From NCBI RefSeq assembly GCF_039831995.1, contig NZ_JBDOIO010000003.1, positions 3,348,001 through 3,412,000 on the forward strand: a stretch of DNA of 64,000 bases. The letters are read 5' to 3'. A model generated the notes under the pieces. The model was not told the DNA's origin. It did not search any database and worked only from the letters and a program-made list of their open reading frames with translations. This document shows, in pieces, positions 1 through 64,000 of this stretch. Numbering within the stretch: the first letter of the stretch is position 1; every line of letters starts with the position of its first letter. Origin of the DNA: Paenibacillus pabuli. GTDB lineage: Bacteria > Bacillota > Bacilli > Paenibacillales > Paenibacillaceae. The translations under genes were made by a program, and so were the position numbers.

Positions 1-1200
1 CCTGGACCTACGTTCTTCCGCAGTAAGCTCTCCGCCGAGCAAGGAAAATTCCACCTCATCCAAAACCGAATTCGTAACAAATTGAAACTCCGGATTCTGA
101 AACACGAATGCAATGCGGTCAGCCAGCTCTCTGGTCTTACCGGGCTGTTGTCCTTCAACACGATAATGACCCGTCGTTTTCAGGATATTCATCAAGGAAA
201 GCAATAATGAACTTTTTCCAGCACCATTAGCTCCAACGATTCCTACCCAATCCCCGTGAAATACCTCAGCTTGATCAATCTGTACAACCGGCGTCTTCCC
301 TCGCGATCCTGCGAATTGCCTCAATTCGAGTGCTGGATGGGCTAAACCTGATTCTCTGGAATCATCCTCTTCGACTTCTGCGCGATTGCCGGATCCGAAG
401 GTCACATGCTTAAAGACATCTTGAGAAAATTGCTGCTTCGCTTCCATCTTCCCGGCTCCAACTTCTTCCCATACTCCCGGATACCAGATGCCATACTCTC
501 TGAGCATATTCCGCTCATTCGCAAACACCTGATCCGCCTGTCCGTCCGCCACAATCTTCCCTTCGGGCGACAGCACGATAATTCGGTCAACCACGTCCAC
601 AACTTCATTAATTTTGTGTTCCACGATAATGAGCGTCCTGTCTTGTGCAACCTGCTTCACCGTATCCCACACCTGTGTGGTTCCCACATCATCGAGCAGT
701 GCAGTTGGTTCATCCAGAAACAGGACATCCGGCTCCATGGCAAGGACGGAGGCAATTGCAAGGCGCTGCTTCATCCCCTGGGACATCGATTGAATCAATG
801 CACGATTATGTTCAAAAGAAAGCCCAACCAATTCTAAATAATGTTGAATCAGCACAGGCATCCGATCTCGGGGGATATTCCGATTTTCAAGTACAAAAGC
901 AATCTCTTCATCCGTATAGGACATGCAGAATTGGGTATCCGGGTCCTGAAACACAATGCCCGGCTGGATCGGCACCTGGATCTCATCGCATTTCATCGGA
1001 ATTTCCACGGACCGCGGAATCAGGCCGCTCAAAATTTGCAGCAGCGTGGACTTGCCTGAACCACTTGGACCAAGCAGCAGCACTTTTTCCCCTTTACGCA
1101 CGGAGAGAGACAAGCCCTGGAATACCAGGTCCTGCTCTCCCGGGAACTTGCATCTTAGATTGGTAACGCCTACCGCCTGCGAACTCCCTTCTCCGTTCAT
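1..1200 (-). CDS. ykoD: YkoD-like tandem-ATPase subunit of a thiamine-precursor ECF transporter (C-terminal end outside window)
   Basis: This cytoplasmic protein would hydrolyse ATP to drive the membrane S-component encoded just upstream. The reading frame runs from ATG 1200 off the left edge, giving 400 visible residues. The first ABC domain has a Walker A (GPSGSGKST, about residues 44-52), a signature-like SMSQGMKQR (about 138-146) and Walker B VLFLDEP (about 159-165). A second Walker A (GANGAGKSS) lies near residue 322, so it is a two-domain ATPase like B. subtilis YkoD. The start directly abuts the ykoE stop (TAG then ATG), with a GAGG site inside the end of ykoE, so the two are co-translated. 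The TPP riboswitch upstream of ykoE points to hydroxymethylpyrimidine or thiamine as substrate. A ykoC-like T-component gene is expected beyond base 1 but is not visible. Confidence 0.9.
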   Translation of the reverse strand, partial: MNGEGSSQAVGVTNLRCKFPGEQDLVFQGLSLSVRKGEKVLLLGPSGSGKSTLLQILSGLIPRSVEIPMKCDEIQVPIQPGIVFQDPDTQFCMSYTDEEIAFVLENRNIPRDRMPVLIQHYLELVGLSFEHNRALIQSMSQGMKQRLAIASVLAMEPDVLFLDEPTALLDDVGTTQVWDTVKQVAQDRTLIIVEHKINEVVDVVDRIIVLSPEGKIVADGQADQVFANERNMLREYGIWYPGVWEEVGAGKMEAKQQFSQDVFKHVTFGSGNRAEVEEDDSRESGLAHPALELRQFAGSRGKTPVVQIDQAEVFHGDWVGIVGANGAGKSSLLLSLMNILKTTGHYRVEGQQPGKTRELADRIAFVFQNPEFQFVTNSVLDEVEFSLLGGELTAEERRSR

Positions 1201-1794
1201 CTAGTCCAGTGCCTCATAATCCTGCTTGGAGACAGGTCTCAAGGACCGGGTCACACCTGTCAGTTCAAGTGCTTTCGCAAGATAATACGCAAATACACCT
1301 GCAATCAGAATACTCCCAATGAAGCGGAAGCCGATAAACAATGTATAGTTCCACGCTGACAGCGAGTCAATGTAACCATACTGGTAATCGAGCAAAAGCG
1401 AGGCTGCTGCTGCACCGATGGCTGCCAGACAGGTGACGAACAGATTCGTTTTGCGGTACAGAAATGCTGCGAAGAAGATCTCAGCGCCCAGCCCCTGCAA
1501 CAGACCGTATACCAAGGTGGACATTCCCCATTCACTTCCGAGAAAAGCACTTACCGTTGAGGCTGCAACTTCAGCCAGGATGGCCACCCCCGGCTTGCGA
1601 ATGATGACATAGGCGAACGTGCCCGCCATAAACCACATGCCATAGATCATCTGTTCCGCATGCACGCCGAAAGGCTTCATCAGATCATACGTCGGTCCCC
1701 ATATTTTGTAGATGACCCCGAATACGACCGCAATCACGATCGTCACCAAAATATCGGTTAACTTCAATTTGTTGCTGCGCACTGTTGTTAACAT
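1201..1794 (-). CDS. ykoE: YkoE-like substrate-binding (S) component of thiamine/HMP ECF transporter
   Basis: This is a 197-residue, very hydrophobic protein with about five or six membrane segments, the usual size for the YkoE family of ECF S-components. The start TLVTIVIAVVFGVIYKIWG and the glycine/alanine-rich helices (MIYGMWFMAGTFAYVI, then AEVAASTVSAFLGSEWG) look like that family. It should bind the thiamine precursor in the membrane and pair with the downstream ATPase. ATG 1794 is preceded by a GGAAG ribosome site. A TPP riboswitch and its terminator stem lie in the 230-base leader, so expression should fall when thiamine pyrophosphate is abundant. The exact ligand (HMP, thiamine or a thiazole) cannot be told from sequence alone. 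Confidence 0.88.
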   Translation of the reverse strand: MLTTVRSNKLKLTDILVTIVIAVVFGVIYKIWGPTYDLMKPFGVHAEQMIYGMWFMAGTFAYVIIRKPGVAILAEVAASTVSAFLGSEWGMSTLVYGLLQGLGAEIFFAAFLYRKTNLFVTCLAAIGAAAASLLLDYQYGYIDSLSAWNYTLFIGFRFIGSILIAGVFAYYLAKALELTGVTRSLRPVSKQDYEALD

Positions 1795-1840
1795 GTTCTC
1801 TACTTCCTTTCTCTGTTCCCCTTGAGGTTATGGAATGAAA

Positions 1841-1873
1841 ATAAAAAAAGCCTCCCCGGTTCCGGGAAAGCTT
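1841..1873 (-). terminator. Intrinsic terminator of the ykoE TPP riboswitch
   Basis: On the minus strand AAGCTTTCCCGG pairs with CCGGGGAGGCTT and is followed by TTTTTTTATT. It sits between the TPP aptamer and ykoE, so it is the likely expression platform: ligand binding would favour this stem and stop transcription before ykoE. Confidence 0.85.
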
Positions 1874-2020
1874 CACGCACAGTGTCAAATATCATGATAT
1901 GAAGTAGCACAGAATAAAATGGACTCCGGTTCAATTCACGAGGCAAGCCTGCTTCCACTCGCATTCCGAGATCAACCGTTCCAGTTTTCATCCACCTAGT
2001 TACTTATCATGAATTCATGT

Positions 2021-2105
2021 TCTCTACGCTGGCATTACCCAGATCAGATATACGGTCAGCGGCATAAGGCCCCAATCTCAGCCCAACTTCATTGAGCTCC
2101 CGGTT
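2021..2105 (-). promoter_or_regulatory. TPP riboswitch aptamer upstream of ykoE
   Basis: Read on the minus strand, the segment contains GGGCTGAGA, then CTGATCTGGGTAATGCCAGC followed by GTAGAGA. These match the conserved CUGAGA and CUGAUCUGGnUAAUnCCAGCGnAGgGA parts of the THI box. The aptamer lies about 230 bases before ykoE with a terminator between. It differs from the common sequence at GGGTAATG (GGATAATA is more usual) and lacks the ACCCuuuGAACC stretch in classic form; CTGACCGTATAT is found there instead. Confidence 0.88.
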
Positions 2106-2209
2106 CACTTTATTTCATTGCTACTAATGTACACCACTTGGGTATTTGTGGCAATCCCTGGCAAGCAGTCACTTTTATCATCAAAAACAACAGATGAACA
2201 TTCAAATGG

Positions 2210-2238
2210 AAAAAAAGGCATCCTCGTGGATGCCTTTA
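2210..2238 (-). terminator. Terminator after pectate lyase gene
   Basis: GGCATCC and GGATGCC form a hairpin with a 4-base loop, followed on the minus strand by a run of seven T. It starts 12 bases after the pectate lyase stop codon. Confidence 0.85.
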
Positions 2239-2249
2239 TTTCATGGTTT

Positions 2250-2918
2250 TTAATATTGCGTATTCCCCGATTGACTTGTTTTACCTGACGCGAATCCTTT
2301 GAACAATGTAGGCACTTTGGAATAGCGGGTATTCGTTATTTTGCCCACCGTAGAGCTGCTGTCTGTGCGCAGAATGGAATCCTTCACATTGGAAATGTTG
2401 GAGCTGTCCACGTTCATGGTGACCGCGTAAGAAGTCCCCCCATTTTGGCGTACCAGCTTGCCGATATCATCGGCTCTGAAGTTTTTAATGTTGATCGTCC
2501 CCGATGCATTCATCTGGAACACCTTGTCGTAGGCTTTGTATGCTGCACCGCCAGTAATGTTAACCGTACCCGCGGATTTAAGCGTAAGCGCATCTTCTCC
2601 GACATCATTCCAGGTGACATTCTGAATATTGCAGTTGCCATAACAATGTACGCCATCGGCTGCCGGTGCCTCGATCACTACATTTTTCAAGGTAGCTCCT
2701 GCCTCGAGACGAAAAATAGGCTTTTGATTCTCGGCCTGACTGCCATCACCCAATGTGTTGGGATCTGCGGCTACACTCTTTCCTTTGCCGTCATAAGTCT
2801 CACCTTTTTTGACAATAATCGTCGTCTTCACAATTTCGGGAGCAGCAGACACGGGTAATGCACCAAAAACGGAAGCGACCAGACCTGCGGAGAGCAGCAA
2901 CGATAACATTTTTTTCAT
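2250..2918 (-). CDS. Secreted pectate lyase, polysaccharide lyase family 3
   Basis: This 222-residue protein should cleave polygalacturonate by beta-elimination outside the cell. Residues 1-26 are a classic signal peptide ([12 protein letters not shown]..., cleavage near VSAAPE). The mature part begins with the PL3 pattern [16 protein letters not shown] and carries [35 protein letters not shown] and [19 protein letters not shown], which are rungs of the PL3 right-handed beta-helix. D and K residues of the [12 protein letters not shown] region lie where PL3 enzymes bind calcium and the catalytic lysine. About 200 mature residues is normal for PL3. ATG 2918 has a GGGAGGA site upstream. The gene is monocistronic, with its own terminator and a 330-base upstream region holding a Fur-like site. 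Confidence 0.92.
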
Positions 2919-3252
2919 GCGTAAATCCTCCCTTGTTCTGATGAATTAGTGTTTAAGCCAGCTTGTCTTCCCGGATCCTGGAGAGGTGCACCTCTGTCCT
3001 GGAACCTACCCTGATCCTACCAAATCAGGAGTGTAATGATAATAATCATTAGATTAGGTATACAAATGTCGGCATGATATCTGCGTTCCCAGCATTGTTT
3101 GTCGATCCATTCCGCATGGAATGTGCTGATCTCAACTTCCGGTATGCTTCATTTACAGCCTGTAAAGATACAAAAAAAGAAACCCTTGGTCTATGAAAGA
3201 CAGGGTTTCTAAAGGTACTATGATGACGTTAACCTCTAAGTATCAGTTATTT
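2919..3252. other. Intergenic region upstream of pectate lyase with a palindrome and a Fur-like box
   Basis: No gene is seen. The stretch holds a perfect 14-base palindrome AGAGGTGCACCTCT (2982-2995), a Fur-like element TGATAATAATCATTA (3037-3051, about 12 of 14 positions of the TGATAATnATTATCA consensus), and the terminator of the next gene at 3172-3211. Confidence 0.5.
3172..3211 (-). terminator. Terminator after SLH surface protein gene
   Basis: AGAAACCCT and AGGGTTTCT pair around a 14-base-class loop, followed on the minus strand by TTTTTTTG. It lies about 40 bases beyond the SLH protein stop. Confidence 0.85.
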
Positions 3253-6078
3253 CTACAACTCTTCTTCGTTATCTTCAATAGTTGATTGAAGGGAATTGAG
3301 AGGGTTGATATCCGTAAATGTATTCACAGATTCAAATGTTACTGAACCGTTATCCGATACAATCATTTTGAAAACGACCCAGTATCTCTCGTTGCCGCTT
3401 CCTTCCTCTACCGTAAACGAGGCACTTGGTGCAGCTACAGCTCCGTGGAACACTTCAATTTTGGCTCCGGAACTCTTGATAGTACTCGCTCCTGAAAAAT
3501 GATGCACATAAAACGTATATGTTCCAGGAAGCAGGTGACGTATTGTAGTCGTTTCAGGTCCATAGGACGTGACATCATCCAAGTCCAGATCTACCATAAG
3601 TTCGTCATTATTATAGTATTGCTTATCCGCGAAGAACGTATGGAACACGCCGTTGTCACCTGCAGGACCTACAAGGTGTGAGTCCAAATCAGCTGGGTCT
3701 TTTCCCCATGTCAGAACTATGCGTGTTTCATCTTGCGAAGGTATTTCAATAGCTGTTTGATTTTCATTTCTATTTTCCACATTTACTGCAGAGACACCGA
3801 TGAGATACGTTCTAATATATTTCGTATCTCCTCCTCCGAGTTCACCTGTATAGATGCCTGGTGGAAGATAAATTTGATAGTTGCCATACGTATCCGTTGT
3901 TACCGTTCCAACAACGTCCCCGGTTTTGTTGTCCAGTCCTTTTCTGAAGGAAATCAGTAGATCGGCTACCGGCTTTCCAGCAACATCCTTGATATGACCA
4001 CCGAACCCTGTCAGCTTGATCGCACCACTTTGGCTTCCTGCAAAATGTGTTTTATCCACATCAGACTCTACAGTGATGTATAATGTGGACCCGTAACTGT
4101 TAACAGCGTCAAAAGTAAACTCGCCATTATCGTACTGCAGATTGTTCAATTGCCGCTCTGCCCCATTCAAATAGGCATGAACTACAAAATCATCTGCTGT
4201 TAGTTCAGAGATATCAAACCCTTCAGTAAACACCAATTTTGCACTTCCATTGGTAACTTGGATCCCTGTGAGGGTTGGATAGGCTGTTCCTTCGTTATAC
4301 ACTGCAACGGTTACTGGAACATTGATCTCAAAATTTCCATATTTGGCTTGTACAACTGTTGTACCGTTACCTTTGGCCTGAATCTTGCCTGAGTTAACGA
4401 CGGCGATGGAGCTATCTTCGACATCCCATGTTGCAAACGAAGTAAGATCCTTAGACGACGCTGATCCAGTAACCCCCGTTAATACGATCTGACGGGTTGA
4501 ATCAATTGCTGAAAACTCCGCTGCTTCCGGTGAATAAACGACACTCGTCACCGTAGGATCTGCTTCAATGGTTGGGGACTGATTCAGTTGACTGAAATCA
4601 ATGCCTTCTACATTAACCAGAGCCGAAGTTAATGCTCCCCCACCAGAAAATTGTACAACTGCATTCAATATCGCCCGATTCACTACAGCACCATGGTTAA
4701 TTTTAAACACAGTGTTCAATGCTTGTTCGAATACTTCGAGATTGCCAATGGTGGAGTCATCTCCAAATTCCACTGAAACTTGCTCCGCATGAACCATTAC
4801 GGAGTCGAAACTTCCGCTTAGAGCTACCGAAGCATTATGCGGAACGGACTCTGCAATATCGATTGGTCCGACCTGACCCGTGGAAACATTCTGTACGATC
4901 GCACCAGATCTAATTTCAATCTGCTGAACATCACTTCCACCTTCAAGGACCAGACGGATACTGCCATCTCCTTTGTCAACGATCACTGTTGCTAGAACGG
5001 AGTTCACCGCATGAATACTGTTAGGTCCTCCGCCATAAATCTCAGTGGTTCCCGTAACATTAACATTATCAAGAGTCACGTCACCGTTTTCTACGGACTC
5101 AAGTATTTTCAAATCACCATTTATTTTAGTGTTTTTTAGAGTGACACCTTGAGAACTAATAGTTACATTTCCAGTTACATCCCCAAGCGTATATTCACCT
5201 GGAGCGGTAAGATTTTTACTAGGAGCTTGTTCCCCGCCTCCATTATTTCCACCATTGTTACTACCGTTCCCTTTATCTCCGGAACTGCTACCACTGCTTC
5301 CTTTACTACTACCTTCAGAAGGTTTTGTCGTTTCCGGTTTTGCTTCGTTAGATTCTTCAGTTCCGTCCTCTGTCTTGGCCGGAGTCATGTAACTATCATA
5401 TGTAGACTTATTCATTACAAATTCATAGGCAAGTCTCGCTAACGCTTGGCGATCTGCTATTCCTGAAGGATTAAATTTTACTGTTCCATCTTTTTGAACT
5501 AATCCTTTGATGAAGCCCGATTGGTAGGCCAATGCTACAGAATCTTTTGCCCAGTTCGATACTTGATCCAAATCAAAAAGTTGAGGTTTGGATGTTTGGC
5601 TCGTTACGTCTTGTTGGTTCCAACCAAAAGCTCTAACGAAAAATACAGCTAATTCTTCTCTTGTCACGTTCTTATTAGGTGAAAAGCTATCTTTGGAAGT
5701 GCCTTGAGCAATCCCGGATTTGACCAGTGCACCTACATAGCCGGCATACCATTGATCTTCCTTTACATCCTTGAATTGGCTTGCTTCAGATGTATCAGGC
5801 TGTAACTTAAGTGCACCGACCATAATTTTTGCCAATTGAGCTCGTGTTACGGAATCAGAAGGCTTAAATGTCCCATCCGAAAAACCTGTCAGAATTCCTT
5901 GTTCCACTAGTTTGGTTATTTCCGTTTTGGCATACGAATGATCAATATCAGTAAAAGAAGTTTTAGATGTAGCCACTTCTGCCGATACAGATAAATTAAG
6001 AGCTAACATGGAGACAACAAGCGACGTAGAAAGCATCAACGATAGTTTGCGATTAAACTTTTTCCATTTTGAATTCAA
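3253..6078 (-). CDS. SLH-domain cell-surface protein with Big2-like, carboxypeptidase-regulatory-like and YfaP-like modules
   Basis: This is a 941-residue secreted protein that should be held on the cell wall by its N-terminal SLH modules. Residues 1-33 are a signal peptide. Three SLH repeats follow (about 41-93, 101-153, 166-222; motifs FTDIDHSYAKTEITKLVE, GFSDGTFKPSDSVTRAQLAK). A Glu/Lys then Ser/Gly/Asn linker spans about 230-290. Residues 290-490 show repeated short beta-strands (GDVTGNVTISSQGVTLKNTK). A Big2-like Ig fold sits near 510-595 (IAVVNSGKIQAKGNGTTVVQ). A carboxypeptidase-regulatory-like fold (DVAGKPVADLLISF... TVTTDTYGNYQIYLPPGIYTG) and a module of the YfaP type (LTWGKDPADLDSHLVGPAG ... 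LLPGTYTFYVHHFSG) end the protein. The start is TTG 6078 behind GAGGAGTG. It stands alone. The ligand is unknown. Confidence 0.88.
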   Translation of the reverse strand: MNSKWKKFNRKLSLMLSTSLVVSMLALNLSVSAEVATSKTSFTDIDHSYAKTEITKLVEQGILTGFSDGTFKPSDSVTRAQLAKIMVGALKLQPDTSEASQFKDVKEDQWYAGYVGALVKSGIAQGTSKDSFSPNKNVTREELAVFFVRAFGWNQQDVTSQTSKPQLFDLDQVSNWAKDSVALAYQSGFIKGLVQKDGTVKFNPSGIADRQALARLAYEFVMNKSTYDSYMTPAKTEDGTEESNEAKPETTKPSEGSSKGSSGSSSGDKGNGSNNGGNNGGGEQAPSKNLTAPGEYTLGDVTGNVTISSQGVTLKNTKINGDLKILESVENGDVTLDNVNVTGTTEIYGGGPNSIHAVNSVLATVIVDKGDGSIRLVLEGGSDVQQIEIRSGAIVQNVSTGQVGPIDIAESVPHNASVALSGSFDSVMVHAEQVSVEFGDDSTIGNLEVFEQALNTVFKINHGAVVNRAILNAVVQFSGGGALTSALVNVEGIDFSQLNQSPTIEADPTVTSVVYSPEAAEFSAIDSTRQIVLTGVTGSASSKDLTSFATWDVEDSSIAVVNSGKIQAKGNGTTVVQAKYGNFEINVPVTVAVYNEGTAYPTLTGIQVTNGSAKLVFTEGFDISELTADDFVVHAYLNGAERQLNNLQYDNGEFTFDAVNSYGSTLYITVESDVDKTHFAGSQSGAIKLTGFGGHIKDVAGKPVADLLISFRKGLDNKTGDVVGTVTTDTYGNYQIYLPPGIYTGELGGGDTKYIRTYLIGVSAVNVENRNENQTAIEIPSQDETRIVLTWGKDPADLDSHLVGPAGDNGVFHTFFADKQYYNNDELMVDLDLDDVTSYGPETTTIRHLLPGTYTFYVHHFSGASTIKSSGAKIEVFHGAVAAPSASFTVEEGSGNERYWVVFKMIVSDNGSVTFESVNTFTDINPLNSLQSTIEDNEEEL

Positions 6079-6282
6079 AACTAAAACACACTCCTCAATA
6101 GGCTTCTAGTAGGTAAAAACAATATTATATGAATCTATGGAACTATATCACCTCCTGATCAATAGGATAATAATACCATGTAAAATCATAAAAACAAGAT
6201 CATTAAACTATGATTTTACAAAAAAGTTGTTATCCTGAATTGATTTCAATTTTTATTATCAAAACTATTCTGCAATAAAAAA

Positions 6283-6330
6283 AGCAAAAAGCGTGCCATA
6301 TCGAAATAAAATTCGAAGGGCACGCTTTTA
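6283..6330 (-). terminator. Terminator after radical SAM gene
   Basis: On the minus strand AAAAGCGTGCC pairs with GGCACGCTTTTT across a longer loop that has its own small TTCGAA-type stem. TTTTTTTATT follows downstream. Confidence 0.82.
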
Positions 6331-6346
6331 AATATATCTTATTTGA

Positions 6347-7300
6347 CTAAGCTCCGAACCGCTGACGATATCCGCACTTCCGGCATAGTTCCTCCACAGC
6401 TTCCCGCTTGGAAAAACCATAAACCAGATTGTTCGCCCGCTCGCCTTCGATAATCTCCGAGAATGACTTCTCATGGACGTTACCAAGATTAATGACACCT
6501 TCGCCATCAAGGCAGCACGGAACAACCGTGCCATCCACCAGGACCGCCGCCTGATTGCGCAGCGCATGGCAGAAGCCTTTGCCATCATCCTCCGGTGCAT
6601 CCAGACTTGGCCACTGGAACTCGTGGTCCTGATTGAGATAGACATTCGGCGCAATTTTGACGCCGCTGCCTGGAACCACCTTTTCCTCAATGCGGAAATC
6701 CAGGTTGAACTCGCGCTCCAGTACCTCCAGCGTCTCCCGGTTGCGATTCATCTGGGCATTCGTGAAGTTGTCCTGCGTCAGGTTCCAGAGTCGGAACGAG
6801 ATGATCACATTATGTTTCACCGCTTCTCTGGCAAAAGACAAAATGTTGCTGAGGTATCCTTCACGGTCTGTCGATCCCTCATGCCCGTCGAAGCTGTGAA
6901 GGGAGAAATTCATTTGCCGCAAGGCCGGTTTGCCAAGCAGCTTATGCTGGGTCTTGGGCAGCAGCGTTCCGTTCGTTGTAATGTTAACCTTGAATCCCTT
7001 CTCATGCGCGGAATCCAGTAACAGATCAATTTTGGGATGAAGCAACGGCTCCCCTTTGACATGCAAATAAATATGTTTGGTATGTGGTTTAATTTGATCC
7101 AATATATTGTTGAAGACTTCAGGGTCAATGAATCCTTTGGCACGCTTGGTTTGTGGACAGAAGCTGCATGCCAGGTTACATATGCTTGTAATTTCAATAT
7201 ATACTTTCTTGAACGTTTTCAACTCGGGGTCCCCATTCTGCTTAGGAGGGAGAACAGTCCCACCCTCATTTTTAATCCGGCCCATATGCGCCATCACCAT
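6347..7300 (-). CDS. Radical SAM/SPASM-domain protein
   Basis: This is a cytoplasmic iron-sulfur enzyme of unknown substrate. The radical SAM motif is CNLACSFC in IEITSICNLACSFCPQTKRAKG, followed by KHIYLHVKGEPLLHPKIDLL and NITTNGTLL. The C-terminal SPASM-like part has VVPCCLDGEGVINLGNVHEKS and ELCRKCGYRQRF, cysteines able to hold an extra 4Fe-4S cluster. Length (up to 317 residues) fits small SPASM proteins. No peptide-precursor gene is seen next to it. The start is uncertain: ATG 7300, 7294 and 7285 are in frame, none has a ribosome site, and a sigma-A-like promoter (TTTACC, 17 bases, TATAAT at 7299-7304) overlaps the first ATG. A shorter or leaderless start is therefore likely. It is divergent from the thiamine operon. 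Confidence 0.85.
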   Translation of the reverse strand: MVMAHMGRIKNEGGTVLPPKQNGDPELKTFKKVYIEITSICNLACSFCPQTKRAKGFIDPEVFNNILDQIKPHTKHIYLHVKGEPLLHPKIDLLLDSAHEKGFKVNITTNGTLLPKTQHKLLGKPALRQMNFSLHSFDGHEGSTDREGYLSNILSFAREAVKHNVIISFRLWNLTQDNFTNAQMNRNRETLEVLEREFNLDFRIEEKVVPGSGVKIAPNVYLNQDHEFQWPSLDAPEDDGKGFCHALRNQAAVLVDGTVVPCCLDGEGVINLGNVHEKSFSEIIEGERANNLVYGFSKREAVEELCRKCGYRQRFGA

Positions 7301-7327
7301 TATATCGGGTTAGGAAGCCAAGGTAAA
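7299..7327 (-). promoter_or_regulatory. Candidate promoter for radical SAM gene, overlapping its first ATG
   Basis: On the minus strand TTTACC (7322-7327), a 17-base spacer and TATAAT (7299-7304) form a sigma-A-like promoter. The -10 box overlaps ATG 7300, so the expressed start would be ATG 7294 or 7285 with little or no leader. Confidence 0.45.
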
Positions 7328-7431
7328 TCCGCGAATGCGTTTAACGTTTAACTTTTGCCTCTAAGCCCTCTTTACATCTCGCGGGCACGTGATATATGCT
7401 GTGTACACAACTGCATATCTTGAACGATTGC

Positions 7432-7516
7432 ACTAGGGGAGCCTTGCGGCTGAGACGAATGAATGTATTCGGACCCTTTGAACCTGATCTGGATCATACC
7501 AGCGGAGGGAAGTGGA
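7432..7516 (+). promoter_or_regulatory. TPP riboswitch aptamer upstream of thiZXY-thiMDE
   Basis: The plus strand has CTAGGGGAGCC, GGCTGAGA, ACCCTTTGAACCTGATCTGG and ATCATACCAGCGGAGGGAAG, a nearly complete THI-box consensus. A long terminator stem lies about 70 bases downstream. It should switch off the six-gene thiamine uptake and salvage operon when TPP is plentiful. Confidence 0.95.
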
Positions 7517-7581
7517 GCGGACTTTCAGTTAACTGATTTTTTACATATTCATATGAACATGAATGTCGGTTGAACTTAACA

Positions 7582-7617
7582 GGCCCACTCATTTCTCCGG
7601 AAATGGGTGGGTCTTTT
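7582..7617 (+). terminator. Terminator stem of the thiZXYMDE TPP riboswitch
   Basis: GGCCCACTCATTTC pairs fully (with G-U pairs) with GAAATGGGTGGGTC around a TCCG loop and is followed by TTTT. The longest open frame for the ATPase (from 7570) runs through this stem, so its upstream start cannot be the real one. Confidence 0.88.
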
Positions 7618-7692
7618 CGCGTTTACATACAGATCGCAAACCAGGTGCATTTTCGTTCAGGCAGTTTTCATACCAAGGGGGCACGGAACACG

Positions 7693-8454
7693 ATGAGCAA
7701 CGATGTACGGATTCACAACATGACTTTCACTTTCCCGGATCAGAGGGATTCCCCCGTCCTCTCCAATGTGTCGATGTGTGTAAAAAAAGGAGAATTCGTC
7801 TCGCTGATCGGCTCCAGCGGGTCGGGCAAGAGCACACTCTTCAAGCTGCTGGCGGGCTTGCTTGAACCGACGGACGGCATGATCGAAATTGCGGGAGTGC
7901 CTTCCGGACAGCGACTTGGGCAGGTTGCCTACATGCCGCAGAAGGATCTGCTGTTATCCTGGCGGACCGTTATGGAGAACTGCCTGCTTCCCTCGGAGCT
8001 TGCCCCGAGGAAGCAGGACAAGGTTAAGCTGCGAGCTGACATTATGGCCGGACTCGACAGATTCGGCTTATCCGGCTATGAGCATGCCTACCCGGACGAA
8101 CTGTCCGGCGGCATGAAGCAGCGGGTCGCCCTGCTGCGCACCTTGCTGACGGGAGGACAGCTGATGCTGCTGGACGAGCCCTTCGGCGCGCTCGATGCCA
8201 TGACCAAGCGGGAGATGCACCGCTGGCTGCTTGAATTGTGGGAAAGCCTCGGCAAAACGGTGCTGTTCATCACGCATGATATTGAAGAAGCCCTGTTATT
8301 AAGTGACCGGATCATCCTTCTAACTCCTGGTGGTCGGCAGCTGCTGGACATGACGGTGCCTCTGCCCCGTCCGAGGCATTCGGACATGGTCTATGATCCG
8401 AATCTTATTCAGATGCGACAACGGTTGGAGGAACAATTACATGCGAAGCTTTAG
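7693..8454 (+). CDS. thiZ: ATP-binding subunit of pyrimidine-precursor ABC importer
   Basis: This 253-residue ATPase would power import through the ThiX permease. It has Walker A GSSGSGKST (about 40-48), Q-loop YMPQKD (80-85), signature LSGGM (137-141), Walker B LMLLDEP (157-163) and the H-loop THDIEEA. The family is that of taurine/nitrate/ThiZ-type ATPases. ATG 7693 is chosen because AAGGGGG precedes it and because the longer frame back to 7570 includes the riboswitch terminator. It is the first gene of a six-gene operon and overlaps thiX by 14 bases. In other Bacillota thiXYZ brings in formylaminopyrimidine. No tenA deformylase/aminohydrolase partner is in this window, so HMP itself is also a possible cargo. 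Confidence 0.9.
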   Translation: MSNDVRIHNMTFTFPDQRDSPVLSNVSMCVKKGEFVSLIGSSGSGKSTLFKLLAGLLEPTDGMIEIAGVPSGQRLGQVAYMPQKDLLLSWRTVMENCLLPSELAPRKQDKVKLRADIMAGLDRFGLSGYEHAYPDELSGGMKQRVALLRTLLTGGQLMLLDEPFGALDAMTKREMHRWLLELWESLGKTVLFITHDIEEALLLSDRIILLTPGGRQLLDMTVPLPRPRHSDMVYDPNLIQMRQRLEEQLHAKL

Positions 8455-9253
8455 CGTCACCAGATGGTTTGCCCGCTATGGCCTGTTCGCATCGCTTCTC
8501 CTCATGATGCTGGCCGGCTGGGAATGTATCGTGCGATTGGGCTGGGTCCCTTCCTTCATTATTCCTGCACCTACATCGATAGCGAGTTCTCTAGTTGAGC
8601 ATCGGCATCTGCTTCTGGCCACCCATCTGCCTACCACATTGATAGAGGTTGCAGTTGGCTTCGGCTTGTCCATCGTCGCCGGAAGCGCTCTTGCAGCGGG
8701 CATGCACCTAAGCCGCGCAATTGAAAAGGCGCTGTACCCCTTCATCGTGATCAGTCAGACGATTCCACTCATCGCCCTGTCCCCCGTATTCATTCTCTGG
8801 TTTGGCTATACTCTCTGGAGCAAAGTCGCCGTGGTGTTTCTGATCGCGTTCTTCCCGATTGTGGTCAGCACCTACGATGGTCTCCGTCAAGGTGACCCGG
8901 AGCAGCGTGAACTGCTGATGACCATGGGGGCGAGCAAGTGGGATCTGTTCCGTAAACTCCAGGTGCCTCTTGCACTTCCCTCTTTCTTTTCGGGGTTGAA
9001 GATGTCGGTGGTGTACTGCGTGGTTGGTGCAACCATTGGCGAATGGCTCGGAGGCAGCAAAGGTCTTGGCTATTTCAGCCGCAGAATGTCAAGCAACATG
9101 AATACCGATGCCATGTTTGCCTCCATCCTGCTGTTATCCTTGCTGGGCATCGGTCTGTTTGTGCTTATTGCCTGGCTGGAGCGATCTCTTGGATTGAAGC
9201 GGAATGCAGACCATGAACGCAGAGGAAAGTCGATTAAAAGGCAATCGCAATGA
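8441..9253 (+). CDS. thiX: Permease subunit of pyrimidine-precursor ABC importer
   Basis: This 270-residue membrane protein has about six helices and the importer EAA-type loop (EQRELLMTMGASKWDLFRKLQVPLALP region, glycine conserved). That is typical of the SsuC/ThiX permease family. The frame could begin at 8393, but ATG 8441 is favoured. It has a GGAGG site at about 8427-8431 that is inside the end of thiZ, giving a 14-base overlap and translational coupling. It would form the membrane channel with a ThiX homodimer, ThiZ on the inside and ThiY outside. Confidence 0.9.
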   Translation: MRSFSVTRWFARYGLFASLLLMMLAGWECIVRLGWVPSFIIPAPTSIASSLVEHRHLLLATHLPTTLIEVAVGFGLSIVAGSALAAGMHLSRAIEKALYPFIVISQTIPLIALSPVFILWFGYTLWSKVAVVFLIAFFPIVVSTYDGLRQGDPEQRELLMTMGASKWDLFRKLQVPLALPSFFSGLKMSVVYCVVGATIGEWLGGSKGLGYFSRRMSSNMNTDAMFASILLLSLLGIGLFVLIAWLERSLGLKRNADHERRGKSIKRQSQ

Positions 9254-9345
9254 GATAACAAGTGCTGCTCCTTCCTGTCGATCTTTTTGAAACATATCAT
9301 CGATTGGAACCAAACAAAAATGAACGAAACGAGGTCCATTTATCC

Positions 9346-10413
9346 ATGAAAAAAAAGAAAATCATTCACATCCTGCTTCCTGTCCTCATCTGTTTATTTT
9401 TGATCGTCAGCGGTTGTGGCAATAAAGGCGCGAACCCGTCATCGTCCGATTCCGATCCCCAGGTACAGGGCACAGATTCAACAACAACCGGAACGTCGTC
9501 TGGTGACCATGATTCATTGTCCATCATGCTCGACTGGTATCCGAACGCAGTCCATTCCTTTATATACGCAGCACAGGAAAAGGGATATTTCGCAGACCAA
9601 GGTCTCGATGTGGACATTCAGATGCCTGCCGATACGAATGATGCGCTCAAACTTGTAGCCGCCGGCAAAGTGGATCTGGCGCTGAGTTATCAGCCGCAAA
9701 TTTTGCTAGCCCGTGGGGAAGGCATTCCCGTACGATCCATTGCCGCTGTGGTTCGGCATCCACTCGTTCATCTAATGACGGAAAAGGACGGGAACGTAAA
9801 CACGCCCAAAGATCTTGAAGGACTGACCGTAGGGTATTCCTCCGTTCCCCTGTATGAAGCCATGGTACGAACGATGATCCGTCAGGATGGAGGCAATCCG
9901 GACCGCATGAATCTGGTGGATGTCGGTTTTGATCTGATCCCTTCGCTGGCCACCGGTCAGGCTGATGCGATTATGGGTGGTTTTATCAATCATGAACAGT
10001 TGATTCTCGAAAAAGAAGGTCATGCCGTCAAGTCGATTAATCCAGTCGATTACGGCGTACCAGATTATTACGAACTCGTTCTGACGGCAAGCGATGAGGG
10101 AATCGAGGCGAAGAAAGATCAGCTCACCCGCTTCGTCAAAGCGATCCAGGAAGGTCAGAACGATGTGATGGAACATCCGGAAGAAGCACTGAACATTCTG
10201 CTCGCACATGAAAATGCAACGTCTCCGCTGGATCCTGAGATTGAAGCGAAAAGTCTGGACATTCTGCTGCCACTCATGACTGAGGATGGCAAGCCGTTTG
10301 GCTGGCAGGACGCTTCCTCCTGGGAGAACGTGCGGAAGTGGCTGGTACAAAGTGAATTGATTCCGGATTCGGTTAAAGCTGACGATGTTTTTATCAACTT
10401 GCAGGATCAGTAA
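9346..10413 (+). CDS. thiY: Lipoprotein substrate-binding protein of pyrimidine-precursor importer (NMT1/THI5-like)
   Basis: This 355-residue lipoprotein binds the imported pyrimidine outside the membrane. The signal peptide MKKKKIIHILLPVLICLFL ends in a lipobox (IVSGC, cysteine near residue 24). The mature part begins SIMLDWYPNAVHSFIYAAQE, the NMT1/THI5-like pattern seen in ThiY, followed by KGYFADQGLDVDIQMP. ATG 9346 is chosen over the upstream in-frame start at 9262 because the signal peptide begins there. Its ribosome site is only GAGG with about 11 bases of spacing, so translation may be weaker than in its neighbours. It is the third gene behind the TPP riboswitch. Confidence 0.9.
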   Translation: MKKKKIIHILLPVLICLFLIVSGCGNKGANPSSSDSDPQVQGTDSTTTGTSSGDHDSLSIMLDWYPNAVHSFIYAAQEKGYFADQGLDVDIQMPADTNDALKLVAAGKVDLALSYQPQILLARGEGIPVRSIAAVVRHPLVHLMTEKDGNVNTPKDLEGLTVGYSSVPLYEAMVRTMIRQDGGNPDRMNLVDVGFDLIPSLATGQADAIMGGFINHEQLILEKEGHAVKSINPVDYGVPDYYELVLTASDEGIEAKKDQLTRFVKAIQEGQNDVMEHPEEALNILLAHENATSPLDPEIEAKSLDILLPLMTEDGKPFGWQDASSWENVRKWLVQSELIPDSVKADDVFINLQDQ

Positions 10414-10468
10414 GGAAATGAGTTCTGCTATAAAAAAACAATAATGGCTTACTAGGAGGAATTTTCAT

Positions 10469-11281
10469 ATGTCATATCTGGCACGTGTTCGTACTCATAA
10501 TCCACTTGTTCACAATATCACCAACATTGTGGTTGCTCCCTTTACGGCCAATGGCCTGCTCGCACTGGGCGCCTCTCCCTTCATGGCCTACGCCCATGAA
10601 GAGGTAGCCGATGTCGCCAAAATGTCCGGAGCGGTCGTGCTCAACATTGGCACCCTGGATGACCAGGTTGTTCAGGCCATCCGCCTCGCCGGACAATCGG
10701 CCAATGCCCATCATGTACCTGTTGTACTCGACCCGGTTGGAGCTGGCGCTACGGCCTATCGCACGGATACAGTTCAGATGCTCGTGCGTGAGCTTCGGCT
10801 TACCGTACTGCGGGGGAACGTGGCGGAAGTCGCCAATGTTATAGGCGAGAACTGGAGCATCAAGGGTGTCGACGCTGGCGAAGGGGAAGGTGACCGCACC
10901 CGGATCGCCGAGCGGGCAGCGCAAAAGCTCGGCTGCGTTGTCGTTATCACTGGACGCGAGGATGTGATTACGGATGGGCAGACCACGTTCCTGACGCAAA
11001 ATGGACATGCCCTGCTCACCCAGGTCACTGGCGCAGGATGTCTGCTCAGCTCCATCATAGGTGCCTTTGCTGCGATTGCACCGTCTGGAGAAGACTTGCT
11101 CAGCAGCGTTGTTGAAGCACTTGCCTTCTATGGCGTTGCAGCCGAGATCGCGGCAGCGCGCACAGCCCATCTTGGGCCAGGCAGCTTCCAGATTGAGCTG
11201 TTAAACCAGCTTGCGCTGGTAACCCCGGACGTGCTTGCACAGCAGGCTCGGGTTCGTCAGGTTGGCGGTGAGCCTCAATGA
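10469..11281 (+). CDS. thiM: Hydroxyethylthiazole kinase
   Basis: This enzyme phosphorylates 4-methyl-5-hydroxyethylthiazole with ATP for thiamine salvage. The 270-residue sequence shows ThiM marks: [12 protein letters not shown] at the N-terminus, [32 protein letters not shown] near the middle, [13 protein letters not shown], and the late anion-hole motif [18 protein letters not shown] lies before ATG 10469. The stop overlaps the thiD start (ATGA). The 55-base gap after thiY contains no terminator, so it is transcribed from the same riboswitch-controlled operon. Confidence 0.96.
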
Positions 11282-12090
11282 GTATAACGCAGGCACTCAC
11301 GATTGCCGGGTCGGATAATGGCGGCGGGGCCGGCATTCAGGCAGATTTGAAAACCTTTCAGGAGCTTGGCGTTTACGGCTTGTCTGTCATTACTGCGGTT
11401 ACTGCACAGAATACACTAGGCGTTCAGGGAGTGTATCCGGTTCCCTTGGAAGGCATTGCCCGGCAGCTCGATTCCACGGGTGAAGATTTCAAGCCTGGGG
11501 CGGTAAAAACAGGCATGCTCTTCAATGCAGAGACCATTAGGCTGGTTTCCGAGAAATGGCGGAAATTCGGTTGGTCCAATCTGGTCATCGATCCGGTCAT
11601 GGTAGCAAAGGGCGGTGCCCCATTGCTTCAGCAGGAGGCGGTACATGCCCTGATCACGGACCTGCTGCCACATGCATTAATCACAACGCCGAATATTCCG
11701 GAGGCCGAACTGATCACCGGAATGACCATTCGGAATCTGGCGGAACGTGAAGAAGCCGCCAGGCGGATCGTGCACATGGGCTCGGCGTATGCTCTGGTCA
11801 AAGGTGGTCATGCTGAGGGTAAAGGGATGATCGTGGATGTTCTCTATGACGGCACGTCCTTTCATTATCTGGAGAACGTACGCATTGTGACACGCCACAC
11901 TCATGGGACCGGATGTACGTACTCTGCCGCCATCACGGCCGAACTGGCCAAGGGCTCTTCAGTCCTGGCTGCCGTAACGACCGCGCGAGCGTTCATTCAG
12001 GCAGCCATTGAGGATGAACTGGGCATTGGGGCCGGACATGGGCCAACGAATCATTTTGCGTATCAGCGCAGACAGCGGGGTGAACAGTGA
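11278..12090 (+). CDS. thiD: Hydroxymethylpyrimidine / HMP-phosphate kinase
   Basis: This kinase phosphorylates HMP to HMP-PP in two steps. The 270-residue sequence begins [20 protein letters not shown], the ThiD substrate loop (GSDSSGGAG in most relatives, here DNGGG). It also has [33 protein letters not shown] and the anion-hole motif [11 protein letters not shown]. The SDNGG variant may be ordinary variation or a pyrimidine-kinase paralogue close to PdxK. The operon context with thiM and thiE favours ThiD. The start overlaps the thiM stop by four bases and its own stop overlaps the thiE start. Confidence 0.94.
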
Positions 12091-12755
12091 TGCGCAGATG
12101 GGATGCAGAGGCGGTACGCCGGGCGATGCAGGTGTACCTGGTGATGGGCAGCGTGAATACAACGCTGGACCCCGTGCATGTGCTGCGCCAAGCCATTGCT
12201 GGCGGCATCACGCTGTTCCAGTTCCGCGAGAAGGGAACTGGTGCACTTGCTGGCGAAGCCCGCATCTCGCTTGCGATGCAGCTTCGCGAGGTATGCAGCC
12301 AGCACGGGATTCCGTTCATCGTGAACGATGATGTGGAGCTGGCTGTGGCGGTGGAGGCCGACGGCATGCATGTCGGCCAGGACGATGCGGACGCGGCGCT
12401 GGTACGCGCCCGCATCGGAGCGGGGCGGATGCTTGGCGTATCCGCCCACTCCGTGTCGGAAGCCCGCCGCGCCGTGCAGGCGGGCGCCGACTATCTTGGC
12501 GTCGGGCCCATGTACCCGACGCGCTCCAAGGCGGATGCCCACGCTGTGCTGGGCCCCGCCGGGGTGGCGGAACTGCGCGCCGCAGGCATCTCAGTTCCGG
12601 TGGTGGGTATCGGCGGCATTACGCCCGATACCACGGCCGCCGTGATGGCGGCAGGAGCCGACGGCGTAGCCGTCATCTCCGCCATCGCGGGCGCGGCCGA
12701 TGTGCGCGCAGCGGCTGCGCAGTTCGCTGCGGCGGTGCGCGGGATGCAGGCGTAG
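12090..12755 (+). CDS. thiE: Thiamine-phosphate synthase
   Basis: This enzyme joins HMP-PP and thiazole phosphate to give thiamine phosphate. The 221-residue barrel shows the ThiE motifs FQFREKG, FIVNDDVELA, DGMHVGQDD, LGVSAHS, DYLGVGPMYPTRSK and VVGIGGI. ATG 12090 overlaps the thiD stop (TGATG). A GTG three bases earlier is also in frame. The last third is markedly richer in GC than the genes around it (GCGGGCGC-type runs), with many Ala and Gly codons; this looks like composition drift and the motifs are intact. It ends the operon. Confidence 0.95.
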   Translation: MRRWDAEAVRRAMQVYLVMGSVNTTLDPVHVLRQAIAGGITLFQFREKGTGALAGEARISLAMQLREVCSQHGIPFIVNDDVELAVAVEADGMHVGQDDADAALVRARIGAGRMLGVSAHSVSEARRAVQAGADYLGVGPMYPTRSKADAHAVLGPAGVAELRAAGISVPVVGIGGITPDTTAAVMAAGADGVAVISAIAGAADVRAAAAQFAAAVRGMQA

Positions 12756-12793
12756 CCGTGCGGTCCCTGCACCGCCTCCCCCCCCCGGTCCAA

Positions 12794-12824
12794 CACGCTG
12801 GGGCATGTTAATCATCCCAGCGTG
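12794..12824 (+). terminator. Hairpin after thiE
   Basis: CACGCTGGG and CCCAGCGTG pair around a 13-base loop 40 bases after thiE. There is no strong T-run, so termination may be weak or factor-aided. Confidence 0.5.
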
Positions 12825-12900
12825 ACGGCCTCACCTTTGTTTACAAATTTACTCCGTTTTGTTCCGGATGCAGCCCTCTGGCTCGCATCTTTTTTCCCTG

Positions 12901-12931
12901 TTGACTCTCACGTTACGTGACGCTGTACAAT
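12901..12931 (+). promoter_or_regulatory. MerR-type promoter and operator of the TipA-like regulator
   Basis: TTGACT (12901-12906) and TACAAT (12926-12931) are separated by 19 bases, the long spacer that MerR activators correct by twisting DNA. In the spacer lies a perfect dyad TCACGT-T-ACGTGA (12908-12920). The tipA-type operator has the same TCACGT/ACGTGA arms. The promoter is 25 bases ahead of the regulator start, which indicates autoregulation. Confidence 0.85.
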
Positions 12932-12955
12932 CGGTGGTGTAAGGAGGTGTTGATC

Positions 12956-13699
12956 ATGGCCATGAAAGTCAAAGAAGTTGCCGAACTTGCCTCGATCAGT
13001 GTGCGCACACTGCATCATTATGATGAGATCGGATTATTAACCCCGGACGAAGTCACATCAGCTGGATATCGGCTGTACTCAGACGCCAATCTGGAAATGC
13101 TGCAGCAAATTTTATTTTTCAGAGAGCTTGATTTCTCCCTGAAAGAGATCAAAAACATTATCACTAATCCTTCCTTTGACCGGGAGGAGGCTCTGCATAT
13201 GCACCGCCGTATTTTGCTGGAAAAGCGCCAGCGCCTTGATCAAATGATCGCCACCATTGATCGAAGCGTCCTTCACATGAGAGGAGAGATTAACATGACA
13301 GCCAAAGAACAATTCAAAGGATTCGACTTCAGTGAAAATCCGTATGAACAGGAAGCCAGAGAACGCTGGGGAGACGAAGCTGTAAAAGAAGCAAACCAGA
13401 AGCTTCAGAGCAAGTCTGCCCAAGAACAGAAAACTCTGGCCGATGAAATGAATACAATTTATACCCGCCTGGCAGCACTTCGTCACATGGATCCTGCCTC
13501 CGAGGAGGCCCAAGCAGGGATTACCGAATGGTACACCTATCTGAACAACATGGGGAGTTATTCCCCGGAGGCTTTCAGAGGACTTGGACAGATGTATGTG
13601 GATGACGAACGCTTCACTCGTAATATTGATCAATTTGGCGAAGGATTGGCCTTGTTTATGAGGGATGCAATGGCAATCTTTGCCGATCATAAGAGCTAA
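12956..13699 (+). CDS. TipA-like MerR-family regulator with TipAS antibiotic-binding domain
   Basis: This 247-residue regulator has an N-terminal MerR winged helix (KVKEVAELASISVRTLHHYDEIGLLTPDEV... GYRLYSDANLEML), a coiled-coil linker (about 75-112) and a C-terminal TipAS-type domain (KGFDFSENPYEQEARERWGDEAVKE, then YTYLNNMGSYSPEAFRGLGQMYVDDERFTRNID). TipAL-type proteins bind thiopeptide or other drugs and activate their own promoter. ATG 12956 has GGAGG ten bases upstream; the longer frame to 12917 would include the promoter. In-frame Met114 (13295) has its own AGGAGAG site seven bases upstream, so a free TipAS-like drug-binding protein could also be made, as happens in Streptomyces tipA. 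Confidence 0.93.
   Translation: MAMKVKEVAELASISVRTLHHYDEIGLLTPDEVTSAGYRLYSDANLEMLQQILFFRELDFSLKEIKNIITNPSFDREEALHMHRRILLEKRQRLDQMIATIDRSVLHMRGEINMTAKEQFKGFDFSENPYEQEARERWGDEAVKEANQKLQSKSAQEQKTLADEMNTIYTRLAALRHMDPASEEAQAGITEWYTYLNNMGSYSPEAFRGLGQMYVDDERFTRNIDQFGEGLALFMRDAMAIFADHKS
13295..13699 (+). CDS. Possible internally started TipAS-like product of the same frame
   Basis: Inside the regulator, AGGAGAG (about 13283-13289) precedes ATG 13295, which is in frame (codon 114) exactly where the DNA-binding and coiled-coil parts end. Translation from here would give a 134-residue drug-binding domain beginning MTAKEQFKGFDF. This is inferred from the site and from the established tipA precedent; it is not proven. 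Confidence 0.45.
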   Translation: MTAKEQFKGFDFSENPYEQEARERWGDEAVKEANQKLQSKSAQEQKTLADEMNTIYTRLAALRHMDPASEEAQAGITEWYTYLNNMGSYSPEAFRGLGQMYVDDERFTRNIDQFGEGLALFMRDAMAIFADHKS

Positions 13700-13734
13700 T
13701 GCTTCACGCATAAGCTCCGATTCCACTCCAAGCG

Positions 13735-13773
13735 ATAAAAAAGGGACGTACGCCATTAGGCGTCACGTCCCTT
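13735..13773 (-). terminator. Terminator after the 160-residue membrane protein gene
   Basis: AAGGGACGT/ACGTCCCTT with inner CGCC/GGCG forms a long hairpin. The T-run (TTTTTT) is on the minus strand, so it serves the minus-strand gene upstream and may also slow transcripts from the TipA-like gene. Confidence 0.82.
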
Positions 13774-13887
13774 CTCCTGTATCTCAGCCGCAATGTGATT
13801 GACCCCTTCCGGTCCTTCACTCTGAGTACTTTTAAGTTGTATAACCCGCTGCCGTATGCACCCTTCTGAATACAGCCCTTCGTCCTC

Positions 13888-14370
13888 TTACGCTCTTGGC
13901 GCTTGATCCGATGACGAAGCTGACGACGCCAGACTTGTCTTCGCCATGCGTCCCGGAATCTGCCATGCGGATACAATGGCCAACACGATGAACAACAGAT
14001 CGATCGGTTCACTGAAGTAATCTGTAATGGTAGCGAAGAACTCGCGGATGATCTCAACATCAAACGCCAGTTCCATCATTCCGATATCCCCGAACAATTG
14101 GGATGTGAAATAGATCACCGTAAGATACTTACCCAGCAGAATGCCGAGAAGTGCGAAAATTACCGCAATGATTTTATGTACCGTTGCAATCCGCTTGTTG
14201 GAGAACAACACAACCGCATACCCCGTAAGTGCCCCAATCAAAATCGCGATCAGCCCAACCTCATATTCGGTCGACGCTGCGATTGCTGCCCACACGGCTC
14301 CCCCTAGAATTGCTGCAATTAACCCGCCGATGATCGGCAAGCCAATTCGGATTCCTTGTTTCTCTTCCAC
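13888..14370 (-). CDS. Small integral membrane protein, function unknown
   Basis: This is a 160-residue protein with about four hydrophobic helices (IGLPIIGGLIAAILGGAVWAA, VGLIAILIGALTGYAVVLF, IIAVIFALLGILLGKYLTVIY, DLLFIVLAIVSAWQIP) and a short Ser/Ala-rich C-terminal tail. The start is GTG 14370, with AGGAGGG eight bases upstream. The layout of three closely spaced helices, then a polar loop with FGDIGMMELAFDVEIIREFFATITDYF before the last helix, is seen in many Bacillota membrane proteins that have no assigned role. It appears monocistronic, with its own terminator. Confidence 0.75.
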   Translation of the reverse strand: MEEKQGIRIGLPIIGGLIAAILGGAVWAAIAASTEYEVGLIAILIGALTGYAVVLFSNKRIATVHKIIAVIFALLGILLGKYLTVIYFTSQLFGDIGMMELAFDVEIIREFFATITDYFSEPIDLLFIVLAIVSAWQIPGRMAKTSLASSASSSDQAPRA

Positions 14371-14526
14371 GTGCTTTTCCCTCCTGAGTCATGCTTATGC
14401 TTCTTTTCCAGAATTCACCTTTCCTATGAAACCACAAAATATGCCTTCTTTCAACAAATTTCTAATTGTTTCTGAAAATTAATAGAAAGAAGGCAGGGCA
14501 GCTCCCATGATATATTTCAGCAACGC

Positions 14527-14569
14527 AAAGATCCCCTCTATCAGCCTAATGCTGGTAGAGGGGATCTTT
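14527..14569 (-). terminator. Strong hairpin after dck
   Basis: AAAGATCCCCTCTA pairs with TAGAGGGGATCTTT and the inner CAGC/GCTG extends it. The T-run is short on both strands, but its place 40 bases after dck suits a terminator. Confidence 0.65.
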
Positions 14570-14607
14570 GATTGCGCATCATTTATTGTCTAAACAATGC
14601 TGACATC

Positions 14608-15264
14608 CTATGCTTGCGCTTCTTTAGCAGGCTGAATGACTGCAGCAATTTGTGCCAGGATGGCATCCACTGAAGCCGGATCATGCACATCATATTCATC
14701 AATGTTCAGACGGAGTACCGGACATGCCGTGAACTGATCAATCCATACCGAATAACGTTCATGCATATGTTCCCAATACGAGCGGTCGGTCTGAATTTCC
14801 ATTTCACGTCCGCGTTCCGTGATCCGGTTCAGAATAGACGGCAGGCTGCCTTCCAGATAGATCAACACATCGGGATGAGGGAAATACGGGGTCATTACCA
14901 TCGCTTCAAACAAACTGCTGTATGTTTCGAAATCCGTGGCCGACATTGTGCCCTGATCCGCATGCATTTGCGCAAAAATCCCTGTATCTTCATAAATAGA
15001 ACGATCCTGTACGAATCCTCCGCCCAGCTCAAAAATTTTCTTCTGTTCCTTAAAGCGCTCCGCCAGGAAGTAGATTTGCAAATGGAAGCTCCAACGCTCG
15101 AAATCATGGTAGAACTTCTCCAAATATGGATTATGATCGACCTGTTCCAGAGAAGTCTTAAAATTTAAACGCTGTGCAAGTGCTGCCGTTAACGTGGATT
15201 TGCCCACACCAACCGTACCTGCTACCGTAATTAATGCATTCGCCGGAATGCCATAGTTATTCAT
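14608..15264 (-). CDS. dck: Deoxyadenosine/deoxycytidine kinase
   Basis: This kinase phosphorylates deoxycytidine and deoxyadenosine with ATP or GTP for nucleotide salvage. The 218-residue sequence has the P-loop GTVGVGKST (about 16-24), ERWSFHLQIYFLAERFKEQK, the QDRSIYED motif (DRS at the active site) and the lid RITERGREMEIQTDRSYWE. These are very close to B. subtilis YaaG/Dck as remembered. Its start overlaps the stop of the upstream kinase by four bases (ATGA), so the two are one operon, as in B. subtilis. There they lie side by side as yaaG and yaaF, although the order differs. Confidence 0.93.
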   Translation of the reverse strand: MNNYGIPANALITVAGTVGVGKSTLTAALAQRLNFKTSLEQVDHNPYLEKFYHDFERWSFHLQIYFLAERFKEQKKIFELGGGFVQDRSIYEDTGIFAQMHADQGTMSATDFETYSSLFEAMVMTPYFPHPDVLIYLEGSLPSILNRITERGREMEIQTDRSYWEHMHERYSVWIDQFTACPVLRLNIDEYDVHDPASVDAILAQIAAVIQPAKEAQA

Positions 15265-15884
15265 GTGATATACTCCTTTACCTGGTTAACAATCTGCCTG
15301 AAATGTTCAGGATGCTCCACAAAATCCAACTGCTCCGCATTTACCTTTATAAGGGTTGGCGGATTGGCGCTGTCCGCCAAGTAGGCCATGCCTGTTTTGT
15401 AATCCGCAATCAATTGTTCCATATAGGCTGGGTCCATGTCCTGCTCAAAGGAACGTCCACGTTTGTTAATGCGATACATCAATGTGTCCAGCTCTGCTTC
15501 AATGTATAACACCAGATTGGGCTTAGGCAGATCATCGGTTAACAAGTGATAGATTTGACGGTACTTGTCCCGTTTGGTCCCTTTCAGGGTGCGTTCGGCA
15601 AAGATCATATTTTTGTAGATATGATAATCTGAAATGACTGGAGTATTTCGTTCAATGTAGTGCAGACCTGTGTCTTCCAATTGCTTGAACCGATTGCATA
15701 AGAAAAACATTTCAAGCTGGAAGCTCCACTCATCAATATTTTGATAGAAGGAAGCCAGAAAGGGATTCTCTTCTACTATTTCCTTCACCAGCGGAAGGTT
15801 TAATTCCTTGGAAAGCATCGTTGCCAGCGTGGTTTTCCCCGCTCCAATCGCACCTTCCACCGCAATAAACGGGGCTGAATTCAT
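15261..15884 (-). CDS. dgk: Deoxyguanosine kinase
   Basis: This kinase phosphorylates deoxyguanosine. From ATG 15884 the protein is 207 residues, the same as B. subtilis Dgk (YaaF). It begins MNSAPFIAVEGAIGAGKTT (P-loop about 11-18), then ENPFLASFYQNIDEWSFQLE, SDYHIYKNMIFAERTL and YHLLTDDLPKPNLVLYIEA, and the lid INKRGRSFEQ. The frame extends to 15968, but ATG 15884 has GAGGAGGAG upstream and gives the family length. It overlaps dck by four bases. Regulation is not evident from sequence. Confidence 0.93.
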   Translation of the reverse strand: MNSAPFIAVEGAIGAGKTTLATMLSKELNLPLVKEIVEENPFLASFYQNIDEWSFQLEMFFLCNRFKQLEDTGLHYIERNTPVISDYHIYKNMIFAERTLKGTKRDKYRQIYHLLTDDLPKPNLVLYIEAELDTLMYRINKRGRSFEQDMDPAYMEQLIADYKTGMAYLADSANPPTLIKVNAEQLDFVEHPEHFRQIVNQVKEYIT

Positions 15885-16080
15885 TGTGTTCCTGCTCCTC
15901 CTCGACCTCATGCATGTTTCCGTTTCTGTATAGACCTCACCTATTGTATCACAGCTTCGCGACATCAATGTCCAGTAATATTTATCTATATACTGAAATT
16001 TTATCTATAGCCAGAAAGATCATATAAATGGTAAAATACGCCTCTGCGTCTACTAATATTTTTCTGAAGGGGATTTGATC

Positions 16081-17193
16081 TTGATTACATCATTGAAGAA
16101 AGTGGTACAGTTTCCCATGATTTTGGCCTTATCCATTCCGCTTGTTTTAAGCGGATGCAATTCATCCTCCGATGATGCATCATCTGCATCTTCAGGACTG
16201 TCCGATTCTACCAGATCTACGGCAGAATCTACTACTTCGAGTGAACACACCGAAAAAGAACAGATATTATTATCAAAATCTAAGGAGATTCAAGTCTCTG
16301 TGCCTTCAGACTGGAAGGTATTCTCGAGTGAAAACGTGCAATTGCTGTTTAGCGCAATGGATCAACAAGCAAGTAGAGGCATAACAATCAACCGGATAGC
16401 CAAATCCGACTTGACAGCAGGAACAACACTCGAAGATGTACATAAGCTGTTCAACGACAGTACCGCCTCTGGTTTAGAGCCGGAGAATAAAGACGCGCCC
16501 ACATATACTCTACACATTGATGGAAAGACAGCTCCTGTGATCGAAGGCAAGGGGAGCGCGCAGGGTGAAAACATCTATTATTTAAATGCTGCACTGGAGG
16601 CAGAACATCATTTTTACCGGATATTCCTGTTTCACCCGGGTGGATCCGCCAGTGCGGACCATGAAGATTTTGTACGTATTGCAGAATCCGTCAAAATCCT
16701 CAATGATGAATTGACAATGGTAGATACGGGGCGTTCTTCTTATACGAAGCAAACATTAACGAGCGAGGATGGGCTAAGCCAAATCCAAATCCCTTCCAAT
16801 TGGTTAGTCACTCCAAATTTGTCGTCGGATGCCGACATTGAGGCTGCATTCGTCAGCAACGAGGATTATATGGTTGTACTGCGTGAAGCGAAGGAGGAGT
16901 TAGGGAACGATATCACCTTGCAGGAGTACTACAACTACATTATGAAAAATAATGCAGATCCAGACGGTACTGCATCCATCTCAGAACGAACCCCTGTGAA
17001 GATTCATGGTATGAACGGATGGCAGGTTGAAGTCCTCACTGAAGTAGACCAGATGAGAATCGGTTATGTATATACCTTCCTGGAATCAACCAATTACTTC
17101 TCCCAAATTATTTTTTGGACGACCGAGGGACGGTTTGACAAAGCCAAAGCCGACTACAAAAACTACACCGAAACCTATAGTGAGACCCTATAA
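16081..17193 (+). CDS. Lipoprotein with two copies of a PsbP/DUF1795-like domain
   Basis: This 370-residue lipoprotein has a signal peptide ending LVLSGC (cysteine near residue 26), then a Ser/Thr/Asp/Glu-rich linker to about 65. Two related units follow. Unit one begins KEIQVSVPSDWKVFSSENV and ends HEDFVRIAESVKIL. Unit two begins LSQIQIPSNWLVTPNLSSD and ends KADYKNYTETYSETL. Both share the strand pattern xIQxPSxW, a central TLEDVHKLF / TLQEYYNYI helix and a C-terminal helix. This looks like an internal duplication. The start is TTG 16081 because AAGGGG is 8 bases upstream; TTG 16075 is too close. Role unknown; an extracytoplasmic binding or stress function is only a guess. The terminator at 17211 makes it monocistronic. 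Confidence 0.8.
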   Translation: MITSLKKVVQFPMILALSIPLVLSGCNSSSDDASSASSGLSDSTRSTAESTTSSEHTEKEQILLSKSKEIQVSVPSDWKVFSSENVQLLFSAMDQQASRGITINRIAKSDLTAGTTLEDVHKLFNDSTASGLEPENKDAPTYTLHIDGKTAPVIEGKGSAQGENIYYLNAALEAEHHFYRIFLFHPGGSASADHEDFVRIAESVKILNDELTMVDTGRSSYTKQTLTSEDGLSQIQIPSNWLVTPNLSSDADIEAAFVSNEDYMVVLREAKEELGNDITLQEYYNYIMKNNADPDGTASISERTPVKIHGMNGWQVEVLTEVDQMRIGYVYTFLESTNYFSQIIFWTTEGRFDKAKADYKNYTETYSETL

Positions 17194-17508
17194 AGCAACT
17201 GGAATAGAGCAGAAGCCCTTTTGAAACTTACCCATGTTTCAAAGGGCCTTTTTATTGTATAACTACCTACTTATTTTCCCATTTCAAACTAATCCTTAAA
17301 TCAATTTTCCCTCTCCAACCTTTAAAAAAACGCAAAAAAAACTAAATCTTTTAGTACTAAAGCATCATTTTATTCTCATTACTAACATTCATATGACTTT
17401 ATTACGATATATTCCATGAATACGATATGTCTGGAGGTCCTAGAAGAGTCTGGAATGATTCATATATACGAATAGATCAAATTAACCAGAAAAAAGGAGA
17501 GAAACAAG
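17194..17508. other. Intergenic region between lipoprotein and chemoreceptor
   Basis: It holds the lipoprotein terminator and then AT-rich DNA. TACGATAT occurs twice, at 17403-17410 and 17421-17428. Each resembles a SigD -10 box (GCCGATAT) but neither has a TAAA box at the right distance. No gene is seen. Confidence 0.4.
17211..17256 (+). terminator. Terminator after duplicated-domain lipoprotein
   Basis: AGAAGCCCTTTTGAAAC pairs with GTTTCAAAGGGCCTTTTT, followed by T-rich sequence, about 20 bases past the stop codon. Confidence 0.9.
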
Positions 17509-19275
17509 TTGTTAGCCAAGATTCGATGGAGTACCATGCCTTTCTTTGCCAAAAACCTCGTTATATCTTTCGGTAGTATTATGTTGATTGGAATCATCCT
17601 GATTACAGCAGGATACCAGCTGCAAAAAAACGTACTCAGCCAGCAGCTCTATGATCAGGCCAAGGTGACCACCCAGAAGTGGTCAGACGACCTGGACACA
17701 GCCAAAGTGCTTGAAGCCATTAATGAAAAAAGCTATGACGGTCCGGTGCAAAAAGAACTGCGGGACTATCTGGATTCCATCCATGAACTGTATCCCAACA
17801 TTGCCCAGACCTATATTTTTGGAACCGAACTGGCGGAAGGCAACCAAACGTCCATCATCGCCGTTCCGACCAACCTGGTACAGCCTTTTGAAGAATTGAA
17901 TCTGGCTGTAGGCTCCATGTACCCTCTTCCACAGGAAAACGTGGAAGCACTGGAAGGCATGAAGAAGGACGGGCAACCTGCACTAAGCAGCTTTTATACA
18001 GATGAATATGGAACCTGGACAACCATTATGTATCCAATCAAGAATGCTGCGGGTGAAATGTACGCCGCCATTTACTTCGATGTCGACGCCAATGCAATCC
18101 CAAGTGGTCTTCATAAACTTATTACATACAGCAGCATGTTCCTTATAGGTTTCCTGCTTCTGTTCATGATTCTGCAATATGTCCTGTTGAAGAAAACGTT
18201 AACTCCGATCCGTAACCTGATGAAGGGCATCGATGTTGCCAGCTCGGGGAATCTGGATGTATCCATCCAGACAGGCCGAGATGATCTGGGGATCATTAAT
18301 CAGAAATTCAATACGATGATTGAACGCTTCAACGATACGATGTCCAAAGTCCAACTGACTTCCCATCACTTGTCCAACTCCTCCAAGAAAATGTTGGAGA
18401 TCTCGGAAAATAACAATGGCAATATTCAAATGATCAGTACGAATATTCGGGATATCTCACTTGGCCTTCGCTCTCAGGACCAGGCCTCTGTAGAAAATGC
18501 ACGTGCCATGATGGAAATGTCCACCGTTATCCAAACCATCGCAAGCAGCTCTTCGGAGGTTGCCGATGAAGCACAGAGCATGGAACAGCGGTCCCATTCG
18601 GGCCATGAGATTATGCAGCAAGTCATTGAGCAGATGGATCTGATCTCGGGAGCCGTACAACACACATCCGAGTCCATCCGGTCTTTGGAAAACCGTTCCA
18701 ATGAAATTAGCGGTATTGTCAATCTCATCACTGACATTGCAGGACAAACCAATCTGCTTGCCCTGAATGCTTCCATCGAAGCAGCACGTGTAGGTGAAGA
18801 AGGAAAAGGATTTGCTGTCGTGGCAGGAGAAGTACGCAAACTGGCAGAACAATCGCAGCAGTCCGCCGATCAGATCCGCTCGTTAATCGACGAGATTCAG
18901 CGAGACATCGCGCAGTCCGCTGAAGCTATGCAGCTTGGTTCACGTGAAGTAGAGAAAGGTTCTCAGGTTACCCGGGAGACAGGTGAATTCTTCGGCGATA
19001 TCCTGACAGCCACGAACAAAGTTGCGAATCAGATCCAGGATATCTCCAGTTCTACAGAGGAAATCTCCGCCAGTACACAAGAGATGTCTGCAACAGCAGA
19101 TGAGCTGTCCGCAAGTGTTAGCAAGGCAGCTAACAGCAGCAAGCAGATTGAACAATCGATCGCTGAACAGGAAGCTTCCATGGCGTCCATTGTCAGCGCT
19201 TCGGATGAACTCTCTGCCGTGTCCAAGCAGCTGCAGGAACTAATTTCATTCTTCAAAGTTAAGCAAACAAATTAA
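17509..19275 (+). CDS. Methyl-accepting chemotaxis protein
   Basis: This 588-residue receptor spans the membrane and signals to CheA. It has an N-terminal helix (about 18-40), an extracytoplasmic sensor (about 41-200; it contains [15 protein letters not shown] and [30 protein letters not shown], a single-Cache-like fold), a second helix (about 203-227), a HAMP domain ([23 protein letters not shown]) and a long cytoplasmic helix bundle. The signalling tip is intact: [20 protein letters not shown] then [21 protein letters not shown]. The start TTG 17509 has AAGGAGAG eight bases upstream. The ligand is unknown. No chemotaxis genes are next to it. Confidence 0.95.
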
Positions 19276-19298
19276 TCATTTCAACTTGCGTAGTACAA

Positions 19299-19337
19299 AA
19301 AAGATCTTTCCTTATTCCCGGGAAAGATCTCTTTTTC
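19299..19337. terminator. Bidirectional terminator between chemoreceptor and DUF3934-like gene
   Basis: AGATCTTTCC pairs with GGGAAAGATCT (loop TTATTCCC). There is CTTTTT after it on the plus strand and TTTTTTG on the minus strand, so it can end both convergent genes. Confidence 0.88.
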
Positions 19338-19355
19338 ATCTTATCTTGTGCCCAA

Positions 19356-19523
19356 TCACTGGGACTTGTCACTTGATGTTTCGGCATCGTCTTTCTTCTT
19401 CGTACCTTTGCTTTTATAAGGCTTTGGGGCACTTTTTGCCCGGTTTGCAGCGGCTTGCCAACGGTTCCAGCCTTTTTTACCCGTACCACGGCCGGTGCCG
19501 CCTTTTCCTTTTGCATTGCTCAT
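19356..19523 (-). CDS. Small basic Gly/Lys-rich protein, DUF3934-like
   Basis: From ATG 19523 (TTGGAG site) the product is 55 residues: it begins MSNAKGKGGTGRGTGKKGWN, continues RWQAAANRAKSAPKPYKSKG and ends in a mixed Lys/Asp/Ser tail. The pattern is what I recall for the DUF3934 family of small Bacillota proteins. It is highly basic and without a membrane helix or signal peptide, so a nucleic-acid-bound role is conceivable but untested. The frame continues upstream to 19586 without a good site. Confidence 0.75.
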   Translation of the reverse strand: MSNAKGKGGTGRGTGKKGWNRWQAAANRAKSAPKPYKSKGTKKKDDAETSSDKSQ

Positions 19524-19668
19524 GTTATCACTCCAATAATCCTGTATATGCTTAAAAATGACCGTCCTCGGTAACTTATTATGCAACCCAGCCCATCTAA
19601 TTCACTTCCAGCATTTCTTATTATACCAAAAATCCACGTCTTTACGTCCATTTCCAGAAATCATTGTA

Positions 19669-19697
19669 TTGTTATTCTGTTATGAAAGCGGTATAGT
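19669..19697 (+). promoter_or_regulatory. Sigma-A-like promoter of licT with partial cre-like overlap
   Basis: TTGTTA (19669-19674), a 17-base spacer and TATAGT (19692-19697) form a good promoter. TGAAAGCGGTATAG overlaps the spacer and -10; its left half matches the cre consensus TGAAAGCG, the right half does not. Transcripts from here run into the RAT/terminator switch. Confidence 0.6.
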
Positions 19698-19731
19698 GGA
19701 CATAATTGAAAGAGGAAGCTGCGTCTTCTTC

Positions 19732-19802
19732 GGGATTGTTACTGGTAAGCAGGCGATACCCAAACCAAGGCTGTCTATTAAGCCTTAGTTTGGGTTTTTT
19801 GT
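19732..19802 (+). promoter_or_regulatory. RAT antiterminator site and overlapping terminator before licT
   Basis: GGGATTGTTACTGGTAAGC and AGGCGATACC (19732-19760) are the ribonucleic antiterminator sequence recognised by BglG/LicT proteins. It overlaps by a few bases the terminator CCCAAACCAAGGCT / AGCCTTAGTTTGGG followed by TTTTTTG (19759-19802). The two folds exclude each other, so active LicT allows read-through into its own gene. Confidence 0.93.
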
Positions 19803-19835
19803 TATTATTACGACCAATTGAGGTGAAACACATAT

Positions 19836-20696
19836 ATGATCATCCGTCAGATTTTTAACAACAATGTCATCCGGGCTGAGAACCAGGTTGGTCACGAATT
19901 TGTTGTCATTGGCAACGGTCTTGGCTTCAAAAAGAAAAACGGGCAGCCCGTGGATGAGGATAAAATCGAGAAAACCTTTGTTCTCAAATCGGATAATATC
20001 CCCCAAAAACTGATCGACCTGATGGGCGAAACCTCCGTGGAGTATCTAACGTTGGCTGACAAAATCGTAGGCTATGCCAAACGGGAAATGGGCGATATTT
20101 TTAGCGACAATATCTATATTTCCCTCATCGACCATATTCAATTTGCCATTTCACGGTACAGGAAGTCCGTCGGGCTGAAGAACTCCCTGTTATGGCAGAT
20201 CAAAAAATTTTATAAAAAGGAATTCATGATCGGCATGAATGCGCTGGAGTTGATCGATACACAATTTGGCATTCAGATGGACGAACATGAAGCCAGCTTT
20301 ATCGCCATGCATTTTGTCAACGCCAGACAGGATGTTCAGGGCATGCAGCAGACGGTTGAAATTACCGAAGTGATCGATGATATTTTTAACATCGTGACGA
20401 ATCATTATGGTGTTATCCTGGATGAAAATTCGTTTAATTATTCCAGGTTTATTACCCATTTGCAATATTTCGTCCAGCGCATGGTGAGCAATGAACAGGA
20501 ACAGACGGCGTCTGGTGACAACTTTCTGTATGATCAGGTCAAAGACAAATACGGCAAGGCTTTTCAGTGCACCCAATTGATCAATCAGTACCTTGAGGAC
20601 AAGTTCGAAAGTGCGATGTCCATTGATGAGAAGGTGTATTTGACAATCCATATTCAACGCGTTACTTCCCGAAATGAAATGCAGGACACGGAATAA
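19836..20696 (+). CDS. licT: LicT/BglG-family transcriptional antiterminator
   Basis: This 286-residue RNA-binding regulator has an N-terminal CAT domain (residues 1-56, MIIRQIFNNNVIRAENQVGH and VIGNGLGFKKKNG) and two PRD domains (about 65-170 and 171-277). Histidines that PTS proteins phosphorylate are present: LIDHIQFA and DEHEASFIAMHF in PRD1, THLQYF and LTIHIQ in PRD2. When beta-glucosides are absent the BglP EIIB phosphorylates and inactivates it. When sugar is taken up and HPr phosphorylates PRD2, it binds the RAT sites before licT and bglP. GAGGTGA precedes ATG 19836. Confidence 0.95.
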   Translation: MIIRQIFNNNVIRAENQVGHEFVVIGNGLGFKKKNGQPVDEDKIEKTFVLKSDNIPQKLIDLMGETSVEYLTLADKIVGYAKREMGDIFSDNIYISLIDHIQFAISRYRKSVGLKNSLLWQIKKFYKKEFMIGMNALELIDTQFGIQMDEHEASFIAMHFVNARQDVQGMQQTVEITEVIDDIFNIVTNHYGVILDENSFNYSRFITHLQYFVQRMVSNEQEQTASGDNFLYDQVKDKYGKAFQCTQLINQYLEDKFESAMSIDEKVYLTIHIQRVTSRNEMQDTE

Positions 20697-20702
20697 AAAA
20701 GC

Positions 20703-20717
20703 TTGCAAACGATTTCG
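20703..20717 (+). promoter_or_regulatory. Candidate cre site before bglP
   Basis: TTGCAAACGATTTCG fits WTGNAANCGNWNNC with the last W replaced by G. Its position just after licT and 36 bases before the RAT2 site suggests CcpA repression of bglP. The match is imperfect, and a promoter near it was not identified. Confidence 0.45.
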
Positions 20718-20752
20718 CTGTCATTTATAGTAGGTCTCACAACTTAACGACA

Positions 20753-20844
20753 AGGATTGTTACTGGTCAAGCAGGCGATACCTAAACGATTGGCACCCCA
20801 TCCATTTTCGGATGGCCACTGCCCTCCGTTTAGGTATTTTTTTG
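20753..20844 (+). promoter_or_regulatory. RAT antiterminator site and terminator before bglP
   Basis: GGATTGTTACTGGTCAAGC, GGCGATACC (20754-20782) is a second RAT. The terminator is ATACCTAAACG (20778-20788) with CGTTTAGGTAT (20827-20837) and TTTTTTTG, and encloses a CCATCC/GGATGG side hairpin. The shared ATACC makes RAT and terminator exclusive. Confidence 0.93.
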
Positions 20845-20861
20845 TTTTCAGGGCAGTCTGA

Positions 20862-22778
<1,917 letters not shown>

Positions 22779-22815
22779 TCAGCTACATTATCCAAAACCC
22801 AACTAGGAGGAATGA

Positions 22816-24228
<1,413 letters not shown>

Positions 24229-24245
24229 TCCATAGGCATCCAAAA

Positions 24246-24300
24246 CAAAACCAGTCGGTTACACAAGGAATCCTGTGTAACCGACTGGCTTTTAGCTTTT
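24246..24300. terminator. Bidirectional terminator between bglH and MFS gene
   Basis: CCAGTCGGTTACACA and TGTGTAACCGACTGG form a 15-pair stem with an eight-base loop. CTTTTAGCTTTT follows on plus and TTTTGTTTTG on minus. Confidence 0.9.
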
Positions 24301-24327
24301 CATCGTATTGTTGGTAACGAATTGCGA

Positions 24328-25548
24328 TTACATCTCCGTCTTCGCTTGCCCTGCTGGTCTAACCCCTTTGAGAACCCGGAGAGATAACAGGAAACAGATT
24401 GCCAGAACAGCAGCAGCTGAAACATACGGATAGTTAATATTCACATCAAACAAGGCCCCAGCCACAATCGGACCTGCGATATTGCCCAAGCTTGTGTAGG
24501 CGGAGTTCAATCCAGCCACGAAACCTTGCTGTTCCTCTGCCAGTTTGGACATCTGCGTGCTGATGGCAGGACGCAAAATATCCATACCCAGGAATACGAT
24601 AAAGGTGACCACCAGAATGAGCCAGTACGTATGCACAAACAGGGTCAGCAGTACAAAAACCGCCACGAAGAACAGACATACCGAAATGACTTTTTTCTCC
24701 CCAAACTTGTTCAGCAGCCACCCGATCAGGGATACCTGCACTACCGCACCCGCGATCGATCCGAACGTAATGATGAATGCAATATCTTTGGTCGTGAAGC
24801 CGAATTTGTGATCCACAAACAGAGAGAATACCGTCTCATAGTTAGCCAGACCAAACGCCATAACGAATACGATAATCAGGCTGAAGAAGTAAGGCTCCCG
24901 GTACGAATTCAGCAGCTGGGATACCATTCCCGGCGCTTTGGCTTTTGCCGCACCTGCAGCGGGTTTACTTGCTTCTCCAGTGCTCCGTGCCGATTCCGGC
25001 AGAATAATCAGAGTAATAATGGCTGCCAGCAATCCGGCAACCCCTGCCGCATAAAATGGAATCCGAATGCCGAAATCGGCGATATATCCACCGATCCCCG
25101 GCCCAATGATGAATCCGGTCGTAATGGCTGCATTAATCAATCCCATCCCCTTGCCGCGCTCTTCTTCCGTCGTAATATCTGCGGTGTAGGCCATAATGGA
25201 AGGGAAAATCATCGCTGCACCAACCCCGCCGAGCATCCGGGCTGCGAAGAGCAGCACGGGGGCATTGACCGCACCAAACATGAATTCCGATACGGCAAAA
25301 ATTAGCATACCCCCGACAATGATCTTTTTACGTCCGAATGAATCGGACCACCTGCCCGCTACTGGGGAAAATAGAAACTGGGTAAAGGAAAATGCCGCGA
25401 CCAGCAAACCAACCGTGAACCCAGTGATATGCAGCAGATCCATGTACGCAGGCATGATCGGTACGACCAAGCCAATACCTGTAAATACGAGAAAAATATT
25501 AAACATCAACAGCAGGAGTGCGCCCCTGTTTCTTGTCAGTAATGCCAT
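24328..25548 (-). CDS. MFS drug-efflux-type transporter (DHA1 family)
   Basis: This 406-residue protein has twelve hydrophobic helices and DHA1 marks. The loop between helices 2 and 3 reads PVAGRWSDSFGRKKIIVGG, motif A GxxxDRxGRR in a diverged form. A central charged loop lies near 185-205, and motif C-like GPGIGGYIADFG occurs in helix 5. It would extrude a small molecule using the proton gradient. The TetR gene 93 bases upstream on the same strand probably regulates it; no second copy of the TetR operator is seen in the gap, so the two may be one transcript. Substrate unknown. Confidence 0.9.
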   Translation of the reverse strand: MALLTRNRGALLLLMFNIFLVFTGIGLVVPIMPAYMDLLHITGFTVGLLVAAFSFTQFLFSPVAGRWSDSFGRKKIIVGGMLIFAVSEFMFGAVNAPVLLFAARMLGGVGAAMIFPSIMAYTADITTEEERGKGMGLINAAITTGFIIGPGIGGYIADFGIRIPFYAAGVAGLLAAIITLIILPESARSTGEASKPAAGAAKAKAPGMVSQLLNSYREPYFFSLIIVFVMAFGLANYETVFSLFVDHKFGFTTKDIAFIITFGSIAGAVVQVSLIGWLLNKFGEKKVISVCLFFVAVFVLLTLFVHTYWLILVVTFIVFLGMDILRPAISTQMSKLAEEQQGFVAGLNSAYTSLGNIAGPIVAGALFDVNINYPYVSAAAVLAICFLLSLRVLKGVRPAGQAKTEM

Positions 25549-25641
25549 GATTGTATCCTCCGTAAATTGTCAAAATGTTGCTTTTTATATAGATGAGCAA
25601 ACGTATTGTTTCATGGGTTTCGTGGGTGTGTTCAATCCATC

Positions 25642-26241
25642 TTAAGCCTTGCTTATGGAGATTCCATGCAAAAATACATTCGCGGCCTGGCGGTACAATG
25701 CCACAGCCTCTTCGGGCTTCATCCCGCGAGATAACTGGCTGAGTCCGATAATGGTACTTTCCAGAATCAACGCCAGGTGATCGACATTGTCTTCCTTGAA
25801 CTCACCGTTCTCAATGCCCTGCTGAACCAATTGTCTGTTGAATTGGATATGCCTCTCGAACATCAAGGCAATGCGTTCCTCAATATCGTTCTCCTTCTTT
25901 TCCCCGGTGAAAAACTCATCGGCTGCCTTGGTCAGCGGGTGGTTCATGTCATCCAGAACAAGCTGCTCCATGAGTCCATGGACCTTCTCCGTGGATGTCT
26001 TATAGAGATGTTCCTTGGAAGCCCAGTTCTCTTCCCACTCCCGATCCCACTCATCGATCAGATAGAGAAACAGGCCTTCTTTGCTTTTGAAATGGTAATA
26101 AATATTTCCTTTGCTGCTGCCAGTCGCAGCTACAATATCTTCAATGGACGTCGCTTTATAGCCTTTTTGTACAAAAAGAGCTCTTGAGGCATCCGCAAGT
26201 TTTTTCTTGGTCTGCTCGGTTTGAAGTTGCTTTTTGTTCAT
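25642..26241 (-). CDS. TetR/AcrR-family repressor
   Basis: This 199-residue protein has a TetR N-terminal helix-turn-helix (LADASRALFVQKGYKATSIED, IVAATGSSKGNIYYHFKSKE) and a helical ligand-binding domain. GKIYYHFKSK-like sequence is the recognition helix. It probably represses its own promoter and the downstream MFS gene. The palindrome at 26261-26282 upstream of the start is a likely operator. ATG 26241 has a weak GAGAGAG/GTG-type site. The ligand may be the MFS substrate. Confidence 0.92.
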   Translation of the reverse strand: MNKKQLQTEQTKKKLADASRALFVQKGYKATSIEDIVAATGSSKGNIYYHFKSKEGLFLYLIDEWDREWEENWASKEHLYKTSTEKVHGLMEQLVLDDMNHPLTKAADEFFTGEKKENDIEERIALMFERHIQFNRQLVQQGIENGEFKEDNVDHLALILESTIIGLSQLSRGMKPEEAVALYRQAANVFLHGISISKA

Positions 26242-26260
26242 CCCATCACTCTCTCTCTAC

Positions 26261-26282
26261 ATACTGAACATTCGTTCTGTAT
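26261..26282. promoter_or_regulatory. Palindromic operator candidate for the TetR repressor
   Basis: ATACTGAAC ATTC GTTCTGTAT is a nearly perfect inverted repeat (arms ATACwGAAC) 20 bases upstream of the TetR start. The size and place fit an autoregulatory TetR-family operator. Confidence 0.65.
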
Positions 26283-26353
26283 TTTAACAGATCACTGGAA
26301 ATTTGGCAATACAAAAGGAGAATGGCCCCGCTGCCGATTCTCCTTTGTGCTGC

Positions 26354-27502
26354 TTATTTTATCTTTTTCCCTTGGCCATGCAATATTTTTAGCTGACCAT
26401 TCTCGTAACCGACCTGATACGTTACCTTATACTTCGTGGTCACATATTCGCCGTCCCCGCGTTCATCCGCCGTAATGGTTGCCGTGACGTTCATTTCATC
26501 ATTCCCATTACCTGAGGAAGAAATTCCGCTAATGGTCACATAACTTGTATTCAGATATCCTTCGCGAAACTTGGCATAACTCGTACCGCTCTGCCATTCA
26601 CTGCCGAGTAATGCATAAGCAGTAACATAATCACTCTGGTTCAGACTCAGATAGAAATCGGTCACCAATCCCTCTGCTTCGGCAGAGGTTCCGGATGATG
26701 TGGTGTTACTTCCACCGTTCGTCTGCACCACCGTTGTCGCATTTGGTTTCTCGGACCATGCCTGCACCTGCTTCAATACACTGGTAATCGGAATGCTGAA
26801 ACCAATGCCGCCCTCCTGCTCCACGACAGCCGAATTAATGCCGAGTACTTCGCCTGTCTCCGCATGGATCAATGGTCCCCCGCTGTTGCCATGGGTAATG
26901 GGAGCCGAGATCTGATACAGATTACTGTAAATGTAAGGCGGAATCTCGAAGCTGCGGCCAACACCGCTAATAATGCCTGTGGTCACCGTATTTTCCAGCC
27001 CCAGCGGACTGCCCAGTGCCAATACCTCGTCTCCGGTCTCGGCTTTGGATTTGGCGATGGTTAGCGGTGTATGCTTCTGTAGATCCGGCACTCTGACGAC
27101 AGCCACATCCGTCTCTTCCCCGATACCAATTACCGTCCCTTGATATTCCTCATGATTAAGTGTGCGGACCGTTACCTCTTTGGATCCTTCCACCACATGA
27201 GCATTGGTTATGACGTCACCTTTGTCATTATAGAGAAAGCCCGAGCCCAGCCCGCCGCTGCTCTCAATCGTGACCACTTTCTTCTGGCTTTCTTCAATAA
27301 TCTGTTTGCGCGTCTTCTTCACTTTGGGATCTGGAGCTGTCTTGGCTGCCGTCGTTTCCGCTTCCTGCGCTGCGACGACAGCCAGTTTGGGCCCGCCCTG
27401 CAGCTGATTCTCCGAGTGCTGATGTATCCAGAACACGCCTCCTGCTCCGGCACCAATAATGATGGCACAGGATATGATCGTACTCCATGTTCGTTTGGCC
27501 AT
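26354..27502 (-). CDS. HtrA-like S1C serine protease, membrane-anchored, no PDZ domain
   Basis: This 382-residue protein has one N-terminal membrane helix (about 7-25) and an extracytoplasmic trypsin-like domain. The catalytic triad is His102 (TNAHVVEG), Asp132 (TDVAVVRV) and Ser207 (THGNSGGPL). The usual HtrA PDZ domain is absent. Instead residues 265-382 look like a small NTF2-like domain (VTDFYLSLNQSDYVTAYALL ... YKVTYQVGYENGQLKILHG), reminiscent of DUF4878. ATG 27502 is used: AGGAGG lies 10 bases upstream and a longer frame from GTG 27532 would overlap the preceding gene's stop. The zinc-ribbon gene upstream is co-transcribed (14 bases away). Confidence 0.9.
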   Translation of the reverse strand: MAKRTWSTIISCAIIIGAGAGGVFWIHQHSENQLQGGPKLAVVAAQEAETTAAKTAPDPKVKKTRKQIIEESQKKVVTIESSGGLGSGFLYNDKGDVITNAHVVEGSKEVTVRTLNHEEYQGTVIGIGEETDVAVVRVPDLQKHTPLTIAKSKAETGDEVLALGSPLGLENTVTTGIISGVGRSFEIPPYIYSNLYQISAPITHGNSGGPLIHAETGEVLGINSAVVEQEGGIGFSIPITSVLKQVQAWSEKPNATTVVQTNGGSNTTSSGTSAEAEGLVTDFYLSLNQSDYVTAYALLGSEWQSGTSYAKFREGYLNTSYVTISGISSSGNGNDEMNVTATITADERGDGEYVTTKYKVTYQVGYENGQLKILHGQGKKIK

Positions 27503-27516
27503 TCCAACCTTTCCTC

Positions 27517-28761
27517 CTATTCCAGATACCACGTTGCATTCACAACAGAGACTTGCGCTTCCTCATACACACCATAATAGTAGGTTTCAAAAAAACCTTC
27601 TTCGCCCACTTCCAGCCAGCTTGGATACACATCGACATAGGTCTGCCCCAGATAGGTGTCGTCTGTTCCATAGATATCGACCATAATTGTAACGGAGGAG
27701 ATCGGCCTCGTCGCATTGTTCACGATTGAACCACTGATATACAGATCACCATAGTTATCGAGTGTTGCTTCCACATTTACGACGCTAACGGCTGCCGTAC
27801 GATTTCTCAAATCTTCTTCCGCAGCCTGCTGCTCAGCCAACTGAATTCGCTCAGCTTCCGCTTTCTCAAACGCCTTTTTCTCACTCAGCACCCGCTCACG
27901 GTACGCGGTCAGTTTGTCATCCTCCGGTGCATAGGACAGTCCTTGATCGACGGTCTGCAGGGCGGCAGTAAAATCCTTTTTCTTCACTTGCTGTTCCGCT
28001 TGCTTATAACTAATTCCCGTCAACTTGTCGATAATTTGCTTCTGCACAGCCTGGGCTTCATTGCCTTTCAGTTTCGACACCGTATCCAGCTTCTCCGCAA
28101 GGGCCTCTACGGTGGTCAAACCATCGATTTCCTTCTTCACCTTCAGTACGGAAAGTGTAACCTTTCTGTTGTTCAATGCAGCACGTACCTTGCCAAAAAC
28201 GGGTTCCTCCCGCTCCTTCAGTTCTTTGGCTACCGCCTGAATGGTTTTATCCCCTGCGGACAGTTTGCCTGTCTTCAAACTCACAGCTGCTTCATCTAAT
28301 TGATTCATCAGATTGGACGCTTTCGCCGTAATCTGGCGATCCTGCATCAGCGCATCGTAGTTTGGGCGTTTGGCGATGGCTGTGTCCAGCAGCTGCAGAG
28401 CTTCTGCATATTCCCCGTTCAGCGCTGCCTTTTCCGCTTGTTCATGAAGCAATTGTACCTCTGCATTCACACGGCTTTCCTGGTTGTAATAATACGTCAG
28501 CAGGGCTCCCATCACCGCTGCCAGCAGCAGCGGGATAATCCAGCTGAATGCTCGCCCCGGACCTTTATGGTTCTGCTGGGGTGCAGGCTGCTGCTGTCTC
28601 GATAACGATTGATCGGTGTCTCCCGTTCCGGTCTCCAGACCCACTGCCGTTTCGGCCCAAATCTGCTCCTCTGTAGAGCTTGGATCTAATAATTTCGTTC
28701 TACACTTTCTGCACGTGCTATCCCCCGGACTGCTTTTGGTCCCACATACGTGACAATACAC
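27517..28761 (-). CDS. Membrane-anchored zinc-ribbon protein with helical stalk and FxLYD-like domain
   Basis: This 414-residue protein begins with a zinc ribbon (Cys3, Cys6, Cys17, Cys20 in CHVCG...CRKC). A short acidic linker, one membrane helix (about 82-102), a long coiled-coil stalk with TPR-like repeats (ALQLLDTAIAKRPNYDALM; ALQTVDQGLSYAPEDDKL) and a C-terminal beta domain follow. That domain (VVNVEATLDNYGDLYISGSI then VNNATRPISSVTIMVDIYGT) resembles FxLYD. Zinc-ribbon proteins of this layout are common in Bacillota and unassigned. GTG 28761 is chosen because GGAGGG is six bases upstream and the next codons start the zinc ribbon; the frame itself opens at 28827. It lies just ahead of the S1C protease, so the two may act together in cell-envelope sensing. 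Confidence 0.8.
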   Translation of the reverse strand: MYCHVCGTKSSPGDSTCRKCRTKLLDPSSTEEQIWAETAVGLETGTGDTDQSLSRQQQPAPQQNHKGPGRAFSWIIPLLLAAVMGALLTYYYNQESRVNAEVQLLHEQAEKAALNGEYAEALQLLDTAIAKRPNYDALMQDRQITAKASNLMNQLDEAAVSLKTGKLSAGDKTIQAVAKELKEREEPVFGKVRAALNNRKVTLSVLKVKKEIDGLTTVEALAEKLDTVSKLKGNEAQAVQKQIIDKLTGISYKQAEQQVKKKDFTAALQTVDQGLSYAPEDDKLTAYRERVLSEKKAFEKAEAERIQLAEQQAAEEDLRNRTAAVSVVNVEATLDNYGDLYISGSIVNNATRPISSVTIMVDIYGTDDTYLGQTYVDVYPSWLEVGEEGFFETYYYGVYEEAQVSVVNATWYLE

Positions 28762-28890
28762 CCTGATCCCTCCATCAAAAAGAACGTATGTATGTTTGCT
28801 GTTTTTACATGAATCGACACTTATCATATAGCAAAAAGGTAAAATACACTATATGTTATTCCAATGTAAATGGTGCCCTGCCATGGACAT

Positions 28891-28920
28891 AAAAAAGAGA
28901 TACCGCCTCACGGTATCCCT
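28891..28920 (-). terminator. Terminator after small gene 28928-29110
   Basis: GATACCG and CGGTATC form the stem around CCTCA, followed by TTTTTTATG on the minus strand. Confidence 0.85.
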
Positions 28921-28927
28921 TTGCACT

Positions 28928-29110
28928 TCACCCCTGTTGTCCTGCACGTACCCGAATGTTACCCAGTTCATTCGCATTGATGGCAAATGCATTTCCGCCC
29001 TGTCCAACAGAAGCTTTGGCAGACTGACGAGCCTGGAATTTCAAACGGCTTTTGTCCACCTCGACCCGGTTAACCTGTTTCGCATGCTTCTGTCTCTTTC
29101 GTGTGCTCAT
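28928..29110 (-). CDS. Small basic protein, function unknown
   Basis: This 60-residue protein (MSTRKRQKHAKQVNRVEVDK at its start) is rich in Lys, Arg and Gln in its first half and Gly/Asn/Ala in its second. It has no signal peptide, membrane helix or cysteine. GGGGGA lies upstream of the ATG. The following terminator supports a real gene. I do not recognise the family. Length and basicity are like spore or nucleoid proteins, but it lacks the SASP motifs. Confidence 0.6.
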   Translation of the reverse strand: MSTRKRQKHAKQVNRVEVDKSRLKFQARQSAKASVGQGGNAFAINANELGNIRVRAGQQG

Positions 29111-29188
29111 CGTACCATCCCCCTATGATGATATATCCCGTAGTTGTGCTGCTCCGGATCTGCTCATCAAAACACCCGAGCGACCCGT

Positions 29189-29365
29189 TTATCTTTTGCT
29201 CGAAGAACGCCGGCCCTTCTGCTTCTTGATCTGTATATTTACCGCGTTACTTGCGAGCACATTGCCCGTCTCGGCATATCCTTTAGCCGTTTGATGGATC
29301 TGAATGACAATGTATTGCTTCTTCCCCACACGGTAGCGATAACTTTTCACATTTGAACGAGTCAT
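29189..29365 (-). CDS. Small basic protein, function unknown
   Basis: From ATG 29365 (GGGAG site six bases upstream) the product is 58 residues: a short beta-rich core (KSYRYRVGKKQYIVIQIHQT) and a Lys/Arg/Ser tail (IQIKKQKGRRSSSKR). The frame extends back to 29419. No terminator separates it clearly from the gene ahead; it and 28928-29110 may be transcribed together. I do not recognise the family. Confidence 0.5.
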   Translation of the reverse strand: MTRSNVKSYRYRVGKKQYIVIQIHQTAKGYAETGNVLASNAVNIQIKKQKGRRSSSKR

Positions 29366-29460
29366 GGCCATCTCCCTGTAATCGTTTTTCAAAGCATGCG
29401 CTATCCTATTCAAGTCCAAATCTTAGTGGATGTGTGAATGTGTATGTTTTATATAAATAG

Positions 29461-29491
29461 ACAAAAACCTCCCTACGATATAGTAGGAAGG
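29461..29491 (-). terminator. Terminator after VOC gene
   Basis: CCTTCCTAC and GTAGGGAGG pair around TATATC, followed by TTTTTG on the minus strand. Confidence 0.8.
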
Positions 29492-29517
29492 CATCGTTTA
29501 TTGGTTCATGTTCTACT

Positions 29518-29940
29518 CTACTCTTGCGTTGGAAATGCGCTAAGGTCCATATAAGAAACCTCCCAGAGGTGATCATCGGGATCCTGAAAACTCCATCCGT
29601 ACATGAATCCATGATCCTGGGGATCATTATATGGCTTGCCGCCAGCATCCAGAGCAGCTTGGACGATGGTATCCACCTCTTCGCGGCTATCTACCGATAA
29701 GGCTACAATGACTTCTGCCGTACTCGCCGCATTCGAGATGTCTTTCGAAATAAAGGATTGGAACCGTTCCTCCACCAGCAGCATGGCATAAATGTTGTCC
29801 CCAATGATCATGCAGGTAGCAGATTCATCTGTAAAATTCGCATCAAACTCAAATCCTACGTTGGTAAAAAACTCAACCGATTTCTTCAAATCCTTGACAG
29901 GTAAATTGACAAAAATCTGCTTGGCGCGAACAGCCACCAT
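29518..29940 (-). CDS. VOC/glyoxalase-superfamily protein
   Basis: This 140-residue protein has two paired beta-alpha-beta-beta-beta units of the vicinal oxygen chelate fold. It begins AKQIFVNLPVKDLKKSVEFF, the first metal-binding or cofactor-edge strand of the YyaH/GloA type, then FANFTDESATCMIIGDNIYAMLL. The C-terminal part is MYGWSFQDPDDHLWEVSYMD, a typical ending (DPDGHxWE). It could be a dioxygenase, lyase or resistance protein; the metal ligands are uncertain. ATG 29940 has a GAGGTGG site; the frame opens at 29985. Confidence 0.82.
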   Translation of the reverse strand: MVAVRAKQIFVNLPVKDLKKSVEFFTNVGFEFDANFTDESATCMIIGDNIYAMLLVEERFQSFISKDISNAASTAEVIVALSVDSREEVDTIVQAALDAGGKPYNDPQDHGFMYGWSFQDPDDHLWEVSYMDLSAFPTQE

Positions 29941-30014
29941 CGACCACCTCAATCCAATAGAGTAGATTCTACCACAAAATAACATTTCGGATAGTGCCTG
30001 TCAACGCCAAGGTT

Positions 30015-32132
30015 TTACAGAGTCGATTCCAGCTTTTCCAGGAAAGGCTTGAGCTTATCCACCACATAGTGACTGCCGCCCCGGCCATTCACGCCTTCGA
30101 TAACCGCCGAGATCAGGAAGCTGGGGGATTGCGTGTCAAACACGACAACGAATCCGTTCTCCAGGCCATTTTCGCCCTTCTTCGCCTTCAGCTCAGCCGT
30201 TCCGGTCTTGGCCGCAAGCTCTCCTGAAAGCGAGTTTAATGAATGAGCCGTTCCTCCCGAACGAGACACCACCTGAACCAAAGCATCCTTGACCGTGTTC
30301 GCTGCCTCAGGGGTAATTATCACCTCGGGTTCGGAGGTTTCTTTTCCTTGAATCAGAACAGGCTTCACCATTTTTCCTTCATTAATAAAAGGAGTGAAGG
30401 ACGACGCCAGATGAATCGGCGACATCAGCATTTCTCCCTGTCCATAGGACGTGTCGGCAAGCAATACTTCGGAAGCCAAATCCAGGTTCGCTTCATTCGC
30501 ATACTGGCTCGGCTTTAAGTACAACTCATCCAGACCGAAGTTATCTCCAAAACCAAACTTCTGGATTCCTTCAATAAACCGTTTGCTGCCCATCTCCAGC
30601 GCCTCTTGGGCAAAGTAAATATTATCCGAATAGACCAGTGCATCAACCATATTTACCGGAGTTAAACTTTTCACCCGCTTGACATAATATCCGCCCCAAC
30701 TCTCATCCTTGCGCCATTGCAGACCGGAGATCTCATGGGTTTTATCCGCCGTTGTGACCTTTTCCATTAATCCCGCTGCCGCCGTAATTGCTTTGAAGGT
30801 TGAACCTGGTGCATATCGATTGGTGAATCGATTGATAAAAGGAAGCCGTTCATCTGCTGAATACGCGTCCCACTCCGCCTGAGTGAGTCCTGTGACCATT
30901 TTGTTCGGATTGTAGGCGGGTGCACTGGCCAGGGCGAGCAGGTGCCCATCGACCGGATTCATAAGCACGGCCGCTCCGGCATCTCCGTCACTCGATAACG
31001 CCTTATACAGCTCCGACTGTGTTTCCGCGCTGATGGTCAACTGCACCTTTTGTCCGTTTGCCGCGTCTTTGCGAATAAGCTCCGAGAGGACTTTGCCTGC
31101 TTCGTCCGTGATTTCGATTACGCCCCCGCGCTCGCCGCGGAGCTGCTTCTCCATGGACTGCTCCAGTCCGGCTCTTCCGATCCAATCCTCGGCATGGTAA
31201 TATCCTTCCGTATCCTTCTCCAGATCTTCCTGAGTGACCTTACGCACATAACCAATCAGATGCGCAGCCGATGCACCAAGCGGATAATAGCGGATTTCCT
31301 TGGACTGCAGCTTCACCCCACTTAATTGTTCAGGAATATTGTAATCCTCAGTTGAACCGATGGGGACAAAATACTCCGGCTTCACCCACTTTTGGGACAG
31401 GGCGTTGTTAATCACATCCTCGGACACCTTGTAATGCTTGGCGATCTGGGCAATCATCGCATCCGGGTTGTCACCCAGCTTCTCCGGCACGATGCCCCAC
31501 TCGTTCACCGTTCCCTTGGTAGCAAGAGGCAAACCGTCCCGGTCCACGATATCACCGCGTTCCGGCAAGAGTGTCCTCACCCTGACTTTGCTTCCTTTAA
31601 TCATGTCGCTCAGGATCATGGAAGGCTGCCAGTTAATCCGCCACACTTTCGTGCCGTCCTCGGTTTCCTGCCGGACAAGCTTGAGTGTCTGTGTCTCGTT
31701 TACTTCCCCAAGGAAGGTTGTTAGCTGCAAGTGATAATCCACTTCATAGTCATCCGGATTCTGATCCGATTTGCCCGTGTTCTGCTCCCCTTTGTCCTGA
31801 TTCTCTGATGCACCGCCACTTTCCGCTGTGTCCGTTACCTTGGGCTTCACTTCCGCCTTAACGGCTGAGACCTCCATTCCCGAATAGATGGCATTGTACT
31901 TCTCTACAAACTGTTCCCGGTTCATCCCGGACTCATCCAGCGACGCTGGCGTCATTAATGTATATAGCTGATCAAATTCCTGCTTCTGCAGATGCTGTAT
32001 GTATTGGTCTACGGTTGCCTCCGGTTTCGCTTCCTCTGCCTTGCTGCTTTGCATGTATAAATACGCTCCTATTCCGCCAGCAAACAGAAGGGGGAGCAAG
32101 CCATATATGATTTTTCGTTTTGATTTTTTCAT
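30015..32132 (-). CDS. Class B penicillin-binding protein (PBP3/PbpC-like, with MecA-N-type domain)
   Basis: This 705-residue transpeptidase cross-links peptidoglycan outside the membrane. It has one N-terminal helix (about 8-27), then an NTF2-like MecA_N domain (TVDQYIQHLQKQEFDQLYTL; KYNAIYSGM), a PBP dimerisation domain (LPERGDIVDRDGLPLATKG) and the transpeptidase domain. Active-site motifs are Ser444-xx-Lys447 (GSTFK), Ser502-Asp-Asn (SDN) and Lys642-Thr-Gly (KTG). The MecA_N domain is shared with B. subtilis PBP3 and with MecA of staphylococci, so low beta-lactam affinity is possible; the sequence cannot show it. ATG 32132 with AGAGGTGA is chosen over the frame start at 32183. Confidence 0.92.
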   Translation of the reverse strand: MKKSKRKIIYGLLPLLFAGGIGAYLYMQSSKAEEAKPEATVDQYIQHLQKQEFDQLYTLMTPASLDESGMNREQFVEKYNAIYSGMEVSAVKAEVKPKVTDTAESGGASENQDKGEQNTGKSDQNPDDYEVDYHLQLTTFLGEVNETQTLKLVRQETEDGTKVWRINWQPSMILSDMIKGSKVRVRTLLPERGDIVDRDGLPLATKGTVNEWGIVPEKLGDNPDAMIAQIAKHYKVSEDVINNALSQKWVKPEYFVPIGSTEDYNIPEQLSGVKLQSKEIRYYPLGASAAHLIGYVRKVTQEDLEKDTEGYYHAEDWIGRAGLEQSMEKQLRGERGGVIEITDEAGKVLSELIRKDAANGQKVQLTISAETQSELYKALSSDGDAGAAVLMNPVDGHLLALASAPAYNPNKMVTGLTQAEWDAYSADERLPFINRFTNRYAPGSTFKAITAAAGLMEKVTTADKTHEISGLQWRKDESWGGYYVKRVKSLTPVNMVDALVYSDNIYFAQEALEMGSKRFIEGIQKFGFGDNFGLDELYLKPSQYANEANLDLASEVLLADTSYGQGEMLMSPIHLASSFTPFINEGKMVKPVLIQGKETSEPEVIITPEAANTVKDALVQVVSRSGGTAHSLNSLSGELAAKTGTAELKAKKGENGLENGFVVVFDTQSPSFLISAVIEGVNGRGGSHYVVDKLKPFLEKLESTL

Positions 32133-32280
32133 AGTCAGATCACCTCTACTATATACTATAGATTTCCAGAGCCCCTGAAACAATGGAACAAATCTGACGA
32201 ATTTATCATTAAAAATAGCCGAATGCTCACATAATATGTTTAAATAAGGAGAGTGAAACTACAGGCAAAGGAGCCCGATG

Positions 32281-32685
32281 ATGGAAATCAGCTATTTTTT
32301 ACTCCCCAAAGACGAAGTGGCTTATATCAAGTCCTCCGCTTCCATGAAGGAAGCACTCGAACAGCTTGAAGCACAGCATTATACCGCCATTCCCGTGATT
32401 GATCAGGACGGAAAATATGTTGCGACCCTGTCCGAAGGCGATTTGTTATGGAAAATGCGGAGCACCCCCGGACTGACATTTGATAACATGGATCAGGTTC
32501 AGGTGCATGAAATCAGCAACCGGGTATATAATGAATGCGTCTTCATCCAAGCAGAAATGGAGGATATGCTGACGCTGGCAGCGGACCAGAATTTCGTGCC
32601 TGTCGTGGACGTGGACCGCGTCTTTCTTGGCATTATCCGGCGCAAGGATATTATTGAATATTACACGCGCAATATTTCTGATTAA
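32281..32685 (+). CDS. CBS-domain protein
   Basis: This 134-residue cytoplasmic protein is made of two CBS motifs (ALEQLEAQHYTAIPVIDQDG, KYVATLSEGDLLWKM; then MLTLAADQNFVPVVDVDRVF and GIIRRKDIIEYY). These domains usually bind adenine nucleotides. No enzyme or channel domain is attached. The ATG at 32278 is possible, but GGAG is better spaced for 32281. It diverges from the PBP gene. The product ends just before a strong terminator. Confidence 0.85.
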   Translation: MEISYFLLPKDEVAYIKSSASMKEALEQLEAQHYTAIPVIDQDGKYVATLSEGDLLWKMRSTPGLTFDNMDQVQVHEISNRVYNECVFIQAEMEDMLTLAADQNFVPVVDVDRVFLGIIRRKDIIEYYTRNISD

Positions 32686-33044
32686 AGTAATGAATGAATG
32701 CCACCTGCAGTTTTCCCTGCAGACAGATGTAAAAAAGGCGAGCACCTCTGCTCGCTTTTTTTGTTGCTCCAAATCTTCCTATTTCCTCCTCACAATCTCT
32801 TCTGTCACTTCGTTCTCAAGCTATTTTAGTACCCGAATACAACAAACATATTGCGCATTATTCGACAAATAACTACAATAATTATCACCATACGACATAT
32901 TCAAGGAGATAAATCGCGTTATTTTAACATTACACTGCGAAGGTCCTAGTGTTTTTTTCAGAATTTGTTCAGAATGCTTTAGTACAATAAGCACGTCCTT
33001 TTCAGTTCAGCTCCATTTCAGAAACATCAGAGAGAGGTATTCCA
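32686..33044. other. Leader region of the glycosyltransferase operon, with repeated TTCAG
   Basis: After the CBS terminator (32732-32763) lies AT-rich DNA without a gene. TTCAG occurs five times between 32957 and 33021 (32957, 32968, 33001, 33006, 33017), the first two in TTCAGAAT spaced 11 bases apart. A convincing -35/-10 pair was not found. There is no GEMM-type c-di-GMP aptamer. Confidence 0.4.
32732..32763 (+). terminator. Terminator after CBS gene
   Basis: GCGAGCA and TGCTCGC pair around CCTC, followed by TTTTTTTG. Confidence 0.9.
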
Positions 33045-35321
33045 TTGAATTATTTAAGTACACGCAACAAGATTCTGGTCACAGCTACGGTGATCATGTC
33101 TTGTATTTACGTCATTTGGCGTACGTTCTTCACCATTCCTTTCGGCCATGGCCCTCTCGCCGTGACCGCTGGTCTTGCCCTCCTTATTGTCGAACTCATC
33201 GGCATGTTCGAACTGGCCGTCCACTTTTACAATATGACCCGGCTTGAATACCCTGAGCTTCCCGTAGTAGATGAGGCGTTATATCCGGATGTGGATGTCT
33301 TTATTGCGACCTACAATGAACCCACTTCCCTTCTCTTCAAAACGATTAACGGCTGCCTCAATATGGATTATCCGGACCGTTCCAAAGTACATATCCATCT
33401 GTGTGACGATTCCAATCGTCCCGAGATGCGGGAACTTGCCGCCCATCTGGGCATCAACTACCTGACCCGGACCGAGCACAAACACGCCAAGGCTGGTAAT
33501 CTCAACAACGCCATGAAACATACTTCTTCCCCCCTGATCGTCACCTTTGATGCCGACATGATTCCGAAGCATGATTTTCTGACGTCCTGTGTGCCGTATT
33601 TTCTGACAGGAGAAAAGATCGGTTTCGTGCAGACACCGCAAAGCTTCTACAATCCCGATCAATTCCAGTACAATCTGTACTCCGAGAACCGGATTCCGAA
33701 TGAGCAGGATTATTTCTACCGTGACGTGCAGGTCGGACGCAACAAATCCAATTCCGTAATCTACGGCGGAACCAATACGGTGCTCTCCAGACAGGCATTG
33801 GAAGACGTAGGCGGCTTCTATACTGGTTCCATTACGGAGGATTTTGCAACAGGCATCGAGATGCAGAGCAAAGGGTACCGCTGCTTCGCAACCAATAAGG
33901 TACTGGCATCCGGGCTTGCCCCGGGCGATCTAAAGAGCCTGATCAAGCAGCGTCAGCGCTGGGCACGCGGTTGTATCCAGACAGGCAAGAAGATGAATCT
34001 GCTGTTCAAGAAAGGTTTGAGTTTTGCCCAAAAATTAAATTATATCTCTTCCATAACCTACTGGTATTCCGGGCTGAAGAGATTGCTGTATATCATGTCG
34101 CCGATTCTGTTTGCCGTCTTCGGCATTCTTGTTGTGAAGTGCACAATACTTGAAATTTTAATATTTTGGCTGCCGATGTATCTCCTGACCAATACCTGTC
34201 TGCGCATGCTGTCGGGCAATATTCGAACAACCAAATGGACCAATGTCTATGAAACCATCCTGTTCCCGTCCCTGCTGCCTGCTGTCATTCTGGAGACGCT
34301 TGGCATTACGATGAACAAATTCGTCGTTACCCGCAAGGACGGTGCGCAAAATGATGATCGGAACTATCAGATAAAACAAATGATTCCCCATCTGATTCTG
34401 GCTGTCCTATCCATCATCGGTATCGTGAACTGCATTCACTGGACGTTCAGTCAGGGTACCATCGGTTTCCTGGTCGTGCTGTACTGGTTGCTGATCAACT
34501 TCTATAACATCATGATGTCCATCTTCTTCCTGGCCGGACGTAAAGTGTTCCGAAACCACGAGCGCTCACTCGCTTCTGTGGACTGCACGATTACAACCGA
34601 AGGCGAGACGATCTCCTGCTTGACTCATGATCTCTCGGAAGGCGGAATATCCGTGATGCTCGATATGCCGAAATATATCCCGAGTGATATGGAGGTCGGC
34701 ATCAAGCTGGTTAACGATCGATATGCAAGTGAATTTACAGGCAAGGTCGCTCACGTTGCATCCATCGGCGATCGCTGGAAATATGCTTTTATCGTAAAGA
34801 AAATTACAGAAGAGCAGCAGCGGCAGCTGCTGCACATAATCTATGACCGCGAGCCTACGCTTCCTCAGAAGCTGGACAAGGATATCAGTACATTCGAGGA
34901 CATTCGCCTGAACTTTGTGCGCCGGGGGCAGAGTGAGTTTATGTCCAACCGGAAGCTGGCACGTATTGCAGTTAACCGTACAGTGGACACGCCAACGCAT
35001 GGAGCCGTTACCCTGCTAGATTTCAACTATGAATATGTTCTGCTGGAGACATCACGCCAAGAATTGAGCTATGAGATCCATCTGCCCATTAGCGACGACC
35101 TGACTCTGGAGTGTGTATGGGTACAATCCCTACGGAACAAACGAGGTAACCTGTACCGGGTGACCAACATCCAGGACATCGCCCGTAATCATCAGATGCA
35201 TAACCTTGAGGCTTTGTTTACGCAGTGGAATAGGGAGCAACGGCAAACAGGTCGGCCAAATGTCATATCCAAAGACAAAAGCGTCTCGAATGATGAACTC
35301 AACGAGATGGCTTATTTATAG
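33045..35321 (+). CDS. Cellulose-synthase-like GT2 (BcsA/CcsA-type) with PilZ domain
   Basis: This 758-residue inner-membrane enzyme should polymerise and export a beta-glycan. About seven or eight helices flank a family 2 glycosyltransferase. Its catalytic motifs are DDSNRPE, D169-A-D171 (FDAD), Thr264-Glu-Asp266 (TED) and Gln302-Arg-Gln-Arg305-Trp306 (QxxRW), so it is processive. A PilZ domain follows: RxxxR at 499-503 (RKVFR) and DxSxxG at 528-533 (DLSEGG), an intact c-di-GMP site. About 110 more residues after it carry another RxxxR (636-640) without DxSxxG. The start is TTG 33045 with AGAGAGG eight bases upstream. It leads a four-gene operon. The product may be cellulose or another beta-glucan. 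Confidence 0.92.
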   Translation: MNYLSTRNKILVTATVIMSCIYVIWRTFFTIPFGHGPLAVTAGLALLIVELIGMFELAVHFYNMTRLEYPELPVVDEALYPDVDVFIATYNEPTSLLFKTINGCLNMDYPDRSKVHIHLCDDSNRPEMRELAAHLGINYLTRTEHKHAKAGNLNNAMKHTSSPLIVTFDADMIPKHDFLTSCVPYFLTGEKIGFVQTPQSFYNPDQFQYNLYSENRIPNEQDYFYRDVQVGRNKSNSVIYGGTNTVLSRQALEDVGGFYTGSITEDFATGIEMQSKGYRCFATNKVLASGLAPGDLKSLIKQRQRWARGCIQTGKKMNLLFKKGLSFAQKLNYISSITYWYSGLKRLLYIMSPILFAVFGILVVKCTILEILIFWLPMYLLTNTCLRMLSGNIRTTKWTNVYETILFPSLLPAVILETLGITMNKFVVTRKDGAQNDDRNYQIKQMIPHLILAVLSIIGIVNCIHWTFSQGTIGFLVVLYWLLINFYNIMMSIFFLAGRKVFRNHERSLASVDCTITTEGETISCLTHDLSEGGISVMLDMPKYIPSDMEVGIKLVNDRYASEFTGKVAHVASIGDRWKYAFIVKKITEEQQRQLLHIIYDREPTLPQKLDKDISTFEDIRLNFVRRGQSEFMSNRKLARIAVNRTVDTPTHGAVTLLDFNYEYVLLETSRQELSYEIHLPISDDLTLECVWVQSLRNKRGNLYRVTNIQDIARNHQMHNLEALFTQWNREQRQTGRPNVISKDKSVSNDELNEMAYL

Positions 35322-35339
35322 AGCGGAGGCAAGGTACAC

Positions 35340-36497
35340 ATGATCAAGAAGTGGAAACAACTTATACTTGCCGCCGTTTTCGCTGCATTATGGAGCCTGC
35401 TTCCCGTCCAGGCTGTTCAAGCAGAACAGCTTAAGCTGAGCGGAAGTACGCTTCGTGAATGGAATAACGGGACCGAAGTAGATACCCAAATGGATAAGAA
35501 CGGCAGTATACAGATTCAAACCTCTACCGAGGGACTCAAAAAAGGCTATTATTCCGCTTACATCTATGAACTGCGGAACAGGGACTGGTCAAGCTACGGT
35601 GCGTTGACCTTCTCCATTCGTAATGAATCGGAGCAGACATTACCCTTCAATGTCGTTATCATCCGGGCAGATCAGAGCTCCCTTAACGTAGCGGATAACC
35701 GAAATGTCATCGTCGTTCCGAAGACAACCAAGGAAGCCACGTTGGTTCACCCTACAGCAGGTCTGATTAAACTGAAGCCTGGCTTTGTCGGACAGATCCG
35801 CATCCCTTTCTCCAGTCTGATGGTTCAGGACAAGGCCAAGACGGCAGGCCTGGTCAAGCTGGGCAAAATCACCGGCTGGGGCATTACGACGACCACCACC
35901 GAGAATGCCAAGCTAAACTTACGGGTCGGAAACATCAAGCCGGTATCCCGGAAGCAAGCCGCTGCTGAGAATGAGCTAACCACGCTGCAGATCACGGGAG
36001 AAGAACGAATGGTGAAGCCGGAGGCTGGTGAATCGATTGCACAATATGAAGTTCACTCTTCTTCCAGCAAAGGAATTTCAAAGACATCCTTTCAACTGGA
36101 CAGTCCTGTGCAAGGGGCATCCATTACACCGGATGGCCTGCTTACACTCCAGACTTCCGTTCAACCTAAAAGTCTCACCATACGCGCACTCGTGAACGGA
36201 AAATGGAACCTTACCTATACCGTTATGATGGACCAATCGACAGCCATGAATGTACAGGAGAAGGATGGGACGAAGCGCGCCATTCCGTCTCCTGATCAGG
36301 TTACAAAGGTGGTAAACCCCACCGATCCGCTGATGAAACCGTGGATGGAGTGGCTCATCCGCATCATCCTGTCGGCAGCCGGCATCCTTACGCTTGCAGC
36401 CTACGGATTCTGGCGTAAAGGCAAAAACACAGCTCGAGCCCAAAAAAGGCGTTCCCGCCGCGAGCAGCGCCGGGCAAGGCGTCCATTCAGCATGTAG
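35340..36497 (+). CDS. Secreted, C-terminally membrane-anchored partner of the glycan synthase
   Basis: This 385-residue protein has a signal peptide (cleavage near VQAEQ, about 29), a beta-sandwich (about 30-200, SLKKGYYSAYIYELRNRDWS; GALTFSIRNE; GFVGQIRIPFSSL) that resembles carbohydrate-binding domains, a second beta region, then one C-terminal helix (about 338-360) and a strongly basic cytoplasmic tail (RRSRREQRRARR). The plan of secreted sugar-binding domains and C-terminal anchor is like BcsB, but no sequence similarity is claimed. It follows the GT2 by 18 bases with GCGGAGG. Its likely role is guiding the growing chain or docking the acyltransferase. Confidence 0.72.
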   Translation: MIKKWKQLILAAVFAALWSLLPVQAVQAEQLKLSGSTLREWNNGTEVDTQMDKNGSIQIQTSTEGLKKGYYSAYIYELRNRDWSSYGALTFSIRNESEQTLPFNVVIIRADQSSLNVADNRNVIVVPKTTKEATLVHPTAGLIKLKPGFVGQIRIPFSSLMVQDKAKTAGLVKLGKITGWGITTTTTENAKLNLRVGNIKPVSRKQAAAENELTTLQITGEERMVKPEAGESIAQYEVHSSSSKGISKTSFQLDSPVQGASITPDGLLTLQTSVQPKSLTIRALVNGKWNLTYTVMMDQSTAMNVQEKDGTKRAIPSPDQVTKVVNPTDPLMKPWMEWLIRIILSAAGILTLAAYGFWRKGKNTARAQKRRSRREQRRARRPFSM

Positions 36498-36601
36498 CTG
36501 AACGAAGCAGACTATGCCATATCCCTGGATGCGGCATAGTCTGTCTCTACTTTGCGTGAATGCACGCTGTATTCTTATATGATCCTCAAGGAGGAAAGGC
36601 A

Positions 36602-38023
36602 GTGCTCTTTTCCAGTGTCGTTTTTTTATTTTATTTTCTGCCGCTTGTACTGGGGCTTTATTACGTACTGAGATTCTCGGTCACGATCAAAAATATGCTG
36701 CTGCTTGTCGCGAGTTTATTCTTCTATGCTTGGGGTGAACCCTGGTTCGTCCTGATCATGCTGGCCTCTATCTGTTCCAACTATGTCTTCGCTCTGCTCG
36801 TGGACAAGTTCAGGGAAAGGCGCAATGCAGCCTACACCATTATTACTATGATGCTGATCGTCAACCTCGGCATGCTGTTTGTGTTCAAATACCTGGTTTT
36901 TGCGCTGCGTATTGTGAATGAAAATACGAGCTTCGGACTCAGCATTCCGAACATTGCACTGCCGCTGGGTATCTCCTTCTTCACCTTCCACGGTATCTCT
37001 TACGTCATTGATGTCTATCGTGGACACGGCGCTGTACAGAAAAATCTCTTTTACGTCGCATTGTACATCTCCTTCTTCCCTCAGCTTGTTGCCGGACCGA
37101 TTCTGCGGTATAACACGATTGCGGATCAGATGGTAAACCGGAAAGAGAGCTGGGACAAGTTCGCGGTAGGCTGCTGCAGGTTCATTGTGGGCTTGGGTAA
37201 AAAGGTGCTGTTATCGAACAGCATGGCTATTGTCGCCGATCACATCTTCAGCATGGGAGGCACATCTGAAGTGTCCTCCAGTTTGGCGTGGCTTGGGGCG
37301 ATTGCCTATACGCTGCAGATATATTTCGACTTCTCCGGGTATTCCGACATGGCCATTGGTCTCGCATTGATGTTCGGCTTCAAGTTCGAGGAGAACTTCC
37401 GATATCCGTACATCTCCAGATCCATCACTGAATTCTGGCGCCGCTGGCATATCTCGCTCGGTACCTGGTTCAAGGAATATGTATACTTCCCGCTGGGCGG
37501 TTCCCGCGTTACCAATAAGGACAAAATGATTCGTAACCTGCTGATCGTCTGGGGACTTACCGGCGTATGGCATGGTGCGGAGTGGACATTCGTCGTGTGG
37601 GGGTTAATTAACTTCGCGTTCATCGCGCTGGAGAAAATCTTCAGCTTTGACAAAGGAACACGCTTCATCCCGCTGCGGCATCTCTACGCCATGTTTATCG
37701 TCGTGATTGGCTGGGTTATCTTCCGGTCGCCGGATCTGCTGCAGGCAGGTCATTATCTGGGCAATATGTTTGGACTGTACGGCAATGGGTTCTGGAGTGA
37801 TACAACAGGGATGTTCCTCAAGGAATATGCATTCTTCTTCATTCTGGGTATCCTGTTCTGTATGCCGATTGCCACTCGGATGAACAAACTCATGGTTGAT
37901 GGCGCCCGTTTCCGCAAACCGCTGGAGCTGGTCTATCCGCTGACGATCATTCTATTATTCCTGGTCTGCGTATCGTATCTGGTCAAGGGTACATATAATC
38001 CATTTATCTATTTTAATTTCTGA
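36602..38023 (+). CDS. MBOAT-family membrane O-acyltransferase (AlgI/WssH/CcsH-like)
   Basis: This 473-residue protein with about ten helices moves acyl groups from the cytoplasm to polysaccharide outside. It has the AlgI/DltB patterns: LFSSVVFLFYFLPLVLGLYY, FFYAWGEPWFVLIML, PLGISFFTFHGISYVIDVYRG, SFFPQLVAGPILRY, FWRRWHISLGTWFKEYVYFP and the catalytic His324 in GVWHGAEWTFVVWG. The start is GTG 36602 with AAGGAGG six bases upstream; the frame opens at 36560. It follows the anchored partner and precedes the DHHW gene by 16 bases, as in alginate and acetylated-cellulose operons. Acetyl is the likely group. Confidence 0.92.
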   Translation: MLFSSVVFLFYFLPLVLGLYYVLRFSVTIKNMLLLVASLFFYAWGEPWFVLIMLASICSNYVFALLVDKFRERRNAAYTIITMMLIVNLGMLFVFKYLVFALRIVNENTSFGLSIPNIALPLGISFFTFHGISYVIDVYRGHGAVQKNLFYVALYISFFPQLVAGPILRYNTIADQMVNRKESWDKFAVGCCRFIVGLGKKVLLSNSMAIVADHIFSMGGTSEVSSSLAWLGAIAYTLQIYFDFSGYSDMAIGLALMFGFKFEENFRYPYISRSITEFWRRWHISLGTWFKEYVYFPLGGSRVTNKDKMIRNLLIVWGLTGVWHGAEWTFVVWGLINFAFIALEKIFSFDKGTRFIPLRHLYAMFIVVIGWVIFRSPDLLQAGHYLGNMFGLYGNGFWSDTTGMFLKEYAFFFILGILFCMPIATRMNKLMVDGARFRKPLELVYPLTIILLFLVCVSYLVKGTYNPFIYFNF

Positions 38024-38039
38024 GAGAAGGCACACAAGC

Positions 38040-39251
38040 ATGCATAACTTTCTTGCCAAAAAGAGAATCACCGCTTTCCTCTTCATACTTGTGCTGGTGA
38101 CGCTCTCTGTTCTGAATATCATTCAGTCCTTCGGCCCGATCAAACAAACACTGGCCTCCGGAGACTACGATATCTCTGAAACCAAAGGACTGATCCACCA
38201 GCTGGATGCGGACATCAATGATCATGTCTTCGAGAAGTTTGGATTCGTGGAAGCCTACGGATACTTGCAATCCCTGATGTGGAAAAACGAGGAGAACAAT
38301 TTCGAGGTTGTCAGAGACATGGAGGGCAAGCTGCACTATACCTATTTTGCCACCGGGCCAACGTACACAAAGGATCTGTCCGACCGGGTTGCTGCGCTTG
38401 AAGCGCATTTGGATCCACAAACGAAGCTGACCTATGTCATGACGCCGGACAAATACGTGCGTGGCTATACTACGTTCCCGGAAGGCATTCCGTACAACTA
38501 TAATAATGAAACTGCTGATGGCTTCCTAGCCAATCTGGAACAGGACGGCATTGATACCCTTGATCTGCGGGAGGGATTGCTGGAGAGCGGCATTCCGCCG
38601 GAGGATCTGTTCTTTACAACCGACCATCACTGGAAAATCAGGACGGCGTTCTGGGCCTTCGGCCAGCTCGTGAATCATATGGACGGCATGTACACGAAGT
38701 CGCTGGACCCGGATCATTATTTCACAGACATTCATAACTACAATGTGATTCCATACGAAGACATCTTTATCGGATCGCAGGGCCGCAAGGCTGGTAAATA
38801 CTTCGCGGGTGCAGATGACTTCGACCTGATCTATCCGAAGTTCAAGACAAACTATTCCTTCTACTTCAAGACAGGCGAGACCGAAGCTGCACTTAATGGA
38901 CGCTTCGAGGATGCGCTGCTCACCACCTACCCGCTCAATGTGCAGGGAGCCACATATGATCTGACTGCGGACAAGTATTTCACGTATCTGTACGGGAATC
39001 AGGGGATTGTTCATGTGGTGAACAAAGATAATCCGAATGGTCTGAAGGTCATGTTCATCAAGGACTCCCTCGCCGTGCCGATGATCTCTTTCCTGTCCAC
39101 GGTTGTGTCCGAAATCTACGTCATCGATCCGAGGTATTACACCGAGGACATTATGGATTTTGCCAGCAAGACGGAACTGGATCATGTCTTGGTATCGATC
39201 TCGCCACAGGATCTGGTGGAAGAATTCTTCCCTTACGGGGCGAACAATTAA
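38040..39251 (+). CDS. DHHW-family AlgX/AlgJ-like O-acetylation partner
   Basis: This 403-residue protein has one N-terminal helix (about 9-27) and an extracytoplasmic SGNH-like fold. The defining TTDHHWK motif is at 194-199 (Asp195, His196, His197, Trp198). GLKVMFIKDSLAVPMISFLS carries the late catalytic Ser. These proteins accept acetyl from an MBOAT partner and place it on the polymer. It lacks a signal-peptide cleavage site, so it stays anchored. It is the last gene of the operon; a terminator follows. Confidence 0.9.
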   Translation: MHNFLAKKRITAFLFILVLVTLSVLNIIQSFGPIKQTLASGDYDISETKGLIHQLDADINDHVFEKFGFVEAYGYLQSLMWKNEENNFEVVRDMEGKLHYTYFATGPTYTKDLSDRVAALEAHLDPQTKLTYVMTPDKYVRGYTTFPEGIPYNYNNETADGFLANLEQDGIDTLDLREGLLESGIPPEDLFFTTDHHWKIRTAFWAFGQLVNHMDGMYTKSLDPDHYFTDIHNYNVIPYEDIFIGSQGRKAGKYFAGADDFDLIYPKFKTNYSFYFKTGETEAALNGRFEDALLTTYPLNVQGATYDLTADKYFTYLYGNQGIVHVVNKDNPNGLKVMFIKDSLAVPMISFLSTVVSEIYVIDPRYYTEDIMDFASKTELDHVLVSISPQDLVEEFFPYGANN

Positions 39252-39278
39252 GTCAGTGAACGATCATACGATCAAGTA

Positions 39279-39336
39279 AAAAAAGGGTAACCCAAGGCCA
39301 ATCATGATTTGGCAGACAGGGTACCCTTTTCTTTTT
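39279..39336 (+). terminator. Terminator ending the glycan synthase/acylation operon
   Basis: AAAAGGGTA and TACCCTTTT pair around a loop that has its own GGCCAATC...GATTTGGC stem, followed by CTTTTTG. Confidence 0.88.
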
Positions 39337-39350
39337 GTGATTCAGTAGAA

Positions 39351-39797
39351 TCAGTTTTGTTCACGCTTTATCCTCTGTTCCTTGTAATAGTGCAGCACGT
39401 CAGGCGGGCAGCCTTGAAATGCACGTTCCTTGCCGTATTCATAGGCCTGATGCAAATAAGAATACGCCTCGTCATGCTGTTCCAGTCTCATGCAGACGGT
39501 CCCCAGCTCAATGAGCGGACCCGTATTAATATCCGATCCTCGCGTTTGCAGCGATAATTCCGCCCAGGGCTTCGCCAGCGCATACTGTCCCAAGTCCATA
39601 TGTGCATTCGCATGACAGGATGCAATCCAGCTCGCTATTTCCCATTCGGTCTTTGGCTCAGGCAGCATCCCCCAGGCCTGATCATAATAGATCAGTGCCT
39701 GTTCATGCTGCTGCGTGTCGTCCAGCACATTGCCTGCTTCAACGGTTTCAATAATCTGTCTCTCCAGTTCAGGATGTTCCGATGTCAATTCCTTCAT
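39351..39797 (-). CDS. TPR-like repeat protein
   Basis: This 148-residue helical protein contains TPR-like units: NVLDDTQQHEQALIYYDQAW, LGQYALAKPWAELSL and RLEQHDEAYSYLHQAYEYGKE. It has no catalytic motif or signal peptide. ATG 39797 has GGAGGAG upstream and overlaps the TGA of the SMI1-like gene by four bases. It should be co-translated with it. Confidence 0.72.
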   Translation of the reverse strand: MKELTSEHPELERQIIETVEAGNVLDDTQQHEQALIYYDQAWGMLPEPKTEWEIASWIASCHANAHMDLGQYALAKPWAELSLQTRGSDINTGPLIELGTVCMRLEQHDEAYSYLHQAYEYGKERAFQGCPPDVLHYYKEQRIKREQN

Positions 39798-40243
39798 ATC
39801 GCCTTCTCCTCCTTCAGTTCGAAGTACCACTCCAGAAATGTATTAAAATCAGGCCACTCGGGGCGGCTCTCCCCGTTCAAGAAAAGTTCAATCGACTCAC
39901 CAAGCTCTACAAGCACCACTTCACCGGTTTGCCGATTATAGAAAAATCCTCCCTCCCCTTCAAAGCTATCCAGCGGTATGTAAGCTTCAGGCAATCCGAG
40001 GGTGAGCTGGGCCACCGTCATGTCTTCCAAATACACAGTATTCTCCATCACCCAGCAGATCTGATAGATCTCCTGATGTCTGCTATAGAAGGTCGGGCCA
40101 TCATCTGCATACAGATAAAACTGCGCAAAATCAGACTGAAGATCAATATTCAGCTTCTTCAGTGCTTCCTCATACTCCTTCGGTACATTTTCATGCCACC
40201 ACCCCTTGCCTTGGCAAAACTCAATAACTTTACTAGATAACAT
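39794..40243 (-). CDS. SMI1/KNR4-like protein
   Basis: This 149-residue protein resembles the SMI1/KNR4 fold: KKLNIDLQSDFAQFYLYADDG, DSFEGEGGFFYNRQTGEVVLVEL and DFNTFLEWYFEL. This fold is common in bacterial toxin-immunity proteins, but no cognate toxin is seen. ATG 40243 has AGGAGG six bases upstream. It overlaps the TPR gene and follows another unknown gene by about 30 bases. Confidence 0.75.
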   Translation of the reverse strand: MLSSKVIEFCQGKGWWHENVPKEYEEALKKLNIDLQSDFAQFYLYADDGPTFYSRHQEIYQICWVMENTVYLEDMTVAQLTLGLPEAYIPLDSFEGEGGFFYNRQTGEVVLVELGESIELFLNGESRPEWPDFNTFLEWYFELKEEKAI

Positions 40244-40273
40244 ATTCATCCTCCTAATCAACTGACGGCGTAA

Positions 40274-40933
40274 TTATGATCGATTCAGTGCAGAACGGTA
40301 GGGTGCATAAGTACTCATTACCCATTCATGGAACAATTGGTGAGCGCTGCTGGCATCGGGGGCATGGAAGAGATAGGTTCCTTCCACCTCCCGGCGGCTC
40401 AATTTGGAATCAACTAAGTCTCTGTCGTCTTCTTCATTCAACATAATTTGGTACGTCCCATCCTCCTCGCGGAATCCGAGGGCGTGCACATTCGTTTCTT
40501 GTTTATAATATCCGAGCTGCAGTATTGCTGGTTGTTCGTTAGCCAATATACCGGCGAAGGCCGGGTTCGGAAAGTGCTCATCGAAATGGGATTCATCCGG
40601 GACAATTCCCTGATAAAAGCCGTTAACCACTTCGCCGAGAAGGCTCACGATATGATGGGCATTAACGTAAGGGAAATGTTCAATTTCGTAGACATCGGAG
40701 TCCGAGTGATGCCACTGCAGGTACTCCATGATTTTGGAATAGGTGAAGCTGACGGCCCCCGCTGCTTCCCGATTCAGCGGTTGGTCCGCAGTGAGACGGG
40801 TCAGTTCCATAATACTATTCACATATCTCCAGAATAACAACTGATCAAAACGCGCTTCCTCATGAAGCATGTATAAAAAGGTATTCTCTTCCGCCCGCGC
40901 GTTGCGCATGAGCTCCTGGAGCGAATGTTCCAT
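40274..40933 (-). CDS. Protein of unknown function, about 219 residues
   Basis: From ATG 40933 (CGGAGG about ten bases upstream) the protein is 219 residues. It is acidic, mainly helical, with conserved-looking HEEARFDQLLFWRYVNSIMEL and HFPYVNAHHIVSLLGEVVNG and a C-terminal alpha/beta part (LGYYKQETNVHALGFREEDG). No signal peptide, membrane segment or enzyme motif is seen. It is the first of three minus-strand genes with short gaps and is probably in one operon with the SMI1-like and TPR genes. I do not recognise it. Confidence 0.65.
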   Translation of the reverse strand: MEHSLQELMRNARAEENTFLYMLHEEARFDQLLFWRYVNSIMELTRLTADQPLNREAAGAVSFTYSKIMEYLQWHHSDSDVYEIEHFPYVNAHHIVSLLGEVVNGFYQGIVPDESHFDEHFPNPAFAGILANEQPAILQLGYYKQETNVHALGFREEDGTYQIMLNEEDDRDLVDSKLSRREVEGTYLFHAPDASSAHQLFHEWVMSTYAPYRSALNRS

Positions 40934-41016
40934 ATGACTTATACCTCCGAAAACGTTTATAACCAATGTATCAAAATTGAAGAATGTTTGGAAATATCAC
41001 ATCCTGTTCCTTCATA

Positions 41017-41045
41017 TAAAAGAAGCCCGCATGTCTGCGGACCCC
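41017..41045 (-). terminator. Terminator after ECF-sigma/ABC operon
   Basis: GTCCGCA and TGCGGGC pair around GACA on the minus strand, followed by TTCTTTTAT. Confidence 0.78.
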
Positions 41046-41082
41046 AATTGAATATCTATTCATCTCACCTAGAAGGCTTCGA

Positions 41083-42153
41083 TCAGGAAAACACCTCGCG
41101 GGTACGGAATGCACGATACATGCCAAATACAACGCCAATCGTAATAACAGCCATAATAATCATATATATAGTCAAATAGGACAGTTCCAATCCAAATACG
41201 GAGTAGCTCGCTGGTGCTTGAAATAACCTCGTTACCCGCATCATGGTACTGAATGAAAACTCCTCAATCCACTTGGCCCATCCCGGGTTGAAGTTGAGCA
41301 CATCGAATGCCAGATAAGGCACACCTACAATCGCAACATTAATGACCATGGCAACAAACGACGTTGAACTGAGCGTAGAGACGCATAACACAACAAAAGC
41401 AAAGACCAGACTGCCTGCCAAGTGAGTGACCAGCTGGACTCCATAATACTGAACCGCAGATAGCCGATAAGGAGAGAAATCATAGTAAAAGCCCTGAAAA
41501 TACATCCCAACACTCTGGAGAGGTGTATCTGCTCCAGCCAAATTTCCAAACCTTAACCAGTAGATCAACAGGTTGACTCCTGTAAACAATATGACGCATA
41601 GCACGACATAAAGCATGGAGGCCATCAATTTAGCCGATACAACTTGGCTTCTCCCCCGTTTGCTGCTGCGCAGTAATGCTGCGGTTCCTCGTGCATATTC
41701 CTCTGCAAATACAGGTGCCAGTCCGAGCAGAATGATGATCATCATGAAGAGCACTCCAAATTGATCAATGTATTCCAACAGATAGCCCCATGGCTTATTG
41801 TAATGAATCTCGGAGACGGTTACGGTTCGTTCTATGGCATTTCCGCTGTCATCATATCGGGTGTAGTTTTTGGTGGATTCCGGGGAGAACATTGATATTT
41901 CATAAAATACGCCATATCGAGTCTGGTTCTTTTCGTCACTGTAACCCTCGGCTAGCATCTGATCCCGTGCGGTCTGAACCTTCTCCTCCGTAATGGCTCC
42001 TTCATAGGGCTTATAGTATGATGTACCGTTCAACGGCCCGGGATGCCCGAAACAGGCATATAATGCAAGAAGCACAAGCAGTCCGGCGATTGCCAGATAA
42101 ACGCTTTTACGCGTAATGATTTTAACAAATTCATATTGGGTTAAACGAATCAC
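41083..42153 (-). CDS. ABC-2-type transporter permease
   Basis: This 356-residue protein has about six helices and a large extracytoplasmic loop between helices 1 and 2 (about 45-135, YKPYEGAITEEKVQTARDQM). YARGTAALLRSSKRGRSQVV precedes the second group, the ABC-2 export pattern. The start is GTG 42153, which overlaps the ATPase stop by four bases, with GAGGAGG seven bases upstream. It resembles the YxlG subunit of the B. subtilis sigY operon in place and size. Cargo unknown. Confidence 0.88.
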   Translation of the reverse strand: MIRLTQYEFVKIITRKSVYLAIAGLLVLLALYACFGHPGPLNGTSYYKPYEGAITEEKVQTARDQMLAEGYSDEKNQTRYGVFYEISMFSPESTKNYTRYDDSGNAIERTVTVSEIHYNKPWGYLLEYIDQFGVLFMMIIILLGLAPVFAEEYARGTAALLRSSKRGRSQVVSAKLMASMLYVVLCVILFTGVNLLIYWLRFGNLAGADTPLQSVGMYFQGFYYDFSPYRLSAVQYYGVQLVTHLAGSLVFAFVVLCVSTLSSTSFVAMVINVAIVGVPYLAFDVLNFNPGWAKWIEEFSFSTMMRVTRLFQAPASYSVFGLELSYLTIYMIIMAVITIGVVFGMYRAFRTREVFS

Positions 42154-43025
42154 GATGTCGCCTCCTCGTCAAAATAGTGCATGTATACGTCTTCGAGACG
42201 AGGAGTTTCCGGTACAGCTTGCGGTACAGGCTGCTCTTTGGCCAAGATTCTGGCTACGATGCCGTCCGACTGATAGGACAAGCCACTTACCTTAAAATGC
42301 GAGGTCAGCTCAGCAAGCTGCTGCTGCGTTAACGTTGCCTTCCACACACTGCCCTGCATCCTGTTCATGATTTCCTCAGGTGTGTTCCGAGTGATCAGTT
42401 GACCATTATTCATCAGAATCATTTCCTTACACGAAAACTCCAGGTCAGAAATAATATGCGTCGATAACAGAACAATCCGGTCTCTTCCCAGCTCGCCGAT
42501 AATGTTACGGAACCGAATACGCTCCTTGGGATCCAGGCCAGCCGTCGGTTCGTCGAGAACCAGAATGTGCGGATCATTCAGCAAGGCTTGAGCAATACCC
42601 AATCTCTGCCTCATGCCCCCAGAGAACGTACGGATTTTATGCTGGGCCTGCTGTTCCAGATCCACCATCCGTAATGTCTCCTGCACGCGAACAGCGGCCT
42701 GAGGTACACTCAGCCCTTTGAGCGAACACATGTACATGAGAAATCGATGAGCAGTGAAACGGTTATAAAATCCGAATCGCTGCGGCATATATCCCAGTAG
42801 ACTTCGATAGCGATCTCCCATCCGCTCAATCGGTTGTCCATCCAGCAAAATCTGGCCGGATGTTGGCTTGGCGATATCGACAAGCATGCGAAGCAGCGTT
42901 GTTTTGCCCGCTCCATTCGGTCCGAGCAGACCGTAAACACCACCGCTGGACAGCTCCAGCGAGAATGATTTCACAGCCCACTTGTTCCTGTATTTCTTGG
43001 ATACATTATCCATGGTCAATATCAA
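42150..43025 (-). CDS. ABC transporter ATP-binding protein
   Basis: This 291-residue ATPase has Walker A GPNGAGKTT (about 34-42), signature SGGMRQR (about 135), Walker B HILVLDEPTAGLD (about 153-165) and an H-loop STHIISDLE. The C-terminal 80 residues are a drug-export type regulatory tail ending EDVYMHYF. TTG 43025 has AGAGG eight bases upstream and overlaps the preceding gene by 20 bases; ATG 43013 is the other candidate. It pairs with the permease that follows, as YxlF does with YxlG. Confidence 0.9.
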   Translation of the reverse strand: MILTMDNVSKKYRNKWAVKSFSLELSSGGVYGLLGPNGAGKTTLLRMLVDIAKPTSGQILLDGQPIERMGDRYRSLLGYMPQRFGFYNRFTAHRFLMYMCSLKGLSVPQAAVRVQETLRMVDLEQQAQHKIRTFSGGMRQRLGIAQALLNDPHILVLDEPTAGLDPKERIRFRNIIGELGRDRIVLLSTHIISDLEFSCKEMILMNNGQLITRNTPEEIMNRMQGSVWKATLTQQQLAELTSHFKVSGLSYQSDGIVARILAKEQPVPQAVPETPRLEDVYMHYFDEEATS

Positions 43026-43860
43026 AGGAATAACCTCTTTCTGTTTGTGATGTATATTTACGCGACATCTGGCGTATTTGGCTGATCAACAGCAGGATTC
43101 CGCATATGGCAAGCACGATAAGCACTGGCGTTTGAATCGAATGCACTAGACTGATGAATCGTGGATCGCTCAATATTAGCCAGATGAGTCCGAACCATCC
43201 GACCAAAAAAAGGCTAACGGCTGTACCACCCCGGACACGCATGGCCAGCCACAAACTAGCTCCTGCAGCAACCATCAGTTGGGCGTACCAGAGAGCAATG
43301 ACACTCCATGAAATGGAACCACCAGTCCCCCCGGATATGGCTAGCATAAGCAGCAGTACAAACACCATATTTGCTGAGAGTACAACGATCAAGCGGGTTA
43401 GCATTAGCTGCTGCGATGTTATTTTGCAGGTGAGTTCCATTTCCATCAGTCCCTGATCCCGGCCTTTAAACACTTCCAGCAGCCCCAGAATAAAAGGAAC
43501 AGGTACCATAACAATCCCGCTCATGTAGGGATCGATCTTGCTGTGCCCCCCTAACCAGAAGCCAATGATCAGGAGCAGCGCACATATTACCCAGTAGGAT
43601 CTGTGAAAAATCGCGACCTCTCCTCGAACAACCTGGAGCAATTCTATAAACGTCCTCCCTGGTGAGGGTTGTAAATGTTCGTTCATTTGGTCCACCAGTC
43701 CAGGCATATATGCCTCCAGTGTCCGGATCGTCTGATCAATCTCCATCTCGGAAGGAAATTCAACCGCATATTGATCCAGATAAGGGGCAATCTCGTTGAA
43801 TTCTTCCATCTCGAATTCAGTGGTGTGCTTCTTTTTATCTTGGTTTTCGGTACGTTTCAT
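43006..43860 (-). CDS. Membrane protein in anti-sigma position of ECF operon
   Basis: This 284-residue protein has a charged cytoplasmic N-terminal part (about 1-90, with TIRTLEAYMPGLVDQMNEHL) and about six helices. No zinc-binding HxxxCxxC anti-sigma motif is present. The place after an ECF sigma gene is that of an anti-sigma factor. It could also be part of the ABC exporter. ATG 43860 has GGAGGTG seven bases upstream and overlaps the sigma gene end by 26 bases. Confidence 0.7.
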   Translation of the reverse strand: MKRTENQDKKKHTTEFEMEEFNEIAPYLDQYAVEFPSEMEIDQTIRTLEAYMPGLVDQMNEHLQPSPGRTFIELLQVVRGEVAIFHRSYWVICALLLIIGFWLGGHSKIDPYMSGIVMVPVPFILGLLEVFKGRDQGLMEMELTCKITSQQLMLTRLIVVLSANMVFVLLLMLAISGGTGGSISWSVIALWYAQLMVAAGASLWLAMRVRGGTAVSLFLVGWFGLIWLILSDPRFISLVHSIQTPVLIVLAICGILLLISQIRQMSRKYTSQTERGYSFDIDHG

Positions 43861-44407
43861 CCCGCTCACCTCCCACAATGATCTCCTTCAACTTGGCTAT
43901 CCCCAAGCGTATACGTGATTTCACCGTCGATTCGTTGGTTCCCGTCAGCTCGGCGACTTCCCTGATCTTCAGCCCGTTGTAATAATTTAAAATAACCGCG
44001 TCCCGCTGCTGCTCAGGCAAACGTAACACTGCCTGCCTAACTTGATCATTCTGAAGCCGTTTGTAGAAGATATTCCACACGTTCTGATGCTCACTGGCAG
44101 GGAGCGCCTCTTCGGTTAACTCGCTTTCCCTGTTTTGCTGTTTGAATTCGCGTCCGCGAAAATAATCCATGCAATGATTCACTGCAATTTTCAGCAGCCA
44201 GTGACTGAATTTTCCGTTATCACGGTAACTGCCGAGTGACTTCATCATTTTTACAAATACCTCTTGGGTCAGATCGTAAGCGGTATGATAGTCTCCCGTT
44301 TTCCGGTACACATAAGTAAATATCGAATGATAATGCCGCTTCACCAATACTTCCATTGCAGCCCGGCTGCCTTTGCGAATCTCATGAATCAACTCTTCAT
44401 CATCCAA
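43835..44407 (-). CDS. ECF-type RNA polymerase sigma factor
   Basis: This 190-residue sigma factor has region 2 (YHSIFTYVYRKTGDYHTAYD and LTQEVFVKMMKSL) and region 4 (LRLPEQQRDAVILNYYNGLK, then IREVAELTGTNESTVKSRI). The domains are joined by a short linker without region 3. It probably drives its own operon, but no ECF-type AAC/CGT promoter pair was clear upstream. The start is TTG 44407 preceded by GGGGGTGA. It is the first gene of the operon sigma, membrane protein, ATPase, permease, like sigY-yxlCDEFG. Confidence 0.93.
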   Translation of the reverse strand: MDDEELIHEIRKGSRAAMEVLVKRHYHSIFTYVYRKTGDYHTAYDLTQEVFVKMMKSLGSYRDNGKFSHWLLKIAVNHCMDYFRGREFKQQNRESELTEEALPASEHQNVWNIFYKRLQNDQVRQAVLRLPEQQRDAVILNYYNGLKIREVAELTGTNESTVKSRIRLGIAKLKEIIVGGERDETYRKPR

Positions 44408-44620
44408 CGCTCCCTCACCCCCTCAATTCAATTAACGATAACTTGCTCATAAAAGATCAAAAATGTTTAATTCATTTATTTGGAAATTAACAAGTGGGAT
44501 GCACCAACTAAATGCAGCTACTTTTTTATTCAAATTGTCCTCAAGTTGAATTCCTTATTCTGTTGAAACTTTCTCTACTGCCTTTCGTCTAATTACTAAT
44601 AAACAACAAAGGAGATGACT

Positions 44621-45223
44621 ATGCGAATAACCTGCAGCCCTGCATATGCTGGAAAAATGATTGGGACCATTGACCTTCAACCATCGAAGTTTATAAAAGG
44701 GATCTCAAACACCAGCCAAATTACCGATCATGTTGATCCTGAACGCATTGCAATTCCCTACATAGAAGACACTAACTTTGGATCGCATTTAGATGCTATG
44801 ACAATCATGAAGGGAACCTATAAGGAAGAGTTTCATTTGAGCTATGATGTGGAATATACAATTGATGTGGATAAAAAAGGGTACATCACTCAATTTGAAC
44901 ATACGTTTCCCTTGGAACGCTATATTGATCTTGTCGCAACACAATCCTATAAAGTCATTAAAACCAAATGGCGCGGGCAAGACTATCACGTGATGACTTA
45001 CAGCTACATGGAGGAAGTATGTAACCCGACTAACGTCATTTTCAGATGTAACGCTGCGGAAGACGTATTCGTCGTTGCTGAACTTGCTCCCTACCGTATC
45101 GATGGTGTGGTCGTACAGCCCAACCATGTTTATCTTCACCTTCGTGCATTAATTTCAGCCAGAGAGGATCTCTATCCGATCGATTACATGTGTGAACCTG
45201 ATTTTGACCTGAGCCTGGATTAG
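44621..45223 (+). CDS. Protein of unknown function, about 200 residues
   Basis: From ATG 44621 (AAAGGAGA seven bases upstream; ATG 44615 is too close) this is a soluble 200-residue alpha/beta protein. It has no signal peptide and no known motif; aromatic-rich segments include EYTIDVDKKGYITQFEHTFP and TKWRGQDYHVMTYSYMEEVC. It is alone between the sigma operon and a minus-strand operon, with its own terminator. Confidence 0.65.
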   Translation: MRITCSPAYAGKMIGTIDLQPSKFIKGISNTSQITDHVDPERIAIPYIEDTNFGSHLDAMTIMKGTYKEEFHLSYDVEYTIDVDKKGYITQFEHTFPLERYIDLVATQSYKVIKTKWRGQDYHVMTYSYMEEVCNPTNVIFRCNAAEDVFVVAELAPYRIDGVVVQPNHVYLHLRALISAREDLYPIDYMCEPDFDLSLD

Positions 45224-45242
45224 ATCTGACCATATATGAAGA

Positions 45243-45291
45243 GAAAGAGCACAAGACTCTCCCTTTTACTAGGTAGCCTGTGCTCTTTTAA
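45243..45291 (+). terminator. Terminator after unknown gene 44621-45223
   Basis: AAAGAGCACA and TGTGCTCTTT pair around a 25-base loop, followed by TAAATT. Confidence 0.75.
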
Positions 45292-45344
45292 ATTGGATCG
45301 GCATCAAATCTTCTCGCAAATCCCTTCATCGCTGTCTTTATCTC

Positions 45345-45926
45345 TTATTCAGACTGGATAACTGCCATTCGTTCCACTGTCTCCGTGTTCTCCTTATACC
45401 ATGCCATGACGACATCTCCCTCTTTCAGATCAGATACCTGAATTGCCCCGTTGGCATCTGAACTGGTGTTACCACGTCCTCCCATCTCCATACCTTGAGT
45501 GATACTAACATCCACATTCAGCTTTAATTTCATTTCAACGCCAGTTTCATTGATCCCCCTGCTTCCGCTGCCAGGAGCACCGTCCTGCTGACCCTGATTA
45601 TTGGAGTTCTGTGAAGAGAAGCCCTGAAACTCAAGTAATGCTAGAGTAACGGTATCTCCGTCTATCGAGACAATCCTGCCTGTAAGATCGGCATTCATTG
45701 CAACACGCATATCATCCGGTCCACCTGTTCGGTCATTCATGCCTCCGCCTCTCTGCATTCCTCCGTTCATGCCTGGGCCACCATTTATCATTCCCCCGCC
45801 ATTCATGCCTTGCGCAGTACCGGTATTCGTAATTTTTTGGGCTGTAATGACATCACAGGCGGCAAGCAGAACAGCACAGCCTGCCAGCAGGATTAGAACA
45901 GATGTGAAATAATAATTTTTTCGCAT
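45345..45926 (-). CDS. Met/Gly-rich lipoprotein
   Basis: This 193-residue lipoprotein has a lipobox (VLLAAC, cysteine near residue 24). Residues 40-75 contain seven methionines among glycines and asparagines (MNGGGMINGGPGMNGGMQRG). The rest has a beta fold (LTGRIVSIDGDTVTLALLEF, KLKLNVDVSITQGMEMGGRG, DLKEGDVVMAWYKENTETVE) reminiscent of small OB-type domains. Met-rich stretches can bind copper(I) or silver; that is only a possibility here. Its ribosome site AAGGTGATC overlaps the stop of the glycosyltransferase upstream, so the two are coupled. Confidence 0.75.
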   Translation of the reverse strand: MRKNYYFTSVLILLAGCAVLLAACDVITAQKITNTGTAQGMNGGGMINGGPGMNGGMQRGGGMNDRTGGPDDMRVAMNADLTGRIVSIDGDTVTLALLEFQGFSSQNSNNQGQQDGAPGSGSRGINETGVEMKLKLNVDVSITQGMEMGGRGNTSSDANGAIQVSDLKEGDVVMAWYKENTETVERMAVIQSE

Positions 45927-45930
45927 AAGA

Positions 45931-47514
45931 TCACCTTTTTCCCAGGGATGGCCGTCCCCAGCCGAGTTTTCTTTGGAACATCAATTCATACGTATCTTTG
46001 AATCCCAGATAGGACAACACGATTAGCAAAGGGTATACCGGATAGATATAGCGCGATTTGATCTCCCACAGGATATAAAAACCGATAAATCCGAGAACCA
46101 CCAGAATCAGAGAGACTTCATCATATCGCTTAAGACGAATCCCCCGGACCAACCGAACGGAAATAAAACAGTACATCAGGAAGTTCATCACATATACGAC
46201 CCAAAGCACACCCGTTCGATAGACTGAATCCCCCTGGAACAGGTCCGTTACCCCATTGGTGTAACTATAGGAGCCAGCAATTCCGCCTGCTCTTTCTCTT
46301 CCCATGCCTGAGGCACTTTCATTGCCGATTCCGTATCGATCCATCTGGTACGTCCCTTCAGTCCAAGTCCATATGATCTTTTTGTAATACATCTGAATCA
46401 GTTCGCTGGCACTCGCTTCCGACAGCTTCGATTCAATCTCCTGCTTAAATAGTGCTGTGCTATCAGCCTTATTGTAATTGGCCTGTCTCTGATAGATTTG
46501 GTAGCTCTCCATATTGTCCCAGAATCCGAATCGTTCGAGGTTAATCCCCATGTTCAGCCACATATAGACGGGGGCCGAATTCTCGCCGACCGGTTCTTTT
46601 ACCGTACCTGTGGACTGCAGCACGGCATTCTGGGTCCAACCTGGGACATTAAACAGAATAGCCATTACGGCGATGGAGCCCAGCACCTTCTTGAACCCGA
46701 TACTCCGTATGTTCAGCAGGATGTACAAGATAGCGGCAATCAGCACAATGGCGCCGATACTGCGGAAGTAGTTCCCGATGGCGAGAAGAATCGCAGCACA
46801 GAGAATAGCCTTCCATGATTTTTCGCGTACAAACCGGAGCAAAAAATATAAACAGGATGTCAGAAATGCCGTCGCAATAACATCGTTATAAATCAGGTTG
46901 TTCAAGAATAAGGAAGGCAAGTACGTCGCTGCAAAAATCAAAACGCCGTAATCCCGTTCCGTAGATTTGGGGTTCAGCTGCTTATAAATGAGATAAACCA
47001 TGAAGGTGGTCACCGTTGAAAAAAGGATATTAAACAGCTTGATCACCAGGTAGTTATCCGGGAACAGGTACAGCAGTGTTTTTAAATAGAGCACGATGGA
47101 AAAGTTAAACGGGAACATGTGAAGATATCCACCCGTTTCAAACGAGGAATAATCCTGATCGTAGAGCATGCTCATCGCCAGAGAAACGACCGTCTGAGAG
47201 TCATCTGTCGGCACTCTTGGAAACACAAAGATAATTGCGATCTGAATCGCCATGGAACATAGCAAAACTACCGGGATGACGACCTTTGGACTGTACTTGT
47301 TCAATCTCAGGCAGAGACGGTATAGCCCGATACCCATTAACAGAAGCAGGATGATGACCGGAAGGAAAATGCTCCATTGCTGGGTTCCCAGGATCGGATT
47401 GTCTCCATAAAGGCCATAATTATACTGCGCCCGAACGAATAAAGACGACACAATAAACAAACCAACAAAGAAAATAAGAATGAGATAAAGCGTCTTATGG
47501 ATCACCTTAGACAT
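45931..47514 (-). CDS. GT39/PMT-like membrane glycosyltransferase
   Basis: This 527-residue protein has about ten to twelve helices. The first lumenal loop has FPRVPTDDSQTVVSLAMSML, containing the acidic pair (DD) expected for GT-C enzymes, and GGYLHMFPFNFSIVLYL. It uses a polyprenyl-linked sugar to modify lipid or protein outside. ATG 47514 has AAAAGGAG; the frame opens at 47616. It precedes and is coupled to the Met-rich lipoprotein, so that lipoprotein could be its substrate or partner; nothing proves it. Confidence 0.82.
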   Translation of the reverse strand: MSKVIHKTLYLILIFFVGLFIVSSLFVRAQYNYGLYGDNPILGTQQWSIFLPVIILLLLMGIGLYRLCLRLNKYSPKVVIPVVLLCSMAIQIAIIFVFPRVPTDDSQTVVSLAMSMLYDQDYSSFETGGYLHMFPFNFSIVLYLKTLLYLFPDNYLVIKLFNILFSTVTTFMVYLIYKQLNPKSTERDYGVLIFAATYLPSLFLNNLIYNDVIATAFLTSCLYFLLRFVREKSWKAILCAAILLAIGNYFRSIGAIVLIAAILYILLNIRSIGFKKVLGSIAVMAILFNVPGWTQNAVLQSTGTVKEPVGENSAPVYMWLNMGINLERFGFWDNMESYQIYQRQANYNKADSTALFKQEIESKLSEASASELIQMYYKKIIWTWTEGTYQMDRYGIGNESASGMGRERAGGIAGSYSYTNGVTDLFQGDSVYRTGVLWVVYVMNFLMYCFISVRLVRGIRLKRYDEVSLILVVLGFIGFYILWEIKSRYIYPVYPLLIVLSYLGFKDTYELMFQRKLGWGRPSLGKR

Positions 47515-47634
47515 GCCAAAACTCCTTTTCGAGTACAGGATTCGAAAACAGTATAATGGCTCTAACTGAAAAATCGCTGAATTCGAACTGTCGGCTATCG
47601 CTGACCCCACGAACATGATTTAAAACACAAATAA

Positions 47635-47665
47635 GACCGCCCTCTTCACCAGAGATAGCGGTCTA
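47635..47665 (-). terminator. Weak terminator after DUF1801 gene
   Basis: GACCGC and GCGGTC pair around a 17-base loop, with TTATTT after it on the minus strand. Confidence 0.5.
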
Positions 47666-47684
47666 TCTATTCCTCTAATATAAG

Positions 47685-48071
47685 CTACTTCTTTCGTTTC
47701 TTCTCCGCGGCCTTCTCTACATTTTCCTTCACCCGAAATTCCACAATCCGGCGGATAAGCTCTTCCGGCAAGGGTTGATTCAGGGGGAACTGCACCGACC
47801 CTTTAGCGCCTTTGTAGACAGAGAGTTCATCCCGGAATGCCTCGATTCCGCTGGGAGCAGGATAGAATCCGATATGATTCTTATATGCAGCAAAATGGAC
47901 CAGATTTCCGTGCTGCGCATACGTTGGCATCTGATAGCTAATCTTCTCCTCCGCATTCGGAGCCGCTTCGCGAATAATTTGTCTTAATACCTGCAGTCTG
48001 ACCTGTACATCCGGAGCGAACCCCGAAATATATTCATCGACCAGTGCAGAATAATGGTTACCCTCAGCCAT
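47685..48071 (-). CDS. DUF1801 (YdhG-like) protein
   Basis: This 128-residue protein shows the DUF1801 layout: DVQVRLQVLRQIIREAAPNA, EEKISYQMPTYAQHGNLVHF, AAYKNHIGFYPAPSGIEAF and KGSVQFPLNQPLPEELIRRI. The same fold occurs in the B. subtilis iron chaperone-type YdhG protein. ATG 48071 with GAAGGAG is preferred; a GTG at 48125 would overlap the upstream gene's stop. It is co-directional with the metallopeptidase. Confidence 0.85.
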   Translation of the reverse strand: MAEGNHYSALVDEYISGFAPDVQVRLQVLRQIIREAAPNAEEKISYQMPTYAQHGNLVHFAAYKNHIGFYPAPSGIEAFRDELSVYKGAKGSVQFPLNQPLPEELIRRIVEFRVKENVEKAAEKKRKK

Positions 48072-48121
48072 CCTGAACTCCTTCCACCACGATTCATGGA
48101 CTCGTGATATGGATTTATTTT

Positions 48122-48784
48122 TCACAACGTCATGGCCCGGCCATTGCGCATCAGATAATCTTCCTTCGTCTTGTAGTCCGGCATGATACTGCCAACGCGG
48201 CGCCAGAAGGAGCGATCATGATTCATATGATGAATATGGCACAGCTCATGGATAATGACATAATCAATGACTTCCGGTGGTGCCATGGCCAGACGATAGT
48301 TAAATGTGAGTTTTTTGTCCCAGCTGCAGCTGCCCCACTTGGTGGGGGATTCCACAATGTCTATGGACTTTGGCTTGACCTTCAGCTCCTGTTGATATGG
48401 ACCAATGCGTTCACCAATGACTCTCTTACACTCGGCAAAATAAAATTTCTTCAGATTCGCCCGCAGCTCATCCTCGGACAACCCTTCAACCTTAATTAAC
48501 TCATGCAGTGCATATTCCTTGCCCAGAAACAAAAACTTCCCGCTACCTTCTTCTTCGTAGTCTTTGGCCTGCGGTCCTTCCAGGGCCTGCTGCATTAGCG
48601 CCGATTTCTTCAATATGATTTCACCATGCTGCTCTACAAGCTGCTGAATCATCTCATTGCTCGTGCCATTAGGTGCCTTAATCGTTACCATGTAGGGCAG
48701 GTCCATTGTGATGGAAACCTTCTTGCCTTTGCCATATACCACATGGCATTGAATGATGTGTTCGTTTAGTTTAATCGTTAGCAT
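48122..48784 (-). CDS. YgjP-like M48-type metallopeptidase
   Basis: This 220-residue protein has the zinc motif HELCH (His179, Glu180, His183) in IHELCHIHHMNHDRSFW. It lacks a signal peptide and membrane helix. TKWGSCSWDKKLTFNYRLAM before the zinc site is the YgjP/DUF45 signature. Substrate unknown. ATG 48784 has GGAG six bases upstream; the frame opens at 48817. The stop overlaps a GTG that is in frame for the next gene. Confidence 0.9.
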   Translation of the reverse strand: MLTIKLNEHIIQCHVVYGKGKKVSITMDLPYMVTIKAPNGTSNEMIQQLVEQHGEIILKKSALMQQALEGPQAKDYEEEGSGKFLFLGKEYALHELIKVEGLSEDELRANLKKFYFAECKRVIGERIGPYQQELKVKPKSIDIVESPTKWGSCSWDKKLTFNYRLAMAPPEVIDYVIIHELCHIHHMNHDRSFWRRVGSIMPDYKTKEDYLMRNGRAMTL

Positions 48785-48955
48785 GCTGTGCTCCGCTTCT
48801 TTTTTTAATCCATTCATTACGATTGTATATCATCCTAAGGTAATCTGCACAAACAACACATAAATATTTGTTAAATAAAACTGTATTATTATTCACTATT
48901 ATGTATTATTATTTAAAAATATTGAATTCAGTCTCATATAAATGGAGGATACCGT

Positions 48956-49723
48956 ATGAAGCAAATTACTGAGAATGGACACAAAATCATTGAGGAATTA
49001 TCCCTCAATCACTGGCAGTCCTTGTCTACCTTGTTCTATGATGGATGGATTTTACGTTTTGCCAACGGATACACGAAGCGTGCCAACTCCATACAACCCA
49101 TCTATGATTCTACCCACGATGTGTTTGCCAAGATCGATGAGTGCGAGCGAATCTACGCATCCAACCAGCTGAGTACCATTTTCAAAATCACACCGTTTAG
49201 CCAGCCGGATCACTTGGATCAGCTTCTGCAGGACAGAGGGTTTACCCTTGTGGATCACACCAACATGCAGGTGCGCAGTCTGGAAGAGCTGAAGGAACCG
49301 GAGTACCCTTTTGTACAAATCGATGAGCAGTTGACCCAAGAGTGGCTGGATCACTTTTGCCGATTGAATCAGGTACATGAAGGGAAGCGGAGAACAATGA
49401 CACAGATGCTGTCCAATATCCGTACAAGCACAGGTTTCATTTCTCTCTCGGTTGATGGGCAAGTCGTTGCCTGTGGCCTGGGCGTTGTTGAACGTGGCTA
49501 CATTGGCTTGTATGATATCATAACGGATGCCGCATACCGGAATCGCGGGTTCGCTGAACAGATGATATTACATCTCTTGCATTGGGGGAGAAAACAAGGC
49601 GCCACATCCAGCTATCTGCAGGTTGTAGCCGGTAACGCTCCCGCTATAAAGCTCTACGCCAAGCTGGGCTATTCGAAAATCTACTCGTATTGGTATAGAG
49701 TTAAGGCACTCCACGAATCTTGA
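48956..49723 (+). CDS. GNAT-family N-acetyltransferase
   Basis: This 255-residue protein has a GNAT domain in its C-terminal half, with acetyl-CoA loop RNRGFAEQMI, the beta-bulge LYDIITDAAYR and NAPAIKLYAKLGYSKIYSYWY at the end. The N-terminal half (SLSTLFYDGWILRFANGYTKR) is found in a group of Bacillota acetyltransferases. ATG 48956 has GGAGG. Divergent from the metallopeptidase. Substrate unknown. Confidence 0.9.
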   Translation: MKQITENGHKIIEELSLNHWQSLSTLFYDGWILRFANGYTKRANSIQPIYDSTHDVFAKIDECERIYASNQLSTIFKITPFSQPDHLDQLLQDRGFTLVDHTNMQVRSLEELKEPEYPFVQIDEQLTQEWLDHFCRLNQVHEGKRRTMTQMLSNIRTSTGFISLSVDGQVVACGLGVVERGYIGLYDIITDAAYRNRGFAEQMILHLLHWGRKQGATSSYLQVVAGNAPAIKLYAKLGYSKIYSYWYRVKALHES

Positions 49724-49782
49724 TCCACATCCCTGCCCCGAACTCCAGTTCATCAGACATCCTTAGATGCACCTTATCGTAT

Positions 49783-49826
49783 TAAAAAATGCCTTTCTTA
49801 AAAAACAAGAAAGGCATTTCATATTT
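49783..49826. terminator. Bidirectional terminator between GNAT and GH94 genes
   Basis: AAATGCCTTTCTT and AAGAAAGGCATTT form a 13-pair stem. T-rich tails lie on both strands. Confidence 0.88.
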
Positions 49827-49833
49827 TCTATCC

Positions 49834-52215
49834 TTATGATATAGGAAGCTTAACCAGTACCTCGTATGACTTGCCATCCTGGATATCCTTAATCATGTCT
49901 CCTTCGATCAATTGACCGTTAACATACACTTCGGTCTTTCGGACAGCCGCATCCCGTTTCATCTCTACCTGCAGCTCGGCACCACGGAACAACCTGGTCA
50001 CCGAAGCCTTATCCCAATCCGCAGGTAATTGCGGACGAACGAGCAGCCCTTCGGCGTGACCCTGCAATCCGAACAGTCCATCGATCAGGCAGCGATACAC
50101 CCAAGGTACCGTACCTGTATTGAACAGATGGCTGGAGCGCCCGGCTGTACGTGGATATTGTCTGTAGGCCCCGCGATAATAATTGGGGATGAATACAGGT
50201 AACTGCCCCCGCTGGAGGACATCTTCGGTATCGGGACCAGGAATCATTTTGCGAAGGAGTCGATAGGCGTTCTCCTTTTCCTCAACTAAATACAGTGCAT
50301 AGATGTAGAACGCAGCCGCATGGTTGTAGACCGCCCCATTCTCGGCACTGCCCGGATGTTTTTGCGTAACCCGCCCCACATCTTCCCGCATGGCGGTGAA
50401 AGACGGTGCCAACTTCTCCACACCATATGGGGTCTCTAACTGCTCCTCCACTGCCCGGATCAGCTTCTTCCGCTTCTCCTCATCGGCCGCGCCGCTCATC
50501 AGCGCCCAACCCTGAGGATTAATATAGATGCGTCCTTCCTGATCCTTGCTGATGCCAAAAACGACATTATCATCCGTTATTCCGCGTGCATACCATTCGC
50601 CATCCCAGAGATACTCATTCGCTACAGCATTGGTCCGGTCGGCTTCCTCACGGAATTGCTTCGCTGTTTCGGTATGCCCGGCCTGCTCCGAAATATCCGC
50701 CCATACCTTGAACGCATACGCCGTTGCAATGGTGAGCCAGCCGGATACCCCTTTACCCTTATAACCCACCATGTTCATCGGATCACACCAGTCGCCCTGA
50801 TTAATGAAGTTGAGGCCGCGATGGTCACGATCCTGAATCAGCCAGCGCATGGCCAGATTCATATGCTCCAGCACAGAGGCCTTCTCTTCACTGTCGGCAA
50901 ATGCAACCTGCTCCTCCAAAATGCTGTAATCATTCGTCTCATCCAGATACGTACGCATACAGACCGGAAGCCAGATACAGTGGTCCGTATGAGGAACCTG
51001 GTTGATGTATTTGAGCTCAGCATCCGGGTGCAAAATGATTCCATCCGGCATCGCGCCGCTTGCATGCTGCTGAGCCAGGGCTGTCAGGAAGGCATCTCGT
51101 GCGATCCCAGGCTGAATGTAACTCATGCCCATGTTATCCTGCAGATAGTTTCGGGTCTGCGGATCAGTCGTCAGACGGTTCGTTTTGCCGTGGTAATACA
51201 TTTGGCGTGGCAGCCAGTGGTTTACAAAATTATTCAATCCGTCATCCGGGGTCTGGATCTGGATATTTCCCTGTCCTTCTGCAACGTAAGCGGCATATTC
51301 CTGTTCAGCCAAGGCAAAGCCATCCAATCCTTCATGATCCCGTTTGATAAAATACTGCTGCCGGATGCGTTCGATCTCTGCCTCATCATGAGCCGGGCCA
51401 AAGATAAACCGATATTCCCGCTCAGCTCCTGCTTCGAGCTCCAACCTGTACTGAAGGACAGCGACAGGTGTCTCATACCTTGCATCCCCGCCCTCTAAGG
51501 TGTCCAGCTGCAATGCCGATGGGGCATGAAGGCCGCCCTCGCCCTCGAAACGCTCATGATTCACTTCCCATGAAGCAGGCTTGCGATCCGCAAGCAGGTA
51601 GGTCTTGTCGCTGTAATTTTTGACTTTGGCATAATCCTGATACTTCTGATACGGCGTAATGGACGAGCAGACGATTCCCTGCAAATCATCCACATATTCA
51701 CCGGACTGATTCATCCATGACATATAACCAACCGTGAAATACGGATACATGCTTAGCTTGCGTTTATGAGAGGAAAGGTTCTTCACCTTCACTTGCCACA
51801 GCTCCATGGCATCCGCTTTGGGCAGACGCAGGCTCATCTCAATGGAAATGTCATCGCTTACAACATTCCAGCGAATATCGTGTTTACCCACGGCGAACGT
51901 ATAGCTGTCCGCCTGTTTTCGCACCGGCTCATATGGAGCCGAGAAAATGTTTCCGCCTACTTCATCCTTGATGTAGACAAATCTCCCCGGATGATGCGCA
52001 TAATACGGCTGCTCCGGCTGCATAAAAGTCTTCGCTTCCAAATTGGGTGCATGCGAGTACTTGGCAGGCTCCGGCTGCATGAATTGCGCCACAGCATATC
52101 CGCGGCAATTCATATGGATCATCATCTTTTCGTTCCATAGGAATCCGGATGCCTTAGGCATACTTGTCGGACTGGTCAGCTCGTAATATTCATTGTCGTT
52201 CGTTACTCTGATCAT
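49834..52215 (-). CDS. GH94-like glycoside phosphorylase
   Basis: This 793-residue cytoplasmic enzyme should phosphorolyse a beta-glucoside such as cellobiose, a cello-oligosaccharide or a beta-1,2/1,3-glucan fragment. The N-terminal beta-sandwich starts YELTSPTSMPKASGFLWNEKM and is followed by a helical linker and an (alpha/alpha)6 barrel. The family pattern QMYYHGKTNRLTTDPQTRNY / LQDNMG and the catalytic aspartate area Asp475 in NQGDWCDPMNMVGYKGKG (DWND in classic cellobiose phosphorylase) are present. No signal peptide is seen. ATG 52215 (GAGAGG) is favoured over the frame start 52290. Catabolite-repression-type sites occur upstream. The substrate may overlap with that of the bgl operon or with the exopolysaccharide. 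Confidence 0.85.
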   Translation of the reverse strand: MIRVTNDNEYYELTSPTSMPKASGFLWNEKMMIHMNCRGYAVAQFMQPEPAKYSHAPNLEAKTFMQPEQPYYAHHPGRFVYIKDEVGGNIFSAPYEPVRKQADSYTFAVGKHDIRWNVVSDDISIEMSLRLPKADAMELWQVKVKNLSSHKRKLSMYPYFTVGYMSWMNQSGEYVDDLQGIVCSSITPYQKYQDYAKVKNYSDKTYLLADRKPASWEVNHERFEGEGGLHAPSALQLDTLEGGDARYETPVAVLQYRLELEAGAEREYRFIFGPAHDEAEIERIRQQYFIKRDHEGLDGFALAEQEYAAYVAEGQGNIQIQTPDDGLNNFVNHWLPRQMYYHGKTNRLTTDPQTRNYLQDNMGMSYIQPGIARDAFLTALAQQHASGAMPDGIILHPDAELKYINQVPHTDHCIWLPVCMRTYLDETNDYSILEEQVAFADSEEKASVLEHMNLAMRWLIQDRDHRGLNFINQGDWCDPMNMVGYKGKGVSGWLTIATAYAFKVWADISEQAGHTETAKQFREEADRTNAVANEYLWDGEWYARGITDDNVVFGISKDQEGRIYINPQGWALMSGAADEEKRKKLIRAVEEQLETPYGVEKLAPSFTAMREDVGRVTQKHPGSAENGAVYNHAAAFYIYALYLVEEKENAYRLLRKMIPGPDTEDVLQRGQLPVFIPNYYRGAYRQYPRTAGRSSHLFNTGTVPWVYRCLIDGLFGLQGHAEGLLVRPQLPADWDKASVTRLFRGAELQVEMKRDAAVRKTEVYVNGQLIEGDMIKDIQDGKSYEVLVKLPIS

Positions 52216-52288
52216 CACTGAACCTCTCTTTCGGTTATGAAATTGAAATGACAGAAAACGTTTTAGTAACTTGTATACAACTTCATTC

Positions 52289-52316
52289 ATTATAACACGG
52301 GAACGCTTACAGTCAC
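52289..52316 (-). promoter_or_regulatory. Promoter of GH94 gene with overlapping cre candidate
   Basis: On the minus strand GTGACT (52311-52316), a 16-base spacer and TATAAT (52289-52294). A cre-like TGTAAGCGTTCCCG (52298-52311) fills the spacer. A second symmetrical element AAAACGTTTT lies at 52256-52265 in the leader, resembling a LacI-family operator. Confidence 0.6.
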
Positions 52317-52412
52317 GGATAAATGTTTAAAACTTCATGTAAATTAACCTGCTCAACGCATAAACCTCGAAAACATTCTATTAAAAATATAACTTCTGTA
52401 AGAAGGATCGAT

Positions 52413-52446
52413 ATAACAAAAAAAGAGCTGAATTCTCAGCTCTTAT
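52413..52446 (-). terminator. Terminator after SnoaL-like gene
   Basis: AGAGCTGA and TCAGCTCT pair around GAAT, followed by TTTTTTTG on the minus strand. Confidence 0.88.
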
Positions 52447-52855
52447 TGCGCTCCAATTGTTTTTCAATACCCAGCCTGTCAATCTGAATCCAATATTCTG
52501 CAATCCGCTCATTTTCCACGCGATATACGGCACTGGCAATTTCAATAACCGGCCGATGGGTTGGTGCATATCCGTCCACTTCACCAATATGTATACCCTC
52601 TTGTCTCCAGCGCACATACACCTTATCGCCCTGTGCGATCAGTTCCTGTATCTCAAGTGAGATTTCACCGTACGCCTGAATCATCTCTCGTACATGATCC
52701 GCATATTCGGAAGGTGTCCTGTTTACGGTCACTTCCTCTTCGGATACCACCTGATGTGCCAGTACCTGCTCTGCCATCAATGTATCAGCATAATCAAGGT
52801 TACGACCTGACCGAACCTCCTCGAAAAAGGCTCTGACAATCTGTTCTGGGGTCAT
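52436..52855 (-). CDS. SnoaL-like ester-cyclase-family protein
   Basis: This 139-residue protein has the SnoaL/NTF2-like cone fold: ALVRAFFEEVRSGRNLDYADTL-like sequence at the start, ADHVREMIQAYGEISLEIQE, VYVRWRQEGIHIGEVDGYAP and EYWIQIDRLGI at the end. The family includes polyketide cyclases and many proteins without known substrate. ATG 52855 is preferred over 52870, because TGGAG is then nine bases upstream. Confidence 0.82.
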   Translation of the reverse strand: MTPEQIVRAFFEEVRSGRNLDYADTLMAEQVLAHQVVSEEEVTVNRTPSEYADHVREMIQAYGEISLEIQELIAQGDKVYVRWRQEGIHIGEVDGYAPTHRPVIEIASAVYRVENERIAEYWIQIDRLGIEKQLERNKS

Positions 52856-53144
52856 TGCAAGCCACTCCATTTACATTGGATTTTCTGTCACATCTAAAAC
52901 GCAACCTTCTATATCTTCCCTTATTCTAACATCCATTCCATGGTGGGAGTTCAATCTGTTCTACTGTTCTACGGGACTATTATCCCTATTAACATACCTT
53001 GACAATGAGACTATATAACCATAAACTAGCAAAAGACTTTAGGTAATTAATAGGAGGTTTTGCTGATAAGAGGATTCAGATTGATTTTTACCATAAATGA
53101 TAATGTCAGGTGTATGAACTAGAAAAACCAGAAAGTGGTGTATC

Positions 53145-55610
53145 ATGAAACGTCTATTCGTAATGTTGTTTGCCCTCACTCTACTGCTGGCCGGATGCCA
53201 AAGCAATGACAAAGAGAGCAGTCCGAGCGAAAATAATCCCACAGAAACTTTAGAAGGCTCTACCATATTGAGTTTGAAGCAAAAATACGGCTCCGAATCA
53301 AGCCCATCGATTATGCCCATGTATAACGTAGCTCAAGACGAAGAATTCCAGTTTACATTTAAGGCTGACCTAAAAACCAGTCGTCTACAAGCAAGTGACA
53401 TGATTAGTGTACATACGGATATTAAAGCCCTGGAAGCAAGTAAAGTCTATGCCATACCGGAAATCAATGATAATAGCATTTCGATCAAACCTCTCGGATG
53501 GGGTGTATTAAGCTCAGAGAAGCTGAAAGCACAAGAACAAAGTACATGGGGTGGTGCCCCCATCTATTACATTCGTCTGAACTATAATCCAGATGCTGAG
53601 AAACTGACACTACTTGATCAACCCATGATTATTCCTTTTACAGTAAAATCCGAGCTGCCTGTTCCAAATCTTAAGTATGAGATCGACAAGGATAAACGGT
53701 TCACGCTTACCTGGGACAAGGTAGAGGGCGCAGCAGAGTATAAAATCTATAATCGTGCCGATCGAACGGTTATTTTTGAAACAAACAATGTTCCCCTGCA
53801 AGGGGCAGAGAAAGCCTACAATGGAAGCAATCCGCTGGTCGTAGCAACGACAACCGAAACATCCTTCAATGATTTCAATGAGGATGGCAAAGGCGGCCTT
53901 GGTATCATGAATGAACTAACGACATCCTATCAGAACCATGGTATGAAGGGTGAATACTACGTCACTGCTGTCAGTGGGGACAAGGAATCGAATTTTAGTA
54001 ACGGTGTGGCTACTGCTCCTCTCTCTAACCAGTTGCCCATGGCTCTAAAAGAACAGCTCTATATGAAGAAATTGAAGAACACAAACGAACTGCCTAAAAC
54101 AACAAGTATTGAACACATCGACGGTTCCTTCTCCCAAGGATCAATTGTCTACGATACTGCGAATGTAGAAATCTCGGATTTCAACGAAACGAACATTCCT
54201 TTTCATATCAAAGGAACCGCTCTTAAGAGCTACGTACGGGTAGAATCTGTAACCAAAGAAGACTTGGCCAAATTGGATCAACAAACGGTCGCTGAGTCCA
54301 GTAACGGACTGGTTGAACCAAAAAATGACACTCCTTACGTGCCTGCACCTGATGTGCCAACCATCATTAACAATAATGATGCGCCTGCATCGGAGACTGC
54401 AACAGAATCTACGCCTGAAGAGTCTGCAACGACTGCTGTTCCAGCACCTGAAGTTGAAGTGGATGCGACCACTGAAGAAGGTTCTGAACAAGCACCTGCC
54501 TCTAACCCTGAAACGGCAGAAGCAAATCTGGTGGACGAACAGAAATCGAACACACAGCAGAATGTTGAAGAAGGCAACCAGGAAACCGTTCCTGAACCAG
54601 CTGCAGGTGATAAACTCATCAATGCGGATTCTGCACTGGAAGAAGTGCTGGCCAAAAACATGATTGCAGCTGAAGATCAAATCTCATTGAAAGCTTTTCC
54701 CGAAGCCCAAAATTTCACGACACTCTCGGATGTTGTCCTGAAAGTAATGTATCAGAATCCATTGATTCTCGGCGTCGAAGGTTTCGAATACAACTATGGT
54801 ACATTGACGCTCTCCATTCATTACAATGAATCTGCAGATGTCATCCAGAAGAAACAAGGCGAGATTATTGCCAAAGCAAACGAAGTTGTTGCTTCCATCA
54901 TCAAGGATGGCATGAAGGATGATGAGAAACGAAAAGCCATCTATGATTATCTGAACGATAATGCGAAGTATGACGATGCGGCACTGGAAAGTGCGGAGCA
55001 AAACAACTTTAAAAATGTGGATGCTCAGTTTAACGACTCATTCACCACCTACGGTATTCTGGTCAAAGGGGTTGGTGTATGCGCCAGCTATGCTTCGGTC
55101 TACAAGCTGCTCTCCGATCTGTCCGGATTGGACAGCATTGTCGTAACGGGAGCATCCAGTGGTGTCCCTCATGCATGGAACAAGGTCAAAATCGGAAATG
55201 AATGGTTCCACGTAGATGCCACGAACAACCTGACCAACTCCGGTATTCCCTACTTCCTATACAATGCAAACGATGAGACGGCTGCAAGTCAGGAAACGAT
55301 AGCGGATAAAGATTACTGGATCGATTCCGAACTCGAACTGTTTCATGGTGAAAGTGATGCGAATGACTATTATGTGCAAAATGAACTCGAAGTCGCTTCG
55401 GTCAATGAATATAAAACGAAGACTGAGAGTGAACTTAAAAATGGGGAGAAACGGGTTATTCTGAGATTGGCCTCCCCTGTTGACTCCGATGAATTAATGA
55501 CAGCGGCAGGCGAAGCACTTGCTGCGGTGGATGAAGCCCTGCTGAACACGGCACAATTGGCAACGCTGGGCAGTTACACGATTCTGGAAACCAATCCGGA
55601 ACAAAAATAA
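53145..55610 (+). CDS. Transglutaminase-like lipoprotein
   Basis: This 821-residue lipoprotein has a lipobox (LLLAGC, cysteine near residue 18). Residues 25-150 are an N-terminal beta domain. An FN3-like module follows (NLKYEIDKDKRFTLTWDKVE). A long Pro/Glu/Thr-rich linker spans about 385-485. The C-terminal transglutaminase-like domain has Cys646 (GVGVCASYASVY), His676 (VPHAWNKV) and Asp691 (FHVDATNN), an intact triad. It may cross-link or cleave envelope proteins or peptides. The ribosome site before ATG 53145 (AAGTGG) is weak. It has its own terminator and no evident operon. Confidence 0.88.
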   Translation: MKRLFVMLFALTLLLAGCQSNDKESSPSENNPTETLEGSTILSLKQKYGSESSPSIMPMYNVAQDEEFQFTFKADLKTSRLQASDMISVHTDIKALEASKVYAIPEINDNSISIKPLGWGVLSSEKLKAQEQSTWGGAPIYYIRLNYNPDAEKLTLLDQPMIIPFTVKSELPVPNLKYEIDKDKRFTLTWDKVEGAAEYKIYNRADRTVIFETNNVPLQGAEKAYNGSNPLVVATTTETSFNDFNEDGKGGLGIMNELTTSYQNHGMKGEYYVTAVSGDKESNFSNGVATAPLSNQLPMALKEQLYMKKLKNTNELPKTTSIEHIDGSFSQGSIVYDTANVEISDFNETNIPFHIKGTALKSYVRVESVTKEDLAKLDQQTVAESSNGLVEPKNDTPYVPAPDVPTIINNNDAPASETATESTPEESATTAVPAPEVEVDATTEEGSEQAPASNPETAEANLVDEQKSNTQQNVEEGNQETVPEPAAGDKLINADSALEEVLAKNMIAAEDQISLKAFPEAQNFTTLSDVVLKVMYQNPLILGVEGFEYNYGTLTLSIHYNESADVIQKKQGEIIAKANEVVASIIKDGMKDDEKRKAIYDYLNDNAKYDDAALESAEQNNFKNVDAQFNDSFTTYGILVKGVGVCASYASVYKLLSDLSGLDSIVVTGASSGVPHAWNKVKIGNEWFHVDATNNLTNSGIPYFLYNANDETAASQETIADKDYWIDSELELFHGESDANDYYVQNELEVASVNEYKTKTESELKNGEKRVILRLASPVDSDELMTAAGEALAAVDEALLNTAQLATLGSYTILETNPEQK

Positions 55611-55621
55611 TAACCAAAACA

Positions 55622-55662
55622 CAAAGAACTCCATCACCCATATCGGGAATGGAGTTCTTTGC
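55622..55662 (+). terminator. Terminator after transglutaminase-like gene
   Basis: AAAGAACTCCAT and ATGGAGTTCTTT form a 12-pair stem around a 14-base loop, followed by TTGC. It may also serve the convergent SDR gene. Confidence 0.75.
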
Positions 55663-55703
55663 TTAACAAGCTAATCCATTGGGGGCCAATTTACGGTCTC
55701 CTG

Positions 55704-56606
55704 TTAAGGACTAACGGTACCACCGTTAGCATTCAGGGTCTCACCGCTCACGTAACTGGATTCCTGGCTCGCCAGGAATACAAAGGCAGGTGCCATCTCG
55801 GCAGGTTGTCCTGCCCGGCCAAGTGGCGTATTGGAACCGAAACTAGCAAGCTTCTCGACGGGCTGTCCGCCAACCACCTGAAGCGGTGTCCATACCGGAC
55901 CTGGCGCTACAACATTCACGCGGATACCTTTGCTGCCGACCTGCTGGGCCAGTGCTTTGCTGAACGTGTTGATGGCCGCCTTCGTCGTTGCATAATCCAG
56001 CAGGATTGGTGAAGGACTGTACGCCTGAATGGACGACGTATTGATGATGGAGCTGCCTGGTTTCATATGTTTTACAGCCGCTTTGCAGAGCCAGAACATG
56101 GAGTACACATTCGTTTTGAATGTCGCATCGAATTGCTCTGTAGTCAGATCCGCAATCTGTTCCACAAACTGCTGTTTACCTGCCACGTTGGCAAGAATAT
56201 CGATCCCGCCAAGCTCCTTAACGGCAGACTCAATGAGCTGCTCACAATAGTTCTCATCCTTCAGGTCGCCGGGAATCGCCACAGCCTTACGGCCTGCTTC
56301 TTCAATCAGCTGTACCACTTCTTTGGCATCTGCTTCTTCTTCAGGAAGATAAGATAGCACAACATCCGCGCCTTCACGTGCAAAGGCAATAGCCGCCGCG
56401 CGGCCAATTCCGCTGTCTGCTCCAGTCACTACGGCTTTGCGTCCAGTCAGACGTCCGCTGCCTTTGTAGCTCTTTTCGCCTGCATCAGGCACAGGTGTCA
56501 TCTCGCGCTGAAGCCCCGGCTCTTCCTGCTGCTGTTTCCATTCTGATGTTGCCTTCGGATATTGTGTCGTCGGATCTTGTACAGTATGCTGGTCTTGATT
56601 AGCCAT
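55704..56606 (-). CDS. SDR-family oxidoreductase (YhxC/YghA-like)
   Basis: This 300-residue NAD(P)-dependent oxidoreductase has the cofactor motif TGADSGIG (61-68), SSIQAY and the catalytic Tyr205-xxx-Lys209 (YATTK). It begins with a family-specific hydrophilic stretch of about 50 residues ([20 protein letters not shown]), as in Bacillus YhdF/YhxC general-stress-type dehydrogenases. ATG 56606 has AAGGAGG eight bases upstream; a TTG two codons earlier is also in frame. Substrate unknown; no SigB promoter was convincing. Confidence 0.92.
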
Positions 56607-56950
56607 GTTCAATTCCTCCTTGGATAAATTTACACGCTATAAAAATAGAACCAATGAATTCTACACGTGTCACTACGCGGTCAGAGCAACCTTCCGATCG
56701 CTGTTATCCCCCAATTTTTTTCTATTCCTTTAGAAGGAGAAAATTAGGTGATAAAGGCGAACATTTCATTTCTTCAGGTTTTCTCTGCCCTCTACGTTAA
56801 TGTGTAGATGTGAAGTTCAATTTAGATAGAATGTGTAAATTTCAATTTATTTATAGTTGGGTTTCATAAAAGTTGCACTCTTTTCTTTGTAACCGAGATG
56901 GGTGGAATTTAAACTGGGCTTGGCCATTTCCTTATCGCAGCTGCGTACAA
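56607..56950. other. Intergenic region before the MerR gene, with a direct repeat
   Basis: AT-rich and without a gene. AATGTGTA then TTCAATTT occurs twice (56799-56806 with 56816-56823, and 56830-56837 with 56841-56848), a tandem direct repeat about 30 bases apart. Its meaning is unknown. Confidence 0.4.
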
Positions 56951-56981
56951 TTGAATCTCCAGTCACTGGAGGTTGTATAAT
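56951..56981 (+). promoter_or_regulatory. MerR-type promoter and operator of the regulator at 57001
   Basis: TTGAAT (56951-56956), a 19-base spacer and TATAAT (56976-56981). The spacer holds the perfect dyad CTCCAGT-C-ACTGGAG (56957-56971). The -10 box overlaps an ATG at 56980 that would otherwise look like the start codon. Confidence 0.85.
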
Positions 56982-57000
56982 GGATCATGAGGTGATCTTA

Positions 57001-57996
57001 TTGGATTCAAATCAGGGTTCTAATCCACATAAATATTCGATCGGTGAAGCCGCCAAAATGATTGGTTCCACCGTTAAAACCATCCGTTATTACGACGAGA
57101 TCGGACTGGTTCATCCCTCTCTGCACACGGAAGGCGGCCACCGTCTCTATACCCCCCAAGACCTGTGGCGGCTGGAGCTAATCACAACGCTTCGCTATCT
57201 GAATTTCGGCATACCAGATATTCGCAAGCTCATGTCTGGTGAACTGGGTGTCTCGCAGGCGCTGGACCTGCAGATTGAAGCGCTTGAGACCCAGATCGGT
57301 ACTCTGAATTCCATGCTCTCTATTTTGCAGCAAGCCAAGCAGCATGAAGCCGAAACTCCATTGCATGCAGATCAATCTCTCAGCTATGTGTCCAGCCTGG
57401 TGGATTCGCTTACCGCCCATGCCAAGAAACGCAAACAGTTCATCTCTGCCAAAATGGAAGAATCCCATCTTCTGGATGGACTCCCGCAGGAATGGAGAGT
57501 TTCATTCTTGCATTTCTTTGATAAATACTTGATGAAAGATACCAAAATGTCTGCCGAGCAAACGATGGCCTGGAATGAAATCCAGGAAATCATTAATGAT
57601 CCCGGCTATTTTGCCGATCTGGCCCGACTCGAACTCCCCTTCTTCACGATGGCGAACCATCCACAAGTTGAGGCGGAAGTCTGGGTGAAGAAAATGGAGG
57701 AAATCCGCGTCCGGGCCACCGAGGCATTGTCCAAGCAATGGCCGCCAGACAGTCCTGCGGTTCAGGGGATCGTGCAGGATTTTGTCATGTTGTACGCGAG
57801 TATTGAGCATACCGGAGACCCGGAGGCTTTTTTCCGAACTCAGGCTCAGTACATGCTGGACTCTGTTACGGAGCGCATCCTTCGTTTTAATAGGCTGTGT
57901 ATGGTGGTGAATCCCGAGTGGAGCGAGATCGTCGACGGGATTAACCTGCTTCAGGAAGGCATGCGGCTGCGGTTACAACAAATGGAAGAAGACTGA
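57001..57996 (+). CDS. MerR-family regulator controlling itself and the adjacent hydrolase gene (inferred)
   Basis: This 331-residue regulator has a MerR winged helix (YSIGEAAKMIGSTVKTIRYY, DEIGLVHPSLHTEGGHRLYT), a coiled-coil helix (about 80-125) and a large helical C-terminal domain of unknown ligand. TTG 57001 is chosen as start: the promoter -10 box covers ATG 56980, so mRNA begins near 56988 and the first usable site is GAGGTGATC at 56989-56997 with TTG eight bases on. The frame itself opens at 56902. The operator dyad is repeated before the convergent hydrolase gene 58023-59537. It therefore most likely autoregulates and activates that gene. Confidence 0.85.
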   Translation: MDSNQGSNPHKYSIGEAAKMIGSTVKTIRYYDEIGLVHPSLHTEGGHRLYTPQDLWRLELITTLRYLNFGIPDIRKLMSGELGVSQALDLQIEALETQIGTLNSMLSILQQAKQHEAETPLHADQSLSYVSSLVDSLTAHAKKRKQFISAKMEESHLLDGLPQEWRVSFLHFFDKYLMKDTKMSAEQTMAWNEIQEIINDPGYFADLARLELPFFTMANHPQVEAEVWVKKMEEIRVRATEALSKQWPPDSPAVQGIVQDFVMLYASIEHTGDPEAFFRTQAQYMLDSVTERILRFNRLCMVVNPEWSEIVDGINLLQEGMRLRLQQMEED

Positions 57997-58022
57997 AGTC
58001 CAGTCTCCTTCCATTTATCCGT

Positions 58023-59537
58023 TTATCCCTTTTTCAACGAATAGGATTCATGTTCTCCCACGTTACTATCCATCTGCAGCGGTTGTCCTTTCAGGTAGTG
58101 ATTAAAAAAGTCGATGGTTGTATCATTTATCAACTGTTGTGCCTCATGCGCATCTACACCCTGGGACCATTCCAGAATAGGAGATATCAAATAGAGGTCA
58201 GAGAAACTCAGATGTTTGGTGTTATTCAGCTCCATCCAGTAGTTTCCTCCTGCCGTTACCGGCTCATAGCGTGCGTATACTTCCTCATAGTATTTCTCGG
58301 CTTCCGGACGGGTCGTGCCCATGGCAGCGATCTCTTCGTCACTCATGACGCTTGTTCCTGCAACCGTTGTGTCTGCACTCATCATCAGGAACGGTTTGCC
58401 AACTCCTTCAGCAGGAATGCGTTTCTCGCCAAAAAGTACCCCATCCATATTCATGCCTGCCTTGAGGCGCGGATCATCCATCAACATCTGTACCGTCGTT
58501 GCCCCGCCAAATGAATGCCCGAACATGCCCATGTTGTCCAGATCCATGTGACCGGTAAAACGTCCGCTCGGATCATTCGCAGCCAATTTCTCCACCTCAT
58601 CCAGTACGAATTGCGCATCCTTCACCCAGGTCTCATTAAGCTTGTCCATATAACTGAATTGCAGCTGTTCGAAGCCCTCTTTGCCCTCCGATTCAAACTG
58701 AGCCACACGTCCATCCGGAAATACGGATACCAAACTGCTGTAGGTGTGATTAATGCCAACGACAATGTAACCCTGACTAACAAGCTGCTCCACCTGGAAC
58801 GTATTTTGATTTTCATAGCCATGCAGACCATGAGAGAAAAGGATCACCGGATACCTGGCCTCCGCATCCGATAACGATGCTTCCTGTATTGCATGAGTTT
58901 GGACCTGGCCCAAACTTGAGAATAACAGCTTCGGCAGCTGCAGCACTTCATTGAAGGCTGTTGCATAAACCGCTGGATCGTTTACATACGGAGCTGTTTT
59001 CCCCTTGACATCGGGATCTGTTGGATACCAGATCTGTACCATCAGCTCCCTTTGGTCTCCGGCGGTACTCGTCAGCAATTCCTCCCGGCTATTGTCCGTC
59101 CAATCATAGGAGACTGTGCCGATTCCATAAGGCCCTGTTGGTTTTTCGAACGAAAATACCGGAAATAGAAGCGGCAGGCCTACCGTAACCACTGCATACA
59201 ACAGTACCAGCAACTTTGCTGTAATGGACCGAACATGACCAGACTTTCGCGCCGTAGACGCAGATAATATAGCAGCACATTTACCTTTTTCAGAGGCCAA
59301 ACCAACACGCGTATACCGTCTTGCTTCTGTGATTACAACAACCACGGGAACCAGTGTCAGCACGTATGCCGAGATCATTGGCCAACGTATTCCCTCAACC
59401 ACACCATGGATCAACAGCAGCGCAGCCGATGTGACAAACCCTCCCCATACCCATTTCCGCGGTTTATTCCTTCCCCCAATCAACCACACCAGCATTATTA
59501 CGTTGAAAATAAGGTAAATCCATTCTACAGTCCTCAT
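58023..59537 (-). CDS. Membrane-anchored alpha/beta hydrolase (PAF-acetylhydrolase/dienelactone-hydrolase-like)
   Basis: This 504-residue protein begins with about four membrane helices (WIYLIFNVIMLVWLIGG, WGGFVTSAALLLIHGVVEG, SAYVLTLVPVVVVITEA, LLVLLYAVVTVGLPLLFPVF). An extracytoplasmic or membrane-face hydrolase domain follows, with VQIWYPTD, YPVILFSHGLHGYENQ, the nucleophile Ser342 in GMFGHSFGGATT, and a late His in KHLSFSD. PAF-acetylhydrolase-like enzymes share these marks. ATG 59537 (GAGGGGGC upstream) is used because the 19-base-spacer promoter at 59611-59641 lies within the longer frame (to 59738). It would be made when the MerR regulator is active. Substrate: an ester, perhaps a lipid or antibiotic. 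Confidence 0.85.
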   Translation of the reverse strand: MRTVEWIYLIFNVIMLVWLIGGRNKPRKWVWGGFVTSAALLLIHGVVEGIRWPMISAYVLTLVPVVVVITEARRYTRVGLASEKGKCAAILSASTARKSGHVRSITAKLLVLLYAVVTVGLPLLFPVFSFEKPTGPYGIGTVSYDWTDNSREELLTSTAGDQRELMVQIWYPTDPDVKGKTAPYVNDPAVYATAFNEVLQLPKLLFSSLGQVQTHAIQEASLSDAEARYPVILFSHGLHGYENQNTFQVEQLVSQGYIVVGINHTYSSLVSVFPDGRVAQFESEGKEGFEQLQFSYMDKLNETWVKDAQFVLDEVEKLAANDPSGRFTGHMDLDNMGMFGHSFGGATTVQMLMDDPRLKAGMNMDGVLFGEKRIPAEGVGKPFLMMSADTTVAGTSVMSDEEIAAMGTTRPEAEKYYEEVYARYEPVTAGGNYWMELNNTKHLSFSDLYLISPILEWSQGVDAHEAQQLINDTTIDFFNHYLKGQPLQMDSNVGEHESYSLKKG

Positions 59538-59610
59538 CTTGCTTATGCCCCCTCTTTTATCAGCTGCGCTTAAGTTACAAAACCATACAGCAGCAGCTTT
59601 TCTATTCGTA

Positions 59611-59641
59611 ATCATAAAACCTCCTGTAACAGGAGCTTCAA
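59611..59641 (-). promoter_or_regulatory. MerR-type promoter of the alpha/beta hydrolase gene
   Basis: On the minus strand TTGAAG (59636-59641), a 19-base spacer and TATGAT (59611-59616). The spacer holds CTCCTGT-T-ACAGGAG (59621-59635), the same dyad as before the MerR gene with W and N positions changed. Confidence 0.85.
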
Positions 59642-59683
59642 GAGGGGATTTTTCTAGAAAAAAGTAACTACTGAGAACCAATA

Positions 59684-59716
59684 AAAAAAGAGAGGGGATT
59701 CCCCTCTCTTCTTTTA
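59684..59716 (-). terminator. Terminator after the coiled-coil gene pair
   Basis: GAGAGGGG and CCCCTCTC pair around AAT on the minus strand, followed by TTTTTTTATT. It insulates the hydrolase promoter from upstream transcription. Confidence 0.88.
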
Positions 59717-59744
59717 CATATTCTAATTTCAAAATCATCGAAAA

Positions 59745-60092
59745 TTACCAGGATGTACGTGGTTTTTGAATTGAATCCGTTTCTTTTTCTATATCTGTCA
59801 TCATATCTTTAATCCGGTCCAAAGCCAGTTGAAGTTGCTTTTGATGTGCATCCAGGCGATGTGCCATCGATCGAATCTGCTCTTGTGTAGGAGGCTGCGG
59901 CGCATGGGAGATTTCAATCAATTCTTTTTCAATAGCATCTATGCCATCCAATCCTGTACCCAGCATCTCAATGCCAAACTTGGCCTTATCTGCAATATGA
60001 TCTATCTTTAAAGCCGTTTCTTTTGCTTGTTTGTTGCCCCAGCCACCCGATATGTAATTGGGCTGACCTACAGGTGGTGTATAATCGCTCAT
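59745..60092 (-). CDS. Small helical protein of unknown function, paired with 60108-60527
   Basis: This 115-residue protein begins MSDYTPPVGQPNYISGGWGN, then is almost wholly helical (KAKFGIEMLGTGLDGIDAIE, MAHRLDAHQKQLQLALDRIK). No signal peptide or membrane helix. GGGAGG precedes ATG 60092. It starts 16 bases after the coiled-coil gene and should be in one transcript. A WxG segment (GGWGN) recalls WXG-type proteins, but it is at the wrong place, so secretion by a type VII system is only a weak guess. Confidence 0.6.
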   Translation of the reverse strand: MSDYTPPVGQPNYISGGWGNKQAKETALKIDHIADKAKFGIEMLGTGLDGIDAIEKELIEISHAPQPPTQEQIRSMAHRLDAHQKQLQLALDRIKDMMTDIEKETDSIQKPRTSW

Positions 60093-60107
60093 AGAGACCT
60101 ATCCTCC

Positions 60108-60527
60108 CTATTTCTGATACTTATCGGTAATTTCATCAATCTTATCTGTCAACTTGTCGATCTCGTCCGTGAGACTATCGATTTCGTTGGTTAACTTGTC
60201 TACATCTTTAATGTTCTTCTGAACTTCGTCAATGTTGCCGCTAGTAGCTATAACTTTGGACATTACTTCTTGTGCAATCGATGTCACAAGTACTTGTACA
60301 TGATCAGGAGCATCTTGTCCAACTTGTGCGACCAATCTATCAATCAGAGGCTTGATCTGAGATAATGTCGTTGCAGCGTTTGAAAGCTCACGACCACAAG
60401 AGTTCAATTCGGAGTCAATCTTGTCCGATACACGGTCAATTTTGGATTGAGTGATCTGGTCGATTTCTCTGATGACTTTGTCGATATCATTTGACATCTC
60501 ACGTACTGCGCCTTTTCCTACTAACAT
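60108..60527 (-). CDS. Coiled-coil protein of unknown function
   Basis: This 139-residue protein is nearly all helix with long heptad patterns. The last 45 residues repeat a short unit: VDKLTNEIDSLTDEIDKL, then TDKIDEITDKYQK, with Leu/Ile and Thr/Asp in register. A single Cys is present. ATG 60527 has GGGGGAG seven bases upstream; a TTG two codons earlier is also in frame. It leads the pair with 59745-60092 and may form a bundle with it. I do not recognise the family. Confidence 0.65.
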   Translation of the reverse strand: MLVGKGAVREMSNDIDKVIREIDQITQSKIDRVSDKIDSELNSCGRELSNAATTLSQIKPLIDRLVAQVGQDAPDHVQVLVTSIAQEVMSKVIATSGNIDEVQKNIKDVDKLTNEIDSLTDEIDKLTDKIDEITDKYQK

Positions 60528-60636
60528 TAGCAAACTCCCCCAGTATGTTTACAAATTCTTCAATCCTCTTGATTATAAGGTAAGCCTGAATACTGATCAA
60601 TAAATTAAGTTGTTATTTCGACTCATTTTTACAAAA

Positions 60637-60706
60637 AAAACAAAAAATGCACCCTTGAATGACACCGAATCTCTGAAGATTCTCCGATGTATTCAAGAAA
60701 TGCATT
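60637..60706 (-). terminator. Terminator after amino-acid permease gene
   Basis: AAAATGCA/TGCATTTT, TTGAAT/ATTCAA and CCGAATCT/AGATTC-type arms form a long stacked hairpin. A long T-run (TTTTTTTG) follows on the minus strand. Confidence 0.75.
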
Positions 60707-60752
60707 TTGGGCATCCGCTGAACAATCAACTTACGGTTGTATCATATGAAGT

Positions 60753-62132
60753 TTACTGATCTTCTCCGCCATCTACACGCTGTTTTTTTCCAACACCGAA
60801 TATGAAATATCCGATCACCACGATGGCCATAAAGGTCGCACCTACAATCAGGGGCAAGCGTGTATCCGGGTTAAACGCCATCCCGATGATAACGAGGATC
60901 AGATACACAATAATAATGTAGTTGCTGATGGGGAACCATTTGGACTTGAAGTTGTGTTCACCCATCTCTTTACCCCAGCGCTTTCTGAACCGGAACTGGC
61001 TGAAGGCCAGTGCGAACCATGGCACCATCCCCGGAAGAACACTTGCACTGTAGATATACAGGAACAGTTTGGAATTCGGCATCAGGTAGTTCAATATTAC
61101 ACCGATCAGCAACAGGGAGATCGTAATAACGATGCTGTTGCGTGGAACCCCGCCTTTGGACAGCTTTTTGAAAAAGGCAGGTGCCTGTCCATTCTCCGCA
61201 AGCGTGTATAACATACGTCCCGCACTGTAAATTCCACTGTTACATCCTGACATTGCCGCCGTGAGCACCACGAAGTTGATAATGCCCGCAGCAGCCACGA
61301 TACCGACCTTGGCAAATGTGAGTACAAACGGGCTTCCCGTCTGTCCCACTTCATTCCAGGGGTACAGTGTCACGATGACAAAGATGGCCCCTACATAAAA
61401 GATAAGAATACGCCATACAATATTTTTGATGGCTTTACGCAGTGTTTGCTTCGGATTCTCCGCTTCCCCGGCCGTAATGCCGACCATTTCCACGCCCTGA
61501 TAGGCTGCCGTCACAATACATAGAGCAAATAAGAATCCTTTGAGCCCTCCAGGGAAAAAGCCCCCATGACTCACGAGGTTCGATAATCCGATCGGCTCCC
61601 CGCCGTTACCCAGACCGAAGAAGATTAAGCCGGTTCCGATGACGATCATGAACACAATGGCTGTTACCTTAATCATGGCAAACCAGAATTCAAACTCACC
61701 GTAATATTTAACCGCAGCCAGATTCGCCGCCGCAATAATGAGCACGCCAGCCAGTGCCGGCAGCCATTGCGGAATATCCGGAAACCAGTATCCGACATAA
61801 ATGCCGATCGCCGTAACTTCCGCCATCCCCACCGTTACCCAGAGGAACCAGTAACTCCAGGCAGTCAGGAACCCCGCAAGCGGACTGATATATTTATGAG
61901 CAAATGTGGCAAAGGATCCGGTGACAGGCTCCTGAATCAACATCTCTCCCATAATACGCATGACAAAAAAGATAATGATCCCGGCCAGCAGATAGGCCAG
62001 CAGCACCGAAGGACCTGCCCATTTGATCGTACTCGCCGATCCCATGAACAATCCAACGCCGATTGTACCCCCGAGTGCAATCAGCTCTACGTGACGGGGC
62101 TTTAGCCCTCTAGATAGTTGCTTCGATTCCAA
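60753..62132 (-). CDS. Amino-acid permease (AAT-type APC family)
   Basis: This 459-residue protein has twelve helices and APC marks: [64 protein letters not shown] and the KxxMxxxGxN-class ARM loop. It imports an amino acid with protons. The start TTG 62132 has GGGGAG six bases upstream. The nearest relatives by pattern are proline-, gamma-aminobutyrate- or lysine-type permeases; specificity is not evident. It is monocistronic. Confidence 0.9.
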
Positions 62133-62409
62133 ACGATTCTCCCCTTTTCTTGTTTGCAGCTTCGTGTTGTCAGATTTACATTTCCATTTTCGTGTTCACA
62201 TTAACGCAATGCAGAATTGCTTCACCAAATTGTACGAGATGTGCCGCAGAAATACAACAAGGAATGTAAGGAAGCGTTTTTATTAAGAATGTTTATCATT
62301 TTTGTATTTTAAATATAGCCGCATCGAACATGGACCTAACAAACAGGATACTGGAACAATCTTGCTACCTATCCGTATCTTCTATAAACGCTTATAGGGG
62401 AGGCACCAT

Positions 62410-62775
62410 ATGCCTGACTTGTCGCTGGTCTTATTTTTGTTCAACCTGTCTCTATTTCTTCTGCACGAAATGGATGCGATCAGGCGGTCCGAGTGGAGAT
62501 TGTTTATCGTGTTGAAAGAGATGGAAGACGAGAAAGCTTATAGGTATTTTACATGGGTGCACCTGCCCCTATACACCGTCATCCTCTCCCTGCTCTTCAG
62601 TTCGTATCAGACAATTACATTCTGGGTGCTGGACATCTTTTTCATCATACATACGATATTGCATTTCTTGTTTGAGAAGCACCCTCGCAATCAATTTAAA
62701 AATTCGTTCTCAAGGTCATTCATCTACCCCATGGGAATTTTTGCTTTAATCCATTTGATATTCCTAATAAACTAG
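62410..62775 (+). CDS. Small four-helix membrane protein (DUF6713-like)
   Basis: This 121-residue protein has about four helices (LSLVLFLFNLSLFLLHEMDA, FTWVHLPLYTVILSLLFSSY, FWVLDIFFIIHTILHFLFEK, SFIYPMGIFALIHLIFL). HEMDAIRRSEWRLF at the end of helix 1 and HLPLY in helix 2 look conserved. I recall this LHEMDA pattern from DUF6713, with low certainty. ATG 62410 has GGGGAGG. It is followed by DUF4003 after 33 bases, perhaps in one operon. Confidence 0.7.
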   Translation: MPDLSLVLFLFNLSLFLLHEMDAIRRSEWRLFIVLKEMEDEKAYRYFTWVHLPLYTVILSLLFSSYQTITFWVLDIFFIIHTILHFLFEKHPRNQFKNSFSRSFIYPMGIFALIHLIFLIN

Positions 62776-62808
62776 GGGTAACAACTACTCATTTCGGGAG
62801 GTCTGCAT

Positions 62809-63801
62809 ATGGAACAGCAGCACGCAGCACGAGTCGAATTATTCGTTTCCAACGTACAGTTGATCAAGAAGTCATTCAAATGGCAAAATCCGATGATGCA
62901 CCGCCTGGCGGCACTTCTCTATGCAGCCGAAAATAAAACAGCAGATGGCGAGGCCATTCGTCAGAGTCATGATCTAATGAAGCAAAATACAAACCTCTTT
63001 TCCGTATTCAGAGGCAATTCGGCCATCAGTATTGCCGCCATGCTCTCCCTTACCACGGATCAGGAGTCGAAGATGGCGGATACCCTACATGTCTACGATC
63101 TGATGAAACAGATCAAGTTTCGCACTTCCGATTTCCTGGCCGCTGCTGCCTATCAGATTGCTGCCCAGGCAACGCCTGACCAGTTTCAGTACACGGTGGA
63201 GCGTGCCAAGGCTTTTTACGATCAGATGAAAGCAAAACACCGCTTCCTGACCGGGCAGGATGACTATATTTTTGCAGCCATGCTGGCTCTCTCCGATCTG
63301 GATGTGGAATCCGGTGTGGCCCGCTTGGAGCAGCTCTACCGTGAACTGAAGCCAGAATTCTCCCCTGGCAACAGTGTGCAGGCATTAACCCAGGTACTGG
63401 TCCTTGGAGACGACAATCCTGAATCAAGCGCGCGTGTATTGGCGTTACAGGAGGCGTTCCGTAAACGCAGCATCCGCTTGGATAAAACGTATACCCTATC
63501 CTCCCTCGGAGTGCTCTCTCTGCTGCCTGTAAACCAAGACACACTGGTGGATCAGGTCCAAGAAACGGTTGACTGGCTGCGCGAGCAAAAGGGCTTCGGG
63601 GCATGGTCGATCACCAAACAAGAACTGCTTCTATTCTCATCGGCCCTCGTGGCTGTTCAGCATGTTGAGAATCTGCGAAGCGGCGTGCTGACCACGACAC
63701 TCTCTACCAGCATCACCAACATTATCATCGCACAGCAGGCCGCCATGGCCTCCGCTGCCGCGGCATCGGCTGCTGCTGCCGCTTCATCTTCTTCAAGCTG
63801 A
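62809..63801 (+). CDS. DUF4003-family protein
   Basis: This 330-residue soluble helical protein has the DUF4003 pattern: FKWQNPMMHRLAALLYAAEN, RGNSAISIAAMLSL, TSDFLAAAAYQIAAQATPDQ, FLTGQDDYIFAAMLALSD and GFGAWSITKQELLLFSSALV. The last 25 residues are an almost pure Ala/Ser tail. Such proteins are frequent in Bacillota; function unknown. GGGAGG precedes ATG 62809. The terminator at 63830 follows. Confidence 0.9.
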   Translation: MEQQHAARVELFVSNVQLIKKSFKWQNPMMHRLAALLYAAENKTADGEAIRQSHDLMKQNTNLFSVFRGNSAISIAAMLSLTTDQESKMADTLHVYDLMKQIKFRTSDFLAAAAYQIAAQATPDQFQYTVERAKAFYDQMKAKHRFLTGQDDYIFAAMLALSDLDVESGVARLEQLYRELKPEFSPGNSVQALTQVLVLGDDNPESSARVLALQEAFRKRSIRLDKTYTLSSLGVLSLLPVNQDTLVDQVQETVDWLREQKGFGAWSITKQELLLFSSALVAVQHVENLRSGVLTTTLSTSITNIIIAQQAAMASAAAASAAAAASSSSS

Positions 63802-63829
63802 CGTTTCCCATGGAATTTTTCATGAGAGT

Positions 63830-63863
63830 AAAGACCCCTCTGAATGATTCAGAGGGGTCTTTA
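63830..63863. terminator. Bidirectional terminator at the right edge
   Basis: AAAGACCCCTCTGAAT and ATTCAGAGGGGTCTTT form a perfect stem, ended by TTAGG on plus and TTTACTC on minus. Confidence 0.85.
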
Positions 63864-63906
63864 GGTTATTCAAAATGAGTATAGAACAATTAATCAACTT
63901 TCAAAA

Positions 63907-63999
63907 CTAGAGGATTCCCGCTTCGCGGAACTCTTCCACAAAACTGTCCAGCCAATCGTCACCATAATCCAGTGCACCCATATCACTTTCAATAAAAGC
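63907..63999 (-). CDS. C-terminal end of a gene entering from the right edge
   Basis: A minus-strand frame enters at 63999 and stops at 63907 (TAG). The visible end is acidic: AFIESDMGALDYGDDWLDSF then VEEFREAGIL. The gene begins outside the window, so no product is named. The terminator at 63830-63863 follows it, which supports a real gene. Confidence 0.55.
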   Translation of the reverse strand, partial: AFIESDMGALDYGDDWLDSFVEEFREAGIL

Positions 64000-64000
64000 A

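Follow-up and report, generated by a model that had tools for sequence, protein, structure and literature searches.

A four-gene operon of Paenibacillus pabuli, ccsABHI, probably encodes a machine that makes an acetylated beta-glucan, is of the clostridial type without the GH5 gene ccsZ, and was most likely gained as a cassette. This kind of system is known from Clostridia; the variant without ccsZ and the host class, Bacilli, are new. The stretch of DNA analysed (the window, 64 kb) carries four intact open reading frames on the plus strand at 33045-39251: ccsA, ccsB, ccsH and ccsI, in that order. An earlier sequence-only reading had described them as a GT2-PilZ synthase, an anchored partner, an MBOAT protein and a DHHW protein, and both frames and motifs are indeed intact; its comparison of this c-di-GMP-type glucan synthase operon and its O-acylation pair with the clostridial ccs loci also holds, and the A-B-H-I order is the same. 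The locus and its borders comprise the following features:

32278-32685, plus strand: CBS-domain gene (CbpB/DarB-like; Pfam CBS 1.2e-14), left neighbour, outside the cassette
32737-32763, plus strand: hairpin terminator 3' of the CBS gene, GGCGAGCACCTCTGCTCGC and a T-run; palindromic, listed for the minus strand
32957-32988, plus strand: promoter element, a TTCAGAA-N4-TTCAGAA direct repeat, 8 nt and TACAAT (-10 like)
33045-35321, plus strand: ccsA, BcsA-like processive GT2 synthase with a PilZ domain
34551-34844, plus strand: PilZ domain of CcsA, aa 503-600, with RNHER and DLSEGG (Pfam PF07238)
34911-35249, plus strand: conserved, beta-rich domain without a name at the CcsA C-terminus (about aa 623-735), NRKLAR ... 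DFNYEY
35340-36497, plus strand: ccsB, 385 aa; a signal/TM helix leads into a CBM11-like jelly roll and a second beta domain, followed by a C-terminal TM helix and a basic tail
36508-36543, plus strand: ccsB-ccsH intercistronic hairpin, -24.5 kcal/mol for the hairpin, without a clean T-run
36602-38023, plus strand: ccsH, MBOAT O-acyltransferase ending in FIYFNF (Pfam MBOAT 1.1e-35)
38040-39251, plus strand: ccsI, predicted N-anchored extracellular DHHW/SGNH acetyltransferase, 403 aa, with TDHHW and KDS (Pfam ALGX 7.5e-9, DHHW 2.1e-5)
39282-39330, plus strand: bidirectional terminator that was probably already part of the ancestral CBS/TPR pair; in the cassette-less genomes G002 and G051 these two genes are separated by a similar GGGTAC...GGGTACC hairpin
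39351-39830, minus strand: TPR-like gene, right neighbour, outside the cassette, named from its repeats without a family call; it adjoins the CBS gene in G002 and G051

The ccsA frame (758 aa) opens with a TTG start preceded by GAGAGAGG. For ccsH, a start at 36560 was dropped in favour of the GTG at 36602, which lies behind AAGGAGG and yields 473 aa, matching the length in relatives. The genes had been read as tightly spaced, which is true of the A-B and H-I gaps (18 and 16 bp) and not of the B-H gap (104 bp); nor does a terminator-like structure occur solely after the fourth gene, as had been supposed, given the strong hairpin in the B-H gap, although this one lacks a clean T-run. All 13 loci of the window's subclade (its own and L003-L014) have a B-H hairpin, at -18 to -32 kcal/mol and with stems that differ in sequence, while pairings in this gap are weak, -5 to -13, in L015-L018 and in L048, a locus from a second genus of Paenibacillaceae. 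Upstream, the terminator at 32737-32763 sets the operon apart from the CBS gene, whose product scores 85.9 bits against NCBIfam CbpB, under the cut-off of 125. Of 17 orthologous loci in Paenibacillus, 16 have the exact repeat-promoter pattern; 14 of the 17 regions entered the upstream alignment, the start pattern having missed L015-L017, and the repeat stands with two mismatches upstream of ccsA in L048. The 6.95-Mb genome has a single exact TTCAGAA-N4-TTCAGAA, and the backward control gave 0. Across 31500-40500 a sigma-70 consensus scan returned 6 sites, where shuffled sequence gave 12.0; none lies at 32957-32988, and no c-di-GMP riboswitch or other Rfam element was found at E<=1 within 32000-40000. 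The direct repeat at the ccs promoter and the unnamed C-terminal domain of CcsA are new details.

CcsA resembles BcsA across residues 1-629 in sequence and structure comparison, and its DD, DxD, TED, QRQRW, gating-loop FVVTRK and DLSEGG motifs are all present. The PilZ domain (Pfam, E 9.8e-12) carries both effector motifs, R503-NHE-R507 and D529-L-S-E-G-G534, and R503, R507, S531 and G534 are invariant in 15/15 aligned synthases; R503-NHE-R507 is the preferred reading of the c-di-GMP RxxxR and agrees with the RTSER printed for the Romboutsia synthase RiGT2. CcsA falls far under the cut-off of TIGR03030, the cellulose synthase equivalog. PgaC/IcaA was ruled out as an identity, the scores being far under the curated cut-offs. 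Outside the BcsA-alignable part, the C-terminal domain recurs in 64 of 92 aligned synthases (four of 96 rows, L049, L063, L117 and L141, being omitted); the window copy has no Pfam match, and a PDB profile search with the fragment gave nothing better than 2kjg at 0.049. A second PilZ domain was rejected here, although the fragment shows RxxxR and its model is rich in beta strands, as hhalign against PilZ1 gave a probability of 1.6%, E 0.031, over 20 columns, and ten such C-terminal fragments showed no PilZ match at E<=10. Structure searches barely probed this domain, since the BcsA part fills the match lists.

The second gene had been proposed as a new BcsB analogue, a claim that has to be given up: its product belongs to the CcsB family, a component named in the clostridial ccsZABHI locus by Scott et al. 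in 2020 (PMC7710045), with one member solved. A profile match at E 1.1e-27 places it with CD630_25440 of Clostridioides difficile (PDB 8SMQ) and covers almost all of the solved domain (chain residues 8-173 of 173); sequence and structure searches both show the likeness. BcsB was absent from the sequence matches and from the best 50 rows of either structure search, though such lists cannot prove a difference in fold, and CcsB was called non-homologous to BcsB by its authors, who found no homologues outside Clostridia (PMC7710045). The protein has a membrane anchor and a CBM11-like jelly roll, with helices at both ends; its best structural matches besides 8SMQ are CtCBM11 entries, among which 6r31 and 6r3m were solved with a mixed-linkage tetrasaccharide. 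The jelly-roll fold is common to many CBMs, which bind cellulose, mannan and other glycans. The paper on CD630_25440, CASP15 target T1176 (PMC10792529), assigns it no function and mentions neither CcsB nor cellulose; its family, its length of 358 aa and the operon table of PMC5377389 suggest that C. difficile ccsB encodes it.

In the acylation pair, the WHG of CcsH and the TDHHW and KDS of CcsI are all present. CcsI scores 24.4 bits against the DHHW family, just under the cut-off of 25, and its nearest named SGNH structure is PatB1 of Bacillus cereus (9.5e-5). For CcsH, the sole MBOAT match in NCBIfam is DltB (139.7 bits, cut-off 375), and identity with DltB was ruled out at a score so far under the curated cut-off. 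PatA becomes acetylated on the Tyr of a C-terminal hexapeptide, and the authors of that work count CcsHI among such pairs (PMC12148441). The marks of such an MBOAT-SGNH acyl-Tyr shuttle, namely WHG, a C-terminal hexapeptide with Tyr, and Ser/His/Asp, are present here as letters only, and F-x-Y-x-x-F ends 32 of the 38 CcsH homologues of the fetched loci. The FIYFNF end of CcsH looks like the shuttle motif, and S343 would be the catalytic Ser of CcsI.

On the preferred reading, CcsA would polymerise UDP-glucose into a beta-glucan and extrude the chain across the membrane by a channel of its own, with c-di-GMP on the PilZ domain opening the gating loop; GGDEF is found at 16 places in the genome. 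CcsB, anchored by its C-terminal helix, may grip the emerging chain with its CBM11-like domain at the outer membrane face. CcsH would pass acetyl from cytoplasmic acetyl-CoA to the Tyr of its C-terminal peptide, from which the predicted Ser-His-Asp triad of CcsI would move it to the glucan. The product is most likely an O-acetylated beta-1,4-glucan, a cellulose-like slime polymer, which would be secreted, partly acetylated, into the biofilm matrix.

The closest known system is ccsZABHI of C. difficile, C. vincentii and others (PMC7710045), which shares the gene order, the GT2-PilZ synthase, the CBM11-like anchored CcsB, the MBOAT protein and the DHHW protein. The Paenibacillus locus likewise has its GT2-PilZ CcsA, the adjoining CcsB, and CcsH and CcsI in one run; it differs in lacking the GH5 ccsZ, in its host among Bacilli, and in a CcsB basic tail longer than in most aligned clostridial rows. 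The cellulase had been read as lacking, and indeed PF00150, found at 7 places in the genome, has no match anywhere within the window. A GH5-like gene lies near five of ten named A-B-H-I loci within the DNA examined (L066, L068, L069, L071, L094) and was not seen in the DNA examined at the other five (L064, L065, L067, L070, L082), and the locus is therefore classed as a Z-less ccsABHI variant; Scott et al. state that the genes of the ccs locus always co-occur (PMC7710045). Gram-negative Bcs/Wss systems for acetylated cellulose, such as that of P. fluorescens with WssH/WssI, are alike in combining a synthase with an MBOAT protein and an SGNH acetyltransferase, whereas BcsB, BcsC and BcsZ are unrecognised among the four Paenibacillus genes, and PMC7710045 assigns the clostridial acylation pair a separate origin. 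A module of GtrA-GT2, a cellulose synthase-like protein and a ~617-aa protein, also in many Paenibacillus, has a related PilZ synthase, but no CcsB, MBOAT or DHHW was seen alongside, its synthases form a separate branch (24 rows, support 99), and it was not found in the window's genome; it is probably the Streptococcus module mentioned in PMC10333796 with reference to Liu et al. 2020. An acetylated glucan had been suggested in a Gram-positive not yet described: this stands for Paenibacillus, for which the literature searches turned up no report of such a polymer and operon, but not beyond it. According to PMC5377389, C. difficile, which has the corresponding operon, secretes a polymer of glucose that carries roughly 0.5 acetate per glucose, and C. 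acetobutylicum has an acetylated polymer and a similar operon.

The predicted conservation of gene order in relatives was borne out. Of the 80 named synthase loci fetched, 10 have the full A-B-H-I order (L064-L071, L082, L094), nine of these from Clostridia, and L048 has it as well. Within the window's genus, a synthase ortholog is present in 17 of 75 genomes, and CBS-A-B-H in 17/17 loci examined, H being truncated where the fetched sequence stops; ccsH and ccsI were seen whole in three (L026-L028). Neighbour genes were called greedily by ORF length, and some may have been missed; the synthases of L095, L096 and L117 and gene B of L048 were recovered by a further look at the loci. Word-based protein searches gave 30, at least 31 and at least 15 proteins and missed most clostridial CcsB, which synteny reached. 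The ccs locus is a clean presence/absence cassette between the CBS and TPR genes: it is missing between the same neighbours in 4/4 informative genomes (six examined, picked because they lack such a synthase), and four relatives have the CBS gene without the cassette beside it. An AU test of clostridial class I and II rows grouped without Paenibacillaceae gave a p-AU of 0.008, for a clade picked in knowledge of the quick tree and with L061, which has no H or I gene in its DNA examined, placed among the class II rows. A sister relation to C. hydrogeniformans/C. brassicae is supported at 97 (SH-aLRT) by the quick tree, which carries a long-branch warning (L141, L063, L049, L094, L120, L062), but at only 85/85 by the careful tree. 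Presence/absence, together with a synthase nested among clostridial ones, makes horizontal gain likely, and Clostridia are the most likely source of the ccsABHI cassette. Its GC content equals that of the surroundings, with no sign of recent transfer, so any transfer would be old.

The same machine could conceivably make an O-acetylated (1,3;1,4)-mixed-linkage beta-glucan instead of cellulose, with CcsB selecting or guiding the chain through its CBM11-like domain, although we think this rather improbable. The tetrasaccharide-bound CtCBM11 entries speak for such a chain, as does CcsZ, whose reported activity on mixed-linkage beta-glucan was five-fold that on CMC; against this, lichenin is not attacked by CcsZ (PMC7710045), and the jelly roll serves for several other glycans. 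RiGT2, from a PilZ-bearing Romboutsia relative, yields mixed-linkage glucan, but its clade is set apart from that of CcsA by its authors; in vitro, c-di-GMP neither raised its activity nor was bound by its PilZ domain, motif present (PMC10374906). A wider version, in which the ccs machine of Paenibacillus and Clostridia makes this mixed-linkage polymer, CcsB is a chain-specific exit subunit replacing BcsB in Gram-positives, and the RxxxR/FNY domain at the CcsA C-terminus is a second regulatory input beside PilZ, is more speculative still.

That the operon makes another beta-glycan, or a wall-bound instead of a secreted polymer, for the pair to modify appears unlikely; it would fit the service of MBOAT/SGNH pairs to many polymers, including alginate, peptidoglycan and secondary wall polymers (PMC12148441), the below-cut-off DltB match and the nearness of CcsI to PatB1. 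A chance neighbourhood or decaying relic would suit the patchy spread through the genus, but the intact frames and motifs, the gene order kept across class borders and the promoter repeat in nearly all loci make it hardly credible. In weighing the acetylated beta-glucan operon, we counted in its favour the BcsA likeness, conserved residues, CcsB match, gene order, FIYFNF, C. difficile polymer, GGDEF, cassette and p-AU, and against it the missing ccsZ, the TIGR03030 score, RiGT2 behaviour, equal GC, the 85/85 sister support and the choice of the AU clade.

The full A-B-H-I set thus occurs in Bacilli, in Paenibacillus, whereas Scott et al. saw CcsB homologues in Clostridia only (PMC7710045). Its gene order over a range of hosts ties the solved but unexplained 8SMQ family to a glucan synthase, and a single genus offers a natural pair, with the cassette present or absent. 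Paenibacillus may be easier for deletion and polymer work than strict anaerobes, and its locus would allow a direct test of cellulose versus mixed-linkage glucan for the CcsA class.

The plus-strand segment 33045-39251 holds four ORFs, all intact, and the sequence-only reading was right in treating them as a real operon and in choosing the clostridial ccs loci for comparison. Pfam assigns the first, third and fourth proteins to a GT2-PilZ synthase (CcsA), an MBOAT protein (CcsH) and an ALGX/DHHW protein (CcsI), and for the second gives a sub-threshold CBM11 match alone (E 0.0017). This second protein, earlier proposed as a new BcsB analogue, is instead a CcsB-family protein. In contrast to clostridial ccsZABHI, the window locus is without ccsZ, the GH5 gene, and is therefore filed as a Z-less ccsABHI variant. 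The ccsH start is better placed at GTG 36602, with AAGGAGG upstream, giving a product of 473 aa that matches the length in relatives.

Features of the operon region and its flanks
30015-32183, minus strand: penicillin-binding protein gene of the left flank (MecA_N, dimerisation and transpeptidase domains by Pfam)
32278-32685, plus strand: CBS gene, left neighbour
32737-32763: hairpin terminator after the CBS gene, left operon boundary
35340-36497, plus strand: ccsB
39282-39330: bidirectional terminator behind ccsI, right operon boundary
39351-39830, minus strand: TPR-like gene, right neighbour

The penicillin-binding protein gene adjoins the CBS gene, which is CbpB-like.

A scan of named genomes confirmed at least 580 relatives, and among the best 80 loci the order ccsA-ccsB-ccsH-ccsI (A-B-H-I) was present in 10, hosted by Paenibacillus xylanexedens, Clostridium hydrogeniformans, C. 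brassicae, C. acidisoli, C. simiarum, Scatolibacter, Lachnotalea, a Roseburia MAG and two Lachnospiraceae. The C. simiarum locus shows the full ccsZABHI order (GH5-A-B-H-I), and that of C. brassicae has a GH5 gene between B and H; one of the ten, L094, has a weak B match (2e-7), and its synthase falls elsewhere in the tree. Within the genus of the window, 17 of 75 genomes (its own included) encode a synthase at least 83% identical, always in the order CBS-A-B-H within the DNA covered (17/17). A family sample of 295 genomes gave 13 synthases at least 71% identical, 12 from the same genus and one from another genus, L048, where A-B-H-I is present. In a phylum sample of 398 genomes, eight matched the synthase at E<=1e-80, including the window's own and three of the same genus, and A-B-H-I was not found in the remaining four.

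The cassette site was compared in six same-genus genomes picked for absence of such a synthase. In G002 and G051 the CBS and TPR-like genes are adjacent, about 120 bp apart, as against 6.7 kb in the window, and the CBS gene of both G034 and G053 lies directly beside a homologue of the next window gene (about 39807-40243); G013 and G025 were uninformative, their CBS homologue being just 44% identical. The terminator behind ccsI resembles the CBS-TPR terminator of the cassette-less sites. In synthase trees, the Paenibacillaceae cassettes form a single clade (100/99) nested in clostridial class I, with C. hydrogeniformans/C. brassicae as sister group (support 97 in a quick tree, 85/85 in a careful one). 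A tree forced to group the 14 rows of clostridial classes I and II and to exclude Paenibacillaceae from them was rejected (p-AU 0.008), the group having been picked after the first tree. Cassette GC equals that of its surroundings. The simplest account is that the cassette was gained horizontally and then lost or spread inside the genus; the direction of transfer is inferred.

Upstream of ccsA, the direct repeat TTCAGAA-N4-TTCAGAA, followed after 8 nt by TANNAT, occurs in 16 of the 17 orthologous loci, L018 carrying an altered copy. Genome-wide, the exact repeat occurs once and one-mismatch versions nine times, with none in a backward control. In L048 a copy with two mismatches precedes ccsA; at this tolerance its locus holds two (the second elsewhere) against 0.14 expected. 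Repeats with 11-bp spacing abutting a -10 box are typical of OmpR/PhoB-type activators. GGDEF occurs at 16 places in the window's genome, and no Rfam elements were found in the operon region. The 104-bp ccsB-ccsH gap contains a strong hairpin, which recurs at -18 to -32 kcal/mol in all 13 loci of the window's subclade (its own and L003-L014) with differing stem letters; L015-L018 and L048 have weak pairings only. To read it as an attenuator separating A-B from H-I would be guesswork.

CcsH ends in FIYFNF, and F-x-Y-x-x-F terminates 32 of 38 homologous MBOATs from the fetched loci. According to the available part of PMC12148441, a C-terminal hexapeptide Tyr of PatA is acetylated, and the acetyl is then handed to an SGNH partner; by position and letters, FIYFNF would be the same element. 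In CcsI, TDHHW is kept in 15/15 A-B-H-I rows and KDS in 14/15 (RDS in L094). C. brassicae (L066:12934-15651) carries ccsH and then two tandem ccsI-like genes. Five loci of CotH-H-I-MBL-A type (L060, L075, L079, L080, L097) encode MBOATs without the C-terminal motif; L060 has also lost WHG, and the two checked for DHHW, L060 and L097, read TDSRW and TDRRM. There the chemistry of the acylation pair may be lost or changed. An MBL-fold-like gene is present in all five, yet also in motif-intact L072-L074.

Other relatives show the contexts CotH-H-I-(MBL)-A-(GH5) or GtrA/GT2-A-~617-aa protein, or have ~1,060-aa synthases without PilZ motifs. At L060:1721-3150 and in similar loci, VTC-domain, DUF4956 and CotH-kinase genes adjoin class II synthases as a putative module (family calls from L060); CotH and DUF4956 are likewise named in the available part of the Gram-positive Pel paper (PMC7112168). 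Nineteen synthases of ~970-1,240 aa with a long N-terminal part (L107, L111, L112, L116, L118, L119, L121, L125-L127, L129-L131, L133-L135, L137, L138, L143), from Lachnospiraceae-like hosts, Fibrobacter and Treponema, have the PilZ RxxxR and DxSxxG positions substituted (e.g. TEH), and because of this c-di-GMP control seems lost or changed. In L049-L052 (genus g17 of the family) a CcsA-related GT2 synthase adjoins a Wzz-domain protein (family call from L052 only), and a neighbouring gene resembles UTP-glucose pyrophosphorylase at its N-terminus. In L022-L025, L053, L098, L100, L101, L103, L139 and others, a PilZ synthase, usually preceded by a GtrA/GT2 gene, adjoins the uncharacterised ~617-aa protein, which has no Pfam match; the pair is common in Paenibacillus, occurs also in Streptococcus vestibularis and is probably the Streptococcus module mentioned in the part of PMC10333796 available.

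An O-acetylated beta-glucan would be the best-supported product of the window operon because of the operons reported in the accessible part of PMC5377389, where C. difficile, with a corresponding operon, exports a glucose polymer bearing about 0.5 acetate per glucose and C. acetobutylicum has a similar operon. Its linkage may be mixed as well as of cellulose type: C. difficile CcsZ acts on mixed-linkage beta-glucan five-fold more than on CMC and is inactive on lichenin (PMC7710045), and RiGT2, a related PilZ-bearing Romboutsia synthase, makes a mixed-linkage glucan, its clade differing from that of CcsA according to the authors (PMC10374906, available part). In the literature searched, largely outside subscription journals, the locus was not described for Paenibacillus. 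What is new here is the class of the host, together with the site of the cassette, the repeat at its promoter and an unnamed domain of CcsA.
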